This document shows positions 1 through 44,881 of a stretch of DNA of 44,881 nucleotides, in pieces (positions within the stretch are counted from its first letter, which is position 1; each line of letters starts with the position of its first letter). Source of the DNA: a virus; the IMG/VR virus record IMGVR_UViG_3300038441_000594, positions 1-44,881 of that record. One strand, 5' to 3'. Below the pieces are notes generated by a model. The model saw nothing but the letters and a program-made list of their open reading frames with translations, did no database searches and was not told where the DNA came from. Made by a program: the position numbers and the translations under genes.

Positions 1-177
1 GCCCCGCCTGTCCAGGCTGCCCCGCCCCCGCCGCCGGCTGCAGCGCCTACACTGTCCCCGGATGGCCAGTGGCGCCTTGAAAACGGCGCTTGGGTGCCGA
101 ACGTCCAGGCAGCGCCGCAGCCGCCGGCCGCTGCGCCTGCCCCGGCCCAGGTGATGCCTTGGAATCAGGGCCGCTAA
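1..177 (+). CDS. C-terminal end of DUF669 SSB-like protein (continues from 44265)
   Basis: This is an open frame with no start, in frame 1, ending with TAA at 175-177. It continues the gene that begins at 44265: the last 17 bases of the window repeat bases 1-17 in the same codon phase. On a 44,864-bp circle the joined protein is about 258 residues. This part is a Pro/Ala-rich linker with a short aromatic motif (DGQWRLENGAWVPN) and the end MPWNQGR. The linker is probably disordered, as in SSB tails, but it lacks the acidic tip of bacterial SSB. A rho-independent terminator follows 16 bases after the stop. Confidence 0.85.
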   Translation, partial: APPVQAAPPPPPAAAPTLSPDGQWRLENGAWVPNVQAAPQPPAAAPAPAQVMPWNQGR

Positions 178-193
178 GCCACTGCGGTTAACA

Positions 194-227
194 AAAGGCC
201 CGGCTAACTACCGGGCCTTTCTTTCTT
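194..227 (+). terminator. Rho-independent terminator after the DUF669 gene
   Basis: A perfect 10-bp stem (AAAGGCCCGG / CCGGGCCTTT) closes a 7-nt loop and is followed by CTTTCTT. It lies directly behind the stop at 177 and before the ribosome binding site of the next gene, so it may only attenuate transcription into the nuclease/helicase genes. Confidence 0.85.
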
Positions 228-238
228 AAGGACTGCAG

Positions 239-1144
239 ATGCTAAGCGTACATAAAACAATCAAACAAATTGACGCGGCTTTAGCGCGCGACGGCGGCGC
301 CGCCTTTCGCACGATCCTGCAGCAAGAAATTGCCAACTGCACCGATGCATTCCGCGCAGAGGATGACCGCTATCGCTCGCACTTGGGCGGCTCGCAAATC
401 GGTAAGAAGTGCGAACGCATGCTATGGCTCGCTTACCGCTGGACGCATATCGAGCCGACCGAGCCCAAGATGGTCCGCTTGTTTAATCGCGGGCATCTTG
501 AGGAAGCGCGCTTTATTGCACTGTTCAAACAGGCGGGTATCAACCTGTGGACGCACGATCCCAATACCGGGGAACAGTTCCGCGTCTCGCATTTAGGCGG
601 GCACTTCGGCAGCGCGCTGGACGGCGTGTTTGGCCAGATTCCAGACTGGCCAGCCGGCGTCAGCTATGGCCTAGGCGAGTTCAAGACGCACAACCTGAAG
701 AGCTTTACAAAGCTGCTAGACACAGGGGTGCGAAAGAACAAGCCGGAACACTGGGATCAAATGCAGTTTTACATGGGCAAGAACAATCTTCCCGTCGCTT
801 TGTACTTTGCGACCTGCAAAGACAATGACGAACTGTACGCGGAGCTTGTGCATTTCAATCACTCCGACTATCAGCGCATTCTAAGCAAGGCGGAGCGGAT
901 CATTGCTTCGCCGGTTCCGTTGCCCAGGTTGCCCCAGGCTGCGCCGACCTTCAATGAATGCAAGTATTGCGACATGCAAAGCGTTTGCTTGGGCGGCAAG
1001 AAAGCTTTGATGAATTGCCGCACCTGTGTTAACAGCTTCCCTGCGGCAGACGGCAAATGGTACTGCCGCGCATACAGCGTGGAGCTAAACAAGGAACAGC
1101 AGAAAGCCGGCTGCGGCGCGCATCAATACATTGCCGAGCTATGA
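239..1144 (+). CDS. Cas4/RecB-like PD-(D/E)XK nuclease
   Basis: Predicted 301-aa DNA exonuclease of the PD-(D/E)XK superfamily. Visible motifs are an RGH near residue 85, Asp128 in ALDGVF, Glu147-x-Lys149 in GEFKT, and Gln174 in HWDQMQF (motif IV). Cys58 plus Cys241, Cys244 and Cys250 match the one-plus-three cysteine layout of the Fe-S staple in Cas4 and AddB nucleases. A further set, Cys260, Cys263, Cys276 and Cys292, could hold a second metal. The start follows AAGGA at a good distance. The stop overlaps the next start (ATGA), and with the Sak4-like ATPase and DUF669 protein upstream on the circle it forms a recombination module. Strand resection is an inference; it could also process replication intermediates. 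Confidence 0.8.
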   Translation: MLSVHKTIKQIDAALARDGGAAFRTILQQEIANCTDAFRAEDDRYRSHLGGSQIGKKCERMLWLAYRWTHIEPTEPKMVRLFNRGHLEEARFIALFKQAGINLWTHDPNTGEQFRVSHLGGHFGSALDGVFGQIPDWPAGVSYGLGEFKTHNLKSFTKLLDTGVRKNKPEHWDQMQFYMGKNNLPVALYFATCKDNDELYAELVHFNHSDYQRILSKAERIIASPVPLPRLPQAAPTFNECKYCDMQSVCLGGKKALMNCRTCVNSFPAADGKWYCRAYSVELNKEQQKAGCGAHQYIAEL

Positions 1145-2874
1145 AAGCCCGCTATTACCAAACTGAAGCGGTGGATGCACTGTGGCAGTGGTTTTGGGAA
1201 CACCCCAATCCCGCAGAGAACCCGCTTATCGGTTTGCCGACCGGCACAGGCAAAAGCCTCGTCATTGCTCTAATGATTAAACGCATGATGGCGGAATTTC
1301 CGCGCATGCGAATCATGAAGCTGACGCACGTTAAAGAGCTAATCAAACAAAATGAAGAAAAGCTCTTGCAGATATGGCCCAATGCGCCGTTCGGCATTTA
1401 CTCCGCAGGCTTGGGGCGCAAGGAACTCCCGCCTCCTGACTTGCCGATTGCTGGATACCAGCGACAGGGCCGCGTTACCTATGCCGGCATCCAAAGCATT
1501 TACAAGCTAGCGGATGAGGTTGGCCACGTTGATATCATCGCCATTGACGAAGCGCATCTAATCAGCGATGAAGAGGCAACGCGCTACGCTATGTTTTTCG
1601 CGGGCCTGCGCAAGATAAATCCAATGTTGCGCTTTGTTGGATTGAGCGCGACTCTTTACCGTCTAGGCTTGGGTATGCTGACAGACGGCAAGCTGTTTAC
1701 GCATACCGCCTATGACCGTACCATGCGGGAAGACTTCAACAAGTTTATCCATGAGGGCTATCTATCCCCGCTGGTTCCGCGTTGCACTAAATATAAAATA
1801 AGCGACGAAGGTATTGGCATCACTGGCGGGGAGTACAATTCAAAGCAACAACAAATTGCAGTCAACAAGCGTGAGATTACTTACGCCGCGCTCAGCGAAA
1901 CCATGCGACAAGCCGGCGACAGAAAGCGCTGGCTTGTTTTCACAACCGGCATTGAGCATACAGACGACGTTGCTGACATGCTTGAGCGTGAGTTCGGCGT
2001 AAGCTGCACTCGCACACATAGCGGGCTTAGCCCCGCAGAGAATGACCGGAACATAGCCGACTTCAAGGCCGGCAAATACCGGGCAATGGTCAACGCCAAC
2101 AAGCTAACCACAGGGTTTGATTGCCCTGAAATTGACTTGATCGTTATCCTGCGCCTGACGCGCTCGCCGGGCCTATGGGTGCAGATGCTTGGACGCGGAA
2201 CCCGCCCTGTGTACGCGCCAGGGTTTGACCTTGAAGAGCTTGAACAACGCTTAGCGGCTATCCTCGCAAGCTGCAAACAAGACTGCCTTGTCTTGGACTT
2301 CGCGCAAAACAGCATGCGCATTGGCCCTATCAACGATCCAGTATTGCCAAAGATGAAAGGCAAAGGCGGGGGAACTGCGCCGATCAAAATTTGCGAGCAA
2401 TGTGATACGTTCAATCACGCCAGCGTGCTGCATTGCAGCTTCTGCGGTTTCGAGTTCCACCGCAGTGTTAAGTTCACGGCCCAGGCTGCGGCAACGCCGT
2501 TAATCGCTGGCAGCTTGAAAGAGCCGGAACCAGTACCCCAGGTTGAGCCCTTCGAAGTGGACGGCGTTACTTACGCCATTAACCGCAAGCCAGGCAGGCT
2601 GCCGACGCTGCGCGTTACCTATCAATGCGGGCTGCGCCAGTTCAGGGAGTGGCAGAGCTTCGAAGATGCCAACAGCTATGCCGCTAAGCTGTCGCGGGAG
2701 TGGTGGCGGAACCGTTACCCCTACCAGCCTGCCGACCATGAAGCAAAGCTCCCCCTGTGGACGCCTAACAGCGTGGAGCAAGCAAACCAGTACGCCAAGT
2801 TTCTGAAGATGCCTAAGCGCATCTTTGTAATTGTCAACCGCAAATACCCGCAGGTAACAAAGTATGAATTCTAA
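1141..2874 (+). CDS. Superfamily II DEAH-box helicase with zinc finger (RadD-like)
   Basis: 577-aa SF2 helicase. Seen in order are a Q-like motif at the N-terminus (YYQTEAV), Walker A GLPTGTGKS (residues 31-39), DEAH box IDEAH (about 135-139), motif III GLSAT (about 166), and motif VI QMLGRGTRP (about 347). A four-cysteine finger, CEQC...CSFC, follows at about 418-436. A SF2 core followed by a Zn finger recalls RadD/YejH and phage repair helicases. The ATG at 1141 overlaps the upstream stop and is preferred over an in-frame start at 1057 that lies deep in the nuclease gene. Probable roles are unwinding for recombination or replication; the substrate is not evident. Confidence 0.85.
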   Translation: MKARYYQTEAVDALWQWFWEHPNPAENPLIGLPTGTGKSLVIALMIKRMMAEFPRMRIMKLTHVKELIKQNEEKLLQIWPNAPFGIYSAGLGRKELPPPDLPIAGYQRQGRVTYAGIQSIYKLADEVGHVDIIAIDEAHLISDEEATRYAMFFAGLRKINPMLRFVGLSATLYRLGLGMLTDGKLFTHTAYDRTMREDFNKFIHEGYLSPLVPRCTKYKISDEGIGITGGEYNSKQQQIAVNKREITYAALSETMRQAGDRKRWLVFTTGIEHTDDVADMLEREFGVSCTRTHSGLSPAENDRNIADFKAGKYRAMVNANKLTTGFDCPEIDLIVILRLTRSPGLWVQMLGRGTRPVYAPGFDLEELEQRLAAILASCKQDCLVLDFAQNSMRIGPINDPVLPKMKGKGGGTAPIKICEQCDTFNHASVLHCSFCGFEFHRSVKFTAQAAATPLIAGSLKEPEPVPQVEPFEVDGVTYAINRKPGRLPTLRVTYQCGLRQFREWQSFEDANSYAAKLSREWWRNRYPYQPADHEAKLPLWTPNSVEQANQYAKFLKMPKRIFVIVNRKYPQVTKYEF

Positions 2875-3139
2875 AAATACCGTGTCGGATATTTTCCGCG
2901 AACAGGAAATTAAGCAGTTTGGCGCTAACCTGCAGGCAGAGCTAGGCAAGCTGCGCAAATTGTTTTTAACCCTGCAAGTCATCTTTGATGAACACAAACG
3001 CTGTACCGATTGTTGCCACTTCGACAAGGAAAAAGAAGTTTGCAAGCTAACGATCGGTCCGCAGTTCCCACAGGGCGTGCGGCCTCCTGCAGAAGTCATC
3101 GTTAAAGGCTGCGTCAACTGGGACGACATACCCTTCTGA
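2864..3139 (+). CDS. Small cysteine-containing protein, unknown
   Basis: 91-aa protein not assigned to a family. It overlaps the helicase by 11 bp, which suggests translational coupling and a linked role. The N-terminal half is helical and charged. The C-terminal half has CTDCCHF, a Cys-Lys-Leu and VKGCVNWDD, so four or five cysteines and a histidine could bind one metal ion. This is the last gene before the internal promoter at 3190. Confidence 0.7.
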   Translation: MNSKNTVSDIFREQEIKQFGANLQAELGKLRKLFLTLQVIFDEHKRCTDCCHFDKEKEVCKLTIGPQFPQGVRPPAEVIVKGCVNWDDIPF

Positions 3140-3189
3140 TTTACGAAACAGTCCGTAACGTAATTGCCTTTAACTATCAAACCGGCCGG

Positions 3190-3243
3190 AACGATAGGAA
3201 AGTTTTTGTTGCTTAGTTTGTTCGTTAGCGTAAGATACGCCCA
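3190..3243 (+). promoter_or_regulatory. Phage promoter copy 1 (AACGAT / TTGCTT / TAAGAT)
   Basis: AACGAT begins at 3190, the -35-like TTGCTT lies at 3209-3214 and the -10-like TAAGAT at 3231-3236, a 16-nt spacer. The same three blocks recur with identical spacing at 9873 and 13604. The intervening AAAGTTTTTGTT is also shared with copy 2. It drives the gene at 3269. Confidence 0.75.
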
Positions 3244-3268
3244 TCGACAACTTACCTGGTTAGCTCAA

Positions 3269-3463
3269 ATGATCCGCAAAGGCGACATTGTAACTTTCAA
3301 GCCGGAATGGCAGGACGATGGCGACGAAGGTTTTACTTTCCTGGCCTGCGATGATGAGGACGGCGCGCGCTTCATGGTAGGCATGCAGCTTGGGTTTAGC
3401 ATCAACCCGTCGCAGGTTGTCACTGTAGACATGATCGCCACAGTTAACGGTGTTGCCCTGTGA
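3269..3463 (+). CDS. Hypothetical 64-aa protein
   Basis: Small acidic protein, not recognised (begins MIRKGDIVTFKPEW). The MIRKGDIVTFKPE opening looks like the first strands of a small SH3-like or KOW-like barrel, but this is weak. An in-frame non-ATG start at 3164 exists, but it precedes the promoter at 3209-3236, so the ATG at 3269 is the sensible start. The stop overlaps the GTG of the methyltransferase gene, so the two are probably co-translated. Confidence 0.65.
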   Translation: MIRKGDIVTFKPEWQDDGDEGFTFLACDDEDGARFMVGMQLGFSINPSQVVTVDMIATVNGVAL

Positions 3464-4074
3464 ACATTTTGAATCTCTATGCGGGGCTGGGAGGCAATAG
3501 GAAACACTGGATCGGCGACATTACCGCCGTCGAATGGCAGCAGAGCATTGCCGACATTTATCAGGCTCAATATCCAAACGACACGCTTGTCATAGGCGAT
3601 GCGCACGCCTACTTGCAGGACAACTACCAGCGGTTTGACTTCATATGGTCCTCGCCTCCCTGCCAGACCCATAGCAAGATGGATCGCGCAAACTCGCGTA
3701 ACAAGCCGCGCTATGCCGATATGGGCCTATACGAAGAAATCATCTTTCTAAAGACCTACTTCAAGGGAAAATGGCTGGTAGAAAATGTAGTTCCTTACTA
3801 CCAGCCATTAATAGAGCCTTCCTTGAAGATCGGCCGGCATCTATTTTGGGCTAATTTCCCAATTGTTGCTTCAGACGTAGCGCGTCCTCGCAACTTCATA
3901 TCGAGCAAGGATCAAGCCCAAGCGGAAGAATTAAAAGCTTGGCTAGGGCTAAATTATACAGGCAATGTTTATTATAAAAACAATCATTGTCCTGCGCAGG
4001 TTTTGAGGAACTGCGTGCATCCTGAAATTGGCCGACAAATTATGAACTCCGCTATGCAGGAGGCTAAGCCGTGA
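3460..4074 (+). CDS. Compact C5-cytosine DNA methyltransferase-like protein
   Basis: 204-aa protein starting with GTG (overlap GTGA with the gene before). NLYAGLGGN at residues 5-13 matches motif I (SAM binding) of C5-methyltransferases. SSPPCQTHS near residue 66 is motif IV with the Pro-Cys nucleophile pair, and a later ENV (WLVENVVPY) fits motif VI. It is much shorter than typical Dcm-type enzymes (about 350-450 aa), so the target-recognition domain is small or absent. A likely role is protecting phage DNA from restriction. Modification of a hydroxymethylated or other base is possible but unsupported. Confidence 0.8.
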   Translation: MNILNLYAGLGGNRKHWIGDITAVEWQQSIADIYQAQYPNDTLVIGDAHAYLQDNYQRFDFIWSSPPCQTHSKMDRANSRNKPRYADMGLYEEIIFLKTYFKGKWLVENVVPYYQPLIEPSLKIGRHLFWANFPIVASDVARPRNFISSKDQAQAEELKAWLGLNYTGNVYYKNNHCPAQVLRNCVHPEIGRQIMNSAMQEAKP

Positions 4075-4250
4075 CTGACCTAGAAATAGCGCTCGATATC
4101 ATCCGCCGGCTTAAGGAAATTGCGGACGATTATTCTAACCAGCAGGAATGGGGCCGCGCGCCGGCAGAGTGGAACCAAGCGCGGGAAGACGCCGAAGAGT
4201 TGCTAGCCCGCTATCCGCAGCTTAACGTTGAAATTCCGAAGGACAACTAA
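4071..4250 (+). CDS. Small acidic protein (59 aa), GTG start
   Basis: A short frame starting with GTG at 4071, overlapping the upstream stop by 4 bp. It has an excellent Shine-Dalgarno site (AGGAGG) 7 nt before the start. The product is acidic and probably all helical; it begins VTDLEIALDIIRRL and ends EIPKDN. No family recognised. The next gene begins 3 bp after the stop, so it sits in a tight operon. Confidence 0.7.
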   Translation: MTDLEIALDIIRRLKEIADDYSNQQEWGRAPAEWNQAREDAEELLARYPQLNVEIPKDN

Positions 4251-4253
4251 GCC

Positions 4254-4460
4254 ATGGAAACACCTGAAGAAACCCTAGCGCGGTCGCAGGACTACCGCAC
4301 CCACCCAACCAAAACTTTCAAATGGGGCGCGCTTCGCACCAATGGGGGCACTTGGCAGTGGTACAAAACAAAGAGCGCCGCCAAGGAAAGAGCAAAGTCT
4401 TTTGCGCGTAGCGGTTGGGGCGCGTTGCTGGCCGAATATATGTCAGGTAACAAGCCATGA
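4254..4460 (+). CDS. Hypothetical basic 68-aa protein
   Basis: Small basic protein of unknown function. It has several aromatic residues (KWGALRTNGGTWQWY) and a KSAAKERAKSF helix, a composition that would suit nucleic-acid contact. The ATG at 4254 is 3 bp after the previous stop, and the last codons overlap the next gene by 4 bp (ATGA). Confidence 0.65.
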   Translation: METPEETLARSQDYRTHPTKTFKWGALRTNGGTWQWYKTKSAAKERAKSFARSGWGALLAEYMSGNKP

Positions 4461-5248
4461 ACTGCGTTCTGATTGATAAAACAAATTGGCGCTTCGTCAA
4501 GGCAGCGCCGACCGTCCAGCAGCTTATCTATTGGGCGGAATTGCTATTGCCGCAGACGGACTACATTGCGATGAATCATGAGCGCAAGCCGTTTAGTTCG
4601 CTGACGGCGGAAGAGCTAAAGGCGGTAATCCGTAACAGCGAGTCGCCGTTTAAAGGCTACACGACAAGCGAAACCGACTATGGCGAGCTAATCAACATGG
4701 CATGGGGGGTCGGACAAAACCTGCCGTGCGATGACACGCCGCTGCATACGCTGATAGACCGCGTTGGCCACAGGTTGGAGTGTGCAACGCCGGGCGCTCG
4801 CTATGTCGTCGGGCTCGGGCGCAGATACTTGCTAGCGCCGCGTCCGCCGAAGCTGCCGACCATGGCCAGGGTGAACATAGCCCCGCCTGCGCCCCCGCCT
4901 ATTCCGGTTCCGCCCATTCCGACCCGACCCCCTGTGACCATGCCGCCGCCCATTCCCGCAATCCCCCCGCCAATCCCGCGCGCACCGCCTCCGATCCCGG
5001 TAGCGCCTCCCCCTATCCCTGTACCGCCGCCGATCCCCCAGGCAGCGCGGCCAGCGTTCACGGCACCAAAGCCGGGCACTGCTGCGCGGGCGGTATGGGA
5101 TACAGCAGATGCGCTTTGGCCACAAATGAAGGGTGACGTTAAAGCCTTTCGCAAAGAAGTTTGCCGCTATGCAGCGTTAAGCGTTAACGAAAGCTCCGCC
5201 AACGTCTATGTTGGCAAGTGGCTTGCAGCGAAAGGAATAAAAGGGTAA
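4457..5248 (+). CDS. Proline-rich linker protein with C-terminal WxxxDAL domain
   Basis: 263 aa in three parts. Residues 1-135 are a globular unknown domain. Residues 136-200 are a low-complexity stretch of PPIP-type repeats. The last 55 residues are a small helical domain (VWDTADALWPQM...NESSANVYVGKWLAAKG). The last domain resembles the middle of the next gene product (IWAKCDAL...SENTASHQHGRWRKFHG), sharing W, D-A-L, the S-x-N/E-x-A turn and a final W. The function is not known; the shared domain could be a DNA-binding module. The start overlaps the preceding stop. Confidence 0.75.
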   Translation: MNCVLIDKTNWRFVKAAPTVQQLIYWAELLLPQTDYIAMNHERKPFSSLTAEELKAVIRNSESPFKGYTTSETDYGELINMAWGVGQNLPCDDTPLHTLIDRVGHRLECATPGARYVVGLGRRYLLAPRPPKLPTMARVNIAPPAPPPIPVPPIPTRPPVTMPPPIPAIPPPIPRAPPPIPVAPPPIPVPPPIPQAARPAFTAPKPGTAARAVWDTADALWPQMKGDVKAFRKEVCRYAALSVNESSANVYVGKWLAAKGIKG

Positions 5249-5284
5249 GGTCGGACCGCAATTCAATCAAACGGAGTAACAAAC

Positions 5285-5815
5285 ATGGCAACAAAGAAGA
5301 AAGTCAGCAAGCCCGAGCCCAAGCTCGGGGCCAGGGGCGGCAAGGTCAAGAACGGCGTGCTGTGCCCGAAGGAAGACACGGACGCCGGCAAGATTTGGGC
5401 CAAGTGCGATGCCCTGTCCAAGCTGGCAACCGGCGGCAGCAAAACGAAGAAACCGGCGCTCCGCGCTGATATCCTGCAGTTTGCTGTAACCAAGGGCATC
5501 AGCGAAAACACGGCCAGTCACCAGCATGGCCGCTGGCGCAAGTTCCACGGCTTCAGCAAGCCGAAGGCCCCGAGCAAGGCAAAGCCGAAAGCCAAGGCGG
5601 CTAAGAAGCCCCAGACGCCGGCAAAGAAGCCTGCCCCGGTCAAGGCAGCGGCTCCGAAGAAAGCGGCGCCTAAGCGCAATCCCGCTGCCAATCTGCAGGC
5701 CAACAAGCCGACGCCGAAGCCGAAGGCAAAGGCCCCGGCTAAGCCTGCGCCGGCTAAGAGCGTTTCCCAGGTAACGGAAGCTCCGGCGCCTGCGGCTGAA
5801 CCGCTGGCCGCATAA
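5285..5815 (+). CDS. Histone-H1-like Lys/Ala/Pro-rich protein
   Basis: 176 aa. The N-terminus is basic, residues 38-95 carry the helical module shared with the gene at 4457 (GKIWAKCDAL ... GRWRKFHG), and residues 96-176 are a Lys/Ala/Pro tail like bacterial H1-like proteins. Such tails bind DNA nonspecifically. A role in condensing or coating phage DNA is an inference. The SD site is in ACGGAGTAACAAAC before the ATG. A strong terminator follows at 5819, so this ends a transcription unit. Confidence 0.75.
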   Translation: MATKKKVSKPEPKLGARGGKVKNGVLCPKEDTDAGKIWAKCDALSKLATGGSKTKKPALRADILQFAVTKGISENTASHQHGRWRKFHGFSKPKAPSKAKPKAKAAKKPQTPAKKPAPVKAAAPKKAAPKRNPAANLQANKPTPKPKAKAPAKPAPAKSVSQVTEAPAPAAEPLAA

Positions 5816-5818
5816 AAC

Positions 5819-5846
5819 AAAGGCCGGGCAACCGGCCTTTTTAGTT
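5819..5846 (+). terminator. Rho-independent terminator
   Basis: A 9-bp stem AAAGGCCGG / CCGGCCTTT with a short loop is followed by TTAG. It lies immediately behind the stop of the histone-like gene. Confidence 0.85.
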
Positions 5847-5859
5847 AGGAAGCTAACAA

Positions 5860-6129
5860 ATGAGCTATGCGCCGGAACCGACAACTGCGCCTTTACCATG
5901 GGCTGAAGAATGGATTGCTTGGACAACTATGCGGCACTGGCTTAACGGCAATGGCCCTAGCGATGCAGACCCAGGCGACGAAGCGACAGAGCCGCGCTAT
6001 CCGATCCTGATCGGTGTTGACCTTGCAAGCTCGCCGGACTGGACGGGCATAATGAAAATTCCAAGCGAATACTTGGAACAAAAGCTAGCCGGCGGATTGT
6101 TGCGCATGGACGGAATAAAGGATTTTTGA
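5860..6129 (+). CDS. Hypothetical 89-aa protein
   Basis: Acidic protein without a recognised family (begins MSYAPEPTTAPLPWAEEW). There is a predicted amphipathic N-terminal part rich in Trp and a hydrophobic strand LIGVDLAS. The SD site TTAGGA is 10 nt from the ATG. The stop overlaps the region of the next start. Located right after a terminator, it may depend on read-through or an unseen promoter. Confidence 0.6.
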   Translation: MSYAPEPTTAPLPWAEEWIAWTTMRHWLNGNGPSDADPGDEATEPRYPILIGVDLASSPDWTGIMKIPSEYLEQKLAGGLLRMDGIKDF

Positions 6130-6131
6130 AA

Positions 6132-6380
6132 ATGGAATTACTACCATGTCCATTCTGTGGAGCCGCCCCGGAGTTTCCAGACGGCAGCGGGACCGTGATT
6201 GAAATTGAATGCCCGGATTGCGGTTGCGCGTCTGCTGGCGTTCAGGTTTGCGATTGCATGACAACTGCGGAGCGATTTGCGCATTCTTTTGATATGAAAA
6301 CTTTGCGCTATCCGCAAGAATTTGTTGATCGTGCAATAACCGAAGCCGCGCACCTTTGGAACACCCGGCACCATGCTTGA
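6132..6380 (+). CDS. Lar-like restriction alleviation / zinc-ribbon protein
   Basis: 82-aa protein beginning MELLPCPFCG. Two CxxC knuckles (CPFC near residue 6, CPDC near residue 28) and the C-terminal AAHLWNTR match the Lar family of prophage Rac and many phages. Lar alleviates type I restriction. A TTG two codons upstream is possible, but the ATG at 6132 has the better spacing from AAAGGA. It overlaps the clamp gene by 8 bp. An anti-restriction role is inferred from family membership only. Confidence 0.75.
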   Translation: MELLPCPFCGAAPEFPDGSGTVIEIECPDCGCASAGVQVCDCMTTAERFAHSFDMKTLRYPQEFVDRAITEAAHLWNTRHHA

Positions 6381-7332
6381 CTCTCTCCGCTTTGTCCAGG
6401 GTGCGATTAAGAAGGATGCGCCGGCCGCGTTAACGCACTTCAAGATTGCCAATGGCCGCATCACCGGCTGCAATGGCCAGCTTGTGCTATCCGCGCCAAT
6501 CCCGCTCGATATCGAAGCCTTGCCCAAAGCGGACAAGTTCATTGCCGCAATCAGCGCATGCAAGGAAGAGACGGCAATCAGCCTGACGAAAACCGGCCGG
6601 CTGTCTATCAAGAGCGGAGCTTTTCAGGCGCTGATTGAATGCACAACGGAGCAATACCCGGATACCTCGCCAATCGGAGAATTCGTAAAACCGGAAGGCG
6701 GGTTTATTCATGCGCTCAAGACGCTGCAGCCTTTCATCGGCACCGATCCGAACCCGGCCAGGGCGTGGAGCAACGGCATTTTGCTTAAAGGTAAGAGCGC
6801 CTTTGCGACGAACAACATCATTCTTGTTGAATACTGGCTAGGGTATGAGTTCCCCTGCGCCGTTAACCTGCCCGCTGCAGCCGTTAAGGAACTCGTCAGG
6901 ATCAAGGAAGAGCCGCAGCAGCTACAGGTTGCCAGGAATGAGCTTACATGCCACTTCAGCGGCAACCGCAGGCTGCAAACGCTGCTGCTGGATACTCAGT
7001 GGCCGGAGCTTTCCGGCATCTTGGATAAGCCGCACGCCGCAAAGCCTCTGCCGCCAGGATTCTACAACGCGTTGAATAGCGTTGCGGAGCTATCCTCAGA
7101 CAATAAAATCCATATCAACCGTACCGGCATTTCCACAGGTACGGACGATACCAGCGGCGCGCACGTCAGCATGCCGATAGCCTGTGAACACTACTTCGAA
7201 TGCCATGCAAAGTTTCTGCAGATGCTTGAAGGCGTAGCAGACACTTTCGATTTTGGCAACCACAACAAAGCTGCGCTTTGGTTTGCTGCTGGCAAGCCGA
7301 TACGCGGCGCAATCTTGGGAATGCGAGGATGA
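6373..7332 (+). CDS. DNA sliding-clamp-like protein (PolIII beta-like)
   Basis: 319-aa protein. The repeated beta-alpha patterns, with segments such as FKIANGRITGCNGQLVLSA, GRLSIKSGAFQALIE and WSNGILLKGKSAFATNNI, resemble the domains of the beta clamp as found in phages encoding their own polymerase. It is a little shorter than bacterial DnaN (about 366 aa). It lies three genes before the family-B DNA polymerase, which fits a processivity factor. Homology is judged from pattern and context; a structure prediction showing three clamp domains would confirm it. Confidence 0.65.
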   Translation: MLDSLRFVQGAIKKDAPAALTHFKIANGRITGCNGQLVLSAPIPLDIEALPKADKFIAAISACKEETAISLTKTGRLSIKSGAFQALIECTTEQYPDTSPIGEFVKPEGGFIHALKTLQPFIGTDPNPARAWSNGILLKGKSAFATNNIILVEYWLGYEFPCAVNLPAAAVKELVRIKEEPQQLQVARNELTCHFSGNRRLQTLLLDTQWPELSGILDKPHAAKPLPPGFYNALNSVAELSSDNKIHINRTGISTGTDDTSGAHVSMPIACEHYFECHAKFLQMLEGVADTFDFGNHNKAALWFAAGKPIRGAILGMRG

Positions 7333-7508
7333 AAAATTGGCATAAAGGCGAGCCCGTCACCAGTTGGAACGCGAAGGCGATAGCGGCGCAGCGACAACAG
7401 CTAGATGACGTTTATGTAGTCGCCTATCTTGTCGCTACTTGGTTCTTATTGAATGCTAACCAAAATTTCTACTACAGCAATGTGCGCTCATGGGATGACT
7501 GCCAATGA
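7329..7508 (+). CDS. Hypothetical 59-aa protein
   Basis: Small Trp/Tyr-rich protein. The ATG at 7329 overlaps the clamp stop (ATGA) and has GAGG close upstream. A hydrophobic stretch, YVVAYLVATWFLLNA, could be a short membrane or core helix. The final codons overlap the next gene by 4 bp. No family recognised. Confidence 0.6.
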   Translation: MKNWHKGEPVTSWNAKAIAAQRQQLDDVYVVAYLVATWFLLNANQNFYYSNVRSWDDCQ

Positions 7509-7900
7509 GCGCCCCGCCTATCGAGTTCTGGAAAAGCATCAAAGGCACACAACAGCGCATTCTTATTTGCGGCGGCAGGGATTACGATGACAAGTTCAAA
7601 GTCGATTTTGTACTGCGCTGCTTTGTCGATTTTCTAGGCAAGGATAATTTTTGCGTTATCCAGGGCGGCGCCAGGGGTGCGGATAAGCTCGCGCTCGATT
7701 GGTGCGCGGCCAATAACGTTGCTTGCTTTACCGGCTGCGCTTTCTGGCATACGCAAGGGCAGAAGGGCGGACCGATCCGCAATGCCAACATGCTGAAATG
7801 GTTTGCGCCTACGGTTGTTATCGGCTTCCCAGGTGGCAAGGGGACAAACGACATGCTTGCCAGGGCAATGACTGCCGGAGTTCCGGTATATGCGATCTGA
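7505..7900 (+). CDS. SLOG/DUF2493-family nucleotide-binding protein
   Basis: 131 aa. ILICGGRDYDD at residues 19-29, GGARGADKLALDW near 55-67, and VIGFPGGKGT with a following ARAMTAGVPV are the hallmark loops of the YspA/DUF2493 branch of the SLOG (Rossmann-like) superfamily. Relatives bind nucleotides or ADP-ribose derivatives, and many phages carry a copy next to replication genes. A role in nucleotide signalling or counter-defence is inference. It overlaps the polymerase gene by 11 bp. Confidence 0.8.
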   Translation: MSAPPIEFWKSIKGTQQRILICGGRDYDDKFKVDFVLRCFVDFLGKDNFCVIQGGARGADKLALDWCAANNVACFTGCAFWHTQGQKGGPIRNANMLKWFAPTVVIGFPGGKGTNDMLARAMTAGVPVYAI

Positions 7901-9881
7901 CGCACAGGGCCTGTTCTGGCACGACGAACGCAAAGAAAAATATATCCCGACTCCACCGCCGCGCGATTGGGAAGCGCCGGATTATCTGCCGCATTGGGAA
8001 GAGGCTTCAACTTTCGCGCCTGACTGGTTTGATGAACACAGCCTGACGGCCGCGATGATCGCGCGGGAGACTTTGATTGTTGACGTTGAGGTTTTCCCTA
8101 ACTATTTCTCCGTTGCGTTCAAGAGCTACGAAAGCGGCAAGGTTGCGTTATTGGAGCTAACGCCAGGAGGCCGGCTCAATACCGGGTTACTCCTGTGGCT
8201 AATGCAAAACTTCCTGACGGTCGGGTTTAACTCCAACAGCTTTGATATCACCATGATAGCGGCAGCGCTTACCGGCGCTGATAACGAACAACTGCTAGCC
8301 GCACGAAACAAACTGATTATCGAGAACATGCAAGGCTGGCTTGTGCTGCGCAGCTTCAAGACGCGGCGCCCGCGTGACTGGAATCACATTGACGTTATTG
8401 AAGTAGCGCCGTTAAGCGAGTCGCTAAAGACTTACGCCGGGCGCCTGCACTGCCGGCAGATGGCAGACCTTCCGTTCCATCCTGACGCTTGGTTAACCGG
8501 GCATCAGATGGTTGTCGTTCGGTGGTACAACGTAAACGACTTGGACAATACCGCGCTGCTGTACAAGCAACTGCAGCCGCAGATAGAACTGCGCAAACAA
8601 ATTTCCGCGCTGCAGGGTGTTGACGTTCGCAGCAAGTCGGATGCTCAGATTGCTGAAGCCGTCATTGAAAACAAGCTCAGGGCCTACGGCTATAGCGGCG
8701 GACGGCCGGAAGTGGAACCAGGGCGGGAAATCTATTACAAGCCTCCGAAGTTCCTGCAGTACCAAAGCGCAACCATGCAATGGACGCTGCACCGCGTATG
8801 TAACGCCAAGTTCGTTGTTGAGCCCTCCGGCTATGTGCGATTGCCACAGGAGTTAGAAAGCCTGTCGCTCCCGATTAACGGGGGCTTGTATCGGATGGGT
8901 ATGGGCGGCTTGCACAGCAGCGAACAAACCATTTCCCACTATGCCAAAGACGGCTATGTTATTCGGGACAGGGACGTTGCGAGCTTCTACCCTCGCATTA
9001 TCCTGAACTGCAAGCTGTACCCGGAACACTTGGGGCCTGTGTTCTTGGAAGTCTACCGCGATGAAGTAGAGCAACGATTGCGCGATAAGAAATCCGGCAA
9101 CAAGGTTGGCGCGGAGTCTCGCAAGATCGTTATTAACGGTTGCTTCGGCAAGCTTGGAAACGCTTACTCGATTTTCTATAGCCCCGACTTGCTTATGCAG
9201 GTAACGATTACCGGCCAGTTGTCTTTGCTCATGCTGATTGAGCGGCTAGAGCTTGCTGGTATACCTGTGGTCAGCGCCAATACTGACGGCGTTGTTAGTC
9301 GCTTCCACGAAAGCCAATCCGCAACCTTTGAAGCGGTTATCAAACAGTGGGAGATGGACACAGGGTTTGAAACCGAAGAGGCTGTTTATCGTAGCCTGCA
9401 TTGTCGTGACGTTAACAACTACATAGCGGTTAAAGAGGAAGACGGCAAACTGTCCTGCAAGTTCAAAGGGGTTTATTCCGCCAAGGGATCGGCACCCCCA
9501 GGTGAGCTAAGCAAGAACCCGCAGAATCAAATTGTCAATGATGCTGTTGAACAGTTCTTATTAAAAGGCACCGCCGTCGAAGAAACAATCTTCGCCTGCC
9601 AGGATATCAAGCGGTTTGTTTGTGTGCGCAAGGTCAAAGGCGGCGGATACAAAGGCCGGTATCTAGGCAAGGTTGTACGCTGGTATTACGGGATCGGGGA
9701 TACTGAGCCGATCATCTACGCGGAGTCAGGCAACAAAGTGCCGGACACTGACGGGGCGGCGCCTTGCATGTTGCTGCCGGATAGTGTACCGGCGGACCTA
9801 GATCGGGGCTGGTATATCCGGGAGGCCCAGGCGGCTTTAGTGGCGATAGGCGCAGCCTTACCAAACCCGGTTAACGATTAA
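7890..9881 (+). CDS. Family B DNA polymerase with 3'-5' exonuclease
   Basis: 663-aa replicative polymerase. Exonuclease motif I is DVEVFP (Asp65, Glu67) and motif II is NSNSFD (about 114-119). Polymerase motif A is DVASFYPRI (about 363), motif B is KIVINGCFG (about 411) and motif C is SANTDGV (about 464). Motif C has Asn in place of the first Asp of the usual DTD but keeps the second, which is the catalytic metal ligand in family B. The size matches compact phage enzymes. Together with the clamp-like protein, the primase-helicase and the helicase it gives a largely self-sufficient replication system. Confidence 0.9.
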   Translation: MRSDAQGLFWHDERKEKYIPTPPPRDWEAPDYLPHWEEASTFAPDWFDEHSLTAAMIARETLIVDVEVFPNYFSVAFKSYESGKVALLELTPGGRLNTGLLLWLMQNFLTVGFNSNSFDITMIAAALTGADNEQLLAARNKLIIENMQGWLVLRSFKTRRPRDWNHIDVIEVAPLSESLKTYAGRLHCRQMADLPFHPDAWLTGHQMVVVRWYNVNDLDNTALLYKQLQPQIELRKQISALQGVDVRSKSDAQIAEAVIENKLRAYGYSGGRPEVEPGREIYYKPPKFLQYQSATMQWTLHRVCNAKFVVEPSGYVRLPQELESLSLPINGGLYRMGMGGLHSSEQTISHYAKDGYVIRDRDVASFYPRIILNCKLYPEHLGPVFLEVYRDEVEQRLRDKKSGNKVGAESRKIVINGCFGKLGNAYSIFYSPDLLMQVTITGQLSLLMLIERLELAGIPVVSANTDGVVSRFHESQSATFEAVIKQWEMDTGFETEEAVYRSLHCRDVNNYIAVKEEDGKLSCKFKGVYSAKGSAPPGELSKNPQNQIVNDAVEQFLLKGTAVEETIFACQDIKRFVCVRKVKGGGYKGRYLGKVVRWYYGIGDTEPIIYAESGNKVPDTDGAAPCMLLPDSVPADLDRGWYIREAQAALVAIGAALPNPVND

Positions 9882-9926
9882 AAAGTTTTTGTTTACTTGC
9901 TGGTTTGTTCGTTTAGAATCTGTATC
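9873..9926 (+). promoter_or_regulatory. Phage promoter copy 2 (AACGAT / TTTACT / TAGAAT)
   Basis: AACGAT begins at 9873, TTTACT lies at 9892-9897 and TAGAAT at 9914-9919, with spacings of 19 and 16 nt identical to copies 1 and 3. It starts within the last codons of the polymerase gene and drives the run of small genes from 9948. Confidence 0.8.
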
Positions 9927-9947
9927 CAAGGAACAGGAGCGGCGAAC

Positions 9948-10163
9948 ATGGCAAAGCAGCAGAAGGCACGGATTGTGGATAGGCTGGTAACAGTGCAGGA
10001 CGCGCAGGGCCGTACTTGCAGCCTGTTCATCAGCGCGGACGACGTAGCCGAAGCCATGCGCGCCGGACAGAGCGCGGACGATGCTTTCGCCGCCTTGCTG
10101 GACAACGCCGCCGAAAACGCTGCTAGCGAAAGGCTTATTTCTCTGCCAGTTCAGATTATCTAA
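9948..10163 (+). CDS. Hypothetical 71-aa protein behind promoter 2
   Basis: Small protein beginning MAKQQKARIVDRLV, with a likely short beta strand (GRTCSLFIS) followed by an acidic helix. The ATG at 9948 follows AGGAGC with 8-nt spacing. An in-frame upstream start at 9897 would overlap the promoter and is rejected. This is the first gene after promoter 2, so it is probably made in quantity. Function unknown. Confidence 0.7.
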   Translation: MAKQQKARIVDRLVTVQDAQGRTCSLFISADDVAEAMRAGQSADDAFAALLDNAAENAASERLISLPVQII

Positions 10164-10173
10164 GGGGCGTCTA

Positions 10174-10350
10174 ATGAACCGCTTTATTGTCCTAGGGCGC
10201 TATGGTTACATCTGGAAAGAAACCCGCTCTTTGCAGGAGGCTTTCGCCAAGTGCCATCCGCGCTGCGGCGACACGATTGTACGAATGAATGTAGTAGGGG
10301 CTAATCCTGCCAGCGCCGAAGCCTTCCGCATCGCGCAGGAGGCTCGCTAA
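10174..10350 (+). CDS. Hypothetical 58-aa protein
   Basis: Small basic protein (MNRFIVLGRYGYIWKE...). The ATG at 10174 is preceded by AAGGGG. The last base is shared with the start of the next gene (TAATG), indicating coupled translation. No domain recognised. Confidence 0.65.
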   Translation: MNRFIVLGRYGYIWKETRSLQEAFAKCHPRCGDTIVRMNVVGANPASAEAFRIAQEAR

Positions 10351-10763
10351 TGAACATGCTACTTATGAACGTTGAGCAACTGCGGGAGCGCGTTGCACAG
10401 CTTGAAACCTTCGGCCCGCTGAAAGAGCTTTGCGAAGCCTGCGGCTGGCAGGGCGGGACTGTGCATCAGGTCCGCGAAAAGATACAAGAGCTGATGACTA
10501 CTGCACGCGCTTTTGAAGGGTATATCCAAGATACAAATTGGATTCAGGATGACTTTAACAACGGCAAGCTGCCGGCAACTGCACTTGGCGAATCCCGCGC
10601 TAAGGTCATGACTGACGAAATCCTGCGCTTGCGCCAGGAGAACGAAGCGGCTCTAAAGCTGGTTGCCCGCGTGGCCCGGCTTAACGCCAAGGCGGGCGAG
10701 ATCGGAGCCGGCATGCTGGCATCGCTGGTGGAAGAGGCACAACGCATTCAGCTAAAGGATTAA
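10350..10763 (+). CDS. Hypothetical coiled-coil protein, 137 aa
   Basis: Mostly helical protein. The N-terminal MNVEQLRERVAQLET and the later DEILRLRQENEAALKLVARVARL show heptad-like hydrophobic spacing, so a coiled coil or helical bundle is likely. The CEACGW segment adds two cysteines. A perfect AGGAGG lies 7 nt before the ATG. Function unknown. Confidence 0.7.
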   Translation: MNMLLMNVEQLRERVAQLETFGPLKELCEACGWQGGTVHQVREKIQELMTTARAFEGYIQDTNWIQDDFNNGKLPATALGESRAKVMTDEILRLRQENEAALKLVARVARLNAKAGEIGAGMLASLVEEAQRIQLKD

Positions 10764-10766
10764 GCA

Positions 10767-10970
10767 ATGTTCTACAGCAAGGAAATTTTACCGCGTTGGG
10801 GCATCATGGCTGTAGACCACAAGACGCTAGACGCTGCAATACAAAGCGCCAAGCGTGAAAGCCTTACCGGCGATAACTCAGGGGTGCAGGTTTTGGATTG
10901 CACAGCTTCCCCGAAAGGCGCCTTAATCGGCATCGCACGTAAAGGAATCTTTACCTATGAAAATCCTTAA
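10767..10970 (+). CDS. Hypothetical 67-aa protein
   Basis: Small mixed alpha/beta protein beginning MFYSKEILPRWGIMAVD. It starts 3 bp after the previous stop and overlaps the next gene by 14 bp. No recognised family. Confidence 0.6.
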   Translation: MFYSKEILPRWGIMAVDHKTLDAAIQSAKRESLTGDNSGVQVLDCTASPKGALIGIARKGIFTYENP

Positions 10971-11229
10971 GCTCGCCAAGCGCAGCAACAACCCGCCGGA
11001 AACCCTACTGCACCATGAAGACGCGGAAATGCAGGTTGTTGCTACAATCGAGGAAATCAACAGCGGCCAGGAAGTGCGGCTAGCCTGTGGACACTTCCGC
11101 GTGTTCCTGTCGCCGGCAGATTTTAAGAAGATCGCCGCTGTTGCGCGACACGCTGAAGATTCAAAGATGCAAAACCGTATTGACGAAGCACGACTAAAAG
11201 ACTTTGGAGATGATCTTGAAAACGATTAA
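10957..11229 (+). CDS. Hypothetical 90-aa protein
   Basis: Begins MKILKLAKRSNNPPE. It has a central hydrophobic core (VRLACGHFRVFLSPADF) and a charged helical C-terminus. It overlaps both neighbours, typical of the compact run of small genes 9948-11389. Function unknown. Confidence 0.6.
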   Translation: MKILKLAKRSNNPPETLLHHEDAEMQVVATIEEINSGQEVRLACGHFRVFLSPADFKKIAAVARHAEDSKMQNRIDEARLKDFGDDLEND

Positions 11230-11389
11230 AAATCTTTGGCGCTTGTGGGGCATTCGCTGCATAAAAGATCGCATGCGCGAACTCGACGATACGGAGCGCC
11301 TTTGCCGTTTGGGCATCCGCGTTTGCATTCAAGAACGCCATGTTCTAATCCGCGAACTGCTTAAGTTGGAGAATGAGCGCAATGATTAA
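11210..11389 (+). CDS. Hypothetical basic 59-aa protein
   Basis: Strongly basic helical peptide (MILKTIKNLWRLWGIRCIKD...). Start choice is uncertain. The ATG at 11210 directly follows GGAG, which is too close for an ordinary SD, while a TTG at 11216 would have ideal spacing. Either way the protein overlaps the preceding gene and the following methyltransferase start. The Trp/Leu/Arg-rich N-terminus could be membrane-active or nucleic-acid binding. Confidence 0.55.
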   Translation: MILKTIKNLWRLWGIRCIKDRMRELDDTERLCRLGIRVCIQERHVLIRELLKLENERND

Positions 11390-12008
11390 GGTTCCCCAGG
11401 AGTGTATGGAACTGCTGCGCCTGCAGCGCACGGACGGTAGCGCCGACACCTACGCGCAGGACATTGAAACGGCTTACGAACAAATCAAGCCGTTCTTGCC
11501 GGCCGAAGCTACGGACATTCTCGATATCGGCTCCGGCATGGCTGGCATCAGCGCCAAGCTGTATCGGCACTATGACCGGCAGCGGACGAAGCCATGGGCC
11601 TACGGTCCACGTCTCTACCTTGCCGACCGCGATATCGTGACGCCGAAGGACAAGCTACGCTATGGCTACACGGACGCCGGCCAGGATGCGAGCGCATACA
11701 ACAGTTTCCCGCTCGCGCTCAAGCTACTGGAAAACAACTACGTTGACCTTGAACAAGTCACCTGTGTTGATACAGAGAAAACCGAAATCCCGAGCAAGCG
11801 CTTTGACGTGGTTATCAGCCTGCTGGCTTGGGGCTTTCACTTCAGCATTGATAGCTATTGGCCACAGGTTAGGCCGGGCGGGGTGCTGATTTGCGACATG
11901 CGCAAGAGTCAAGGATCGCTTACCAAGTTGCTCGAAATGTACCCGACCGCTGTACTAGCTGAGAACTTTTCTTATAAGAAGTTCAACAGGATGGTTGTCC
12001 AATGCTAA
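11382..12008 (+). CDS. Class I SAM-dependent methyltransferase
   Basis: 208 aa. ILDIGSGMAGISA is motif I of a Rossmann methyltransferase. An acidic strand end (LYLADRD) fits motif II, and DVVISLLAWGFHFSID then RPGGVLICDM fit motifs IV and V. The ATG at 11382 has GGAG 10 nt upstream; an in-frame ATG at 11373 is too close to that SD. The gene overlaps the first glycosyltransferase (ATGCTAA), forming a three-gene cassette. The substrate could be a sugar, a protein glycan or a DNA base; the sequence does not decide. Confidence 0.75.
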   Translation: MIKVPQECMELLRLQRTDGSADTYAQDIETAYEQIKPFLPAEATDILDIGSGMAGISAKLYRHYDRQRTKPWAYGPRLYLADRDIVTPKDKLRYGYTDAGQDASAYNSFPLALKLLENNYVDLEQVTCVDTEKTEIPSKRFDVVISLLAWGFHFSIDSYWPQVRPGGVLICDMRKSQGSLTKLLEMYPTAVLAENFSYKKFNRMVVQC

Positions 12009-12736
12009 CTTTCGTCTGCTGGCTTTGGAATCCGCCCGGCACCGGCTATAAGCTGCCGTCTGCGGTGCGGTACACGCCTTGGCACGTCATCGCCCTGTCC
12101 AACATGCTGCGGCGGCATTATCACGCGCCTTATCGGCTTGTCTGCTTTACGGATCAGTGGGATTTTGACTGGCGCGGGCTTGTCGCCAAGACACCGGGGC
12201 TATGCGTTGCTAGCGCGCCTACTAAGTACGCGGAGCTTGGCGGCTGCTATCGGCGCCTATGGTTCTTTAGCAACGACGCGGAACAGATGCTAGGCGCTCG
12301 CCGGGTTAGTATCGACTTGGACTGCGTTATCCTGAAAGACATAACCAGTTTGTTTGATCGGGATGAGCCAATGATTTTCAACGCCTACAATCCCATCAAA
12401 CAGGATGCGGCGCCGGATCAGTTTTATAACGGCTCTCTTATGATGTGTAACCCGTACGCCTCTCATTGGCTGTGGGACTCATTCGACAAGAACCCGGAAT
12501 ACGCGCTGCAGCGGCTTGAAGCTGCCAGGAAGCAAGGCGTCTGCATCGGCACCGATCAGGCTTATATCCGCAATGAGCTAGGCAAGATCGCGCCGCGCTT
12601 CACGATTGACGACGGCGTATATGAAGCTCGCCAATGTGAACAGAGTCTGCCGGGTAATGCGCGGCTTGTGTTCTTCAGCGGCAAGCGCGACCCGTCAACG
12701 TCTAACAAACCTTGGGTTAAAGAGAACTGGAAATAA
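12002..12736 (+). CDS. Glycosyltransferase 1 (GT-A fold, DxD motif)
   Basis: 244 aa. SIDLDCVILKD around residue 100 carries the DxD motif that binds the metal and nucleotide-sugar in GT-A enzymes. FNAYNPIKQ, FYNGSLMMC and IGTDQAYI are typical acceptor-side segments of GT8/GT32-like proteins. The N-terminal WLWNPPGTGYKLPSAV and YRLVCFTD fit the first Rossmann-like strand. It is in tandem with a second glycosyltransferase. Probable role: sugar transfer to phage DNA, a virion protein or host surface glycan. Confidence 0.75.
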   Translation: MLTFVCWLWNPPGTGYKLPSAVRYTPWHVIALSNMLRRHYHAPYRLVCFTDQWDFDWRGLVAKTPGLCVASAPTKYAELGGCYRRLWFFSNDAEQMLGARRVSIDLDCVILKDITSLFDRDEPMIFNAYNPIKQDAAPDQFYNGSLMMCNPYASHWLWDSFDKNPEYALQRLEAARKQGVCIGTDQAYIRNELGKIAPRFTIDDGVYEARQCEQSLPGNARLVFFSGKRDPSTSNKPWVKENWK

Positions 12737-12739
12737 CAA

Positions 12740-13429
12740 ATGCTCCCTATCGTTTGCGTTCTTAAATCCGGCGGTTGGAAAAACCGGAATATGCACGTTG
12801 AGTATGGACCTGACAACGTGCGTTGGCTCCGGGATCAAGTGCGGCTTCATGCCGGTTACGAACAAAGCTTTTATTGCCTGTCGGACGTTGAGGTTGCAGG
12901 CGTTACGACGCTGAAGCTGCAGGACGACTTGCCGGGTTGGTGGTCAAAGCTCGAATTGTTCGCCGCCTTCGGCGCAGCGTTTTACCTTGACTTGGATACC
13001 GCGCTGGTTGGCGATATCCGGCATATGCTGCGACCCAAGCAATACAAACGGCTTGCCGTACTGCGCAACCTCAGTGCCAAGGAATCGCACCGCATCGGCT
13101 CCGGCGGCATGGCTTGGGAAACCGAACAACTGCATTTGTACCAAGAGTTCATGCGCAACCCTCAGAAACATATGGCGGAATGCGTTACGCCGGCCAAGTG
13201 GGGCGACCAGGGGTTTATCCAGCACTGCGCCAAGGAACACGGCGGATGGGACATCCTGCAGGATAAATTCCCTAATCAAATCTGCAGCTACAAGCTTGAC
13301 TTGTTGCCACAGGGTGCAGCACCGGGGCCGCAGACTCGCATTGTTTGTTTCCATGGCGAGCCCAGGCCATGGCAGGTTAAGCACGACTGGCTTTTGCCGC
13401 CGCTTGACGGAACAAACAAAACCGATTAG
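12740..13429 (+). CDS. Glycosyltransferase 2 (GT-A fold, DxD motif)
   Basis: 229 aa. AFYLDLDTALVGD near residue 80 is the DxD motif. GWWSKLELFAAF before it, and WGDQGFIQ and IVCFHGEPRPW near the end, match the same architecture as the previous gene and suggest an old duplication. It starts 3 bp after glycosyltransferase 1. A terminator lies 110 bp downstream, so the cassette closes this transcription unit. Confidence 0.75.
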   Translation: MLPIVCVLKSGGWKNRNMHVEYGPDNVRWLRDQVRLHAGYEQSFYCLSDVEVAGVTTLKLQDDLPGWWSKLELFAAFGAAFYLDLDTALVGDIRHMLRPKQYKRLAVLRNLSAKESHRIGSGGMAWETEQLHLYQEFMRNPQKHMAECVTPAKWGDQGFIQHCAKEHGGWDILQDKFPNQICSYKLDLLPQGAAPGPQTRIVCFHGEPRPWQVKHDWLLPPLDGTNKTD

Positions 13430-13539
13430 CGTTGTACCTGAAGTAGCCGCCAGGCTTGGGCAATCCTTAGCAAGCTAACTTAACCTGAAGGGGAAAGTAT
13501 CATGCGCAAGTGAAACCTAAACAGCCAACCTGCCGCCTA

Positions 13540-13572
13540 GAAAGCCCCTGCTGACCCAGGGGCTTTCTTTTT
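13540..13572 (+). terminator. Rho-independent terminator after glycosyltransferase 2
   Basis: An 11-bp stem GAAAGCCCCTG / CAGGGGCTTTC with a 6-nt loop is followed by TTTTTG. Confidence 0.9.
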
Positions 13573-13603
13573 GCCAATTATATTTTCCTATCTAAAACGA
13601 ACA

Positions 13604-13657
13604 AACGATTAAAAACCATTTGTTGCTTAGTTAGTATCCGGCCCTATACTTGTGTCC
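13604..13657 (+). promoter_or_regulatory. Phage promoter copy 3 (AACGAT / TTGCTT / TATACT)
   Basis: AACGAT begins at 13604, TTGCTT lies at 13623-13628 and TATACT at 13645-13650. Spacings equal those of the copies at 3190 and 9873. Downstream of the -10, the leader CCCAAGGAA resembles copy 2 (TCCAAGGAA). It drives the gene at 13688. Confidence 0.8.
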
Positions 13658-13687
13658 CAAGGAAGCAAACAAACCGGAGTTAAGGAA

Positions 13688-14155
13688 ATGAACGGGTTTG
13701 AAAAGAACATCAGCCGCCGGGCTCAGTGGAACCCCATGTCCGCTGCGCTGTCGTCGCCCTTCGGTCTGGAACTGTTCCGCCGCAAGTTCGGTGCCCAGGC
13801 TGACGAAATCCTTGCCAAGTTTGGCACCTACTCGCGCGGTCCGCGTAAGGGCCTCCCACGCGGCTATCTGTACTGGCAGAAGGTAACGGCCGGCGGTTGG
13901 GGCAATCTTGATCCGTGGAGCAAACACGGCTCTATGGGCGTGCTGCGCCCCGGCTCGCGCGGCTACATGGCTTGCATTGACTTCAATGACGCCGCTGCGC
14001 GCTTCTACCCGGCAGAGGCGAACCGCCCCGCACCTGTGGAGACACCGCGCGTTATGTATGACAACAGCAACCAAACCGACGCGGCTAAAATGTTTCGCCT
14101 TGTCGGCGCAATCACAATGGCCGGTTTCCGCAAAGCCTACCAAACCCAGGAGTAA
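13688..14155 (+). CDS. Hypothetical 155-aa protein behind promoter 3
   Basis: Protein begins MNGFEKNISRRAQWNPMS. It is rich in Gly, Arg and aromatic residues (GPRKGLPRGYLYWQKV, GGWGNLDPWSKHG). No catalytic motif was recognised. GGAG lies 7 nt before the ATG at 13688, and in-frame starts upstream overlap the promoter. A dedicated terminator-promoter pair in front suggests separate, strong expression. It might be a virion or DNA-associated protein, but nothing proves it. Confidence 0.7.
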   Translation: MNGFEKNISRRAQWNPMSAALSSPFGLELFRRKFGAQADEILAKFGTYSRGPRKGLPRGYLYWQKVTAGGWGNLDPWSKHGSMGVLRPGSRGYMACIDFNDAAARFYPAEANRPAPVETPRVMYDNSNQTDAAKMFRLVGAITMAGFRKAYQTQE

Positions 14156-14160
14156 CAAAC

Positions 14161-14361
14161 ATGCTGCTACAAATGCCGGAGCGCACCGAGCCGAATGACC
14201 TTAAGCATATGCACCGCATGATGGCATGGTGCAGAGCCAAGGGAGAACTTAACTCAATGCTTCATACGTTCTGGGGCGGAGAGTCGGAAAAGTGGGAGGC
14301 TCTCAACAACAAGATTGAGGCTTTCTTTGAAGATATCGAAGGCAACGGCCTGCACGAATAA
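14161..14361 (+). CDS. Hypothetical 66-aa acidic protein
   Basis: Small helical protein (MLLQMPERTEPNDLKHMH...). The SD site CAGGAGTAACAAAC precedes the ATG. It is the last rightward gene, ending 5 bp before the hairpin at 14367. Unknown function. Confidence 0.65.
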   Translation: MLLQMPERTEPNDLKHMHRMMAWCRAKGELNSMLHTFWGGESEKWEALNNKIEAFFEDIEGNGLHE

Positions 14362-14366
14362 AAAAA

Positions 14367-14386
14367 AGCCCCGGCGAACCGGGGCT
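14367..14386 (-). terminator. Terminator of the leftward block
   Basis: The stem AGCCCCGG / CCGGGGCT has a CGAA loop. On the minus strand it is followed by a run of eight T, so it works for leftward transcription. Rightward there is no T-run. Confidence 0.8.
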
Positions 14387-14403
14387 CTACCACTGCAGCC
14401 GCG

Positions 14404-14661
14404 TTAGACGCGGTTGTTTGTGTTGTCGGCGTCGTTCTTGGCGGAACCACTGCCAATGACAACCGACTTCTGCACAGAGTGCAGGTTCTGCAGCGTGTCG
14501 AAGCGGTCCAGCAGTCGATTAAAACCGACCACCAGCGCACCGACCTGCTGCTGCTGCTGCGCCTGCGCTTGGGCCTGATTCACCGTCTGCGAAACGTTGA
14601 CTTCAGTATCCCGGCCGCGCTCGCGGATGCGGGTATGCGATGCCGCGCGCATCATGGACAT
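14404..14661 (-). CDS. Hypothetical Gln-rich protein at the end of the leftward block
   Basis: 85 aa from the ATG at 14661; a TTG start at 14706 would add 15 residues. It contains QTVNQAQAQAQQQQQVGALV, then a helix (FNRLLDRFDTLQNLHSV), and a Ser/Asn/Asp-rich tail. No clear SD precedes either start. The gene lies between two hairpins and behind the o-spanin, so it would need read-through or a promoter in the AT-rich stretch 14707-14746. The coding call is moderate; codon use looks like the neighbours. Confidence 0.5.
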   Translation of the reverse strand: MSMMRAASHTRIRERGRDTEVNVSQTVNQAQAQAQQQQQVGALVVGFNRLLDRFDTLQNLHSVQKSVVIGSGSAKNDADNTNNRV

Positions 14662-14713
14662 GGAACCGAGTTGTTTGTCAGAAGGCTTGGCTCTGTACAA
14701 AAACAACCGCGTT

Positions 14714-14746
14714 AAATTTGAAAAACTTTTTCAGAGCGACAAATTT
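14714..14746. repeat. AT-rich inverted repeat
   Basis: AAATTTG and CAAATTT arms surround AAAAACTTTTT, itself nearly palindromic. The block AAAAAGTTTTT (minus strand) also occurs upstream of promoter copy 2. It may be an operator, an RNA hairpin, or part of the convergent end region. Confidence 0.45.
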
Positions 14747-14776
14747 AAAAGCCCCAATTAAGGGGCTTTGTTTTTC
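14747..14776. terminator. Bidirectional terminator between convergent blocks
   Basis: Stem AAAGCCCC / GGGGCTTT around AATTAA. Rightward it is followed by GTTTTTC, leftward by TTTTAAATTT. It overlaps the stop codon of the o-spanin gene. Together with 14367-14386 it closes the head-to-head transcription units. Confidence 0.75.
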
Positions 14777-15024
14777 TCTATTTCTTCCCGAGCCGTCGCT
14801 TTATCGGCTTCGCACTGCAGGCCCCATTCGCGTAGGGCCTCCCTGTGTTTAAGCTTGTTGCGGTAGCTCTCCGGCAATTCCTGCGCGGGCTCTACTCGCG
14901 CGTCAAGGGATGGGGGCACTCTCTGCGCTGGCGTCGGCGGGTTGCTCGCGCAAGCTGACAGGAACAAGCCTATCGAGGCAGCCGTCATCGCTGGCCCCGG
15001 CAATCCTAGAATTCCGCTTTTCAT
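14758..15024 (-). CDS. Rz1: o-spanin (Rz1-like lipoprotein)
   Basis: 88-aa lipoprotein of the outer membrane. Residues 14-26 are hydrophobic and end in the lipobox LSAC, followed by a Pro-rich segment (SNPPTPAQRVPPS), which is classic for Rz1. It starts inside the Rz-like gene in another frame, the usual embedded arrangement. It joins the i-spanin across the periplasm to fuse the inner and outer membranes at lysis, and it implies a Gram-negative host. Confidence 0.85.
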   Translation of the reverse strand: MKSGILGLPGPAMTAASIGLFLSACASNPPTPAQRVPPSLDARVEPAQELPESYRNKLKHREALREWGLQCEADKATAREEIEKNKAP

Positions 15025-15277
15025 AGTCTTTCCTCAAAGCCTGATATTGCCTATAACGCTGCCGCTCTAGGTCCGTTTGCACTTCCAGGGTAGCAGATAG
15101 CTTGCCGTTAGCTTCGCGTAGCTCCTGCGCGTCCTTAACGGCCGAATCTGCCCGCTCCGTAGCCAGGTCTGCCCGTAGGCCCTGCGCCTTTGCCCACAGG
15201 GTGAGCCCGCCGCAGGCCAGGACGGCAGCCGCCAGGGTATAGGCCAGGATACGGGTAAGCAGAGCTTGGGCAATCAT
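14903..15277 (-). CDS. Rz: i-spanin (Rz-like)
   Basis: 124 aa. One N-terminal transmembrane helix (about residues 10-28, ILAYTLAAAVLACGGLTLW) is followed by a long charged coiled coil (LRADLATERADSAVKDAQEL ... RQYQALRKDYEKRN). This is the inner-membrane spanin design. The gene overlaps the upstream membrane-protein stop (ATGA), and Rz1 is nested in its 3' half. Confidence 0.85.
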   Translation of the reverse strand: MIAQALLTRILAYTLAAAVLACGGLTLWAKAQGLRADLATERADSAVKDAQELREANGKLSATLEVQTDLERQRYRQYQALRKDYEKRNSRIAGASDDGCLDRLVPVSLREQPADASAESAPIP

Positions 15278-15834
15278 TGTCCGTGTCCGTGGGTTTGGCT
15301 AAGGTCCAGCGGGGCCGCTTGCGTAACCTTACCAGTCTGCAGGGTGATGTTAGTCGGCTGTTTATCCGCCAGGACTTTAACCATTTCTTCAAAGCCTTCC
15401 AGCCGGATAAGGCGCTCTTGGCAAACCTTGTCGCGTTGCTCGCATTCATCCATGCGCTTGTGAATGCGGATATTAGCTCGGTCGCCCTCTTCTTTAATCT
15501 TGGCTATGTCCTCGCGCGTCTGCGCCTGCCCGCGCAAGGTTGCTTCGTTGAAGTTTGAGATGGTCGTAAACAGTTGCTCCTGCAGCTTGTCGCCGCGTTC
15601 GTTGGCATGGTGCAAGGCGTTGCGCAGTTCTACCGTAACGCCTTCATAGGATGAGCGCACCGCTGCAACCGTATCGGTCATGACGGAAGTGAAAGAGCCT
15701 TCGCTGGCGGCTTCCTTCTTCATCTGATCGAGCTTGATCTTCATCCATTGCACAACAAAGAAAGCAATCGTTGCAATAACGATTGCTCCAAGACCGGCGT
15801 AGCTCATGCCAGTTAAAACGTCGTGTTCGTTCAC
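15274..15834 (-). CDS. Holin candidate: one-TM coiled-coil membrane protein
   Basis: 186 aa. A short N-terminus, one TM helix (about residues 13-31, YAGLGAIVIATIAFFVVQW), a basic patch (MKIKLDQMKKE) and a long charged helical tail. It sits between the endolysin and spanin genes, the usual holin place, and no other small membrane protein is in this cassette. A single TM with a large soluble domain recalls T4 holin in outline, but the basic patch after the TM predicts the opposite topology. Holin function is therefore positional inference. Confidence 0.6.
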   Translation of the reverse strand: MNEHDVLTGMSYAGLGAIVIATIAFFVVQWMKIKLDQMKKEAASEGSFTSVMTDTVAAVRSSYEGVTVELRNALHHANERGDKLQEQLFTTISNFNEATLRGQAQTREDIAKIKEEGDRANIRIHKRMDECEQRDKVCQERLIRLEGFEEMVKVLADKQPTNITLQTGKVTQAAPLDLSQTHGHGQ

Positions 15835-15837
15835 GGC

Positions 15838-16320
15838 TTAAGCTCCGTTTATTTTTTTGACGCGCTCGAAGTGCGGCGAATCAGACTCTCCGCGCTCGCG
15901 CGGCTTGCCGTCTTGATCCCAGTCAGCACCCCACCGAATTTCAACGCCAAGTTCTGCGCCAGCGGCGAACATAGCTTTTGCGATGGCATCAAACTTGGAC
16001 GGCGTGTTCCAGTCCACAGGGTAGGGCACAAGGTCAACGGCGTAGCCATAACCGTCTGCCCTAACAAAGTGGTTGCTATTCAGCGTCCAAGTTACTTTAG
16101 GCATTTCCGGCTTTGCATAAACCGGGTCAACGCCTTTGGCTTTCAGTTCTGCCTGAGTCCGCCCCTGTCCGTAAAGCTGAATCTGACGCGCCTTGCTGCG
16201 CACGCCTTCCAAGACCTTGAACGGCTGCGCCGTGAGTTCAGCAGCGCGCACAACAACGCGGACGGTATCGGGGTCAACGCCGGTAAGTCGGGCAATGCTT
16301 ACCGCGTCGAGCTTAGGCAT
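15838..16320 (-). CDS. Endolysin, VanY/M15-type peptidase
   Basis: 160 aa starting at MPKLDAVSIARLTG (SD AAGGG). The N-terminal half resembles LysM/PG-binding-like or regulatory helices of L-alanyl-D-glutamate peptidase endolysins. Zn ligands fit M15: SNHF and GYAVDLVPY (His/Asp), WGADWDQDG, and the late SPHFE with the last His. It would cut peptidoglycan cross-peptides. No signal peptide, so it needs a holin. The ORF extends upstream to 16425, but that part overlaps the preceding gene and lacks an SD site. It overlaps that gene by 8 bp. Confidence 0.8.
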   Translation of the reverse strand: MPKLDAVSIARLTGVDPDTVRVVVRAAELTAQPFKVLEGVRSKARQIQLYGQGRTQAELKAKGVDPVYAKPEMPKVTWTLNSNHFVRADGYGYAVDLVPYPVDWNTPSKFDAIAKAMFAAGAELGVEIRWGADWDQDGKPRERGESDSPHFERVKKINGA

Positions 16321-16654
16321 CGCTAGGCCCTTCCTGTTCGCAACCGTTTTCGATTTGATCGCAGAAGCTGCCGGCAACCGCCGGAGCAAACGCCTTGCTG
16401 ACGACGTTCTTGATAAGCGCAACATCTTCGGTGCTGATATTGATTACGCCGCCGGACTTCCAAATGGTTTTGGAAAGCTGGAACTTGCGCAACTGAAGCT
16501 GCGGGGTCGCATCTTCGCCGGGCAGATGCGCCACAAGCGCCTGACAAGCTGCATCCTTCATGAGCATTTCGCGGGGCTCGCTTTTCTCCGAATCCTTGGT
16601 TTGGATCGGCTCGCCGCGATAGTCCACAACAACAGCGCAAAAGTTGACCTTCAT
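16313..16654 (-). CDS. Hypothetical 113-aa protein between fibre and endolysin
   Basis: Starts at MKVNFCAVVVDYRGEP with GAGGGA upstream (longer ORF to 16693 rejected because it runs into the fibre gene and lacks SD). Mixed alpha/beta composition, with REMLMKDAACQALVAHLPGE in the middle. It is conserved in position before lysis genes in many siphophages, but I cannot name the family. Confidence 0.7.
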   Translation of the reverse strand: MKVNFCAVVVDYRGEPIQTKDSEKSEPREMLMKDAACQALVAHLPGEDATPQLQLRKFQLSKTIWKSGGVINISTEDVALIKNVVSKAFAPAVAGSFCDQIENGCEQEGPSDA

Positions 16655-16682
16655 GTTTAATCCCTCACTAGTTGTACTGCGG

Positions 16683-18125
16683 TTAAGTCCCAATTAAGCC
16701 ATGGCCGGCGGTTCCGTGCAAATCGTCAATCAGAGCCTTGACGCGCTCCGCAAGCTGCGGAAGCGTTACGGTCGTCGTGTCGAAAGTGGTTCGCGTGGGC
16801 GTACCTGTGGCCACCGCCCATCCGGTAATGCGCGCCTTGACGACTTGCACCGCGTTGACCTTGTAGACGTTGCCGCTGGATACCGACATGCCGCCGTTGA
16901 CTTGGAATTGATCCGTGCCATTGTCGGTTGTGGTCGTGCCAACAATCACGCGCTCACTGACGCGCAGGCTTTGGGTAATGGCGCCATCCGATGCGCGAGC
17001 GACAGAGATATCCCACCGGCCAGGAACAATGCCACTTGACGGCGCAGCATGAACGCCAAGCTGAATACGGCCAACTTCGCGGAACGCTGCGCCGTCGTCA
17101 CCGTAACCACCGAAACGAAAAATGTTGTCGCTGTTGTTGACTGTCGCAAACGTGCCAACTGTGGTTGACCTGGTTTTAGCGCCATAGAAGTTAACGCCGC
17201 CTGCACCGTTCGCGTACTCAAACATATGCAAGTGGTTTGCACCGCTGGCAAAGTCGAAAATGTGAATTCGGCTGCCGTTACCGCCCAAAGCAACCGCTGC
17301 CGCCAGACCCGCATTAAAGCCGCCATCGCTGGCAAAAATATGCCGCTGTGAACTATCAACGCGCCAAGCATCGGCATTGCCAACACTCAAACCAATTGAG
17401 TTAGCGCTTACGCGATAAAAACCAAGATCAGTATCGCCGCTAAACGTAATCGACGGGGCAGACTTTGAACCGCTGCTGTGTTCAACAGAGTTAACAACCA
17501 AAGTTGCCGCAGTGTATCCAGTGCCGGCGCGGTCAACAGTGGTTGTCGGCTCTACTTGAAGGTCTTTCCACAGGTAGAACTTGCCGTCACCGCAGTCAAG
17601 GTCTAGACCAGCAAACAGCGGGGTTGCCGCCGGCTGGTATTGACCATAGAAGCCAATATCCAGCGTGTTGACGACGTTGCTTCGCGCCAGCTTGATTAGC
17701 GAATCTTCAACCTGCAGGTTATCTGTATCGACACTGGTAAGCGTGCCATTAACCGTCAAGTTGCCTTGGACGGTCACATTACCTGTGAAGGTTGGCGAGC
17801 CAATCAGATAAAGCAGCGCGCTTGTAAGCGTCGGCGGGCTTGCAGTAGCCAAGCCGCTAACGTCCTCAATGTCGTCTGTCGTCAGACCCCCAATAGCCGT
17901 ACCGACCGCGTTTGATACAAAAGCGGTAGTCGCAATTTTGGTAGAGCTATCGCCAGCCGTTGGCGTCGGCGCGGTAGGCGTGCCTAGTAGCGCCGGGCTG
18001 GTAAAGACGGTCGCTACCGTAACGCGGCGGACTTCGGAGCCGTCGCGCGAAACAAGCATTTCATCGGTTGCGAGGATGCTAGCAAAAGATGCCAGCGCCG
18101 ATACAACAATGGGAGTCAGTGCCAT
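16683..18125 (-). CDS. Tail fibre / side-fibre protein
   Basis: 480 aa. The N-terminus includes a repeated beta segment (PTAPTPTAGDSSTKIATTAFVSNAV) common in lambda Stf-like and phage fibre proteins. The middle has beta-helix-like repeats (GNVTVQGNLTVNGTLTSVDTD), then Asn/Gly-rich strands and a C-terminal helix. No S74 chaperone with a catalytic Ser was seen. It probably trimerises and binds the host surface. Confidence 0.8.
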   Translation of the reverse strand: MALTPIVVSALASFASILATDEMLVSRDGSEVRRVTVATVFTSPALLGTPTAPTPTAGDSSTKIATTAFVSNAVGTAIGGLTTDDIEDVSGLATASPPTLTSALLYLIGSPTFTGNVTVQGNLTVNGTLTSVDTDNLQVEDSLIKLARSNVVNTLDIGFYGQYQPAATPLFAGLDLDCGDGKFYLWKDLQVEPTTTVDRAGTGYTAATLVVNSVEHSSGSKSAPSITFSGDTDLGFYRVSANSIGLSVGNADAWRVDSSQRHIFASDGGFNAGLAAAVALGGNGSRIHIFDFASGANHLHMFEYANGAGGVNFYGAKTRSTTVGTFATVNNSDNIFRFGGYGDDGAAFREVGRIQLGVHAAPSSGIVPGRWDISVARASDGAITQSLRVSERVIVGTTTTDNGTDQFQVNGGMSVSSGNVYKVNAVQVVKARITGWAVATGTPTRTTFDTTTVTLPQLAERVKALIDDLHGTAGHGLIGT

Positions 18126-18137
18126 GGGTTCGCCCTT

Positions 18138-19304
18138 TTATGCATGCACAATTACAACACAGAAGCCGTCACCACCGTTACCGCCCGTTCCGCTGGGCAT
18201 GACGCCGGTAGTGTTGGCATTCTGGCCACCGCCACCGCCACCGGCTGCGCGACCACCGTTACCGCCATTGCCTGCGCGGCCGTTTGCCGGGGTAGTGGGG
18301 CAGGAGCCGCCACCGGCACCGGACGAACCCGCGCCCCATCCCGAAGGCGTAACGCCGTTTGCACCGTCGCCGGCTTGGGCACCGCCTACGCTAGCTGCAC
18401 CGGCTGTAGGGACCGCTGTAGCGAGCAAAGAAGGGGTGCCAGGAGCGCCAGCATTGGCGTTGGTCGCGCCTGCGCCAGAACCGCCGCCAGGGCCTCCGCG
18501 CATGGCATAGCTGCCGGCCACGCCTACCGCGTTAGCGGTGGTAGCGCCACCGCCACCGCCACCAACCTCGTTAAGCGCATCCGCAGGGGCTGTACCGCTA
18601 CCAAGCTTACCCGCGCCACCGCCAAGGGTTCCGCCAGCGCCTGCAGCTACAGCACCGGAGCCGCCAGCGCTCAAGCCACCGCCACCACCGCCGCCGCCCA
18701 TGGCGTTAGACGAAGTACCGCCGCCGCCAGGACCGCCGCCGTAGGCAGTGACGTAAGCGCCGAATGTACTATCGCCACCTGCGCTACCTGTGATCCCATT
18801 CGAACCTACAACCGTAACTGCCGTTCCGCCGGTTCCGCCCAGGCCGATGCCGACTGCAACAACGTCTGTAAGGTCCGATACTTTAAAAAAGATTCGGCGG
18901 AAACCACCACCACCACCACCGGCACCGCCACAAGAGGCTGTAGAGCGCTTAGCACCGGAACCACCACCACCACCGGCAGCCCATAACAATACCTCAGCAA
19001 GCTCCGCACCAGTACACCACGCGGGTTTATTCCAATTGCCAGAAGCCGGGAACTCCTGAATATCAACCTTGTGAGCTTTAGTTCCGACCACTGTAGTCAG
19101 AGCGGTTATTGCATTGGCGAGCGCGGTATCCGCAGCCGCTCGCGCTGCGGCTTCAGCCGCAACAAACAAAGCCCGAAGTTGCTCAACTGTGGTTTTTTCC
19201 GGCTCCGTTCCTTCGGCTGCTGGCCACAGGGCGGCAACGCTGGTTTCAGCCGGCGTTGCGTTTGCATTTAACTCTCTGCCGCTTTTAGCAATCTCGCCAG
19301 CCAT
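18138..19304 (-). CDS. Glycine-rich tail adhesin
   Basis: 388 aa. The N-terminus (about 1-80) is a coiled-coil/Ala-rich adaptor. FPASGNWNKPAWC at about 84 opens a Gly-rich domain that runs to the end, with many GGGGG runs. This resembles the glycine-rich domains of receptor-tip proteins (for example the polyglycine sandwich of T-even gp38). It likely binds receptor and is likely hypervariable. It sits directly after a tail-tube-like protein. Confidence 0.75.
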   Translation of the reverse strand: MAGEIAKSGRELNANATPAETSVAALWPAAEGTEPEKTTVEQLRALFVAAEAAARAAADTALANAITALTTVVGTKAHKVDIQEFPASGNWNKPAWCTGAELAEVLLWAAGGGGGSGAKRSTASCGGAGGGGGGFRRIFFKVSDLTDVVAVGIGLGGTGGTAVTVVGSNGITGSAGGDSTFGAYVTAYGGGPGGGGTSSNAMGGGGGGGGLSAGGSGAVAAGAGGTLGGGAGKLGSGTAPADALNEVGGGGGGATTANAVGVAGSYAMRGGPGGGSGAGATNANAGAPGTPSLLATAVPTAGAASVGGAQAGDGANGVTPSGWGAGSSGAGGGSCPTTPANGRAGNGGNGGRAAGGGGGGQNANTTGVMPSGTGGNGGDGFCVVIVHA

Positions 19305-19307
19305 CGT

Positions 19308-19781
19308 TTAATCCTCAGTAAGCAACAAAGGCGCCCCGCCCTCAACCAGCAATAGAAACGCACCGCCTTCAACCAATTGCAGCCCGCCTAGCGCCGGGTC
19401 ACTCGCACCCGTCAAGCTAAGCTCGTAGTTCTGCGCTTCCTGATAATCGCCGCTTCCGCTAACCGACCTTACTAGAAAATCGTGCTGGATTATAACGTCG
19501 TCGGCAAAAACCAGTTGAAAGGTATGGATTTGCCCGGTATGAGCCAAAGCCAACAGCAAGCTATGGGAGGCAACGTTCTGCAAATAACCTGCGCAATCAA
19601 CCTCAACGGTTTGCACGCCGCCGGCAATCAACTTGCGCCAGCGCGAGCCGTCTTTGTCGGTAACGTCAATCCAATCAACGCCGCGAACATTAGAGCCGTC
19701 TTTCTGTCCAGCCAAAGTAACAAAACCCGCATTATCAGTTTTGATCTTAAGCAGAAAGAACAAGCCTTGATATTTGCTCAT
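19308..19781 (-). CDS. Second tail-tube-like protein (paralog of 25775-26188)
   Basis: 157 aa. Clearly related to the main tube protein: both have WIDVTDKDGSRWRKLI / EIDVTDKDDSRWKKLI, then GGV..., a QLVFADD / QIIFADG strand, DFLVRSVSGSGDYQEAQNYELSL / PFLVSSFGATGEYTDAQQFELTL. The C-terminus adds two copies of a short repeat (LVEGGAFLLLVEGGAPLLL). It is located between hub and fibre genes, so it may form a terminal ring or fibre-attachment collar rather than the tube itself. Confidence 0.75.
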   Translation of the reverse strand: MSKYQGLFFLLKIKTDNAGFVTLAGQKDGSNVRGVDWIDVTDKDGSRWRKLIAGGVQTVEVDCAGYLQNVASHSLLLALAHTGQIHTFQLVFADDVIIQHDFLVRSVSGSGDYQEAQNYELSLTGASDPALGGLQLVEGGAFLLLVEGGAPLLLTED

Positions 19782-22216
19782 GAGACAAGCCCGCGTCGGT
19801 CGTCACCTGTGGTCAACCAGTTAACCAGCGAATTGCCAACAACGTAGTACCCTGCAGCGCCAGGAGCATACGCGCCAGGACTGCCCGGAGCTAAGCCCGG
19901 GTCGCCAGGAAGGCCGGGGCCTCCGCCTTCCTTACCTTCGGTATTCAAATTACCACCGTCACCGCCTGCCGTTGATGTGCCGTCTTCACCGTCTGCCTGT
20001 CCGGCCGGCAGCACCGGGCTAAATCCGGTTCCGCCTTCACCCGGAAGAGTACCTGCACCGCCACCGCCGGCAATAAACTGCGCAACGCCAACGCTGTACA
20101 CATAGCGACCGCCGCCACCACCGCCGCCGCCCCAAATCTCACCGAAGTTAGAAATGTTGATTGCATTCTCAACAAACAAAGCGGTTCCGCCATTTTCACC
20201 GGATGCGTACACGCCACCGGGTGAGGCAGGAGGCGGCGGGGTTATAACCGTAGCGCCCATGCCGCCCTTACCTTGAACACGGCCGTTATTTTCCAGGCTG
20301 ATTATTGCGCCGATAGGCCAAACGTTAACCCGCATGGCGCCTGTCGCCTGCGCATCTTGGCCAACGATTACGCCGGGCTCGATAACGAAAGTAACAACCG
20401 TTGTTGCAGTCGGCGGGGCACCGCGAACAGCCGTGTACAAAGCCAACAAATCAACATCGTTTGTATTGACCGAAATCGTGATTACATCCCCAACCGGCGG
20501 AATCGGAGTGACGCTAAACGACTGCGCCTTGTAATCAAACTTATGCCCGCTTTCGGCTTCAGTCGCTTCCGTAATCTGCGCGGCCAGGATTGGATAGCCG
20601 CCGATATCGTCCTGCACAAGCCGCGTTTGAAACAGAAATGTATCGCCTGTCCACAGGTTGGAGTCTTTGGCGTCCAGGCTGAAAGTAAGCTCGCGCGGGG
20701 TTTCTCCGAACAGCGTTGCAATCTGCTGCGCTCGCTCTTCGCCAACAACGCGGCTTGCAATCCAGCGGCTGAAGATGCGCTTAATCGACGGCTGGCCAAA
20801 CTTAAACGGGCCTTCAAGATCAATGTCCGCATAAACAGCCGACTGACGGAACCGCTTGGGATCGTCGCTGTACTCAACGAAGTTAACCAAGTTGCTAAAC
20901 ACCATGCCTTGGGAAACGCGAAGGTCCGGCTTTTCCTCAACGCCAATCCGGCCGTCAAGGAAGTTGGCGCTATCAGTCAGCACAAAATCGGAAGACGGAG
21001 CGCGCAATGCGCGCATGACAATTTCCGAAGATCGCGCATCCCAGAACAGGCTGAAGCCGGCCGACTGGCAAACCTCCTGCAGCAACTCCAATACAGAAGT
21101 CGGCTCGCTAATCAGCGTGGAATAGGTGCGCGTCAGATAGGTTGCAACTTCCGTGGCCCAGGCGGCGAGCGGAATATAGCTAGAGCTTATCGGCGTGTAG
21201 TTAACAATAAGATCGTTGCAAATCGTGTCTACGGTTTCAGCCGCGTAAACTAGGCATAGCTGAACAAGGTCGTTTGCATCCTGTTCGTCGGCGTCGGTTC
21301 CGCGCTGCGCCCTGACTACCGTCATAGCGTCACCAACACGCGTAAAGCTCATAATCTCAGAGCCAAGGCGAACAAAGCCTGTCGCCGGGTACTCAAGATC
21401 GCCAACACCGGCCGGCACAAGCGTTAAGGTCGTGTCGTTTTCATCAATGCCAGCCTGTAGACGGCCGGTGCTCAAACGCGGCGCCTGTGAGCGCTTATCG
21501 TCCGCCAGCCGTAAGGCATCCTTAGCCTTGACCGTCACTGTTCCGTTAAGCGTAGGCCCGGAGATAGATTCAATCAGGTAGGTTTTAACAACGAAGTTGG
21601 CCGGATCGAAAGCAACGCCAGTTTCGACATAGCCAGTTAAAATCTTAAGCTCGCGGCCAACATAGTAGGGATTACGAGCCTTAAGCCTGCCCCAGTAAGT
21701 GCCCGGTAGATTTTCACCGGACGGCAGGATATCGGCGGCAGAACTGTTTACCTGCAAAACTTCGTCGGCGCCGTCAACAGACAAAACGCCGTCCGCCCCA
21801 TCGACGGACAACACGCCAATAGAGCTTGTGCTGCGCTCGCGCCAATACTTATCCACTCCGCGATCATGATAGGAATGATCTTGAAAGGTAACAGTGACGC
21901 TTTCGCGCTGACCAATGCCGCCTTCAACTTCGATTTTTGTCGGCGCGAACTGTTCGTTTTTAAGCGAGGGGATCGCGTTAAGGTTTTCCGGGTAAACCGT
22001 CAACGGCGTGCAGAAGCGATAAACCTTAGCCGCCGGATCGTAGTTCGGAAAGTCTTGGCAGGTTGCTGCCGTGTTGAAGCATTTGCGCGAGCCGGTGACG
22101 CCTACCGCAGCGGTACAGGGCGAAACGCCGTACACAAGCTGGCAATAGTCAAGATACAACTCCACAACCGTAAGCGGCCGGCGTCCTGCTTTGATCTTTT
22201 CCGTTGCGTAGCTCAT
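19778..22216 (-). CDS. Tail tip/hub protein with glycine-rich C-terminal domain
   Basis: 812 aa. The first ~600 residues are a beta-rich hub-like body (phage baseplate hub/central tail-tip type) with early cysteines (C26, C34, C46, C53). Residues about 133-155 hold a short tandem repeat (VLSVDGADGVLSVDGADEVL). The last ~170 residues are Gly/Pro-rich (AGGGGAGTLPGEGGTG), similar in style to the separate adhesin, suggesting that the tip itself touches the receptor. Order after the tape measure and distal protein supports the role. Confidence 0.75.
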   Translation of the reverse strand: MSYATEKIKAGRRPLTVVELYLDYCQLVYGVSPCTAAVGVTGSRKCFNTAATCQDFPNYDPAAKVYRFCTPLTVYPENLNAIPSLKNEQFAPTKIEVEGGIGQRESVTVTFQDHSYHDRGVDKYWRERSTSSIGVLSVDGADGVLSVDGADEVLQVNSSAADILPSGENLPGTYWGRLKARNPYYVGRELKILTGYVETGVAFDPANFVVKTYLIESISGPTLNGTVTVKAKDALRLADDKRSQAPRLSTGRLQAGIDENDTTLTLVPAGVGDLEYPATGFVRLGSEIMSFTRVGDAMTVVRAQRGTDADEQDANDLVQLCLVYAAETVDTICNDLIVNYTPISSSYIPLAAWATEVATYLTRTYSTLISEPTSVLELLQEVCQSAGFSLFWDARSSEIVMRALRAPSSDFVLTDSANFLDGRIGVEEKPDLRVSQGMVFSNLVNFVEYSDDPKRFRQSAVYADIDLEGPFKFGQPSIKRIFSRWIASRVVGEERAQQIATLFGETPRELTFSLDAKDSNLWTGDTFLFQTRLVQDDIGGYPILAAQITEATEAESGHKFDYKAQSFSVTPIPPVGDVITISVNTNDVDLLALYTAVRGAPPTATTVVTFVIEPGVIVGQDAQATGAMRVNVWPIGAIISLENNGRVQGKGGMGATVITPPPPASPGGVYASGENGGTALFVENAINISNFGEIWGGGGGGGGRYVYSVGVAQFIAGGGGAGTLPGEGGTGFSPVLPAGQADGEDGTSTAGGDGGNLNTEGKEGGGPGLPGDPGLAPGSPGAYAPGAAGYYVVGNSLVNWLTTGDDRRGLVS

Positions 22217-23022
22217 GCGCCGCTCGCTCCGTTACGCGGTTCGTAGACTTGCGCCACAAACGTAGCGCCGATCTTGAAATAGGTATGGTTCGGAATCTCT
22301 TGGGTTGCTGCCTCTTCCGTCCAGCAGTAAGCAACGTCAGCCGGCCGGCTATCCTTGCGCCAGGAGAAAAAGAAAGGGCGCATTTCCATCAACAGGCTAA
22401 GCGGCTGCCAAACCGTATCCACCCAAGTAGGGGAAACATAGTCCTGCGAAATCTCAAACGGCGCTGCGCCCTGTTGCATGCGGCTGCGGCCAAGAAACTG
22501 ACCCCCGGCGCTCTTGTTGTTCATAATGCCGGGTGCGCGGTTGTACTTCGGAATCTTGACGCCTACATACATACCTTCCGGTAGCAGCGTAAGAGCGCCG
22601 ACATTCAACACCCCGATTGAAGCGCCTGCACCTGTGACCAACAGCCTATAAAAATCGTGGGTCGCGGTAACAGCCAGTTGCCACAGGATGGGGCCGTCAT
22701 TCGTCGGGGACTGCACGCCGATAAGGTTTGTCCAGCTTACGCCGTCGTCGCTGCCCTGCAGGCGCGCGGTTCCGCCGATGCTGCCCAGGTTGTGCCCGGC
22801 AATGGCGAAGTAGTCCACAGGTAGCGGGGATGACAGTTGTACCTGAACGTGCGGCGTTCCGTCGCCTCCGTCCGGGCGCCAGAAATCGTAAGTGAAACCG
22901 TCCGCGATATTCTCAACTTCATAGCCGTCCTGTTCGCTAGACGCCGTAAGCACGGCGCCGCTAGCAATCAAAACGTTATCCATGCCGATAGCGGACTGCG
23001 GAGTATAAGGAATGAAAGGCAT
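22213..23022 (-). CDS. Distal tail protein with discoidin-like domain
   Basis: 269 aa. Residues about 20-140 (MDNVLIASGAVLTASSEQDG...GTPHVQVQL...YFAIAGHNLGS) resemble an F5/8-type C (discoidin) fold, often carbohydrate binding. The C-terminus is beta-rich. It lies between tape measure and hub, overlapping both genes by one to four bases. It is probably a tail-tip ring protein. Confidence 0.7.
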   Translation of the reverse strand: MPFIPYTPQSAIGMDNVLIASGAVLTASSEQDGYEVENIADGFTYDFWRPDGGDGTPHVQVQLSSPLPVDYFAIAGHNLGSIGGTARLQGSDDGVSWTNLIGVQSPTNDGPILWQLAVTATHDFYRLLVTGAGASIGVLNVGALTLLPEGMYVGVKIPKYNRAPGIMNNKSAGGQFLGRSRMQQGAAPFEISQDYVSPTWVDTVWQPLSLLMEMRPFFFSWRKDSRPADVAYCWTEEAATQEIPNHTYFKIGATFVAQVYEPRNGASGA

Positions 23023-25196
23023 TAGCGGACCCTCGCCCCATCTGCATAGGCTTCGTTAATTTGTGCGATCAAATCGCGCACCTGTTCGTCACTGTAGCGG
23101 CCAGGAGCCAGCGATAGCAGGATTTGAGGCGTACCGCCACCGCCGCCGCCCTGCGGCTGTGTCGTGTTGTTCGGATTTGCAGCGCCGGCAACAGAGCCGG
23201 AAGCGCCACCGCCGCCAAAGGTTGTCTTTTTGATAGCCGCGATATTCGCAATGCCGGCGGCAAGCTCGATACCAGCCAGGATCGGACCCAGGAAAGGCCC
23301 GCCTTCGGCGCGCGCTTTCTGGACGGCTTTGTAAGTGTCGATTGTCGCCTGCGCGATATTAATACCTTTGTTAATTTCAAAAGCTTTGCGGCTGTAAGTC
23401 GCCATGGTGGCGATAGTGCTAGCCGCCCGGTCCGCGATCAGGCGCTTTTCCTTGTCTTTAATCATCCCGAGCATGTTAAAGCCGCTGGTTAGCTCGTTGG
23501 CACGGATATCGTTTAGCTTCCTGAAGTGGTCAAGCTCCAACTGCTCCCGGATAGCCGCGTACTCACCTTCTAACAAAACTGCCTGTTCGCTGTAACGCGC
23601 CAAAGCGTCCAGGCGCATGCGGTAAGAAGCCTCTTCAGCCAACAAAGCGGATTCTTCATGCGTCAACAGCATTTCTTCAAGCTCCGCGTACTCTTCGCGG
23701 GCGCGCTCTACTTTCGAAACAGCGTCAAGGCGGTTTTCTTCCGCCTGCTTTGCAGCCTTTATTTCAATGTCCGCGACTTTATAGGCGTGCGTCTGTGCCA
23801 TTTCTTCCAACAGCTTTGCTTTTTCAGCAGAGCTTTTAAACAAACTGGTATCTGCGCGCTCAATAATCTGGCGCTGCATTTCATACTTGTATTCTTCAAG
23901 ATCAATTTCAGACATGACGCCTTCGCGCGCCAGCCTGATTGCGTCCTGCGTTTGCTTCGTCTTGGCGTCAGTCAGGGCCTTGGCCCGCTCAGCAGCGCGC
24001 TTAGCGGCCGCTTCCGCTTCCTTTTCCTGCTTCTTAAGCTCTTCAACGTCCGGCGCATTTTCGCGGCGCGGGATTTGTACATCAGCCCCGGCAATAGGCT
24101 TGGGCATGAACTGGCCCATAATGCCCTGCGTCATACCTTGAATAAACTTATCGCGCGCCCGAGTGGCACTAACAAATTCTTCCTGCAAATCCTGCAATTG
24201 CTTGCGCTCAAAAATAGCAGCATCGCCATATGAGCTTTTTGTATCAACAATGTTTTGCCACCGGACAACCTCGCTACGCAAATCAACAAGGTCTGTTTTT
24301 ACGGCGTCCATTTCACTCGTTTGACGGAAGTGCTTAAACAGCCGGCTCCAACCTTCTGCAGCATTTGCAAGCGCATCCGTCAGCGGTCCGCCGACTTCCT
24401 TAGCCAACAGGCCAATTTCATTGCGCAGGCGCGCGAAGCTCGCCGCGTTTGTATCAATGCGGCTAGTCGCATCGGTGCCAAGCGTCTTTCGCAATTCTTC
24501 GGCAAACTTGGGTAGCATTTCATCGCTGATAAGCTGCCCTTCCTTCATCATGTCCATAAGCTCCGCAGTGGTGACACCTGCGGCGCGGGACATAACCTGC
24601 ATTGCGATAGGCAGAGCGTCGCCTAGCTGGCCCTTCAATTCTTCGGCTTGAATGGTGCCCTTGCTCATCATTTGATTCAGAGCGAGTAGTGCTTTTTCGG
24701 TTTTCTCAACACTCAAACCGAGCTTGCCGGACGCCTCAAGAATCGACAAAAAGATTTGCCGCGCGGGCTCGCCTTCAAGCTTTGTTCCTTTTACCGCTGC
24801 CAGAAACTGCGCGTAGCTTTGCGCGCTGCCGGCAATCGAAACGCCTAGACGATCCGCTTCCTTAACCAAGAATGCCAATTCATCAGCAGCGTCGGATGCA
24901 CTACCTGTGACCGCCTTAAGCGTGTTTTCTACACGCTCATACTGCAAAGACACATCGACAAGAGCGCGAGCGGCTTGGACTGCAGCCAAGCCGCCGAGAA
25001 AAGTTGGCAAACGGGTGATGGCGTCAAACTTCGAAAACTTACCCTTCATTTCATCCAGGGCCTTGATCGGCCCTTTCGAAATGCCTTCGCCCATGGCTTG
25101 ACCGGCTTTGTTGGATTCGCGCACCGCCTGACGCAAACCAGCCTGAAGCGATTTGATATCCGCTTTGATCTTAACAATTAGGTCTTCGTTTGCCAT
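23022..25196 (-). CDS. Tape measure protein
   Basis: 724 aa. The N-terminal ~200 residues match the tape-measure N-terminal family (repeated AFLVKEADRLGVSIAGSAQSYAQF, GQLGDALPIAMQVMSRAAGVT). A long helical coiled coil follows, then a Gly-rich C-terminus. The usual 0.15 nm per residue would give a tail of about 110 nm. It stands after the G/GT frameshift genes as in lambda. Confidence 0.9.
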   Translation of the reverse strand: MANEDLIVKIKADIKSLQAGLRQAVRESNKAGQAMGEGISKGPIKALDEMKGKFSKFDAITRLPTFLGGLAAVQAARALVDVSLQYERVENTLKAVTGSASDAADELAFLVKEADRLGVSIAGSAQSYAQFLAAVKGTKLEGEPARQIFLSILEASGKLGLSVEKTEKALLALNQMMSKGTIQAEELKGQLGDALPIAMQVMSRAAGVTTAELMDMMKEGQLISDEMLPKFAEELRKTLGTDATSRIDTNAASFARLRNEIGLLAKEVGGPLTDALANAAEGWSRLFKHFRQTSEMDAVKTDLVDLRSEVVRWQNIVDTKSSYGDAAIFERKQLQDLQEEFVSATRARDKFIQGMTQGIMGQFMPKPIAGADVQIPRRENAPDVEELKKQEKEAEAAAKRAAERAKALTDAKTKQTQDAIRLAREGVMSEIDLEEYKYEMQRQIIERADTSLFKSSAEKAKLLEEMAQTHAYKVADIEIKAAKQAEENRLDAVSKVERAREEYAELEEMLLTHEESALLAEEASYRMRLDALARYSEQAVLLEGEYAAIREQLELDHFRKLNDIRANELTSGFNMLGMIKDKEKRLIADRAASTIATMATYSRKAFEINKGINIAQATIDTYKAVQKARAEGGPFLGPILAGIELAAGIANIAAIKKTTFGGGGASGSVAGAANPNNTTQPQGGGGGGTPQILLSLAPGRYSDEQVRDLIAQINEAYADGARVR

Positions 25197-25205
25197 TTGT
25201 TACCT

Positions 25206-25436
25206 TTAAAGCTTGTCTGGGAAGCGCCGTTTTAATTCCTCAAACTCGCCAAGCGTCATCGGTTCAACATAGTTAGGCTGTGCCCTCATCTTACCGAAAA
25301 TCAGGGCTATCAACTCTACCGGCGTCATATTCCAAAACTCAGACGGCGACAAGCCTAGGAAGCCGGTCGCCGTCTGGAAATAATCCGCGATTGTCGAAAC
25401 CTTCAGGGGGCGGGGGGCGGCGCTAAGTCTTTTCCC
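25206..25436 (-). CDS. T-frame extension of the tail assembly chaperone (gpGT product)
   Basis: After a -1 slip at GGGAAAA the ribosome reads 74 more codons to TAA at 25206-25208. The extension includes TIADYFQTA and SPSEFWNMTPVELIALIF, the classic T-domain signature of phage tail assembly chaperones. The frame has no good start of its own. The fusion with the first 114 residues of G gives about 188 aa. The T part recruits tail-tube subunits to the tape measure. Confidence 0.85.
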   Translation of the reverse strand, partial: GKRLSAAPRPLKVSTIADYFQTATGFLGLSPSEFWNMTPVELIALIFGKMRAQPNYVEPMTLGEFEELKRRFPDKL

Positions 25437-25771
25437 AGGTCTGTACCTTTGCCCAGGGCATCGCCACAGAATTTAGCGATTGCGTCAACATACCTGCTGA
25501 AGTTTTCGCAAACGTCCTCGCCAATTTCTTCGTAGCTGGCAAAGTCGCCCTTGCCGTTAGCGCCGCTGAAGCCGGCGCCGCGCAACCCCTCCTGAACGCA
25601 CACTGCCAGTTGCCCGAGCCGGATATCGCCGGCATTGAGCCGGGATAGAAGCTCGGGAATGCCGAACCCTAGCCGATGCTCGATCCGATCCAGGGCAAGG
25701 AAGGTCGGCCGGATTTGCGCCGGCCGACCGCAGACAGTCACGTCAACCGCTGACCGCAATGAATTGCTCAT
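25403..25771 (-). CDS. Tail assembly chaperone G-like protein
   Basis: 122 aa, terminating in PPPAP. It resembles the gene-G/GTA gp10 group (VDVTVCGRPAQIRPTFLALDRIEHRLG). It precedes the tape measure, as in lambda. It carries the slippery site near codon 113 for production of the GT fusion. It coats the tape measure during tail assembly and is absent from the virion. Confidence 0.85.
   Translation of the reverse strand: MSNSLRSAVDVTVCGRPAQIRPTFLALDRIEHRLGFGIPELLSRLNAGDIRLGQLAVCVQEGLRGAGFSGANGKGDFASYEEIGEDVCENFSRYVDAIAKFCGDALGKGTDLGKDLAPPPAP
25430..25436 (-). promoter_or_regulatory. Programmed -1 frameshift site (GGGAAAA)
   Basis: The heptamer is in the correct phase (G GGA AAA). Slippage by -1 places the ribosome in the open T frame. 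The following stretch is very GC-rich, with CCGCCCCCCGCCCCC. Lambda uses GGGAAAG at the same point. Confidence 0.85.
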
Positions 25772-25774
25772 GGC

Positions 25775-26188
25775 TTACGGCGTGCTGTCATAAGCAATGT
25801 CACCGGCGCTGTTGAGCGTCAGCTCAAACTGCTGCGCGTCCGTGTACTCGCCGGTAGCACCGAACGAAGAGACGAGGAACGGGCCTGTGAAGGTCTGGCC
25901 ATCGGCAAAGATGATTTGATAGTTGCCGATGGTGCCATCGACAGACGCTTGCATCAGCGCCTTCTGCGCGGCGCTGTCGTTGACGATGCCGGAGCAAGAA
26001 AGCGACATGTTGCGTACGCCACCCTCGATAAGCTTCTTCCAGCGGCTGTCGTCCTTGTCGGTAACGTCAATCTCTTCGTTGCCGATGGTGAAGCCGGTTG
26101 TGCGCTGACCGCCAATGGTGGTGAACACTTCCGGCGATGCGCCATTGCCGCGCTTAAGCAGCAATTCTTTGCCTGCGTACTTGGTCAT
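25775..26188 (-). CDS. Major tail tube protein
   Basis: 137 aa with the TP901-1/lambda-type tube pattern: IGNEEIDVTDKDDSRWKKLI, a central QIIFADGQTFTGPFLV and a final beta hairpin. SD AGGAG lies 8 nt from the ATG. Position immediately before the G/GT genes agrees. Because of its abundance it is expected to be one of the main virion proteins. Confidence 0.85.
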   Translation of the reverse strand: MTKYAGKELLLKRGNGASPEVFTTIGGQRTTGFTIGNEEIDVTDKDDSRWKKLIEGGVRNMSLSCSGIVNDSAAQKALMQASVDGTIGNYQIIFADGQTFTGPFLVSSFGATGEYTDAQQFELTLNSAGDIAYDSTP

Positions 26189-26211
26189 TTCTCTAACTCC
26201 TGTGGAAATAC

Positions 26212-26236
26212 AAAACGGCGCATCCGCCGGCTTTTA
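26212..26236. terminator. Hairpin before the tail tube gene
   Basis: AAAACGGCG / CGCCGGCTTTT with a CATC loop and a bulge, in the 86-bp gap. It may attenuate leftward read-through or stabilise the 5' end of the tube mRNA. Confidence 0.5.
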
Positions 26237-26274
26237 GCGCCTATACCTTAACATCTGGCGCGAATCTTGAAAAA

Positions 26275-26739
26275 TCACCCTGAAGCCACGTTTTCAACAA
26301 GAGCGGAATACCGCATGACGCTGCGGTAAGTCGCCCCGTCCTGCATACGCTCAGTGCTGGCCCGTTCTACTCGAAACAGAACGCAATGCAGGCCAGGGCC
26401 TAGCGTTATGTTTTTCTCATGAAGCACCGCGTAACAAACGCGCCGAATGGCCAGCAGTTCCTTGCGCCCGCGATAGCGAGAATAAAGCTCAATGTCACCT
26501 TCAAACTGCTGGCCCGGTTCAGTCTTGGTTCCCCAATCCTGATAATCAATTTCCCCGATACCGCCGTAGGGATATTGACTGTTCGGCCGCGTTTCATCGT
26601 ACTGCGGAACATGGTCGTAGAACTTGACACTAGAGCCAAGCGGAGGCGGGCTTTCAGACGCCAGCAGCGCAAAAGCAACTTGCAGAATTTCCAGCACAGC
26701 CGCTTGCAGTTGTTCGCCGGCTTCGATTGCATCGCTCAT
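26275..26739 (-). CDS. Tail terminator-like protein (DUF3168)
   Basis: 154 aa. VPQYDETRPNSQYPYGGIGE, then a WGTK segment and GDIELYSRYRG are typical of the DUF3168/gpU-type tail terminator or completion family. The order gp10-like, DUF3168, tube matches HK97-like phages. It caps the growing tail tube. Confidence 0.8.
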   Translation of the reverse strand: MSDAIEAGEQLQAAVLEILQVAFALLASESPPPLGSSVKFYDHVPQYDETRPNSQYPYGGIGEIDYQDWGTKTEPGQQFEGDIELYSRYRGRKELLAIRRVCYAVLHEKNITLGPGLHCVLFRVERASTERMQDGATYRSVMRYSALVENVASG

Positions 26740-27245
26740 CTGTAAATGCTCCGTTTAACCTCTTCCCGAATCACAGCAACAAACTTGCGAATGTATGCCC
26801 CTCGCATGGCTCGCTGTGCGCGTTTGAACGCCGGGCGCTTGGCGTAATGCTTGGAACCGCTTTCCAGCATCCAAGGATAGCGCCTGCCCTTCTTATCAAC
26901 GGCGCTTGCCGTCGTGCTTACCGTACCAACCCACCCTTTAGGTGAAAACCGCAACCCGACACTGCGCATGTAGCGGCCAGTCTCGCGGCGCGGAGGCTGT
27001 CCAGGTGCAGAACGTTGCTTACGGCCAGCGCCCAAGCCTGAAGCCTTGCCACGACGAATTGCCGCGTCCAGCTTCTTATCGCCGTAGGTCGTGCCAACCG
27101 GCGTTGAAATGGCTTTGCGAATATAGCTGTGCGTCTTGACTGTGAATTCGTAAACGACTTCTTTACCCTTCGTCTGCGCAGCAAGGTTCAGCTTGTTAAA
27201 GCGTCTCCACAGGTTTTGTGCGTCAACTGACGTGTCGATGCGCAT
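26736..27245 (-). CDS. HK97 gp10-like neck/tail completion protein
   Basis: 169 aa. The typical pattern of this family is visible: an N-terminal helical half (AQNLWRRFNKLNLAAQTKG), a Gly/Arg region (GQPPRRETGRYMRSVG) and the C-terminal PWMLESGSKHYAKRPAF. It overlaps the terminator-like gene by 4 bp. It joins head connector and tail. Confidence 0.8.
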   Translation of the reverse strand: MRIDTSVDAQNLWRRFNKLNLAAQTKGKEVVYEFTVKTHSYIRKAISTPVGTTYGDKKLDAAIRRGKASGLGAGRKQRSAPGQPPRRETGRYMRSVGLRFSPKGWVGTVSTTASAVDKKGRRYPWMLESGSKHYAKRPAFKRAQRAMRGAYIRKFVAVIREEVKRSIYR

Positions 27246-27583
27246 TAGGGCGCTACGCCTTCATCGGCCAAGAGTTCCCATTCTTGGTTGCGTTCTTTGA
27301 TAACGATCGCATAGCGAATGTTGAACCAGCGGTTATTATGAACCAGCGACATATCCGCGCGGATGCGCGGCGCTGAAGGATTAAAGGGAATGTAAATCTT
27401 GTGCGAGACTTCGCTTTGCAGCTTGGCGCCAAGCAAAATTTCCTTGCCCCGGATGCCTTCAATGCTGCACCAGCCGCTAAGCCCTGCAACGTCTTTCCAG
27501 GCATTGGGATAGCCGCCAATGTCGTCCGGCTGGCGGTCCTCTTCCTTGATTTGGAAACGCTGGTTGTATACGCGGCAGGCCAT
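27245..27583 (-). CDS. Head-tail adaptor / head closure protein
   Basis: 112 aa from the ATG at 27583. It includes DDIGGYPNAWKDVAGLSGWCSIEG and ends with RYAIVIKERNQEWELLADE. Length and position fit the phage head-closure family (HK97 gp9/SPP1 gp16 type). A longer ORF upstream is rejected because it runs into the connector gene. Confidence 0.75.
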   Translation of the reverse strand: MACRVYNQRFQIKEEDRQPDDIGGYPNAWKDVAGLSGWCSIEGIRGKEILLGAKLQSEVSHKIYIPFNPSAPRIRADMSLVHNNRWFNIRYAIVIKERNQEWELLADEGVAP

Positions 27584-27584
27584 G

Positions 27585-28220
27585 TTAAGCCACCCCAAAG
27601 ACGCGAAGGCTGGAAAGCATGTTCTTGACAGGCCCAGGTGCAGCGCAAAGCACGGCGCAGTTATCCTTGCCGCCGCAGTTCCAATACCATTCATACAAAT
27701 ACATCAGAATGGCATTTTTGATGCGTTCGGGAATGTTGGCGCGGTAGTCCGGCGGGCTCGTATCGGTCGGGGCATAGCCGGCGACAAAGACGAACGTGTA
27801 GGCACCCGGCTGAATGTTGGCGCTAGGCCAGCAACCCGCCGCAGTCGTGCGCGCGATCAAAGCAGGCTCGTCGTCATAGTTAACGACATAGCTGTCAGAC
27901 GGGATGACGTTTGTATCTCCTGCACAGTCGATATAGCTAATCGAGTCGATAGCCAGGAGCGGCGGGCGCGGGATCTTGAGATAGTTGTGCGGCGTGCAAT
28001 TGAACTTCAGCCGCCATGTTTGCTCAACAAACGCGCGCAGCGTGTATTCCTCGCACCACTCGCGCACAGCCTTAATCATCGACTCTAGGCGCGCGTCTTC
28101 CGCCGCGTCGTCAAACTCAGGCACGCGAAGGTAGACCTTAACCTGCGCAAGCGTAACCGGCTCAACCGGCGGTTCAACGATCCGGCGAAGTGAAAAGTGG
28201 TTATACAGGGACGCATTCAT
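27585..28220 (-). CDS. Head-tail connector protein (gp6-like)
   Basis: 211 aa. VEPVTLAQVKVYLRVPEFDDAAEDARLES at the N-terminus and AILMYLYEWYWN at the C-terminus are the known pattern of the HK97 gp6/phiE125 gp8 connector family. The region between (SYIDCAGDTNVI...FVAGYAP) is a beta insertion. It binds the portal ring. Confidence 0.85.
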   Translation of the reverse strand: MNASLYNHFSLRRIVEPPVEPVTLAQVKVYLRVPEFDDAAEDARLESMIKAVREWCEEYTLRAFVEQTWRLKFNCTPHNYLKIPRPPLLAIDSISYIDCAGDTNVIPSDSYVVNYDDEPALIARTTAAGCWPSANIQPGAYTFVFVAGYAPTDTSPPDYRANIPERIKNAILMYLYEWYWNCGGKDNCAVLCAAPGPVKNMLSSLRVFGVA

Positions 28221-28830
28221 TTTCTAATTCCCTTTCCAGCGTGGAAAACGGAAAGCACTTTAGCCGACTGCCCGGCGTGCAGTTGATTATTTCAATGCCG
28301 TATTCTTCCGGCTTGATCGTTTCAAAATTGCGGATAAACAAACCGAAATTGCGATGCGGCATCGCTAACCGGCCTTCGTACTCCCCGAAGAAATGGGCCT
28401 TACCATCCGCAGCGTTGCCCATATCATAGCCGACAAGCAATATTTTCTTAGCCCCCAGGTGGTAGGCGAGGTTAACCGCCTGATAGCCCCCATTGCCGCC
28501 ACCGTGGACGCCGCCAGGGACACGACAGAGCCCCGGCAGGTATGCAGCCCCCTTATCCATGTTATGCAGCCTTAACAGGCCGTAGCGGAGCGCGGCCGAC
28601 ATATCCCCCGGCAGCATGTCCTGTGTCCACAGGGCGGCATTGGGGTGCTTGGCTTTTATCGGTCCGTGGTACTTATCCCAGTACCTGCCATCGCAGGCGT
28701 AAACAACGTCCGGCTGCTCTACCTTAAGGTAGGCATGGTTTATTGCGATGGTAAACGTAGAGCGCCCGGCCAATCCGCTTAAGTCTGTGGACTCAAGGGA
28801 CGGGCCGGGCGCAATGCAAACGGCGAGCAT
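28201..28830 (-). CDS. DUF115/MptE-like Rossmann protein in the head module
   Basis: 209 aa. IAPGPSL near the N-terminus, TIAINHAYL, YACDGRYWD, GGGNGGYQAVNLAYHLG and ILLVGYDMG are features of the DUF115/MptE-like group (relatives include flagellin-glycosylation and motility accessory proteins). The role in a phage head operon is not known. It could help sugar modification of a virion protein, with the two glycosyltransferases, or act as a metabolic moron. It overlaps the connector gene by 20 bp. Confidence 0.6.
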   Translation of the reverse strand: MLAVCIAPGPSLESTDLSGLAGRSTFTIAINHAYLKVEQPDVVYACDGRYWDKYHGPIKAKHPNAALWTQDMLPGDMSAALRYGLLRLHNMDKGAAYLPGLCRVPGGVHGGGNGGYQAVNLAYHLGAKKILLVGYDMGNAADGKAHFFGEYEGRLAMPHRNFGLFIRNFETIKPEEYGIEIINCTPGSRLKCFPFSTLERELENECVPV

Positions 28831-28845
28831 TTGCGCGCCTGCAGC

Positions 28846-29319
28846 TTAGGTTACAGGCACGTTGTCTTGACCGACTGCAACGCCGTCGCCTACTACGTCG
28901 CCACGCTGCGAAGACGCCAGGAGGGTGACGGAGCCGGCGACGTTCGTCGAGGAAATGCCCTTGGCGGCGACGAAGTAGAAGCCGCCGGCAAGGTCAATCT
29001 CCGAAACGTTCGCGGAAACCTGCGCCGAAATCGAGTGGGAACCCGGCGGGCTGGCGCCGTCGTCAGCGACGGTAACTGCCGTGCCGACCTTCAGATTTTT
29101 GACGCCAGCGCCGCCGCTGCTGGTTGCCTGCACAAGCGTCGGCGTGACGGTGGAGCCGGAAACCTGCGCGGCGGCGGTAACAAGCGCCGTCAGCACATTG
29201 GCGCCAAGCTCGCGCACGTCGAAATACTCGCCGGTTCGCGCCGTCGAAAGCGAAGCGTTAGCCGTGCCACCGAGCGCGCGGACGCTATCGGCGAGGTTGT
29301 TGGTGTTGGTGAGGTTCAT
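28846..29319 (-). CDS. Putative capsid decoration/head protein
   Basis: 157 aa from the ATG at 29319 (AGGAG 8 nt upstream). Beta-rich and Ala/Gly/Ser/Thr/Val-rich, with repeated strand-loop patterns (VSGSTVTPTLVQATSSGG). It directly follows the major capsid gene and a hairpin, the usual place of decoration proteins. Family not recognised. Confidence 0.65.
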   Translation of the reverse strand: MNLTNTNNLADSVRALGGTANASLSTARTGEYFDVRELGANVLTALVTAAAQVSGSTVTPTLVQATSSGGAGVKNLKVGTAVTVADDGASPPGSHSISAQVSANVSEIDLAGGFYFVAAKGISSTNVAGSVTLLASSQRGDVVGDGVAVGQDNVPVT

Positions 29320-29345
29320 TTCTGTCAACTCCTGAAAGTTTGGAA

Positions 29346-29372
29346 AATCCCCCGGCTGTTAACCGGGGGTTT
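29346..29372. terminator. Hairpin between capsid and next gene
   Basis: Stem CCCCCGG / CCGGGGG with a CTGTTAA loop; leftward it is followed by GATTTTCC. It may partly terminate transcripts to raise capsid mRNA over the downstream genes. Confidence 0.65.
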
Positions 29373-29384
29373 GTTGCTTGGCGA

Positions 29385-30764
29385 TTAGGCCGGCACGTCC
29401 AGCGTAACGAACGGCGAAACCGTGTAACCGTTCTTCTGCTTGAAGGGCTCCGTGAGCCAGGGCTCGCCGTCCGTGTTGTCGAAAATCTTGAACACGGTCT
29501 GATTTTCGCGGAAGGCGGCATGCTCGGACGCCGCAACAAAGGGGCCGGAGCCGTCTTTGATGAGGTAGTACGACAGGTCGTACAAGCCGATATCGCCCTC
29601 AGAGCCCAGCGCCGGGGCATTCTGGCTCCACTCAATCGGGTAGCCCAGCAGCGTGCTAGGCACGCCCTCACGCGCAGACGGCTGAAAGATGTAGTGCCCT
29701 TCCGGGTCGGTCATCTTCAGCAGGGACGGCAGGATTGCCTGATTGGCAATCCAGGCCGGGCGACCGCCGCCGCTCAGGAGGAAGCGCGACACCATTACGA
29801 CAAGATCGTCGTAATTGACCTGATTCGCGGTCTTACGCTTGACCTTGATCCGCGCGTTGGCCGACAGGACGCCGAGCGGCTTAGCTACGCCGTCGCCACG
29901 GTAGTAGGCATATTCCTTGGCCTGCGAAAGCGCGCCGCGCAGAAGGGTAGTCAGCACCGAACCCGCCGCCTGCCAGTTGCGCAGCAGCTTGTCGGTGATA
30001 TCCAGGCTACCAGCGACTTCCCAGGGCTGCAGCGTGACCTGTCGCAGCGCAGCCTGCGTCTTCGGCTTGGTCACGCCTTCGCCGATCCACGCCATGGTGA
30101 CGCCGCCGTAGGAATTGCCCGGCGCATCGCCGGTCTGATCCAGCGCGGGCATAGTGATAGCCGCATCCGGCGGGCTGCCGGCCGGAATCACGCGGGCGCG
30201 CGGGCGGATAATCTCGCCCTGCGCCGGCACGGCCAGCAGTTCGGAACGGAACTGATTGGGCACCATGAAACCGCCCTGCGAACCGTTGCCCATGTTCATC
30301 TGCGAACCGTCGAGCGCGGCGCGCATGTCCTGACTCGCAGTGAAATCGCGGTGCAGATGCTGCAGGCGCGAATCCTCGCGACCATTATAGGCAACGCAAG
30401 CGAAGAACTCGCCGACACTGCGGAAGCCGGCGTTTTCTTCCGTCTCCACAAAATCGTCCTTCACAACGCGGCGAACCTGCGAACGCTGCGCGGCGCGCGG
30501 AGCCGGCACCGTGTCGTCATCTTCCGGCGGACCGCGATTGCCAACCGCGCCCATGCTGGCGGCGCTGGCGGTTTCGGTTGCCTGCAGGGACTGCTGGCGC
30601 TCGATTCGCGCATTCAGTTCCTTGAGCGCCTTTTCCTTGTCGGCGTAGGTGGTCGCCTCTTCGGCGTTGAAATCGCGGCCGGCGGTTTCGGCGGCTTCGA
30701 TCATCTGGCGCATTTCCGCGACAAGACTTGCGCGGGTCGCAAGGTTCTGCTTCAGCGTGGGCAT
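29385..30764 (-). CDS. HK97-type major capsid protein
   Basis: 459 aa. The N-terminal ~110 residues form a helical scaffold-like delta domain (LKELNARIERQQSLQATE) that the protease probably removes. The mature part includes NQFRSELLAVPAQGE, WIGEGVTKPKTQ, and late DGEPWLTEPFKQKNGY, characteristic of the HK97 fold. Very strong codon regularity and an SD AGGAG support high expression. Confidence 0.9.
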   Translation of the reverse strand: MPTLKQNLATRASLVAEMRQMIEAAETAGRDFNAEEATTYADKEKALKELNARIERQQSLQATETASAASMGAVGNRGPPEDDDTVPAPRAAQRSQVRRVVKDDFVETEENAGFRSVGEFFACVAYNGREDSRLQHLHRDFTASQDMRAALDGSQMNMGNGSQGGFMVPNQFRSELLAVPAQGEIIRPRARVIPAGSPPDAAITMPALDQTGDAPGNSYGGVTMAWIGEGVTKPKTQAALRQVTLQPWEVAGSLDITDKLLRNWQAAGSVLTTLLRGALSQAKEYAYYRGDGVAKPLGVLSANARIKVKRKTANQVNYDDLVVMVSRFLLSGGGRPAWIANQAILPSLLKMTDPEGHYIFQPSAREGVPSTLLGYPIEWSQNAPALGSEGDIGLYDLSYYLIKDGSGPFVAASEHAAFRENQTVFKIFDNTDGEPWLTEPFKQKNGYTVSPFVTLDVPA

Positions 30765-30838
30765 TTGTTTGACTCCTGAAAATTAAAACCAGCGATTGAA
30801 AATCAAACCCCCGCCGGGAATAGGGCTAGGACTGCAGT

Positions 30839-31846
30839 TTACAACCCTTGTTGCAAAAGATTCAACTTTGCTTTATATGCGGCAAAACTCTGTTGTGCCT
30901 TGGCCTGCGGCTTAGCTCCGTTGAGGGAGGCGCCGAAGCGGTTTAACGTCTGTTCCATGGTCGCAACGCGGTCTGCCATGCCGCGTTTTACAAGCTCGTC
31001 CGCCAGGAACATACGCCCATCGCCAAAGTTGGCTTTTACGTCAGACGCGCTGACGCCGCGACCGCGCGCAACATGCGCGCGAAACTGATTGCCCATGGCG
31101 CTAACCATTTCCTGCAGATGCGCGCGGGCGTCCTCACTAAGCGGGCCAAATTCGCTGCCCTCTGCTTTGTTTTCACCGTCTTTTACAATCGTCGGCTTAA
31201 TACCGGCCTTCGAAAGCATTTCCGAAATGTCCTTATGAACGCTGTAGACACCAATCGAGCCGGCGGCAGCGGACGGCGTAACCACAACTTCCTCTGCCTG
31301 CACGGCGTACCAATACGCAAGGCTAGCAGCGGTAGCGTTAACCTGCGCAACAACCGGCTTAACGCCGCGCATGCTGTAAATCGCATCGGCGGTTTCGATT
31401 GCGCCAAACGTGCTGCCGCCGGGGGAATCAACGTCCAGCACAACGGCCTTGATTGAATCGGTATCGCGCAGCTCCGCAAGCGCCTTTGCCAGCCGCTCCG
31501 AAGAAGTGCCGCCGCTCATTTCATCAATGCCGCCCATGCGGTGCGAAATGATGCCGCGAATCGGCAGCACAGCAACCTTGCCGGACTTGCGCGCGATACC
31601 GGACGCCTGCTGCGGAGAAATTGAAGCGGAAAAATCCGTCTCGCCGTCGAGCGTGTAAAAGACGCCACCATGGTTGCGCGCAAGGCGCGGATCGTAGGTT
31701 TCTACGCGCTGCGATTCCGGTACGTCAGCGAGCAAATCAACGCCGTCTGCCTTGGCCCGCATGCTTTCAAGCATGATTTGCAGCTTGATAGGGTCCATTG
31801 CCCACAGGGTAGCGGCAATCTCATTTAGCACTCGAATGTATTTCAC
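30839..31846 (-). CDS. S49-family prohead protease
   Basis: 335 aa SppA-like serine protease. AVLPIRGIISHRM, VVLDVDSPGGSTFGA, the catalytic Ser in NATAASLAYW (about residue 172) and PSAAAGSIGVYSVH follow the family. The Lys in GENKAEG is the likely base, as in GKYKDIG of Bacillus SppA. It removes the delta domain of the capsid. The start overlaps the portal stop (ATGA). Confidence 0.9.
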   Translation of the reverse strand: MKYIRVLNEIAATLWAMDPIKLQIMLESMRAKADGVDLLADVPESQRVETYDPRLARNHGGVFYTLDGETDFSASISPQQASGIARKSGKVAVLPIRGIISHRMGGIDEMSGGTSSERLAKALAELRDTDSIKAVVLDVDSPGGSTFGAIETADAIYSMRGVKPVVAQVNATAASLAYWYAVQAEEVVVTPSAAAGSIGVYSVHKDISEMLSKAGIKPTIVKDGENKAEGSEFGPLSEDARAHLQEMVSAMGNQFRAHVARGRGVSASDVKANFGDGRMFLADELVKRGMADRVATMEQTLNRFGASLNGAKPQAKAQQSFAAYKAKLNLLQQGL

Positions 31847-33123
31847 TGTTCGCTCTCCGTCTCGGGTTCGTTGGGTTCTTTGTTCGGCTGCGCAGGCGCC
31901 GCGTTGCCGGCGAGTAGCGCAAAGCCCTTCTTTTCATCTTCGCTAAGCGGTGCCCGGCCTTCCTCTTCTCGAATTTCATCAGGGGTGAGCGCGCCGATCT
32001 TCGAAAGCGATTCGTACCAAGCCGCGCGGCCGGACATATCAGCGCGCAGCAGCACGTTAACATCAACGCGGACGCGCAAGCCCTTTTTCCGGTCCGCTTC
32101 GCTAAGCAGCTTGTTTGTTAGCTCTTGCTCGCGCTGCGTAACGCGGGGTTGAATGGACCAGCGGACAAAGCCGATGGTTAGATGCTCGATACCGGAACCC
32201 CATGAAGTAGTTTTTTCATGAGACTGCAGCAGCACCAGCGGAATACGATAGATGCGCGCCATTTCCGCAATCTGGAATTCGCGCGTTCCCAGAAACTGCG
32301 CGTCCTCCGGCGGAATGGTTGTGCTTACAAACTTCATCCCCTCTTCCAGAATCTTGACGGCGTGAGCGTTCTTCAAACCGCCTTGGCCAGCCGGACCCAT
32401 GCTGTCTTTTAAGTTCGTCTGTGCCTTTTCAGACAAAGCGCCAGGATGCTGCAGAAAGCCGCCGCTCTTCGCGTCATTGGCAAAGAACTTGGAACCGAAT
32501 TCCTCAGTAGCAAGGCCCAGGCCGATAGCGTTGCGCGCGACATGGATAGGCGACAAGCCTAGATAGCCGTTAAGGCCGAAGGCGCGGAAGTGCAGAACCT
32601 CGTCGTAAGGTTTGTTGAAATCCTCGCCATTGACCGAGCCGCGATAGCGAAGAATACCGTTCTTGGGGCCGCGCTCGCGGATATCGTAGGCGTCTGGCCA
32701 AACCGCGCCCGGCTCCGTTGGCCACAGGGCTATAGCTTCGCCTTTGCCGTTCTGTTCAATCTCGATAATCGAGTTGCCCCAAAGGTCTTCATGGCCTTGG
32801 GTGGTTTTGGTAAAGATGAACTGGCTCATGTATTTATTGGGATTAGCCAACAAATAAGAGATTGGGTGATCGTCCAGGCGCTTGACCTTGCGCTTACCCT
32901 TGGGGTCGCGCGTCACTTCCTCAACGTAGCAAGGCAGTACGCCGATGGTATCGGCCAGGAGGGTGACGCATGCGTAAACAACCGGCAGATTTAACGCAAG
33001 GTATTCGTTTACCGGAACGCTCGCCTTGCTGGCGCCACCGATAAGGCGGACAAGCCAATGATCCGCAGCAGATACCGGCTGCGAAGGTCCGAAACTGCCG
33101 GCAAAAAAGTTTAGAACGCTCAT
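31843..33123 (-). CDS. Portal protein (HK97 family)
   Basis: 426 aa. LALNLPVVYACVTLLADTIG, LPCYVEEV, EVLHFRAFGLNGYLGLSPI, and the Asp/Glu-rich C-terminal EEEGRAPLSEDEKKG are features of phage portals of the HK97 type. It forms the dodecameric vertex through which TerL pumps DNA. Confidence 0.9.
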   Translation of the reverse strand: MSVLNFFAGSFGPSQPVSAADHWLVRLIGGASKASVPVNEYLALNLPVVYACVTLLADTIGVLPCYVEEVTRDPKGKRKVKRLDDHPISYLLANPNKYMSQFIFTKTTQGHEDLWGNSIIEIEQNGKGEAIALWPTEPGAVWPDAYDIRERGPKNGILRYRGSVNGEDFNKPYDEVLHFRAFGLNGYLGLSPIHVARNAIGLGLATEEFGSKFFANDAKSGGFLQHPGALSEKAQTNLKDSMGPAGQGGLKNAHAVKILEEGMKFVSTTIPPEDAQFLGTREFQIAEMARIYRIPLVLLQSHEKTTSWGSGIEHLTIGFVRWSIQPRVTQREQELTNKLLSEADRKKGLRVRVDVNVLLRADMSGRAAWYESLSKIGALTPDEIREEEGRAPLSEDEKKGFALLAGNAAPAQPNKEPNEPETESEQ

Positions 33124-33126
33124 TTG

Positions 33127-33312
33127 TTACTTTCCTTTTCTGCCGGAAGTGCGCAGGGCGATGAAAAGCAGCAGCACGCCGGCCAAGATGTAGCCCAAAG
33201 GCACATAAACCAGCCAAGCGCCGTAAACAACCAAACTGCCGCCAAGCAAAACGAACAAAATTGTAAGAACCAAGTCAACAAGTTTAATTCTTTCCTGATT
33301 CAGCTTAAGCAT
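33127..33312 (-). CDS. Small two-TM membrane protein
   Basis: 61 aa. Two hydrophobic helices (LVDLVLTILFVLLGGSLVVYG and VPLGYILAGVLLLFIAL), ending in a basic RTSGRKGK. It stands between portal and terminase genes. A holin-like or superinfection role is possible; evidence is only the topology. Confidence 0.65.
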   Translation of the reverse strand: MLKLNQERIKLVDLVLTILFVLLGGSLVVYGAWLVYVPLGYILAGVLLLFIALRTSGRKGK

Positions 33313-33318
33313 GGCGCC

Positions 33319-35907
33319 TCACAATTCGATAGTCATGATTCCGCGCGTTTCATACACGCTAGGGCCTGCAATTTCAGCGTGAATTCGGCGCCCCAATGCA
33401 CTAATACTAGCAACAATTCCGTCAATCTTGTTAGCCGGTAGCTCTTTCCGGGGGTAAATGTTGTCTTTGGCGTCAATATGGCAGACGACGTTAGATGCCA
33501 TCCAGGCGAAAACCGGGTTCCCGTCGTGATGCCATCGCCCGCCCTTAACCAGTGCTTCAATCTCTTTCATCGGGGCGGAGAAATTGGCAACCGTGTTGCG
33601 GTATTCCACCATGGGAGCGCCCTTAGCCGCCATGCGCTGCGCAAACTGTGTCGCCTGCCAGGGATCAAACGGCACTTCGCGCACGTTGAAGCGCCGCAAA
33701 TCCTCTTCTAGGTCGGATTCGATTTGATCGAAGTCAACAACCGAGCCATGGTTTACGGTGATCCAGCCCGCATGCTGCCATCCTGTGTACTGTGAATTGC
33801 GAGAATCGCGCAAAGCATCTTCCGGCAAGTAGCACTTTAGGAACGCGTAGTAATGCACAAGCCCGTCAATGACGCGCTCAAATAAATAAACCTTGGCGTT
33901 TATATCCACTTTGGTAGCCAAGTCGAAAGCAATAACGCACTCTTCGCCCTCGAAATGCTCAAGCCGCAGCGAGCTATCGCCGCCGGCATCCCACTTGGGC
34001 ATGTCCATCCAAGGCGAATCACTGGACACCCAAACGTTAAGGTGCTTTGTCTTGAAATTGTTTTGTGCGCTAGGGGTTTCCTTCGCTTTCAAACAAGTTT
34101 GCGCGATAACGTCAGGCATAACCGAAATGCCCCAATTAGGGTTAGCCTTTCGGTGCGATGCGGGGTCCGTCCAATCGTCAGGCGGTTTTGTTCCGCTTAT
34201 GCCTTGTAGGCTTGGCTTTAACTTGCTTACGGGACAAGTACGCGAGTGCTGCGGCAATTGCTTTTTTAGTGTCTCCGAGAATACCCAATCCGCTATTACA
34301 TTGGCGGCATAGCAGTCCTCGCACATTTCCTGTGCTGTGATCGTGATCAACTCCAAGAACTTTAGAGGGCTGTTTGCATATTCCGCAACGGCCGCGTTGA
34401 CTTTTAAACAAAGCTTCGTAAGCGTCTTTGTCAATGCCGTAGAGTGCAGCAATTCGCTTGTGGGGATTTTTTGCTCTGTCTGCTTTTGCCCAAGCTGCGC
34501 GATATGCAAGGACGTGCGCCCGGTTTCGTTTTTCCCACCGCCTCCGGTTTTTATCTTGCTTTGCAGCATAGTCAGGGCTGCGCTTTCGCAAATATTTGTC
34601 ATAGCAAGATCGGCAGTAACCTCGCGCAAGTATTCCGCGCTCAGGGTGGTTTGTGCATGACATTCGCATTTTTCTTGCAGGCACTTTATAACCTCTCTAT
34701 TAGTAAATATTCCCTCATAAGGGTTTTCATCCAATGTATAAATAATGCCGAACTGGTTTTCGTCTTTGATGATCCCGCGAAGAATCTTAATCACATAGTT
34801 ACGCACTTCGTAACAAATGCCATCGCGGTTGCTGCCTGCAGTCGTGATAACCCAAATCATGGACCTGTGGCGTTTGCCTAGTGCAGTCTCTAGCACGTCG
34901 TAAACTTCGCGGGTCGGATGCGCGTGCAACTCGTCCACAATGCCGAAATGGATATTCAAGCCGTCAAGGTTGTCCGCTTCCGCCGACAGAGGTTTGAAGG
35001 CGCTAGCTGTGTCACGAATAAAGATGCTATGCGCGCCTACCTCAATACCGAGCGCATGCAACAAATCCGGCGTCTTCTTTGCCATGACGCGGGAGGAATC
35101 AAACACGATGCGCGCCTGTTCGCGGCTGGTTGCCGCGCTATAAACCTCCGCGCCTTCCTCGTCATCCGCCGCCAAGGCATAGAGCCCCAGGCCGGAACAC
35201 TCGAAGGACTTGCCGTTACCGCGCGGGACTTCGGTATAGGCGCGACGGAAGCGCCGCTTCCTGTGGTTATCCGACACCACCCATCCGAAACAGGTAATGA
35301 AGCGGAAGCACTGCCAGGGCTCCAAGTCCATCAACTCGCCGGCCTTCGGGCCTTTAATGTGCGGCAGGCTTTCCAAGAAATGGCAGATGCGCTCACCTTC
35401 AGAAAGGATAAAGGTATAGCCAAAGTCAGGGTCAAGCGTTTGTCTGGCCAGGTCGTTTATCTGACGCTGGCACGCGAGCTTTACAAATTCGCAAACGTCA
35501 ATTTCCCCGCGAACAACAGCATGCGCATAACCCATGCCGCGCTCAAAGTAATAACCCTCCGGCTTTTCGCTGTCCGGCAGGTTAAACGCGTCATCGCTAA
35601 ATTCTTCATCTAAGACGGGGCTAGCCCCGTCCATGCGGGACTGCAGTTCATCGGCTAAGCGAGCTTGCAGCGCAGTCAAGTCCCTGCTGCTGTCCCGCTG
35701 CTTTACTTTCTTCCGGGCTACTGCGCGACCTATCGCGCGCTTCGTCGCCGCCTTGGACGCCTTAACGGGCTTGGCTTTCGACTTTGCCGCCTTCTTTACC
35801 GGCGCTTTGGTTTTCTTTGCGGCAGACTTTTTGGCAGCGGGCTTAGCCTTCGCCTTCGTCTTGGTTGTCTTTGCCGAACCTTTGGAACCTGTTTTGTTTT
35901 TTGCCAT
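33319..35907 (-). CDS. terL: Terminase large subunit with in-frame insertion
   Basis: 862 aa. Residues 1-70 are Lys/Ala/Pro-rich, histone-like. The ATPase part has Walker A VPRGNGKS (227-234), Walker B FGIVDELHAH (Asp325-Glu326) and the coupling motif VITTAGSN. About residues 395-576 are an insertion that contains another gene in a different reading frame (34178-34684). The RuvC-like nuclease part follows, opening with DDWTDPASHRKANPNWG, then CVIAFDLATKVDINA and a final HIDAKDNIYPRKE region. Without the insertion the protein would be about 680 aa. Whether the insertion is translated, bypassed or removed is unknown. Confidence 0.85.
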   Translation of the reverse strand: MAKNKTGSKGSAKTTKTKAKAKPAAKKSAAKKTKAPVKKAAKSKAKPVKASKAATKRAIGRAVARKKVKQRDSSRDLTALQARLADELQSRMDGASPVLDEEFSDDAFNLPDSEKPEGYYFERGMGYAHAVVRGEIDVCEFVKLACQRQINDLARQTLDPDFGYTFILSEGERICHFLESLPHIKGPKAGELMDLEPWQCFRFITCFGWVVSDNHRKRRFRRAYTEVPRGNGKSFECSGLGLYALAADDEEGAEVYSAATSREQARIVFDSSRVMAKKTPDLLHALGIEVGAHSIFIRDTASAFKPLSAEADNLDGLNIHFGIVDELHAHPTREVYDVLETALGKRHRSMIWVITTAGSNRDGICYEVRNYVIKILRGIIKDENQFGIIYTLDENPYEGIFTNREVIKCLQEKCECHAQTTLSAEYLREVTADLAMTNICESAALTMLQSKIKTGGGGKNETGRTSLHIAQLGQKQTEQKIPTSELLHSTALTKTLTKLCLKVNAAVAEYANSPLKFLELITITAQEMCEDCYAANVIADWVFSETLKKQLPQHSRTCPVSKLKPSLQGISGTKPPDDWTDPASHRKANPNWGISVMPDVIAQTCLKAKETPSAQNNFKTKHLNVWVSSDSPWMDMPKWDAGGDSSLRLEHFEGEECVIAFDLATKVDINAKVYLFERVIDGLVHYYAFLKCYLPEDALRDSRNSQYTGWQHAGWITVNHGSVVDFDQIESDLEEDLRRFNVREVPFDPWQATQFAQRMAAKGAPMVEYRNTVANFSAPMKEIEALVKGGRWHHDGNPVFAWMASNVVCHIDAKDNIYPRKELPANKIDGIVASISALGRRIHAEIAGPSVYETRGIMTIEL
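34178..34684 (-). CDS. Endonuclease VII-type HNH endonuclease nested inside terL
   Basis: 168 aa starting with GTG at 34684, SD GAGAGG 7 nt upstream. N-terminus: a zinc-binding CTNHPERGILARGYCRSC. C-terminal half: CGICKQPSKVLGVDHDHSTG, then VRGLLCRQCNSGLGIL, with HNH residues and the Zn cysteines of the recombination endonuclease VII family often seen as homing enzymes. It is read in another frame than TerL; its TGA overlaps the codons where TerL homology resumes (DDWTDP). It is a likely mobile insertion. Confidence 0.85.
   Translation of the reverse strand: MPARKMRMSCTNHPERGILARGYCRSCYDKYLRKRSPDYAAKQDKNRRRWEKRNRAHVLAYRAAWAKADRAKNPHKRIAALYGIDKDAYEALFKSQRGRCGICKQPSKVLGVDHDHSTGNVRGLLCRQCNSGLGILGDTKKAIAAALAYLSRKQVKAKPTRHKRNKTA
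34180..34725 (-). mobile_element. 546-bp homing-endonuclease insertion in terL
   Basis: By alignment with the normal YTLDE-x-DDWTDP order of HK97-like terminases, the inserted DNA spans from after Glu394 to before Asp577, that is 182 codons. Only about 41 nt lie upstream of the HNH start, with a small hairpin CCCTTATGAGGG, and none downstream of its stop. The terL frame is stop-free across the insertion. There is no room for a group I intron core outside the HNH ORF. Confidence 0.65.
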
Positions 35908-36376
35908 TGCTCATCACCTGACTAACTTTGCTGCGATCCGCAGGGGTCATGCCGAATTTGCCAAGCCAGAAACCAAAACGCCTATCCGCGTCGGCAATGA
36001 TTCCAGTTTCTGGATACGCTCTCCACAGGTAGCCGTCTTTTGTGTACGCCTTGTAGCTAAATGGGCTGTAGTCGTCCGGGTTTTGTTTGCTGCGCTCGCG
36101 ATACAAAGCCATGCGTGCCCGAGCTTCAACCAGTTCGGCGTATGCCTTCACCATGCTTTCAAAGGCGGATATGTCCGCGTTGCTTGTGACGCGCAACGGC
36201 GAGACTTGTTGGCCAAGCGAAATCCAGCACTCACGCTCCGTCTCCGTCAGGTGACGCGGAGGTAGTGGCACGCCGGCAGTGAGTACCACGGCAACGGGCG
36301 CGGCCTTGGCGTCCCTGCAGGGCCTGTGTGTGCCTTTTATCTCTTTCGTCTTCGTTGGCAGCCTAGGGCGAGCCAT
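35843..36376 (-). CDS. terS: Terminase small subunit (P27 family)
   Basis: 177 aa. MARPRLPTKTKEIKGTHRP start and HLTETERECWISLGQQV match the P27-type small terminase. The middle helices (ISAFESMVKAYAELVEAR) form the oligomerisation core, and the C-terminus is basic/acidic mixed. It recognises phage DNA and delivers it to TerL. Overlaps terL by 65 bp. The ATG is 2 bp after the previous stop, with AGGA upstream. Confidence 0.85.
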   Translation of the reverse strand: MARPRLPTKTKEIKGTHRPCRDAKAAPVAVVLTAGVPLPPRHLTETERECWISLGQQVSPLRVTSNADISAFESMVKAYAELVEARARMALYRERSKQNPDDYSPFSYKAYTKDGYLWRAYPETGIIADADRRFGFWLGKFGMTPADRSKVSQVMSNGKKQNRFQRFGKDNQDEGEG

Positions 36377-36378
36377 TT

Positions 36379-36627
36379 TTAACCGTCCTGTTTAACAAAC
36401 TTGATATACGTTACACAGCGTAACGAAATTAAATCCATTTTGGTTTCTTTCGTTTGCGTGGGACCTCGCCGGTCGCCATAACAAACGCCTGAACTTTTTT
36501 GTATGCTAACAATTAGTTTGCTAATCATTGCATAGCTAACGATTAAACAGCTAACAATTAATAAACTAATCATTAGTATGCTAACTATACCAGCACTAAC
36601 CATGAGCAATACAAATAACATGTACAT
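36379..36627 (-). CDS. Hydrophobic pentapeptide-repeat ORF (82 aa)
   Basis: Residues 1-45 are hydrophobic. Seven consecutive five-residue units of the type [M/I]-[V/I]-S-x-L run from residue 9 (MVSAG, IVSIL, MISLL, IVSCL, IVSYA, MISKL, IVSIQ), then a polar C-terminus. AGGGG lies 6 nt before the ATG at 36627, and the stop is 2 bp before terS, so it fits the operon. It could be a single-pass membrane peptide. Alternatively the DNA repeats are iterons or operators and the ORF is incidental. Confidence 0.5.
   Translation of the reverse strand: MYMLFVLLMVSAGIVSILMISLLIVSCLIVSYAMISKLIVSIQKSSGVCYGDRRGPTQTKETKMDLISLRCVTYIKFVKQDG
36499..36603. repeat. Seven tandem 15-bp repeats
   Basis: On the minus strand each unit begins AT-N-R-TTAG-Y and is followed by six variable bases: exactly 7 x 15 bp with no gap. 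It is the most AT-rich stretch of the leftward block. The plus-strand form TAACGATTAAA resembles the AACGATTAAAA block of promoter copies 2 and 3. Confidence 0.85.
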
Positions 36628-36643
36628 GGTATACCCCTAGTGG

Positions 36644-37051
36644 TTATGTATCCCAACTAACATTGGGTCTATCCCTGTTTATACCCTTACTCTGTTCCCA
36701 GGTCTTCCTGTTGTGGTGGGGTTGGCATAGGCCCTGCAAATTAGAATCAACAAATTTAAGGTCCGGCCTCTGTTCCAGTGGGATGATATGGTCAACATGC
36801 TTTGCTGGCAGTACGCGCCATGGGTGGTCTTTCAAACACTTCTTACACTCGGGATTCCTAGCTAGATACGCCTTGGCAAAATCACGCCATACCCGATCAT
36901 AGCCACGCTTGTTTGAATTACCTCGCTTTACATCATAGTCCTTCTGTTGTTTCTTCCTCTCTGCATAGGGGTGCAGTGCGCAGCGGTACTGCCCTAGTGG
37001 TATTAGAGCGTTGCACCCTACATAGGTACACGGCTTAAGCACCTTGCCCAT
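36644..37051 (-). CDS. HNH endonuclease upstream of the terminase
   Basis: 135 aa. N-terminal zinc knuckle (CTYVGCN... CALH), then ECKKC, AKHVDHIIPLEQRPDL, SNLQGLCQPHHNRKT: complete HNH motif. HNH proteins next to terminase genes take part in DNA packaging of cos phages (for example HK97 gp74), so this is likely a packaging factor and not the homing type nested in terL. Confidence 0.85.
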   Translation of the reverse strand: MGKVLKPCTYVGCNALIPLGQYRCALHPYAERKKQQKDYDVKRGNSNKRGYDRVWRDFAKAYLARNPECKKCLKDHPWRVLPAKHVDHIIPLEQRPDLKFVDSNLQGLCQPHHNRKTWEQSKGINRDRPNVSWDT

Positions 37052-37066
37052 AGCACCCTGCCTTAG

Positions 37067-37378
37067 CTATTCCGCGAACAACAAGGTTGCGCTGTAGTAA
37101 ACGCAATCCGACCAATAACCCTTATTGCGCCTAACCTCTGCTTTGTTAATCTGCTTAACCAAAGCCGGCGTCAATTCCCAATCAGTGCCGTACACATACC
37201 AGCGTTCCGGCTCAGGTCGCTTTGTATTCGTAATCCGAACCAAGCTCCGCGCATCCTTGAATCGCTTTAGCTCTTCCACTGTCGAAATCTTATCGAGCTT
37301 CGGTTTCCTAAGCGCCTTAACTACCTTGGCTCTAATCGAGCTAGGCGCATCGCTATGCAGCTTGATTGGCTTTGCCAT
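37067..37378 (-). CDS. Hypothetical 103-aa basic protein
   Basis: Begins MAKPIKLHSDAPSSIRAKVV; basic with an aromatic C-terminus (YWSDCVYYSATLLF). GGGAG lies about 9 nt before the ATG. It stands between nuclease genes and may act in DNA handling; unknown. Confidence 0.65.
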   Translation of the reverse strand: MAKPIKLHSDAPSSIRAKVVKALRKPKLDKISTVEELKRFKDARSLVRITNTKRPEPERWYVYGTDWELTPALVKQINKAEVRRNKGYWSDCVYYSATLLFAE

Positions 37379-37379
37379 T

Positions 37380-37889
37380 TCATTTGCTCCCTTTGATCTT
37401 GAGTAACTGCAGTTCCTGCCATAGCTGTTGCCACAGGGTAAACCTGAACCAGTAACCGAACTCGTTAACGCTCATGGTGATGCGCAACGCATCCGCCATG
37501 CCATCCACCCTAGCCAGCACTACGCAATGCCACTTGGCACGGTGCTTATACATCAACACCGGCACTTGACCGACCTTCACCTGTGCCAAGGTCTGCGCCC
37601 ACCATGATTCGACGCTTAACGCCTGCTGATTCTTTACTTCAAGGCTTAGCCAATGCAGTCCGTGTATGTCATTGCCGCCGCCATCGCTTTGTAACTGGTT
37701 GCGCTTTAGCTCCGGCGTTTCCACGCTAGCCATTAGCGCAGTCTGCGCACCACGCATAGCGTTATAAATAAAATCGACATGCGGCTGCAGTAAATTAATT
37801 ACGTCACGTTCACCGCGCTTACCTTTATCCCGCTGTGCTTTAGCCACGTCCGCATGCCTCCTATATTTACGATTAATTTTAAGTCCCAT
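37380..37889 (-). CDS. PD-(D/E)XK nuclease, Holliday-junction-resolvase-like
   Basis: 169 aa. GKRGERDVINLL gives the first Glu, GGNDIHGLHWLSLEVKNQQ the Asp and Glu-x-Lys. W..QTLAQVKVGQVPVLMYKHRAKWHCVV completes the core. The arrangement resembles archaeal Hjc/phage resolvases. It probably resolves branched DNA before packaging. It is the first gene behind the repeat region 37890-38155. SD weak (AGGA, long spacing). Confidence 0.75.
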   Translation of the reverse strand: MGLKINRKYRRHADVAKAQRDKGKRGERDVINLLQPHVDFIYNAMRGAQTALMASVETPELKRNQLQSDGGGNDIHGLHWLSLEVKNQQALSVESWWAQTLAQVKVGQVPVLMYKHRAKWHCVVLARVDGMADALRITMSVNEFGYWFRFTLWQQLWQELQLLKIKGSK

Positions 37890-37917
37890 AAAAATTTTAA
37901 ATTCCTAAAACCGCATA

Positions 37918-38147
37918 ACCGAGATTTACCGTATCTACCCTAATCTACCCATGAAAAAACATATATAAATCATATATATACTACTTCTCGGGTAAATTAG
38001 GTTATGTGTTAGCGTCTCATTTTATTAAGGGGGTCTTATATGCAGATACCTACCCGGACCTACCCGAACGTAAGAAAAATGCGAACGCTTTGATTTCATT
38101 GGGGAATCCTTTGGTTTTGGGTTTAACCGAGATTGCCAAATCTACCC
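37918..38147. repeat. Direct repeats: AYCTACCC decamers and AACCGAGATT pair
   Basis: CTACCC cores occur at 37934-37940, 37944-37950, 38049-38055, 38059-38065 and 38141-38147, twice as pairs exactly 10 bp apart, one DNA turn. AACCGAGATT...ATCTACCC occurs at 37918 and again at 38125, about 207 bp apart. Such phased repeats usually bind a protein. Confidence 0.8.
37969..37996 (-). promoter_or_regulatory. Leftward promoter candidate for the virion block
   Basis: Minus strand: -35 TTTACC (37996-37991), 16-nt spacer, -10 TATGAT (37974-37969). It lies between the repeat pairs. It would drive the resolvase, HNH, terminase and structural genes. Confidence 0.45.
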
Positions 38148-38155
38148 GGACGCTT

Positions 38156-40576
38156 TTAGAGCTTAAATTTATCGTGGGCATAACCAGCGCCTAGCGCATA
38201 GCACTCTGACAGTATCCCGAGCTTCATTAACTGAGTCTGCGGAATGGCCCTAAGCAAGCCCGCCTTGACCGCATCGCGGATGGCAGCCTCAATGGCATTG
38301 GCTACGCCGTTGCGTGCGTTAACGACGCTGCTACGGCGCCGCAATTGATCCCGCAGGTAGGCAAAGGGAATCACGTTATGATCCAGGCAATCAACGGGGC
38401 ATTTAGCGTTAGCCTTCTGGCCCTTGGTCATATGCACATAGCGGATAATCGCTTTCCTGATCTCCGATTCGTGTTGAATCTCGCCGCCGCCAATCTCTCC
38501 GGCATCGAAGCGTTCAACGATACGCCGCGTAGTGGAGTCAACCAGCTTGATAGCCCATTGCGCGCATTCAACATTGACCATAGGGTTAGCATAGTCAACG
38601 CCTACGGCCAGCAAGCCGGCGAGCCGCACAGTCTTGAGATAAGCGCGCGTCCAAAGCTCTTTATCGGCTTGGCGGTTGCCTTCCCATCGCTGGTTATCGC
38701 AATGCGTCTCCCAGTGCTGCATTAGCTCTTCAGCGTCAGCATCCATACTGATATCTAGAACATGGTTGCTGCCTTGCATTGCAATTACTGTGGCCACAAG
38801 CTCAGAGACGCGGCGCGCCAGGGGCTCGGGAGGCGCCCATCCTGCTAGCTTGTTGCGCGGTATGCGTCTGTCGGGCGCCTCGATAACAAGGAAGCGCGGA
38901 ACAAGGCCCTGCGCGATATCGTTAGGCCCCAGGTGCTCATAGAACTCCGAAGGCACAGATTCGCCCAAGATGCTGACGCACGGCGAGCGCACAGAGGGCA
39001 AGGTCTTTTGTTCATCCGAATAAGCATGCTCGCCTAGCTTGCGGTTCTTGCCTGACTTCATGTAAAGATCGAGCAACAACTGACGGAACATAATGTCCGA
39101 AGGCGTTGCACGCGGTCCGCTGATTCGCTGCAGCGTTAAACCAATCTCACCCTTGTATGATACAAAGCACGGCTTTTTAGCCAGCGCCTTAAGCAATGCT
39201 TGGCCGGATGCGAAACCGTCAGGTCCGCGAAACTGTGCAACGTTCGGAATCGTGCGGCCAATGGTTTCCATGAACACGTCCAGGCCGGACGATAGCGTTT
39301 CCTTGCCGGTGCCTGTCTCTGCCAACAAGATGAAGTATTGATTAAGCCCGGTGTTGCTAATGTTGTATGAACGTGCGCAGATGCCGGCCATCAAACCGAG
39401 CGCGGTGATAACTGCCGATTCTTCCATGGGCCGCACAGCGGAGCCATAGAAATACTGCGTTAACTCTCCGGCGAGCCCAGGAGGCAGAGCTATTTGCGGT
39501 CCCGCTTGCATTGGCGAAGTTGTGCCGATATATTCCGCCTGCGCCCCCGGTTGCACAGGCTCTTCGTTGCCAATCCCCAACGTATTAGCCAAGTTTGTAG
39601 CCGGGGGCGCTTCCTGAGGCGGAATCTGTTGGCCTGAGAATAAAACAATTGTCTCCTGCCCCGGTAACGGCCCCATGCGTTCCGGGGCTTTTTGTTGCCA
39701 GGAGCTTAGGTCAACCTGTGGCAATTCCTTGGACCGGATCGCGCGCAAGGCAAAGTCAAGATGGTAGTTGCTGCGGTTCGTCTTGGGCCGCGCAAGGCCC
39801 GACATGCGGAACAACCGGCGTACTTGCTCATTGCTAGGCGTGTAGAAAGCAAGCATGGATAGCAGCGCGAAATCAGCCTCTGATTGTGACGGGTACTTGC
39901 CGCCCTGCCAGTCGCCTTTCCACAGGGCGATGAATCGATCCGCGTTAGCAGCGGTGCAGGCGCGGTTATAAATATCTTCGTCGCTGCTGGTTGCCGGCAG
40001 TTCTACTAGATCAGGCAGCGCCGCGCGGCTGGTTACGCCGCCCATCTGTTGCACAATGTAGTCAACAAGCTGCTGTTGGTCCGTAATCGGTAGAGGCTTG
40101 GTTACATGGCCAGTGAACGCGCCATAGCGGCCGCTCGAATAAACCTCAATCGTGTCTTTGCGCCTGCCTGCGGCAACGCTGGCGCGAACAATCAAATGCG
40201 CGCCCTTGCCGCTAGGCGACAACTCGCCGTAGCTTGCGCAGCTTGTGTAAATCTGTTCGTTAGCCTTGGCGCAAAACTCGCGCTTGTCCTGCGGCCAGTC
40301 AGCTTTATCGCCTTCCGTTGACCAGGGGTCGTCAAGATCAATCAGGCAATAGGGGTCGCTAGGCATGAAGCAAAAGCCAATGCCCATGCCCCAGGCTTCA
40401 CTGTAGCGCGCTACAGTAGCGAAGTCGGTGCAATGCTCAAGCTTGTTGATATCCGCAAGCTTGCCACTTGTTTGATACGGAACCTTTGATTGCTTTCCTC
40501 CGTCCGGCTTTTGTTCATAGCGCCACAGTACCCACTGAGGCAACGCTTTTAGTTCTTCCGGGATTGAATCAAACAT
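38156..40576 (-). CDS. Primase-helicase (AEP primase + DUF3987 ATPase)
   Basis: 806 aa. The N-terminus ALPQWVLWRYE and CLIDLDD (residues 77-83) with SPSGKGAHLIV follow the archaeo-eukaryotic primase-like domain of phage primase-polymerases. The C-terminal half has Walker A LLAETGTGKETL (about 413-420), a Walker-B-like FCxVSYKGE region and the SVLGES/PNDIAQGLVPRFLVIE features of DUF3987-type helicases. It should prime and unwind for the family-B polymerase. It ends next to the repeat region. Confidence 0.85.
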   Translation of the reverse strand: MFDSIPEELKALPQWVLWRYEQKPDGGKQSKVPYQTSGKLADINKLEHCTDFATVARYSEAWGMGIGFCFMPSDPYCLIDLDDPWSTEGDKADWPQDKREFCAKANEQIYTSCASYGELSPSGKGAHLIVRASVAAGRRKDTIEVYSSGRYGAFTGHVTKPLPITDQQQLVDYIVQQMGGVTSRAALPDLVELPATSSDEDIYNRACTAANADRFIALWKGDWQGGKYPSQSEADFALLSMLAFYTPSNEQVRRLFRMSGLARPKTNRSNYHLDFALRAIRSKELPQVDLSSWQQKAPERMGPLPGQETIVLFSGQQIPPQEAPPATNLANTLGIGNEEPVQPGAQAEYIGTTSPMQAGPQIALPPGLAGELTQYFYGSAVRPMEESAVITALGLMAGICARSYNISNTGLNQYFILLAETGTGKETLSSGLDVFMETIGRTIPNVAQFRGPDGFASGQALLKALAKKPCFVSYKGEIGLTLQRISGPRATPSDIMFRQLLLDLYMKSGKNRKLGEHAYSDEQKTLPSVRSPCVSILGESVPSEFYEHLGPNDIAQGLVPRFLVIEAPDRRIPRNKLAGWAPPEPLARRVSELVATVIAMQGSNHVLDISMDADAEELMQHWETHCDNQRWEGNRQADKELWTRAYLKTVRLAGLLAVGVDYANPMVNVECAQWAIKLVDSTTRRIVERFDAGEIGGGEIQHESEIRKAIIRYVHMTKGQKANAKCPVDCLDHNVIPFAYLRDQLRRRSSVVNARNGVANAIEAAIRDAVKAGLLRAIPQTQLMKLGILSECYALGAGYAHDKFKL

Positions 40577-40578
40577 GG

Positions 40579-40797
40579 TCAGAGTTTTAGCTTCTTACCT
40601 GTGATTTGCTCATATACATGCTGAACACGGTTGACGTTCGCGCCCTCTTCCCCGCCGGCATTCTTGAAATGCTTTAGCCAGTGGTAAGGCACGCCGAAGT
40701 CGGCCGCTTGCTCAGCAGTTGAGCGCGCATCCTTGCGCAGTAGTTCGCGGGTGCGCTGCGCTAGAGACTGCTGCGCATCGCAATTTTTGTTAGTCAT
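40579..40797 (-). CDS. Small HTH DNA-binding protein
   Basis: 72 aa. LLRKDARSTAEQAADFGVPYHWLKHFKNAGG reads as a helix-turn-helix: AEQAADFGVPYHWLKHF, close to phage regulator recognition helices. Basic C-terminus GKKLKL. It starts 8 bp inside the neighbour and precedes primase by 2 bp. It is a candidate for the protein that binds the palindromic operators at 41287. Confidence 0.65.
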   Translation of the reverse strand: MTNKNCDAQQSLAQRTRELLRKDARSTAEQAADFGVPYHWLKHFKNAGGEEGANVNRVQHVYEQITGKKLKL

Positions 40798-40987
40798 TTT
40801 TGAAGTAAACCCTTATGTCCTGAAATTCCACAATCGAATCGTCCGGCATACAAACCCGACCGACTTGCAGAATTTTTGCGCTTGTAATTGGAATCGCGTT
40901 AGCGTGGTGCAGAGTCGGCAGCTTGCTTTGCGCTATAAATACACGCTTTAGCTTGAAAGCTTCTTTGATTCTTTCCGTCTTTCTCAT
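40790..40987 (-). CDS. Hypothetical 65-aa protein
   Basis: Basic N-terminus (MRKTERIKEAFKLKRVF) and beta-like C-terminus. Overlaps both neighbours by 4-8 bp. No family. Confidence 0.6.
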   Translation of the reverse strand: MRKTERIKEAFKLKRVFIAQSKLPTLHHANAIPITSAKILQVGRVCMPDDSIVEFQDIRVYFKND

Positions 40988-41235
40988 AGCCCGCCGCTCC
41001 GTTCAATCGCTGCAGCGAAACCGAGCATCAACATTTTGTGTTCCGGCGTGCAATCGTTGCGAAAGTGGGCGCCATCAAACAAATGCAAAACGTTAACGCT
41101 AGCCCTTTCACGATTACCGATAGAAATTTGAAGCTGCTTTCTAGCAGCAACCAAACTGCCTTCCAAAGAAGCAAAGCCGCGTTGTTCCATCTGGCGTAAA
41201 GCTTCATCATACAAACGCACAAAAGTTTTTCTCAT
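40984..41235 (-). CDS. Hypothetical 83-aa protein, first leftward gene
   Basis: Helical protein (MRKTFVRLYDEALRQMEQRG...). It is the first gene of the leftward block, behind the divergent promoter. GGGG-rich leader (AGGGGT) before the ATG. Unknown. Confidence 0.6.
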   Translation of the reverse strand: MRKTFVRLYDEALRQMEQRGFASLEGSLVAARKQLQISIGNRERASVNVLHLFDGAHFRNDCTPEHKMLMLGFAAAIERSGGL

Positions 41236-41286
41236 GGTGCAACCCCTACCCCTGTGGAAGTACCCGCCGCACCCTACAGCACCCCT

Positions 41287-41318
41287 AGCTAAAATTCTAG
41301 CCGGCTAAAATTTTAGCC
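41287..41318. promoter_or_regulatory. Tandem palindromic operators
   Basis: GGCTAAAATTTTAGCC (41303-41318) is a perfect 16-bp palindrome. AGCTAAAATTCTAGCC (41287-41302), directly adjacent, is the same with two changes. They lie between the divergent genes and overlap the leftward -10, so a dimeric regulator is expected to bind both. Confidence 0.85.
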
Positions 41319-41322
41319 AAAA
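41294..41322 (-). promoter_or_regulatory. Leftward promoter candidate (TTTTGG-17-TAGAAT)
   Basis: Minus strand: TAGAAT at 41299-41294, TTTTGG at 41322-41317, spacer 17. The -10 is good, the -35 weak. It is embedded in the operators. Confidence 0.5.
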
Positions 41323-41326
41323 CCCC

Positions 41327-41356
41327 TTGACAGGCCCCAGGGCACAAGCGTACAAC
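41327..41356 (+). promoter_or_regulatory. Rightward promoter (TTGACA-18-TACAAC)
   Basis: Consensus -35 TTGACA at 41327-41332 and TACAAC at 41351-41356, 8 bp behind the second operator. It drives the gene at 41390 and the recombination/replication block. Confidence 0.6.
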
Positions 41357-41389
41357 GTGAATCCGCGACAACCAAAGGGATTAAACCGC

Positions 41390-42610
41390 ATGAGCAAGTC
41401 CAAGAAGCCCGCGCCTAAGAAGGTCGCGGCGAAGAAACCGGCCGCTAAGAAACCAGCGCCGAAGAAGCCGGCAATCAAGCCCAAGGCTAAGCCGGTAAAG
41501 AACAAAGCAACAAAGCCCGCAACCAAGCCGAAGAAAAAGGCTAAGAAGGTTGCCAAGACTCCCGAGCAAAAGCTTCTGGACCTGACGCCGAACGCAAACG
41601 CGATTGAGGCCCAGATGGCAGCAACCAAATCCACCACCCAAGAGGAAACCATGAGCAATATCCCGGCCCCGCCGAACGTGCTGAACCCCGCAATGAACGC
41701 GACGGTTGTCGTCGCCTTCCCGCCTGACGGCTGGACGCTACATCCCGAGTCCGCCAAGTTCGGCCAGAACTTTTACTACATGGGTACCGAGTGCATCAGC
41801 GAAACTGACCTGCGCGCACGCTGTGCCCCGCCGCTGCCGTCTACCGCTGTCGTCCTGCCGCCCGCACCGCCGATGCCTGCCGCCGCTGCGACGCCGGCTG
41901 AAGCTCCGAAGCGCAAGCGCCGTACCAAGGCAGAGATTGCCGCCGACGAAGCCGCTAAGGCTGCCCAGGCAAACGCCGTTGCTGGCGCTCCGCAGGCTGT
42001 CGTTCAGCCCGCCGCGCCGCCCGCCCCTGCGCCTGTCGCCCAGGCTGCACCGGCTCCGGTTGTCCTCGCTGGCGTGCCTGCCGTGGCCCCCGTCTTCGCC
42101 CCGCCGCAGTGGCAGCAGCCGGTTGCGGCCCCCACGCTCCCGCCGCCTGTGGCCGCTCCGGCGCCGTACAACCCCATCAACGAAGCCAACATGCAGGAGC
42201 TTAGCAAGTGGTATTCGCTGACCGTGCAGATGGCCGGCGTTAAGGAACAGGTGAAGCAGGAGCGCGAGCTTCGCGCTGATATCTTCAACCGCTTCTTCCC
42301 CGCCGCCGAAGAGAACACCAACAACCTGCCACTGCCCGGCGGCTGGGGCAACCTGCAGGCCAAGGTTCCTATCGAGCGCAAGGTCATTCAGGAAAAGATG
42401 GCCGAAGCCTTCGCGGAACTTGCGACGGTTGGCTACACGCCGGAGCAAATCACCGCCGCTGCCAATGCCCTGATCGGTTGGGAACCCAAGCTGAACCTTG
42501 AGGCGTACCGCCTTCTGCCGGGCAATGTCAAGGTTGTCGTGAACAAGTGCCTTGACATCAAGGTTGGCTCTGTGGGTCTGGAACTGCAGCTACCCCAGGC
42601 GCCGCAGTAA
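41390..42610 (+). CDS. DUF7173-like protein with histone-like N-terminus
   Basis: 406 aa. Residues 1-65 are Lys/Ala/Pro-rich (KKPAAKKPAPKKPAIK). A middle Pro/Ala linker (residues ~150-280) has a KRKRRTKAEIAADEAAKAA basic helix. The C-terminal ~130 residues (LSKWYSLTVQMAGVKEQVKQ..., LPGGWGNLQAKVPIERKV) resemble the phage DUF7173 family. A second in-frame ATG at 41651 has a better SD (AGAGG) and would give a 319-aa protein without the basic tail. First gene of the rightward block; probably DNA-associated. Confidence 0.75.
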   Translation: MSKSKKPAPKKVAAKKPAAKKPAPKKPAIKPKAKPVKNKATKPATKPKKKAKKVAKTPEQKLLDLTPNANAIEAQMAATKSTTQEETMSNIPAPPNVLNPAMNATVVVAFPPDGWTLHPESAKFGQNFYYMGTECISETDLRARCAPPLPSTAVVLPPAPPMPAAAATPAEAPKRKRRTKAEIAADEAAKAAQANAVAGAPQAVVQPAAPPAPAPVAQAAPAPVVLAGVPAVAPVFAPPQWQQPVAAPTLPPPVAAPAPYNPINEANMQELSKWYSLTVQMAGVKEQVKQERELRADIFNRFFPAAEENTNNLPLPGGWGNLQAKVPIERKVIQEKMAEAFAELATVGYTPEQITAAANALIGWEPKLNLEAYRLLPGNVKVVVNKCLDIKVGSVGLELQLPQAPQ

Positions 42611-42682
42611 AACCGCATCGCCCCGGCTCATACCGCGATAGAGCATTGACGCGGGGCGATTGCTTTACCACAGGAGTGCAGC

Positions 42683-43081
42683 ATGGAAAACGAGGCATTT
42701 GTTATGGACGAAGCTGTTGCAAATGATGCCGGCTCAACGCTTGTGCAAATTTGCCATGGTCGCGCTAAGGCTGCCGGCTGGTGGACTGACCTGCAGACCG
42801 GCGAACCGATCAAGCCTAACGTTGGCGAAAAGCTTATGTTGATCGTCAGCGAAGTTGCGGAAGCCATGGAAGGGCACCGTAAAAACAAAATGGACGAGCA
42901 TTTGCCGCACCGCAAGTCTATCGAGGTTGAGCTAGCGGACGCGGTAATCCGCATCGCAGACCTTGCCGGCGGCTTGGGTCTGGACCTTGGCGGCGCGCTC
43001 GCTGAAAAGCTGGCTTATAACCAGCAGCGTGCGGACCACAAGCCGGAGAATCGCCGCGCTCCCGGCGGTAAGAGCTACTGA
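42683..43081 (+). CDS. MazG-like NTP pyrophosphohydrolase
   Basis: 132 aa. GEKLMLIVSEVAEAMEGHRKN (E-x-x-E) and later IEVELADAVIRIADLAGGL (E-x-x-D) are the two metal-binding helices of the all-alpha NTP-PPase (MazG/dUTPase-2) superfamily. The C-terminal LAEKLAYNQQR... is typical. It may clean nucleotide pools or lower (p)ppGpp-like alarmones. SD CAGGAG 8 nt before ATG. Confidence 0.85.
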   Translation: MENEAFVMDEAVANDAGSTLVQICHGRAKAAGWWTDLQTGEPIKPNVGEKLMLIVSEVAEAMEGHRKNKMDEHLPHRKSIEVELADAVIRIADLAGGLGLDLGGALAEKLAYNQQRADHKPENRRAPGGKSY

Positions 43082-43082
43082 C

Positions 43083-43304
43083 GTGAGCCAGGAAACCAAA
43101 CAGCATTACCGGGGCGAACTGCGCATGCTTAACCGCAGCGCTGGACGCCAGAAGCTGCAGCAGTTCAACGGCGCAGAGTGGAAGGATATTCCTGAAGTTT
43201 GGGAGGACTCCGAAATCCAGGCGCACTTTGAACGGCTGCAGGAAAAGCTAAAGCCGGAGCCCGACATTCACGCGTCACTGGATATCCCCTGTGAACATCA
43301 ATGA
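43083..43304 (+). CDS. Hypothetical 73-aa protein, GTG start
   Basis: Begins VSQETKQHYRGELRML. Charged, helical. GTG at 43083 is 1 bp after the MazG stop. An ATG at 43125 is an alternative. Its end overlaps the Sak4 gene by 14 bp. Confidence 0.6.
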   Translation: MSQETKQHYRGELRMLNRSAGRQKLQQFNGAEWKDIPEVWEDSEIQAHFERLQEKLKPEPDIHASLDIPCEHQ

Positions 43305-43968
43305 TCTAGTTCCGGTTTCCGCGCTCGCCTCCTGCCATGGCGTTAAGGGCATCTTCTATGGCCCTGCTGGCAACGGGAAGACGCCTATCATCCTGACCAC
43401 GGCGCCGCGTCCGGTCTGCTGCATTACCGAGCCCGGCATGCTCAGCGTGCGCAACGTGCATACCGTGCCAGCGTGGCCGGCGTCCACCTTCGCGCGCTTC
43501 AAGGAATTTGTGGATTGGGTCTGCGGCTCCCATGAGGCGCGCAACTTCGATACCGTTGTTCTTGACTCTGCCAGCGAAGCGGCGGAAATCAAACTGCGCG
43601 AGGAAGCGCCTAAACACAAGCATGGGCAAAAGGTTTACGGCGCCATGGCAGAGGAAATGGCGGTACAGTTCAACCGCCTGTTCCATCTGCCGGAAAAGCA
43701 CGTTGCGCTTATCTGCAAGGAAACGCGCAACCAGCAGAACCAAGCGAGCTTTTATTTCCCAGGTCAAGCGTTGAATGTTGCGGTGCCTCACCTGTACGAT
43801 TTGATTGCCCGGTTTGAGCGCATGCCTGATCCGCAGAACCCAGGTAAGACAGTCATTGTCATTCGGACACAGGGTAGCCTAGACGCGCACTGCCGCGACC
43901 GGGGCGGCAAGCTGGCAGAGCTTGAGCCCGCGCACCTGACTTATCTATTTCAGAAGGCAATGAGCTAA
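43291..43968 (+). CDS. Sak4-like RecA-type ATPase / recombinase
   Basis: 225 aa with GTG start. Walker A GPAGNGKTP (residues 24-32), Walker B FDTVVLDSAS (~85-95), and a late RTQGS. The compact RecA core without C-terminal domains is that of Sak4, an ssDNA-annealing/ATPase partner of phage SSB-like proteins. It is followed by the DUF669 gene, a known pairing. Confidence 0.8.
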   Translation: MNINDLVPVSALASCHGVKGIFYGPAGNGKTPIILTTAPRPVCCITEPGMLSVRNVHTVPAWPASTFARFKEFVDWVCGSHEARNFDTVVLDSASEAAEIKLREEAPKHKHGQKVYGAMAEEMAVQFNRLFHLPEKHVALICKETRNQQNQASFYFPGQALNVAVPHLYDLIARFERMPDPQNPGKTVIVIRTQGSLDAHCRDRGGKLAELEPAHLTYLFQKAMS

Positions 43969-44261
43969 TGGCTTTTGAAATCGTCATTGGATTGACACTC
44001 GCCGCTATTCTGTTTATTGCCGGCTTTGGCTTGCTCAGCTCACACAAACAAAAGCCGGCTGCGCACTTTGTTATTTCAACAATCGACTATCAGCCAGGGC
44101 AAACGGTAGTATTGAAAACAAAGGTTCCGCTTTCACAGCAGCAAATGCGAACTGTGACGCAAGAGATTCAAAGCGTACTCGGGCGGGGAACCCCCGTCCT
44201 GATTCTAGACCCTGAGTTTGACATTGCAGTTTTCCGCACAACCACCGCAGAGAGGAAGTAA
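43968..44261 (+). CDS. Small one-TM protein between Sak4 and DUF669
   Basis: 97 aa. One hydrophobic helix (EIVIGLTLAAILFIAGFGLL) at the N-terminus followed by a soluble domain (HFVISTIDYQPGQTVVLKTK...). The position within the recombination operon is unusual for a membrane protein. It shares a base with the Sak4 stop (TAATG). Confidence 0.65.
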   Translation: MAFEIVIGLTLAAILFIAGFGLLSSHKQKPAAHFVISTIDYQPGQTVVLKTKVPLSQQQMRTVTQEIQSVLGRGTPVLILDPEFDIAVFRTTTAERK

Positions 44262-44264
44262 CAA

Positions 44265-44881
44265 ATGAGTCAGCCAAACTATGCTTTCGAGTTCAACGCA
44301 AACGGCATTGCGCCGTCACAGGCCCGGCCGCTATTCCCCGTCGGCTGGTATCTTGCCGAAGTCAGCGACGGCGAGCGCAAGAACAACGCCGCCAATACCG
44401 GCGAACTGCTGGAACTGTTCTTTACGCTGAAGGCCGGGCGCTTTGCCGGCGGCAAGACGCGCGGGAATTACAACTTCAACAACCCGAGCGCCGAAGCGAT
44501 GCGCATCGCCAATGCGGATATCTCCGCAATCTGCCACGCGACCGGCGTAATGCAGTTCAATGACGTGCGCCAGCTTTTCACCCGTCAGCTTGAAATCAAG
44601 CTTGGCCAGGAAGAGTACAAGGGCGAGATGCAAAACAAGATCGTCGGCTATCGCGCGGTAGGCAGCAGCGCCACGCCGGCCGATAACGGCGGTAACGCGC
44701 CCGCTGCTGGCGGTCTGACGCCTCCGACTATCGGCATGCCGCCGGCACCGGCTCCGGGCGCTGTGCCGCAGTTTGGCGCGCCTCCTGCCTTCACGCCGCC
44801 CCAGGCCCCGCCGGCTTTCGCACCGCCGCCGGTACAGGCAGCGCCTCCCGCGTTTGCACCGCCCGCCCCGCCTGTCCAGGC
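44265..44881 (+). CDS. DUF669 SSB-like protein (continues at 1-177)
   Basis: The N-terminal ~130 residues (FEFNANGIAPSQARPLFPVG, GELLELFFTLKAGRFAGG, FTRQLEIKLGQEEYKGEMQN) match the DUF669 family of phage ssDNA-binding-like proteins that work with Sak4/Erf recombinases. The remainder is Pro/Ala-rich and runs out of the window, continuing at 1-177 in the same frame. SD GAGGAAGTAACAA precedes the ATG. It probably coats ssDNA for recombination and replication. Confidence 0.85.
   Translation, partial: MSQPNYAFEFNANGIAPSQARPLFPVGWYLAEVSDGERKNNAANTGELLELFFTLKAGRFAGGKTRGNYNFNNPSAEAMRIANADISAICHATGVMQFNDVRQLFTRQLEIKLGQEEYKGEMQNKIVGYRAVGSSATPADNGGNAPAAGGLTPPTIGMPPAPAPGAVPQFGAPPAFTPPQAPPAFAPPPVQAAPPAFAPPAPPVQ

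Follow-up and report, generated by a model that had tools for sequence, protein, structure and literature searches.

Hidden HNH genes within open host genes have been described in phages. The ShiLan element, or ShiLan domain, is a hidden HNH in a mycobacteriophage DNA methylase (Arsenault, Gosselin and Gogarten, 2025; PMC11855218). Its authors called the host methylase non-essential, argued that survival of the insert rests partly on this dispensable host gene, recorded several carriers with a patchy spread, and found no ribosome-binding site for the HNH (PMC11855218). The second published insertion of a hidden HNH-like ORF is Pacc40 gp60 (PMC11855218). As a check, the ShiLan record (L273) was inspected, and the hidden HNH was located at 4516-5103 within the methylase ORF at 2786-5668. 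It starts with GTG, and the host frame across it is free of stops; under the synonymous resampling described below, such openness has a probability of 1.9%.

The window analysed here is the whole stretch of 44,881 nucleotides of the IMG/VR virus record IMGVR_UViG_3300038441_000594. On its minus strand, the genes were arranged in the order packaging-type HNH, small terminase, terL, portal, head protease and major head protein, which is typical of HK97-like siphophages. The host gene and its neighbours were as follows.

33319..35907, minus strand: terL, large terminase subunit, 862 aa including the insert, ORF free of stops
34792..35319, minus strand: TerL ATPase domain, PF03354 (TerL_ATPase), residues 197-372, Pfam E=1.7e-28
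33379..34179, minus strand: TerL nuclease domain, PF20441 (TerL_nuclease), residues 577-843, Pfam E=3.2e-40
35843-36376, minus strand: small terminase gene of the head-gene cluster
36644-37051, minus strand: packaging-type HNH gene, phrog_144, PF01844, an ordinary second HNH upstream of the small terminase gene

Both the Walker A motif (EVPRGNGKS) and the Walker B motif (IVDE) were read in the translation of the ATPase domain. The record contained this one terL match and no second. At 121 columns that are near-invariant among 49 relatives, the TerL of the window keeps 117 residues and thus shows no sign of decay. The terminase is essential in phages of this type, and TerL functions as an oligomer. 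The N-terminus of TerL (35691-35907, minus strand) consists of about 72 Lys/Ala-rich residues that were disordered in the model, and its first 65 nt are shared with the end of the small terminase gene; translation may in truth begin further downstream. Elsewhere in the window, positions 41327-42610 (plus strand) encode a protein of 427 aa that matches DUF7173 (PF23791) in its last third and gave no match in its first two thirds.

Between the ATPase and nuclease domains, terL is interrupted by an insert that contains a second gene. The features of this insert were as follows.

34180..34722, minus strand: insert of 543 nt (181 codons) with the TerL frame open, from alignment with insert-free TerLs
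34178..34684, minus strand: hidden HNH gene, GTG start, 168 aa, PF02945 (Endonuclease_7), E=3e-21
34337..34348, minus strand: DHDH catalytic motif of the HNH domain, from alignments
34691..34695, minus strand: putative Shine-Dalgarno-like GAGGT (GAGGU in RNA), 6 nt before the HNH GTG and within the insert

The nesting of an endonuclease VII-type HNH gene between the two TerL domains had been noticed in a first-pass annotation, and Pfam placed all three domains in this way. The annotation gave an insert of about 546 bp and 182 codons. The multiple of three and the stop-free TerL frame were borne out, but the size is 3 nt less. It was also right that only a short remainder lies outside the HNH ORF, but this is 38 nt and not about 41 nt. 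The HNH ORF fills 505 of the 543 nt, and the 38 nt outside it are all upstream (34722-34685).

Alignment with insert-free terL genes, as the annotation had proposed, gave borders of 34722 and 34180. For this comparison, 178 loci with the nuclease half of terL were drawn from phage records, viral contigs and bacterial genomes, and the gap between ATPase and nuclease halves was measurable in the 176 in which the ATPase half was also present. The gap was 3 nt in 169 relatives, 6-9 nt in five and 39 nt in two; in the 169, exactly one residue separates the acidic pair of YTxD(D/E) from DDW. The window reads YTLDEN, 181 residues and DDWTD, so that the insert lies between TLDEN and DDWTD with an uncertainty of about one codon. 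None of the 176 relatives carried an insert of comparable size at the junction, and among the loci compared the insert was present in this record alone. Two relatives (L145:2203-2246 and L175:1836-1879) have about 12 extra residues at the same position of the TerL linker, which indicates that insertion is tolerated at this site. Direct repeats, AAAACC and CCT, were seen by eye at the junctions. Loss of the DNA between the AAAACC copies would leave terL out of frame, and the CCT repeat is too short for interpretation.

The HNH ORF also matched several PHROGs endonuclease VII families, and its profile matches in the PDB were T4 endonuclease VII and Hpy99I, with E~1e-11. In alignments, pairs of zinc cysteines (CxxC) flank DHDH at residues 100/103 and 126/129, and both pairs and DHDH are conserved in HNH relatives. 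The profile match, the zinc cysteines and the DHDH...N motif identify the product as endonuclease VII-type (PF02945). The first base of its start codon is the third of a TerL codon, and the TGA that ends it combines the last T of the insert with the first two bases (GA) of the GAC codon of TerL. With GAGGU ahead of the GTG, it is plausible that the HNH has a start of its own. An RNA hairpin masking this ribosome-binding site was weak and not significant. The GC3 of the HNH was 0.44, compared with 0.63 in the remainder of TerL, and this difference suggests a foreign origin of the HNH.

HNH proteins adjoining terminase genes act in packaging in HK97-like phages, and the nested HNH might accordingly be seen as a domesticated packaging cofactor co-expressed with TerL and not as a selfish element. 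However, the usual packaging-type HNH is already present at 36644-37051, and the nested HNH, a member of the endonuclease VII family, occurs in none of the relatives examined. We consider a role as packaging cofactor very improbable.

In our judgement, the locus is likely to be an out-of-frame, homing-type HNH insertion, in which TerL carries a mostly unstructured linker and translation of the HNH begins at a start of its own. A free-standing HNH gene from the endonuclease VII family, equipped with a ribosome-binding site, would have been inserted, in phase and without any splicing element, into the linker between ATPase and nuclease. Ribosomes starting at the ATG of terL would read through the insert and make a TerL with a mostly unstructured linker insert of 181 residues, and ribosomes starting at the internal GTG would make the HNH nuclease. 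The nuclease would then cut insert-free terL at or near the junction, and repair templated by the carrier copy would pass the insert on. The essential terL could tolerate this because the site is a linker between two domains and the insert brings no stop into the TerL frame. The sequence shows the anatomy of the locus, its borders, the two reading frames, the intact TerL domains and the lack of the insert in relatives, and we infer translation of both frames, cleavage, mobility and function of the enlarged TerL.

Alternatively, the transcript could lose the insert through self-splicing, by an element that has escaped recognition and has a ribozyme overlapping the coding sequence of the HNH. 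Terminase genes are known to host group I introns with endonuclease genes (Moonbeam, and LL-H as cited there; PMC4299906), and removal would spare an essential protein. However, the first-pass annotation had argued that a classical group I intron core does not fit, and we agree: covariance models of Rfam gave no group I or group II intron match, permissive thresholds included, and 38 nt outside the ORF leave no room for a catalytic core. The region of 701 nt folded no better than shuffled sequences (z=0.35), and an open TerL frame would be both needless and improbable if the insert were spliced. Self-splicing is therefore regarded as unlikely. An intein was also rejected. Intein ends need Cys, Ser or Thr, but the insert begins with Pro and is followed by Asp, and no intein domain was found.

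The out-of-frame insertion that we favour depends on an open TerL frame across the HNH gene. The TerL frame reads codon positions 2 and 3 of the HNH and position 1 of the next codon, and the other forward frame over the HNH contains 14 stops. When synonymous codons were redrawn with the HNH amino acids fixed, the TerL frame was open in 5.5% of trials with phage codon usage and in 3.1% with the HNH's own codon usage. When the order of the HNH codons was shuffled, it was open in 0.27%. Alternative forward frames were open in none of 92 other endonuclease VII-type HNH ORFs of at least 100 codons, so an open second frame is not a general property of such genes. HNH relatives of similar GC had a mean of 6.3 stops in the frame corresponding to that of TerL. 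With their second frames closed, a typical member of the family would have wrecked terL, and this argues for an element fitted to life within an open host frame.

Survivors of insertion into an essential gene are necessarily open, and thus openness alone is no proof of long-term selection. Under unselected change, a median of about 17 neutral synonymous changes would break the TerL frame. The first-pass annotation had suggested an overlapping gene whose host frame is retained by selection. The out-of-frame nesting with an open host frame agrees with this; however, with one carrier, selective retention and a recent lucky insertion cannot be separated.

The open frame also bears on translational bypass, which had been suggested on the model of T4 gene 60. 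In this case, ribosomes would skip the 543 nt as they skip 50 nt in T4 gene 60. The T4 case adjoins a homing endonuclease insertion, and another proposed case of bypass is the terminase of Streptomyces phage Hau3 (PMC5009743). However, inspection revealed no stop after a take-off codon and no identical codon pair that would rebuild TLDE-x-DDW, the junction of the family. The gap is more than ten times that of T4, and an open host frame makes skipping unnecessary. We regard bypass as extremely improbable and the suggestion as set aside.

Under an out-of-frame insertion read through by ribosomes, the insert would become part of TerL. AlphaFold2 predicted both TerL domains mostly with pLDDT >85 and the insert between them. 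In the TerL frame, the insert was mostly at pLDDT <50, with some helices at 54-64; this low confidence is partly expected, since none of the relatives aligned with TerL has the insert. The model of the HNH frame was folded from about residue 31 to 160, in blocks with pLDDT 74-98. These models bear on plausibility and not on function. The insert peptide in the TerL frame had no relatives and no Pfam or PHROGs match. Against the favoured reading, 181 extra residues could harm a protein that is essential and oligomeric.

A predicted unstructured insert could also be proteolysed, and TerL might then be effectively split, either by cleavage of the insert from the protein or by internal restart of the nuclease half, with halves cooperating like the split NrdA of phage Aeh1. 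There are known cases in which insertion of a homing endonuclease has divided a phage enzyme into halves that still function (PMC2988022). However, the ATPase half has no terminating stop, unlike known split genes, and no good ribosome-binding site was seen by eye before the first ATG of the nuclease half. A split TerL is also judged to be improbable.

The rarity surveys covered endonuclease VII-type HNH genes and terL, with up to 80 loci in each, and the records nearest to the window may be missing from them. A gapped DNA pattern, which requires the conserved flanking codons and a limited range of sizes, detected no terL insert of the same size in 84,980 species genomes or viral contigs, among the matches listed. 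No insert of similar size was found in phage records either, again among the matches listed. Across 94 places with an endonuclease VII-type HNH, the one in the window was the only one with same-strand nesting in an open host frame among the matches listed. Searching for the HNH motif near the terL junction gave 18 viral matches: 12 align to both halves of terL with nothing inserted between the two, one (L028) matches the HNH but not terL, and five match neither. An antisense open frame of 259 codons lies over the endonuclease VII gene of Gordonia phage OneUp (L189:2272-3049) and is probably a chance frame.

No other carrier was found among the relatives surveyed, and this weighs against the homing-type insertion that we prefer, in which homing would spread the insert. 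Since the record is metagenomic, the phage may also be defective or the assembly faulty. If the record is misassembled or the phage was inactivated recently, the arrangement would have no biological role, and this would account for a single uncultivated virus record with no second carrier found. However, a random join would hardly place the junction in phase and exactly at a domain boundary, keep the frame open and leave both the HNH and TerL intact, and ShiLan shows that such an arrangement does occur. We rate misassembly or inactivation as distinctly unlikely.

Compared with known systems, the homing-type insertion in terL is most like ShiLan gp65. Both have an in-phase insert with a stop-free host frame and no intron or intein found. 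In both, the HNH nearly fills the insert, its GTG begins on the last base of a host codon (the same offset), its stop is at the end of the insert, and the host-frame product is poorly structured. Unlike in ShiLan, the host here is a terminase and not a dispensable methylase, GAGGU precedes the start by 6 nt, and one carrier is known. The nuclease is of the Endonuclease_7 family (PF02945) here and of the HNH_3 family (PF13392) in ShiLan. BLASTP detected no similarity between the two, so the arrangement was probably reached independently. On sequence grounds, the terL insert probably works like the ShiLan element but is not its descendant. As in Pacc40 gp60, the hidden ORF of a nuclease-like DNA-binding protein lies within an open host frame, but the host gene and the nuclease differ. 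In Pacc40, a related free-standing gene lies beside uninvaded hosts, whereas none that close was found here.

Like mobE in Aeh1 nrdA and the insertion in T4 gene 39/60, the locus has a free-standing homing endonuclease gene embedded in the gene of an important phage enzyme (PMC2988022, PMC5009743). However, the host frame is continuous here, and nrdA and the T4 topoisomerase gene 39/60 are split into two coding regions. The group I introns with endonuclease genes in Moonbeam, and in LL-H as cited there, also have the terminase as homing target (PMC4299906), but no ribozyme was found here and the sequence outside the ORF is too short to hold one. No report of the same arrangement in a terminase gene was found in the open-access papers searched. 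Pipelines that annotate one long terL would miss such nested genes.

The first-pass annotation had considered a new kind of mobile insertion. The homing-type insertion agrees with our reading, but the kind was already described in 2025 with ShiLan and Pacc40 gp60 (PMC11855218), so that relative to the published methylase examples the differences here are the terminase host, the Endonuclease_7 family and a recognisable ribosome-binding site. Since a terminase is not dispensable, it becomes necessary to ask whether the finished protein tolerates such inserts or whether they are removed. Another nuclease family with the same arrangement and relative frame suggests repeated origin. We put forward tentatively, and short of calling it probable, that HNH insertions out of frame with their host genes form a recurrent class, with independent origins in different nuclease families, which is fitted to keep the host frame open and can live unspliced in an essential motor protein, one stretch of DNA being both a selfish nuclease and a tolerated linker. 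Together with ShiLan, the arrangement in terL offers a testable route to homing elements that are free of splicing.
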